From the NCBI GenBank assembly GCA_919901875.1, contig CAKKQG010000015.1:1-9840 (forward strand): a stretch of 9,840 nucleotides of DNA, read 5' to 3'. Made by a program: the position numbers and the translations under genes. The first letter of the stretch is position 1. Every line of letters starts with the position of its first letter. A model generated the notes under the pieces. It did not search any database, was not told where the DNA came from, and worked only from the letters and a program-made list of their open reading frames with translations. Positions 1-9,840 of the stretch are shown here, piece by piece. This DNA comes from Anaerolineales bacterium (GTDB lineage: Bacteria; Chloroflexota; Anaerolineae; Anaerolineales; VGOW01).

Positions 1-153
1 TGGTTATGGTTCTTCGGGCTGACAATTATGGGCAGGGCGCTCGGAGTTGTGGATCGAAACGGGAGTGCGCTAAAGGTTTTGAACAAAGTCTCCGCCGTGA
101 TCATTTGGATAAGCGCGTTGTATTTAGCGGTGGGGTTGGTGGGTGGTGTGTAG
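1..153 (+). CDS. C-terminal fragment of a membrane transporter, probably LysE/RhtB family
   Basis: Reading frame 1 is open from the first base of the window to a TAG at 151-153, giving 50 residues of a protein whose start lies upstream. The fragment opens with an aromatic hydrophobic stretch (WLWFFGLTIMG), then a short polar loop containing VVDRNGS. It ends in a second hydrophobic helix (SAVIIWISALYLAVGLVGG) that stops almost at the C-terminus. A final pair of helices separated by a loop, with a Trp-rich penultimate helix and an Asn-Lys-Val-Ser lead into the last one, resembles the end of LysE/RhtB amino-acid exporters, which have about six helices and 200 residues. The family call rests on this pattern only. 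Another small multi-pass membrane protein is possible. If correct, an amino-acid exporter lies next to an amino-acid biosynthesis operon, but nothing shows that they are linked. Confidence 0.5.
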   Translation, partial: WLWFFGLTIMGRALGVVDRNGSALKVLNKVSAVIIWISALYLAVGLVGGV

Positions 154-203
154 GCTTGGATCGCTATGATAAGATGTGGCCTGATGTTAGCCAGAAAAAT
201 AAA

Positions 204-230
204 TTGCGCGACGGCTTGTTATGCTAAACT
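204..230 (+). promoter_or_regulatory. Candidate promoter for the coiled-coil/PD-(D/E)XK gene
   Basis: A TTGCGC (204-209) is followed after 15 bases by TAAACT (225-230), which is preceded by TG plus one base, the extended -10 form. Transcription would start near 237, just ahead of the ribosome binding site GAGAGGA (239-245) that serves the ATG at 255. The spacing to the -35 is short, so the extended -10 would carry most of the recognition. Confidence 0.4.
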
Positions 231-254
231 TATCTCTTGAGAGGATATCCGTCT

Positions 255-902
255 ATGTTGTTTTCTACTGAAGAACGTGTTGACCGTTTAGAGTTTGCAT
301 TGGAAAAATTCATCTCCGAATCTAATTTTCGGATGGCAGAGTTGAACACGACATTGTCGCGCCAAGAACGCAATCTGGATCGACGAGAGCGTGACACGGA
401 ACGCAAGATGGCGCAATTGGATCGCTCGATGGAAGAAGCGAGAGAAGAAACGAAAGCTCTCAAAAAACAAATGGGCGATCTGGGCAACCGGCTCGGAACC
501 ATTATCGAAGACATCATTGTGCCAAGCATTCGCCGTATAGCGCGTGACGAGTTAAATTGCGGAAATGAGATCGCCTTTAGCTCTCGTTACACGAAAACCC
601 GACCCGATGGAACGCAGCGCGAGTTTGACGCGCTTTATGTGGGCGAAAAAGCGATCTTGCTCAACGAAAGCAAAGTAACCGCCCGTCTTGACTATGCCAA
701 AGAGTTTGTAGAGTCCTTGCAGAACAAAGAATTCTTTCAATACTTCCCTGAATATCAAGGAAAGATAATTAAACCCGTTTTCTCCGCGCTCAACGTGGCT
801 GATAGCGTCACCGCTTATTTGACCAAACAAGGCGTGTATGTTGTAGCAATGGGCGACGACGTGATGCACGTTGTAAACAAATCTGAAGTGGAAAAGAAAT
901 AG
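255..902 (+). CDS. Coiled-coil protein with PD-(D/E)XK nuclease-like C-terminal domain
   Basis: This is a 215-residue protein of unknown biological role. Residues about 5-80 are rich in Glu, Arg, Lys and Gln with regular hydrophobic positions, as in a long coiled coil. Residues about 95-205 look like the compact PD-(D/E)XK-type domain often found behind such coiled coils in uncharacterised bacterial families (DUF3782-like). The sequence REFDALYV supplies the acidic residue (Asp125), and LLNESKVTARL supplies the E-x-K pair (Glu138, Lys140) on the next strand. A later strand (KQGVYVVAMGDDV) matches the typical end of this fold. The ATG at 255 is preferred over a TTG at 237 because GAGAGGA lies nine bases upstream of it. 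No partner gene is adjacent. Nuclease activity is not established; several members of these families are uncharacterised or inactive. Confidence 0.7.
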   Translation: MLFSTEERVDRLEFALEKFISESNFRMAELNTTLSRQERNLDRRERDTERKMAQLDRSMEEAREETKALKKQMGDLGNRLGTIIEDIIVPSIRRIARDELNCGNEIAFSSRYTKTRPDGTQREFDALYVGEKAILLNESKVTARLDYAKEFVESLQNKEFFQYFPEYQGKIIKPVFSALNVADSVTAYLTKQGVYVVAMGDDVMHVVNKSEVEKK

Positions 903-993
903 AAGCGACGATGAAGAACGTTTTGTGCAATCCCTCTAACTGCACTCGCCCATCTTCCATCAATCTGACCGTAGCCCGATCACAGGGCAATCG

Positions 994-1001
994 GCTAAAC
1001 T
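994..1001 (+). promoter_or_regulatory. Candidate -10 element of the ilv leader transcript
   Basis: GCTAAACT here is identical to the eight bases 223-230 that form the best -10 candidate upstream of the preceding gene. The TAAACT core (996-1001) ends ten bases before the leader-peptide ATG at 1012, so a transcript starting 7-10 bases downstream would be leaderless or nearly so. This fits the absence of a Shine-Dalgarno there. No convincing -35 is visible. An imperfect inverted repeat (AGCCCGAT at 973-980 with ATCGGCT at 990-996) overlaps the element and could be an operator, but this is speculative. Confidence 0.3.
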
Positions 1002-1011
1002 CTCGCCCAAC

Positions 1012-1116
1012 ATGGACTACACACTCTCCCTCGTCCTTATCATCGTCATTAGCGGGCTCCTTCTTGAGGAGCAGTTTCCGTTTCGGGCGGCGATGGTGCG
1101 AGTAAGAATGAAGTAA
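1012..1116 (+). CDS. Putative branched-chain amino acid leader peptide of the ilv attenuator
   Basis: This 34-residue ORF begins MDYTLSLVLIIVISGLLLEE. Eleven of the fourteen residues from position 5 to 18 are Leu, Ile or Val, which is the composition expected of a regulatory leader peptide for an ilv operon and is comparable in length and character to the E. coli ilvL peptide. Its stop codon is 28 bases upstream of an intrinsic terminator. Its codons 24-30 form the 5' strand of an RNA pairing that would prevent that terminator. A ribosome waiting for charged tRNA at codons 10-18 (1039-1065) would leave that strand free. There is no Shine-Dalgarno; initiation may be on a near-leaderless mRNA. 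The alternative reading is a small single-helix membrane protein, since the same residues are hydrophobic. The surrounding RNA pairings favour the leader interpretation. Confidence 0.7.
   Translation: MDYTLSLVLIIVISGLLLEEQFPFRAAMVRVRMK
1030..1102 (+). promoter_or_regulatory. Possible protector (1:2) hairpin of the attenuator
   Basis: CATCGTC (1041-1047) can pair with GGCGATG (1089-1095) over seven positions including one G-U. CTCGT (1030-1034) can pair with GCGAG (1098-1102) over five. The two helices are separated by a small internal loop. The 5' side lies in the Leu/Ile/Val codon run and the 3' side overlaps the antiterminator strand, as in classical three-hairpin attenuators. A smaller hairpin (GCTCCT 1056-1061 with AGGAGC 1067-1072) sits in its loop. 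Seen by eye only, with no energy calculation. Confidence 0.4.
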
Positions 1117-1159
1117 CCATAGCCAATAAGCATCTCGTAACATCAACGAGCCGCCCGAA
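1082..1159 (+). promoter_or_regulatory. Antiterminator pairing of the ilv attenuator
   Basis: TTCGGGCGGC (1082-1091) is perfectly complementary to GCCGCCCGAA (1150-1159), a ten-base-pair helix. Immediately next to it, GATGGTGCGAG (1092-1102) pairs with CTCGTAACATC (1134-1144) with one mismatch and one G-U, leaving a five-base bulge (1145-1149). Together this is about twenty base pairs. The distal strand 1150-1159 includes the 5' arm of the terminator, so the two structures exclude each other. The proximal strand lies inside the leader-peptide coding region, downstream of its branched-chain codon run. This is the geometry of ribosome-mediated attenuation. Confidence 0.65.
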
Positions 1160-1180
1160 CACAGGGCGGCTCGTTTTTTT
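1145..1180 (+). terminator. Intrinsic terminator/attenuator upstream of the ilv genes
   Basis: A perfect stem of eleven to twelve base pairs, ACGAGCCGCCC (1146-1156) with GGGCGGCTCGT (1164-1174), has a seven-base loop and runs into seven T residues (1174-1180). This is the strongest intrinsic terminator in the window. It lies between the leader peptide and the first structural ORF on the same strand, and it competes with the antiterminator pairing. It is therefore read as an attenuator rather than the end of the upstream gene, which stops some 240 bases earlier. Confidence 0.85.
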
Positions 1181-1200
1181 ATCCTAAAGGAGAAGAAATC

Positions 1201-1335
1201 ATGAATGACCAAACCAAAACCGAGACAACTGATATGCAATGCTACGATGGCGTGCCGTGCGAGCCAACCGTGACCGCCGACTCGGAAGCGGCGACATGGG
1301 TGAGTGAAGCGATGTTTGATGCATATAATGGCTGA
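1201..1335 (+). CDS. Small unrecognised 44-residue protein, first ORF after the attenuator
   Basis: I do not recognise this protein. The ATG at 1201 is preceded by AAAGGAG eight bases upstream, the best Shine-Dalgarno in the window, placed just behind the T-run of the attenuator. The 44 residues are acidic and Thr-rich at the N-terminus (MNDQTKTETTD), hold two cysteines (Cys14, Cys20) around a DGVPC segment, and end with a plausible amphipathic stretch containing Trp33 and SEAMFDAYNG. There is no membrane segment and no Leu/Ile/Val enrichment, so it is not a second leader peptide. It would be transcribed only when the attenuator is read through and so would be co-regulated with ilvD, 84 bases downstream. 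Its stop codon lies inside the first unit of a repeat tract. It could also be a translational primer ORF without a protein function. Confidence 0.5.
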   Translation: MNDQTKTETTDMQCYDGVPCEPTVTADSEAATWVSEAMFDAYNG

Positions 1336-1364
1336 TAGCCGATGGCAAATGGCTGATGGCGAAT
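1330..1364 (+). repeat. Tandem heptamers of GGCNNAT type
   Basis: Five consecutive heptamers fit GGCNNAT with one deviation (the second reads AGCCGAT). The first unit, GGCTGAT, contains the TGA stop of the preceding 44-residue ORF. Less regular AGTCAAA and TGAGCAG units follow before the (C/A)AATCNN array at 1383. Confidence 0.55.
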
Positions 1365-1382
1365 AGTCAAATGAGCAGTATT

Positions 1383-1417
1383 CAATCAGCAATCCAAAAT
1401 CAACAATCAAAAATCCA
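1383..1417 (+). repeat. Five-unit heptamer array, (C/A)AATCNN, upstream of ilvD
   Basis: Five uninterrupted seven-base units begin with CAATCAG and end two bases before the ilvD ATG. All share AAT at positions 2-4 and C at position 5. The array occupies the place where a Shine-Dalgarno would lie, and none is present. Arrays with the same unit, unit number and relative position precede ilvB and ilvC. Confidence 0.75.
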
Positions 1418-1419
1418 TT

Positions 1420-3081
1420 ATGAGATCCGATCAAATTAAAAAAGGTTTCGAACGCGCCCCGCATCGCGCGTTGTTAAAAGCGACAGGCGTGGTGAACGAT
1501 GCCGACATGGGCAAGCCGTTCATCGCCATCGTCAACTCGTATGTAGACATTGTGCCGGGTCACGTCCATTTGCAATCGTTCGGCAAAATTGTGAAGGACG
1601 CCGTGCGAGCGGCTGGCGGCGTCCCCTTTGAATTCAACACCATCGGCGTGGATGATGGAATCGCCATGGGTCACAAGGGAATGAAATTCAGTTTGCCTTC
1701 GCGCGAGCTCATCGCCGATTGTGTCGAGACCATGATCGAAGCCCATCGGTTTGATGGCATGGTGTGCATCCCCAACTGCGACAAGATCGTGCCGGGGATG
1801 TTAATGGCGGCGATGCGTGTGGACATCCCCGCCATTTTTGTTTCGGGTGGACCGATGGCGGCCGGCAAAACACCCGATGGCGAAACCGTTGATCTCATTT
1901 CTGTTTTTGAGGGCGTGGGCGCGCTGCAAGCCGGGAAAATTGACGAAGCGCGACTCAAAGTATTAGAAGATTTTGCTTGCCCCTCTTGTGGATCATGTTC
2001 GGGGATGTTCACTGCCAACTCGATGAACTGCCTGATGGAAGTGTTGGGCATGGCGCTACCGTTCAACGGTTCTGCGCTCGCCCTCACTCCAGAGCGTGAA
2101 GCGTTAGCGAAGAAAGCGGCATCACTCATTCTCGATCTCATTGATAAAGACATCACGCCCCGAAAAATTTTAACCGCCGAAGCTCTCGACGACGCCTTCG
2201 CCCTCGACATGGCGATGGGCGGATCAACAAACACAGTATTGCACGCAATCGCTATCGCCCGCGAAGCCGGTCTCGAATATCCCCTCAGCCGCATCAACGC
2301 CGTCGCCGACAAAGTGCCGCATATCTGCAAAGTGAGTCCGGCGGGCAAGTGGCACATGGAAGATGTTCATCGCGCGGGCGGCATCCCGGCAATCTTAAAC
2401 GAAATTAAAGATGTTCTGCATTTGGATCGAATCACGGTGACGGGATCGACTCTGCGCGACTCGGTGAAGGATGCGCGCGTGAAAGATTCTCAGGTGATAC
2501 GGTCTCGCTCCGACGCCTATTCGCCGAAGGGCGGCTTGGCAGTTTTGTTCGGCAACCTTGCACCCGATGGAGCCATTGTGAAAGCGGGCGGCGTGGAAGA
2601 AAAAATGAAGCGCCATTCGGGCCCCGCTCGAATTTATGAATCGCAAGAATCGGCGATGCGTGGAATTTTGAATCGTGAAGTGCAAGAAGGTGACGTTGTT
2701 GTGATTCGTTACGAAGGACCGGCAGGCGGACCCGGAATGCAAGAGATGCTCTCGCCGACGAGCGCCATCATGGGCATGGGTCTTGGCGAAAAAGTTGCGC
2801 TTGTCACCGATGGTCGTTTCAGTGGCGGCACCCGCGGCGCGTGCATCGGTCATGTCAGCCCGGAAGCCGCCGCGCGTGGACCCATCGCCGCGCTGAAAAA
2901 CGGCGACATCATCGAGATCGATCTTTTCGCCCGCACACTCAACGTCAAATTATCATCTGAAGAAATTAAATCTCGCCTCAACGCACTTCCACCGTTTGTG
3001 CCAAATATTGAAAGCAAATGGTTACGACGTTACGCCAAGATGGTGGAGAGCGCGGATAAGGGCGCGGTGCTAAGGGATTGA
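1420..3081 (+). CDS. ilvD: Dihydroxyacid dehydratase
   Basis: IlvD dehydrates 2,3-dihydroxy-isovalerate and 2,3-dihydroxy-3-methylvalerate to the 2-oxoacids that are transaminated to valine and isoleucine. It is a cytosolic iron-sulfur enzyme. The 553-residue length is normal for the IlvD/Edd family. Visible landmarks are [10 protein letters not shown] (31-40), [15 protein letters not shown] (71-85), NCDK (Cys120, Lys122), the cluster motif [15 protein letters not shown] with Cys193 as the expected ligand, the MGGSTNT segment near 266-272, and TDGRFSGGT with the probable catalytic Ser468. VDDG in place of a cysteine-bearing version of that motif resembles the E. coli type enzyme, which carries a [4Fe-4S] cluster. 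I infer the same here without proof. The ATG at 1420 fits the family N-terminus but has no Shine-Dalgarno. It is the first large gene behind the attenuator. Confidence 0.97.
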
Positions 3082-3144
3082 TGATTTTGGATTTCTGATT
3101 GTCGAATGAAGTCGAATGGTCAAGTAGTCGCGTAGTCGAAAGTT
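3081..3144. repeat. Inverted heptamer units and AGTCG-rich tract between ilvD and ilvB
   Basis: On the - strand, 3101 down to 3081 reads as three (C/A)AATCNN heptamers, starting at the last base of the ilvD stop. GATTTCTGATTG (3090-3101) is an exact 12-base inverted match to CAATCAGAAATC (3145-3156) in the forward array. The bases between (3102-3144) contain repeated GTCGAAT and TAGTCG words, a second low-complexity repeat type. Confidence 0.6.
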
Positions 3145-3179
3145 CAATCAGAAATCAGCAATCAAAAATCAGAAATGAG
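3145..3179 (+). repeat. Five-unit heptamer array upstream of ilvB
   Basis: Five (C/A)AATCNN units begin with CAATCAG and end five bases before the ilvB ATG. The last unit, AAATGAG, is the only one of the fifteen units in the three forward arrays with G at position 5. This G helps create GAGG (3177-3180), the likely ilvB Shine-Dalgarno, so the array end appears to have been used as a ribosome binding site. Confidence 0.75.
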
Positions 3180-3184
3180 GATTT

Positions 3185-4927
3185 ATGAAACGAACCGGCG
3201 CACAAATTATTTGGGAATGTTTAATTAAAGAAGGTGTGGAAGTTGTCTTCGGTTATCCGGGCGGAACAATTTTGCCCGCTTACGATGCGATGCTCGATTA
3301 TCCATCCGTTCATCACGTTTTGGTTCGGCACGAACAAGGCGGCACGCATATGGCGGATGGTTACGCTCGCGCTTCGGGCAAAGTGGGCGTGGCGTTTGCC
3401 ACATCGGGCCCGGGCGCGACGAATATGGTGACAGGCATCGCGACGGCGATGATGGATTCGTCACCCATCGTCTGTATCACCGGACAAGTGGGCAGCAGTT
3501 TGGTCGGTCTCGATGCGTTTCAAGAAACGGATGTAACCGGCGTGACTCTGCCGATCACCAAACATAATTATTTAGTGACGCGCGTGGAAGATATTGCCCG
3601 CACGATCCGCGAAGGATTTTATATCGCCAAGAGTGGTCGCCCGGGTCCGGTGTTGATTGACATCACCAAAGACGCGCAGCAGTTGTCGTGTGATTTTGAT
3701 TGGGACTCTGCCGCGCCGCGTTTGCCCGGTTATCGCCCCGACTTGCGCGCGCTGCCAAGCGAATATCAAAATGCGCTCTCGCTGATCAACAGCGCCAAGC
3801 GTCCGGTGATTCTTGCCGGTCACGGCGTGCTGCAATCGGGTGCGATGCAGGTGTTAAAAGATTTTGCCGAGAAGGCGCAAATTCCGGTAGCGATGACATT
3901 GCTCGGCATCGGCGGTCTCCCCGCGAATCATCCGCTCAACTTAGGGATGATGGGGATGCATGGTGAGGCGTGGGTTAATCATGCCATTCAACAAGCCGAT
4001 TTGTTGTTGGCGTTTGGGATGCGCTTTGATGATCGCGTGACGGGCAACGTGAAGACCTACGCGCCCAAAGCGAAAAAGATTCACATCGAGATCGATCCAT
4101 CGGAGTTGAACAAAGTGATCAAAGCCGATGTCGCGCTGGTGGGCGATCTGCGGGAAGTGTTAGAGGAAGTGCTGCCGCTGGTGGCTGTCGGCGACCGCGA
4201 GGAGTGGATCGATCACATCAACGAGATGAAAGGTGATTCGGCTGTACGCGATATTCAAAATCTACCTGACACCGGACATCTCTACGCCGCGCACGTCATC
4301 AACGATCTATGGCGCTACACGGAAGGCGAAGCATTAATCTGCACCGACGTCGGGCAGCATCAAATGTGGACGGCGCAATACTACAAACACAACAAACCTT
4401 TTAAATTGATCACGTCGGGCGGACTCGGCACGATGGGTTTTGGTTTGCCTTCGGCGATTGGCGCGAAGTTCGCCAAACCCAACGCCGAAGTGTGGGCGAT
4501 CTCCGGAGACGGCGGATTCCAAATGACCGCCGCCGAACTTTCTACCGCCGCGCAAGAAAATATCAAAGTGAACGTGGCGATCATCAACAACGGTTATCTG
4601 GGCATGGTGCGCCAGTGGCAAGAATTTTTCTACGACAAACGTTACGCCGCCACGCCGATGAAGAGTCCAGACTTCGTAAAGCTCGCCGAAGCGCACGGTC
4701 TCACTGGCATTCGCGTGACGGAGCGCTCGCAAGTTGAAAGCGCAATTCGCCAAGCGCAACAAACTAAAGGCACAGTCGTGATTGATTTCCGCGTTGAAAA
4801 AGAAGACAGCGTGTATCCAATGGTGCCAGCCGGTGCCGACTTGCACAATATGATTCGAAGACCGATGCCGAAGAAGCCGTTGAATGAAACGTTGAAGCAC
4901 GAAGAAGAAATGGAGTTCGCCAAATGA
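3185..4927 (+). CDS. ilvB: Acetohydroxyacid (acetolactate) synthase, large catalytic subunit
   Basis: IlvB condenses pyruvate with pyruvate or 2-oxobutyrate using thiamine diphosphate, the first common step of valine, leucine and isoleucine synthesis. It works as a complex with IlvN. The 580 residues show the three domains of the family in order. The N-terminal pyrimidine-binding domain has the catalytic Glu50 in VRHEQGGTHMADGYAR, followed by SGPGATN and AFQET. The central domain spans about 190-335. The C-terminal domain binds the cofactor diphosphate through GDGG (441-444) and ends that motif at NN (468-469). Trp478 in VRQWQEFF is the conserved active-site channel residue. The position matching plant Pro197 is Gly103, a non-proline as in many bacterial enzymes. 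GAGG lies four bases before the ATG. The stop overlaps the ilvN start (ATGA), implying coupled translation. Confidence 0.97.
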   Translation: MKRTGAQIIWECLIKEGVEVVFGYPGGTILPAYDAMLDYPSVHHVLVRHEQGGTHMADGYARASGKVGVAFATSGPGATNMVTGIATAMMDSSPIVCITGQVGSSLVGLDAFQETDVTGVTLPITKHNYLVTRVEDIARTIREGFYIAKSGRPGPVLIDITKDAQQLSCDFDWDSAAPRLPGYRPDLRALPSEYQNALSLINSAKRPVILAGHGVLQSGAMQVLKDFAEKAQIPVAMTLLGIGGLPANHPLNLGMMGMHGEAWVNHAIQQADLLLAFGMRFDDRVTGNVKTYAPKAKKIHIEIDPSELNKVIKADVALVGDLREVLEEVLPLVAVGDREEWIDHINEMKGDSAVRDIQNLPDTGHLYAAHVINDLWRYTEGEALICTDVGQHQMWTAQYYKHNKPFKLITSGGLGTMGFGLPSAIGAKFAKPNAEVWAISGDGGFQMTAAELSTAAQENIKVNVAIINNGYLGMVRQWQEFFYDKRYAATPMKSPDFVKLAEAHGLTGIRVTERSQVESAIRQAQQTKGTVVIDFRVEKEDSVYPMVPAGADLHNMIRRPMPKKPLNETLKHEEEMEFAK

Positions 4928-5472
4928 CCGCGCATACTTTAGTCGCTTATGTTGAAGACAAACCCGGCGTGTTGAATCGTGTCGCTTCACTTTTTCGGCG
5001 ACGCACATTCAACATTGAGTCGCTCACTGTCGGTCACACCGAACAGCCCGGCGTGAGCCGCATGACGATTGTGGTAGACACCGATGAGTTCGGCGCCCGC
5101 CGCGCGGAGGCGAATCTCTACAAATTAGTGAATGTGCTGCGCGTGGATGATGTGACGACTCAAGCAGCGGTGATGCGCGATCTGGCGTTGATCAAGGTGT
5201 CAGCGTCAGCCGCTACCCGCAGCGAGATTCTGCAACTGACCGATGTGTTCCGCGCCCGCACCGTTGACGTGACCAATGACTCACTCATCATTGAAATCAC
5301 CGGCACCGAAGATAAGATCGAAGGCTTGATCGAAGTGCTGCGTCCATTTGGGATCATCGAGATGGTTCGCACCGGCATTGTGGCAATGGGGCGCGGATCG
5401 AAATCGGTCAGCCCGAACCCGCCGTTGGTGGCGGCGCAAGTGATGGAGGTGGCGGGAGCAACAGCAAACTAA
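4924..5472 (+). CDS. ilvN: Acetohydroxyacid synthase, small regulatory subunit
   Basis: This subunit binds IlvB, raises its activity and confers feedback inhibition, usually by valine. The 182 residues contain an N-terminal ACT domain (about 4-80) beginning TLVAYVEDKPGVLNRVASLF. Gly15 and Asn30 (in FNIESL) match the valine-site Gly14 and Asn29 of E. coli IlvH. The C-terminal ALS_ss_C-type domain (about 84-160) includes VDVTNDSLIIEITGTEDK and the closing IIEMVRTGIVAMGRG. About twenty extra residues at the end (Pro/Ala/Val-rich) go beyond the family core. The start overlaps the ilvB stop by four bases, with GGAG eight bases upstream inside ilvB. Retention of both valine-site residues predicts a feedback-sensitive enzyme, which is an inference. 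Confidence 0.96.
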   Translation: MTAHTLVAYVEDKPGVLNRVASLFRRRTFNIESLTVGHTEQPGVSRMTIVVDTDEFGARRAEANLYKLVNVLRVDDVTTQAAVMRDLALIKVSASAATRSEILQLTDVFRARTVDVTNDSLIIEITGTEDKIEGLIEVLRPFGIIEMVRTGIVAMGRGSKSVSPNPPLVAAQVMEVAGATAN

Positions 5473-5475
5473 TTT

Positions 5476-5503
5476 CTGATCGTTGATTTCTGATTGCTGA
5501 TTG
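5476..5503 (-). repeat. Inverted heptamer units between ilvN and ilvC
   Basis: Read on the - strand this is four consecutive heptamers of the (C/A)AATCNN type, with one variant, CGATCAG. GATTTCTGATTGC (5485-5497) is an exact 13-base inverted match to GCAATCAGAAATC (5512-5524), with a 14-base loop, so the RNA can form a stable hairpin just after the ilvN stop. No T-run follows, so it is not a canonical intrinsic terminator. Confidence 0.65.
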
Positions 5504-5512
5504 ATCCTAGCG

Positions 5513-5547
5513 CAATCAGAAATCAGAAATCCTAAATCAAAAATCTC
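5513..5547 (+). repeat. Five-unit heptamer array upstream of ilvC
   Basis: Five (C/A)AATCNN units begin with CAATCAG and are followed immediately by GGGAG (5548-5552), the ilvC Shine-Dalgarno, with six bases to the ATG. Unit size, unit number and first unit are the same as in the arrays before ilvD and ilvB. Confidence 0.75.
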
Positions 5548-5558
5548 GGGAGCTTTTC

Positions 5559-6578
5559 ATGGCAAAAATTTATTACGAAAGTTCGGCAGACATGGCGCTT
5601 ATCAAAGCGAAGAAGGTCGCGGTCATCGGTTATGGGTCGCAGGGTCACGCCCACTCGCTATGTTTAAAAGATAGCGGCGTGCAAGTGAAAGTCGGACTCG
5701 CCGATGGCAGTAAATCGAAGGCGAAAGCCGAAGCGGCTGGGCTAACGGTTGATTCGGTTGACAATGTTTCTAAGTGGGCAGATGTGATCATGATCCTTGC
5801 GCCCGACACTAAGCAAGGAAAAATTTACACAGACTCAATTGAAAAGAATCTGACCCAAGGCAAGATGCTGATGTTCGGTCACGGCTTCAACATTCGCTTC
5901 GGCACGATCACCCCGCCGAAAGACGTGGATGTGACGATGGTCGCGCCGAAGGCACCCGGTCATCGCGTGCGCGAAGTGTTTGTGGAAGGCGGCGGCACTC
6001 CGGCGTTGTTGGCGATTCATCAAGACGCAACGGGCAAAGCGAAAGAATTAACGTTGTCGTATGCAAAGGCATTAGGTTTAACTCGCGCCGGTGTTTTGGA
6101 AACCACGTTTGCCGAAGAAACGGAAACGGATTTGTTTGGCGAGCAGGTCGTATTGTGTGGTGGCATCAGTTCGTTGATCAAAGCCGCCTTTGAGACTCTG
6201 GTGAAAGCTGGTTACCAGCCCGAAGTGGCTTACTTCGAGTGTATGCACGAGATGAAGTTGATCGTCGATCTGATGTATCGCGGCGGGCTTAACTACATGC
6301 GCTATTCGGTCAGCGACACCGCCGAGTATGGCGATTACGTTTCGGGCCCGCGCATCATCAACGAAGAAACGTTGGGCGAGATGCAAAAGATTCTCGGCGA
6401 GATCAAAGATGGATCGTTTGCCAAGAAGTGGATTGATGAAAACGCAATAGGTCGCCCCAACTTCAACCAAATGCGTAAGCGTGATCAAGATCACTCGATT
6501 GAAAAAGTGGGCGCGGAACTGCGCGGCATGATGCCGTTCCTCAACCCGGTAACTGTTAAACCTGAAGAACAAGGTTAA
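5559..6578 (+). CDS. ilvC: Ketol-acid reductoisomerase, class I (short form)
   Basis: IlvC isomerises and reduces 2-acetolactate and 2-aceto-2-hydroxybutyrate to the dihydroxyacids used by IlvD, with Mg2+ and NAD(P)H. The 339 residues are the size of the short class I enzymes. The Rossmann motif is [10 protein letters not shown] (24-33). The cofactor-selecting loop reads [12 protein letters not shown], with Ser51 and Ser53 in the usual 2'-phosphate positions but Ala48 where a basic residue is common. His108 lies in FGHGFNI and Lys131 in VAPKAPGH. The metal ligands are Asp191 and Glu195 (ETDLFGEQ), Glu227 and Glu231 ([15 protein letters not shown]), with Ser252 in [15 protein letters not shown] six bases upstream supports the ATG at 5559. 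It follows ilvN after an 86-base repeat-filled gap. Confidence 0.97.
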
Positions 6579-6582
6579 TGCG

Positions 6583-6614
6583 TTGTAGGGGCGTTGCATG
6601 CAACGCCCCTACAA
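6583..6614. repeat. Perfect 32-bp palindrome between ilvC and leuA
   Basis: TTGTAGGGGCGTTGCA (6583-6598) is followed directly by its exact reverse complement (6599-6614) with no spacer. It starts four bases after the ilvC stop codon and ends six bases before the leuA ATG. The 3' arm is followed by A residues, not T, so it is not an intrinsic terminator on the + strand. GTAGGGGCG...CGCCCCTAC palindromes are, from memory, common dispersed intergenic elements in Cyanobacteria and Chloroflexota. Confidence 0.85.
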
Positions 6615-6620
6615 AAAATT

Positions 6621-8249
6621 ATGAACAATTACGTTCGTATCTTCGACACAACGTTACGCGACGGCGAACAATCGCCCGGCGCGACGATGACTTCAAACGA
6701 AAAATTGGAGGTGGCACGCACGCTGGCAAAGCTGGGAGTGGATGTGATCGAAGCGGGTTTCGCGGCGGCGTCACCGGATGATCTGGAAGCGATTAAACGG
6801 ATCGCGGTTGAAGTTGGATCAACTCCCGCGCCCGGACACGCCGAACCGCCGATCATCTGCAGCCTTGCCCGCGCCAACAAAGGCGACATTGATAAAGCGT
6901 GGGAAGCGGTGCAGCACGCCAAGCGTCCGCGCATTCATACTTTTCTCGCCACGTCGCCGATCCACATGAAATACAAACTCAAAATGGATGCGGAGCAAGT
7001 GATCGAGCGCGCGGCAGAGATGGTCGCCTACGCCAAAAGTTTTTGTGACGACGTCGAGTTCTCACCCGAAGATGCCGGACGCAGCGACCCGGAATTTTTG
7101 TATGTCGTGTTAACCGAAGTGATCAAAGCAGGCGCGACCACTCTCAACATCCCCGACACGGTGGGCTACACCACGCCCGATGAATTTGGAAATTTGATCG
7201 CGGGGATTATGAAAAACGTGAAGGGCATCGAGAACTGTGTCGTCTCCGTTCACTGCCACGATGATCTCGGCATGGCAACCGCCAACACGCTCGCCGGTAT
7301 TCGCGCCGGAGCGCGTCAAGCTGAAGTGACGATCAACGGTATTGGCGAGCGAGCCGGCAACACATCGTTGGAAGAGGTTGTGATGGCGTTGCACACGCGC
7401 AAGCCCATCTTCAATCTCGAAACAGGAATCGAAACGACTCAACTCATGCGCGCCAGCAAGCTCGTCAGCAACTACACCGGCATCGTGGTGCAGCCCAACA
7501 AAGCCATCGTCGGCGCGAACGCTTTCGCGCACGAAGCGGGCATTCATCAAGACGGAATGTTGAAGCACAACGAGACCTACGAGATCATGCGCCCCGAAAC
7601 CGTGGGCGTGACTCAAACCACATTGGTGCTGGGCAAACATTCGGGTCGTCACGCGCTTAAGGCTCGACTGGCTGAACTCGGCTACAACTTTAACGACGCT
7701 GAACTCGACAAAGCGTTTGAGCGATTTAAAAATCTCGCCGACAAAAAGAAAATGATCACCGATGCCGATCTCGAAGCGTTGGTGGCAGATGAACTGTATC
7801 AGCCGCGCGAAATTTTTTCGCTGGATGGACTGCAAGTCGCCTGCGGCACTATGGGGATGCCGACAGCCACCGTGCGGCTTAAAGGTCCTGATGGAACCGT
7901 TCACGTCCGCGCCGCCATTGGCACGGGTCCAGTGGACGCCGTTTACAAAGCGATTGACTCTGTTGTGCAATCGCCGAATACGTTGTTAGAATTTGTGATT
8001 CACGCCGTGACTCAAGGCATTGATGCCTTAGGTGAAGTGACCGTTCGCATTGAAGGCACCAACGGACAGCGCACCTTTGATGCACAAGATGAAGCCGAAC
8101 ACACGCGCACCTTCGGTGGTCACGGCGCGGATACCGACATCATCGTCGCCAGCGCGAAGGCGTATCTCTCGGCGTTGAATAAATTGTTAGTAGCGAGCGG
8201 GGAATACGGTGAGGCGGAGAAAGCATCACAAGTCGAAGCCGTTGCCTAG
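6621..8249 (+). CDS. leuA: 2-isopropylmalate synthase
   Basis: LeuA joins acetyl-CoA to 2-oxoisovalerate, committing valine-pathway carbon to leucine. The 542 residues comprise an N-terminal TIM-barrel (about 4-275) with [16 protein letters not shown] (Arg13 and Asp14 at the active site), the metal-binding HCHDD (His211, His213) and the signature GIGERAGN (240-247). A linker region with [12 protein letters not shown] follows, and then the LeuA dimer/allosteric domain from about residue 400 ([10 protein letters not shown]) to [23 protein letters not shown]. That domain normally gives leucine feedback inhibition. A TTG at 6594 would extend the protein by nine residues but lies inside the palindrome and would add a non-family N-terminus, so the ATG at 6621 is chosen. 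No Shine-Dalgarno is visible; the palindrome occupies its place. A short Pro-rich insertion ([12 protein letters not shown], near 60-75) looks lineage-specific. Confidence 0.96.
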
Positions 8250-8261
8250 CGCAGAGGATTT

Positions 8262-8603
8262 TTACAAATCTAGATGATCTTCTAACGCACGATCTACATC
8301 TTCCATTCTCTCATCAGAGAGATGTCCTGCTTTATGCGTGAGGCGAGATTTATCTAGCGTGCGAATTTGGAAAACTAATGCGACAGAATCTTTAGGCAAT
8401 CCCGATTCGGAAGTGGGGATGAGAACTGTAAACAAAAAACGGCTTGCTCGCAGGTTGCTGGTGAGAGGAACAACTGTGATAGTTGGAATGAGCGCGTTGG
8501 CTTCATCGTTCTGAACGATTAGAACTGGGCGCGTGCCAGCTTGTTCAACACCTACTGTTGGGTCAAGGTTGGCAAAGAAAATATCGCCTCGTTTGATTTC
8601 CAT
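8262..8603 (-). CDS. mazF: MazF/PemK-family toxin (mRNA interferase)
   Basis: MazF-type toxins cleave mRNA at short sequence motifs when freed from their antitoxin. The 113 residues match the family from end to end: KRGDIFFANLDPTVGVEQAG, then TRPVLIVQND with Arg25, then VVPLTSN with Thr48. Both are at the positions that are catalytic in the B. subtilis enzyme. QIRTLDKSRL and the C-terminal HLSDERMEDVDRAL helix follow. The start lies two bases after the antitoxin stop, so the pair is translated together with the antitoxin first. The gene is convergent with leuA and ends 12 bases from the leuA stop, with no intrinsic terminator between them. No inactivating change is visible. Confidence 0.93.
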   Translation of the reverse strand: MEIKRGDIFFANLDPTVGVEQAGTRPVLIVQNDEANALIPTITVVPLTSNLRASRFLFTVLIPTSESGLPKDSVALVFQIRTLDKSRLTHKAGHLSDERMEDVDRALEDHLDL

Positions 8604-8605
8604 TT

Positions 8606-8875
8606 TTACTTTGCTAACCGTTTCTCAAATTTATAAAGCGACTCGTTTTCGACGGACAACCATTTCTCATCGGCAATGTCTTCAACAAGTTCGTGCCACA
8701 TTGCCGCGAGCTCCGCATATTGCTTGGCGCGTTGTTCACGCAATTTGCGCTTTTGCATTAAACGCAGGTATTCCATAACTGCGGCGTTGACAATAGCATC
8801 TATACTTTGATGCGTTTCAATCGCCAGTGGTTCAATTTCGGATAAAAGTTTTGGAGAGAGGGTGATGGTGATCAT
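8606..8875 (-). CDS. Ribbon-helix-helix-like antitoxin of the MazF pair
   Basis: An 89-residue protein immediately precedes the MazF-like toxin. The N-terminus MITITLSPKLLSEIEPLA, followed by a helix with SIDAIVNAAVMEYLRLMQ, has the strand-helix-helix pattern of ribbon-helix-helix DNA-binding antitoxins (about 1-45). The rest is a charged helical segment (KRKLREQRAKQYAELAAMWHELVEDI) followed by a tail with Trp, Tyr and Phe residues that would bind and mask the toxin. As in related pairs it is expected to repress its own promoter. A partial Shine-Dalgarno AGGTG lies four bases before the ATG, and a perfect TATAAT lies 18 bases upstream of the start. The family call rests on pattern and on operon position. 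Confidence 0.8.
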   Translation of the reverse strand: MITITLSPKLLSEIEPLAIETHQSIDAIVNAAVMEYLRLMQKRKLREQRAKQYAELAAMWHELVEDIADEKWLSVENESLYKFEKRLAK

Positions 8876-8892
8876 CTGACACCTGCAGTCTT

Positions 8893-8898
8893 ATTATA
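8893..8898 (-). promoter_or_regulatory. -10 element of the MazF toxin-antitoxin pair
   Basis: The - strand reads TATAAT here, 17 bases from the antitoxin start codon. Transcription would begin near 8886, leaving a leader of about ten bases that includes AGGTG. The upstream bases hold no good -35. Promoter strength may be modest, or the genes may also be transcribed from the DUF6516-like pair, which ends 48 bases upstream. Confidence 0.5.
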
Positions 8899-8923
8899 GA
8901 AGAACTTTATGGGCTATCTGCGG

Positions 8924-9352
8924 CTAACTGAAAAACTTCTGGCGAATTCTCTGCAAGACATTTTCAAAACTCACGGACTCAATATCAAGCGGATAGGCGC
9001 GATCTTTTTCGCCGTGTTTTGGAATAGATCCCTTGTGCATGTGGTGCGGGTGAGTTGAGATATTCGGATGATGTTCGCGGTTATCATATTGAAAGATACG
9101 CACACCGTCTTTGCCATTGTAAATATAAGCATACTGCTCATAGATCGTTTCATTATCAGCATCTAGCTTAATTTCGACATACAAACGCGAAGCATCGCGA
9201 AAAGGCAATACGGCATAAATCGCTTTTTCAAGGTTCAACGTTTCTTCATCCGAAAGCGAGTATTCGGGATGATCGAGAACAAGGATGTCGCCGTTTTGAA
9301 AAACAATCGTGTAGATGTTCCAGTAATAATGCTCAATCTTGCTGAATCCCAT
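8924..9352 (-). CDS. DUF6516/TumE-like toxin
   Basis: A 142-residue protein matches, from memory, the DUF6516 family to which TumE-type toxins are assigned. It has an N-terminal beta-rich part with IVFQNGDILVLDH, a central YVEIKLDADNETIYEQYAYIY, and the family hallmark near the end: YDNREHHPNISTHPHHMHKG (89-108), a cluster of six histidines. A tail helix (FENVLQRIRQKFF) closes it. The molecular target of the family is not known to me. The ATG at 9352 is chosen because GAGGA lies seven bases upstream and the family N-terminus starts about there. Upstream ATGs at 9361, 9379 and 9460 would run deeper into the antitoxin gene. It overlaps that gene by 20 bases in another frame, so translation is probably coupled. 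Confidence 0.75.
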   Translation of the reverse strand: MGFSKIEHYYWNIYTIVFQNGDILVLDHPEYSLSDEETLNLEKAIYAVLPFRDASRLYVEIKLDADNETIYEQYAYIYNGKDGVRIFQYDNREHHPNISTHPHHMHKGSIPKHGEKDRAYPLDIESVSFENVLQRIRQKFFS

Positions 9353-9740
9353 GAAGAACATCCTCGCGCTTGAGTCCATATGTCTTTTCCATATGCTGTA
9401 AGCTATACGCTCTGGTGCGCCAACGATAGAACGCCATCCAATCATCGGGGTCTTCGTCAATCACGCCCGACTCAAAGTCAGGCAAAAATTGATCGGAGCG
9501 CATCTTATATTTAGATTCAAACGCAATCACTTCCGCCAATAGTCGGGCGTATACCTCAGGCGGAGTTTTGCGCGGGATGTGCGCCTGAGCGCGGCGGTAT
9601 TCTTCTCGCATACGCAGCATCATGATCTCGCGCAGTTGTTTTTGCGCGGCGTCAACAAAAAATTTTTCGATATCCGGTTGAGGAACGACTGCTTTAACTT
9701 TCTCGATCAATTCGTCCGGAACAGTAATTGTGACAGACAT
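9333..9740 (-). CDS. Predicted antitoxin partner of the DUF6516/TumE-like toxin
   Basis: The 135-residue protein begins MSVTITVPDELIEKVKAV, a ribbon-helix-helix-like strand and helix, and continues through a long basic helix (KQLREIMMLRMREEYRRAQ, 35-53). Its second half, AFESKYKMRSDQFLPDFESG (73-92) followed by DEDPDDW and YRWRTRAYSLQ, resembles the C-terminal segment seen in short proteins encoded ahead of DUF6516 genes. There an FE-x-x-Y-G-M...F...G pattern precedes an acidic patch. I infer DNA binding at the N-terminus and toxin binding at the C-terminus. The ATG at 9740 is preferred over one at 9776: GGTGA lies seven bases upstream of it, and the likely promoter -10 overlaps the 9776 codon. 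The gene is divergent from leuC, 61 bases away. Confidence 0.7.
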   Translation of the reverse strand: MSVTITVPDELIEKVKAVVPQPDIEKFFVDAAQKQLREIMMLRMREEYRRAQAHIPRKTPPEVYARLLAEVIAFESKYKMRSDQFLPDFESGVIDEDPDDWMAFYRWRTRAYSLQHMEKTYGLKREDVLHGIQQD

Positions 9741-9766
9741 TTGTGCGTCACCGCCTTTCGCAAAAG

Positions 9767-9775
9767 ATTGTAGCA
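9767..9775 (-). promoter_or_regulatory. Extended -10 promoter of the DUF6516-like toxin-antitoxin pair
   Basis: The - strand reads TGCTACAAT, the extended -10 form (TG, one base, TACAAT). A start about seven bases downstream would give a leader of roughly 20 bases carrying GGTGA before the ATG at 9740. The same GCTANANT pattern occurs at the other candidate -10 sites at 223-230 and 994-1001. It lies in the 61-base gap shared with leuC, so antitoxin binding here could also affect leuC. Confidence 0.55.
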
Positions 9776-9801
9776 TAATCTAAAAATCAACTTCTCTCAA
9801 T

Positions 9802-9840
9802 ATGACTCCACCCCTCACCCTCTTTCAAAAAGTTTGGAAC
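9802..9840 (+). CDS. leuC: Start of 3-isopropylmalate dehydratase large subunit (partial)
   Basis: An ATG at 9802 opens a frame that runs off the window after 13 codons, MTPPLTLFQKVWN. The segment TLFQKVW is the characteristic beginning of LeuC proteins (T-L-F-x-K-[IV]-W before DAHVV), and leucine genes are expected here after leuA. LeuC with LeuD isomerises 2-isopropylmalate to 3-isopropylmalate through an iron-sulfur cluster. No Shine-Dalgarno precedes the ATG and I see no good + strand promoter in the 61-base gap. Transcription may come from a weak promoter there or from leuA read-through across the opposing toxin-antitoxin genes. Only 13 residues are visible. Confidence 0.75.
   Translation, partial: MTPPLTLFQKVWN

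What the first reader, a model, noticed from the sequence alone, without database searches (positions are those of the whole stretch)
994..1180. Complete ribosome-mediated attenuator upstream of an ilv operon
A 34-codon ORF with 11 Leu/Ile/Val among residues 5-18 is followed by a 10+10 bp antiterminator pairing (1082-1102 with 1134-1159) and a mutually exclusive 11-12 bp terminator with seven T residues. A protector pairing (1030-1047 with 1089-1102) is also possible. A ribosome stalled at codons 10-18 would leave the antiterminator strand free; one reaching the stop would hinder it. Leader, pairings and downstream gene functions agree. The peptide has no Shine-Dalgarno and a -10 candidate ends only ten bases before its ATG, suggesting a near-leaderless leader peptide. 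I do not know of a description of this element in Chloroflexota.
Basis: partly seen in the sequence, partly recalled or inferred. Interest (0 to 1): 0.85.

Follow-up and report, generated by a model that had tools for sequence, protein, structure and literature searches.

The report
Ribosome-controlled attenuator before ilv operon
Just before a set of leucine/isoleucine/valine-making genes, this bacterium's DNA carries a tiny reading frame packed with those amino acids' codons and two possible RNA foldings that share the same bases, so a ribosome stalled there would likely keep the genes switched on when the amino acids run short; the same layout recurs before the same genes in many related Chloroflexota genomes.

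Summary
Window 1012-1116 is a 34-codon ORF with 11 Leu/Ile/Val in residues 5-18. A 12-bp terminator (1145-1175) with a U run follows; its 5' arm and loop can instead pair 10 bp with 1082-1091. Downstream lie ilvD-ilvB-ilvN-ilvC-leuA. A covariance model of the leader matches 77 of the 80 best named ilvD relatives, mostly Anaerolineae/Chloroflexi MAGs. The antiterminator, not in that model, covaries in those matches (11 of the 77 loci repeat a training leader). It beats shuffles at p<0.05 in 77 of 84 leaders: the window and 83 new hits. In folding, a ribosome on the control codons raises median antiterminator probability from 0.01 to 0.81; at the stop codon it is 0.00. The window's own copy discriminates poorly (0.69 free, 0.81 stalled, 0.73 at stop). 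Relatives also have Met-, His- and Phe/Tyr-rich leaders before met, his and phe genes. Verdict: a classical ribosome-mediated attenuator, a new member of a known kind, in a phylum where my searches of open-licence papers listed none. All evidence is computational; the near-leaderless claim is unproven for this copy.

The parts
1012..1116 (+). Leader peptide ORF (34 codons, ATG..TAA)
   Evidence: Sequence; L/I/V-rich leader ORFs at the same place in 25 of 34 ilvD loci, the window's included
1024..1065 (+). Control codons 5-18: 11 Leu/Ile/Val codons
   Evidence: Sequence; 1 of 200 shuffles of the window has such an ORF
1030..1047 (+). Region 1: 5' strand of the protector (anti-antiterminator), pairs with 1086-1102
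   Evidence: MFE of 1004-1182; in 57 of 84 leaders at least 5 of 8 antiterminator-core bases pair upstream in the MFE
1056..1072 (+). Apical hairpin inside the leader ORF (possible RNA polymerase pause hairpin)
   Evidence: Covariation: 93.4% of cells paired, 4 of 6 pairs with both-side changes
1082..1091 (+). Region 2: antiterminator 5' strand, inside the leader ORF
1092..1102 (+). Antiterminator extension strand, pairs with 1134-1144 (9 bp); examined in the window only
1145..1175 (+). Intrinsic terminator hairpin (12 bp, 7-nt loop)
1150..1159 (+). Region 3: antiterminator 3' strand, shared with the terminator 5' arm and loop
1174..1180 (+). U tract of the terminator
   Evidence: Sequence
996..1001 (+). 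-10 candidate TAAACT, 10 nt before the leader ATG; no -35 found; weak
   Evidence: Sequence; promoter score below 9 for the window
1420..3081 (+). ilvD, dihydroxy-acid dehydratase
   Evidence: TIGR00110 above cut-off
3185..4927 (+). ilvB, acetolactate synthase large subunit
   Evidence: TIGR00118 above cut-off
4924..5472 (+). ilvN, acetolactate synthase small subunit
   Evidence: TIGR00119 above cut-off
5559..6578 (+). ilvC, ketol-acid reductoisomerase
   Evidence: TIGR00465 above cut-off
6627..8249 (+). leuA, 2-isopropylmalate synthase (start uncertain; the ORF list gives TTG 6594)
   Evidence: TIGR00973 above cut-off

Best explanation
This is predicted to be a classical ribosome-mediated transcription attenuator that sets expression of the ilvDBNC-leuA operon by the supply of charged Leu-, Ile- and Val-tRNA. 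The sequence holds a leader ORF with a Leu/Ile/Val codon run, an intrinsic terminator, and an antiterminator that uses the terminator's 5' arm and loop (shown). When any of the three amino acids is short, a ribosome would stall on codons 5-18 and cover region 1, so region 2 (1082-1091) would pair with region 3 (1150-1159) before the terminator's 3' arm is made, and polymerase would read on into ilvD (inferred). When they are plentiful the ribosome would run to the stop codon, or never load, region 2 would be held by region 1 or by the ribosome, and the 12-bp terminator would form (inferred). The hairpin at 1056-1072, conserved by covariation, may pause polymerase so the ribosome can catch up (guess).
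For: (1) All parts in order before the right operon. (2) Terminator and apical hairpin covary over 26 leaders: 92.2% of cells paired, 13 of 18 pairs changed on both sides. (3) The antiterminator covaries: 83.1% of cells paired against 28-50% when slid, 8 of 12 pairs changed on both sides. Its pair 76-165 takes six standard types, and its 3' partner lies in the terminator loop, so the terminator cannot explain it. (4) Model R1 contains only terminator and apical hairpin. In its 86 matches at named ilvD loci the antiterminator is 79.2% paired (22-55% slid), 10 of 12 pairs with both-side changes, score 0.223 against 0.132 shuffled; of those 77 loci 11 repeat a training leader. In 83 fetched hits, none identical to a training leader, plus the window, it beats dinucleotide shuffles at p<0.05 in 77 of 84. 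(5) A ribosome footprint on the run raises P(antiterminator) from a median of 0.01 (none) to 0.81; at the stop 0.00; at the start codon 0.44 (84 leaders). (6) 64 of 87 fetched model hits have ilvB (39) or ilvD (25) as first of five reference genes within 500 nt. (7) Codon identity follows the pathway: His-rich leaders with terminators before 18 of 30 hisD loci, 0 of 30 pheA and 0 of 27 trpE loci; Met-rich leaders before a Met/Cys-metabolism gene in 5 genomes.
Against: No transcript or reporter data. For the window copy the computed probability before the 3' arm exists is 0.69 free, 0.81 stalled, 0.73 at stop, and at full length the terminator wins by 4.7-9.0 kcal/mol in every ribosome state tried, so its switching must rest on kinetics. 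Region 2 ends 23 nt before the stop codon, further than in most relatives (median 12 nt by the script's core measure, 27 for the window), so a ribosome at the stop would not cover it. In 4 of 84 leaders the stalled state scores lower than the at-stop state by more than 0.2. The swap control is only moderate: a median of 13% of foreign region-2 strands pair at least as well as the own one. 8 of 34 ilvD loci show no such leader. In Streptomyces coelicolor, changing candidate regulatory codons of an ilvB leader had no effect (PMC1262725, passages).
Confidence: 0.9

Rival explanations
1. The ORF encodes a genuine small membrane protein (a hydrophobic LIV-rich helix), and the hairpin after it is simply that gene's terminator.
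For: The Leu/Ile/Val stretch is hydrophobic enough for a membrane helix (inference), and C-terminal residues look similar between some families.
Against: The antiterminator strand that encodes the C-terminal residues covaries with the terminator loop, which a peptide function does not need. Leaders before his and met genes have His or Met in place of the run. Length and C-terminus vary widely.
Confidence: 0.04
2. A ligand- or tRNA-binding RNA (T-box, ppGpp or other riboswitch) controls the terminator, and the ORF is incidental.
For: T-boxes and riboswitches control ilv genes in other phyla (established knowledge; a ppGpp riboswitch of branched-chain genes is mentioned in PMC8632094 passages).
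Against: No Rfam match in the window at E<=1. In 14 related loci 7 matches at E<=0.5, all below gathering scores; two are amino-acid leaders (Leu_leader at L016, E 0.04; Phe_leader at L123, E 0.37) and none is a T-box or riboswitch. The unpaired RNA is poorly conserved: 6 invariant positions in the alignment of 26.
Confidence: 0.03
3. The hairpin is a plain constitutive terminator or insulator, and ilvD has its own downstream promoter.
For: A 239-nt gap with a small ORF lies between the U tract and ilvD in the window; downstream promoters were not excluded.
Against: In 13 of the loci the terminator sits only 28-68 nt before ilvD, and antiterminator covariation has no role in a plain terminator.
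Confidence: 0.03

Closest known systems
ilvBNC attenuator of Corynebacterium glutamicum / ilvB-II uORF motif
   Same: Short leader ORF with Ile/Val/Leu codons, terminator, antiterminator and anti-antiterminator before ilv genes; transcription starts 1 nt before the leader start codon, a precedent for a near-leaderless leader peptide (PMC11857589 passages; PMC11109978 passages)
   Different: 15-residue leader and ilvB first in C. glutamicum; motif representatives all in Corynebacterium. Here 34 codons, ilvD first, the antiterminator strand inside the ORF and a hairpin within the control region. The two were not aligned with each other
Classical ilv/leu/his/thr attenuators of Proteobacteria (ilvGMEDA, ilvBN, leuABCD; Rfam Leu_leader RF00512)
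   Same: Control-codon run, terminator/antiterminator competition, protector pairing (recalled textbook anatomy)
   Different: No Rfam match above gathering score; different sequence, phylum and operon order
Leader peptides with terminators before ilvB in Corynebacterium, Mycobacterium and Streptomyces
   Same: Runs of Ile/Val/Leu codons and a poly-U terminator (PMC1262725 passages)
   Different: There the ORFs overlap the terminator and codon changes in S. coelicolor had no effect (same passages); here a covarying antiterminator exists
ilvD motif (WRC-18-2) of Veillonella and ilvB motif (WRC-14-1) of Leptospira
   Same: Candidate cis-regulatory RNAs directly before ilvD or ilvB (PMC8632094 passages)
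   Different: Described as weak riboswitch candidates; no leader ORF mentioned in the passages seen

Membership tests
Ribosome-mediated transcription attenuator | Leader ORF with a run of codons for the amino acid(s) made by the operon | tested here: met
   11 L/I/V of 14 before ilvDBNC-leuA; run retained in relatives
Ribosome-mediated transcription attenuator | Intrinsic terminator between leader ORF and first gene | tested here: met
   1145-1175 plus U tract; covariation. Termination itself not measured
Ribosome-mediated transcription attenuator | Antiterminator mutually exclusive with the terminator, supported by compensatory change | tested here: met
Ribosome-mediated transcription attenuator | Ribosome position on the control codons changes which structure forms | tested here: inconclusive
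   Folding with footprint masks: met over 84 leaders (median 0.01 to 0.81) but weak for the window copy; computation only
Ribosome-mediated transcription attenuator | Leader ORF is translated and operon transcription responds to amino-acid limitation | not testable with these tools
   Needs reporter, ribosome profiling or term-seq
Amino-acid leader families held in Rfam (e.g. Leu_leader) | Match to the family's covariance model above gathering score | tested here: not met
   No match in the window at E<=1; related loci only below gathering score
Corynebacterium ilvB-II motif | Match to the motif's consensus | not tested
   No model of it was at hand; it was read about only
T-box riboswitch | Match to the T-box model | tested here: not met
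   No T-box match in the window or in 14 related loci
Leaderless mRNA | Transcription start at or within a few nt of the leader start codon | tested here: inconclusive
   Window has only a weak -10 candidate. In 44 of 106 leaders with a good promoter match the -10 ends 3-41 nt before the start codon; Met leaders 7-10 nt

The most novel reading that the evidence does not exclude
Anaerolineae, and other Chloroflexota, run amino-acid supply through a whole set of ribosome-mediated attenuators whose control codons are matched to the pathway: Leu/Ile/Val before ilv and leu genes, His before his operons, Phe/Tyr before pheA, and Met before a Met/Cys-metabolism gene. A methionine-codon attenuator, read from a leaderless leader peptide, would be a sensor type for which my searches found no precedent.
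Probability: 0.65. Interest if true: 0.7.

Novelty: new member of a known kind. Interest (0 to 1): 0.52.

Why it matters
It extends translation-coupled transcription attenuation, best known from Proteobacteria and Actinobacteria, to another phylum, with comparative support from pairings that share strands and each show compensatory change. If it works, transcription and translation must be coupled closely enough in Chloroflexota for this control. Named strains carry the element (Flexilinea flocculi TC1, Leptolinea tardivitalis YMTK-2, Bellilinea caldifistulae GOMI-1; that they are in culture is recalled), so the claim can be tested. The Met and His leaders of relatives give built-in specificity controls.

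Tried and rejected
Rfam on the window and 14 relatives: nothing above gathering score. Small-membrane-protein, riboswitch/T-box and plain-terminator readings were considered and set aside as given under rivals. The extension helix 1092-1102/1134-1144 is present in the window; I did not test it in relatives. One common protector register was not found: the consensus folds of two families and the genus place it differently, so I counted it per sequence only (57 of 84). A trp attenuator in the order was looked for: Trp-rich leader with terminator at 1 of 27 trpE loci, no better than at hisD (1 of 30) or pheA (2 of 30) loci. The swap control (own against foreign region 2) is moderate: a median of 13% of foreign strands pair at least as well, 21 of 83 loci under 5%, because the core is shared across families.

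Rows dropped and choices made: from 87 fetched hits I dropped L137, L151 and L152 (judged chance matches by eye: pilin-like, short hydrophobic and TatA-like ORFs) and L160 (no terminator found by my script), leaving 83. One leader lacking 70 nt upstream fell out. In one search I scanned 27 of the 30 trpE loci fetched. The fetched hits were chosen by me from the listed best matches, mostly one per genus plus second copies, so their fractions are not class-wide rates. The tallies at E<=0.01 (order 116 of 201, class 222 of 396, phylum 70 of 400) include chance terminator matches. One search kept the best 80 of 585 relatives. Promoter and SD expectations come from single-base shuffles.

Full report
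What is there. The window is one contig (G000:C15) of a genome 64% complete, 2.6 Mb in 484 contigs. The nearest named relatives of its ilvD gene are Anaerolineales and Anaerolineae MAGs at up to 80% protein identity, so I place it in Anaerolineae, Chloroflexota, by inference. The operon is ilvD-ilvB-ilvN-ilvC-leuA, each above an NCBIfam cut-off.

Relatives. IlvD searches gave 5 of 5 genomes in the family and 242 of 298 in a class sample. Of the 34 ilvD loci read (L002-L035, the window's own included), 25 have a Leu/Ile/Val-rich leader ORF plus terminator upstream, 1 (L003) is cut by the contig end inside the leader but keeps the terminator, and 8 (L028-L035) have no such pair by this test. In some of those 8 a coding sequence appears to run up close to ilvD, so ilvD may not be the first gene there. 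One locus (L021) has two leader-terminator modules in tandem.

Structure. An alignment of 26 leaders from those 25 loci (A2) supports the terminator and a hairpin inside the ORF (92.2% of cells paired, 13 of 18 pairs with both-side changes, 0 of 500 shuffles as high on the covariation score) and the antiterminator (83.1%, 8 of 12 pairs, 0 of 500 on the score). The strongest single item is antiterminator pair 76-165: six standard pair types, with its 3' member in the terminator loop. The relatives are not independent; the slid controls, which keep that relatedness, give 28-60% paired.

Test of the antiterminator on further loci. I built a covariance model (R1) with the terminator and apical hairpin only. 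It matched 116 of 201 genomes of the order, 222 of 396 of the class and 70 of 400 of the phylum at E<=0.01, and 77 of the 80 best named ilvD loci at E<=0.001. Nine of those 77 have two matches; in one (L179) the second is the Met leader described below. Of the 77, 11 repeat a training leader, 7 a fetched hit and 59 neither. From the hit lists I fetched 80 stretches holding 87 hits, none identical to a training leader. 39 have ilvB and 25 ilvD as first of five reference genes within 500 nt; 23 do not. The antiterminator, not in the model, beats dinucleotide shuffles at p<0.05 in 77 of 84 leaders (83 hits plus the window) and at p<=0.01 in 39. It covaries in the 86 matches of the named loci (79.2% paired, 10 of 12 pairs with both-side changes).

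How it would work. With a ribosome footprint (17 nt behind, 13 nt ahead of the A site) on each run codon, the mean probability that region 2 pairs with the terminator's 5' arm and loop before the 3' arm exists has a median of 0.81. Without a ribosome it is 0.01, with one at the stop 0.00, with one at the start codon 0.44. The stalled mean exceeds the free state in 79 of 84 leaders and the at-stop state in 69 of 84; in 4 of 84 it is lower than at the stop by more than 0.2. In several of the leaders printed, stalling on the last run codons gives low values. For the window copy the values are 0.81 stalled, 0.69 free and 0.73 at stop, and the full-length terminator is more stable in each of six ribosome states by 4.7-9.0 kcal/mol. 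So the family behaves as a ribosome-controlled switch in silico, while this copy would have to depend on timing. Its region 2 lies 23 nt upstream of the stop, further than in most relatives.

Start of the leader. Good sigma-70-like promoter matches (at least 9 of 12) end 3-41 nt before the start codon in 44 of 106 leaders against 3.5 expected; SD-like tetramers occur in 30 of 106 against 11.4 expected. Three same-genus relatives have TATACT ending 28 nt before a GTG start with GGAG between. The window has only TAAACT at 10 nt. Short 5' ends thus look common, but near-leaderless is unproven here. C. glutamicum ilvBNC, whose start site is 1 nt from the leader start codon, shows that it is possible (PMC11857589 passages).

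Specificity. Met-rich leaders with antiterminator and terminator precede a gene of the cystathionine-gamma-synthase family in 5 genomes of one family (G407, G306, G375, G421, G389). The run has 3 (G375) to 6 Met. The gene matches several Met/Cys enzymes below their cut-offs (for G407), so its exact reaction is open. Between G407 and G421 one antiterminator pair changes on both sides (T-A to C-G, read). More distant paralogues in the same 21 genomes show no such leader (20 loci read). In all five an R1 match for an ilv-type leader follows the gene on the same contig. His-rich leaders with terminators precede 18 of 30 hisD loci and 0 of 57 pheA or trpE loci; Phe/Tyr-rich ones 3 of 30 pheA loci and 0 of 57 others; Trp-rich ones 1 of 27 trpE loci but also 1 of 30 hisD and 2 of 30 pheA loci. 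I did not test antiterminators for the His leaders, nor for the Phe/Tyr leaders; the Phe leader at L138 gave p 0.09. Control codons that track the downstream pathway argue for codon sensing and against a peptide function.

Literature. Seven searches for attenuators or leader peptides with Chloroflexi/Anaerolineae or comparative terms listed no description of an ilv attenuator in Chloroflexota; two searches returned 0 papers, the others lists (most of them capped) judged by title and abstract start. Passages were read in seven papers. A leader-gene survey names Chloroflexi only among groups too thinly sampled for its test (PMC4833913 passages). Two searches for methionine leader attenuators listed none; one candidate, PMC9373788, has the terms only in its reference list. 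Lopatovskaya et al., a comparative survey cited in PMC4833913, is not held and was not read, so an earlier prediction there is possible.

Verdict. A classical ribosome-mediated attenuator with strong comparative support: a new member of a known kind. Its interest lies in its reach across the phylum and in the Met version rather than in the mechanism.

Noticed in passing
window 1201-1335 (+): Small ORF (44 aa, MNDQTK...SEAMFDAYNG) with an AAAGGAG site between the terminator and ilvD; ORFs of 32-98 codons with a similar C-terminal motif (W followed by acidic residues and YN) sit at the same place in L003-L006, L018, L020 and L025. No NCBIfam match.
   Followed up: partly
L149 (484), L150 (492), L153 (445), L246, L247: Met-rich leader ORFs (e.g. 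MFAMMMSMLMPRSRAWVV) with TTGACA-N17-TA(G/A)AAT ending 7-10 nt before the ATG, antiterminator and terminator, before a cystathionine-gamma-synthase-family gene.
   Followed up: partly
L275-L304 (hisD loci): His-rich leaders such as MQLTALHHHHHHFSPF followed by a terminator in 18 of the 30 hisD loci fetched from the order; antiterminators not tested.
   Followed up: partly
L330, L334, L138: Phe/Tyr-rich leaders (e.g. MKGYWSFFYAYFYGAP) with terminators before prephenate dehydratase genes.
   Followed up: partly
L087, L117, L148: Model hits before a branched-chain-type ABC transporter gene (below cut-offs), leuC and ilvE, so the element is not confined to ilvD/ilvB. The antiterminator is supported at L087 (p 0.02) and L117 (p 0.005), not at L148 (p 0.67).
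   Followed up: partly
L021, L143 (same locus as L231), L144, L147, L192, L210, L229, L236, L237, L239, L242: Two model matches in tandem, before ilvD in all but L147, where the stretch ends first. Possibly graded or multi-amino-acid control.
   Followed up: no
window 8262-8603 (-) and 8606-8875 (-): MazF-like toxin gene (NCBIfam matches below cut-off) with a small upstream ORF without family match, convergent with leuA.
   Followed up: no
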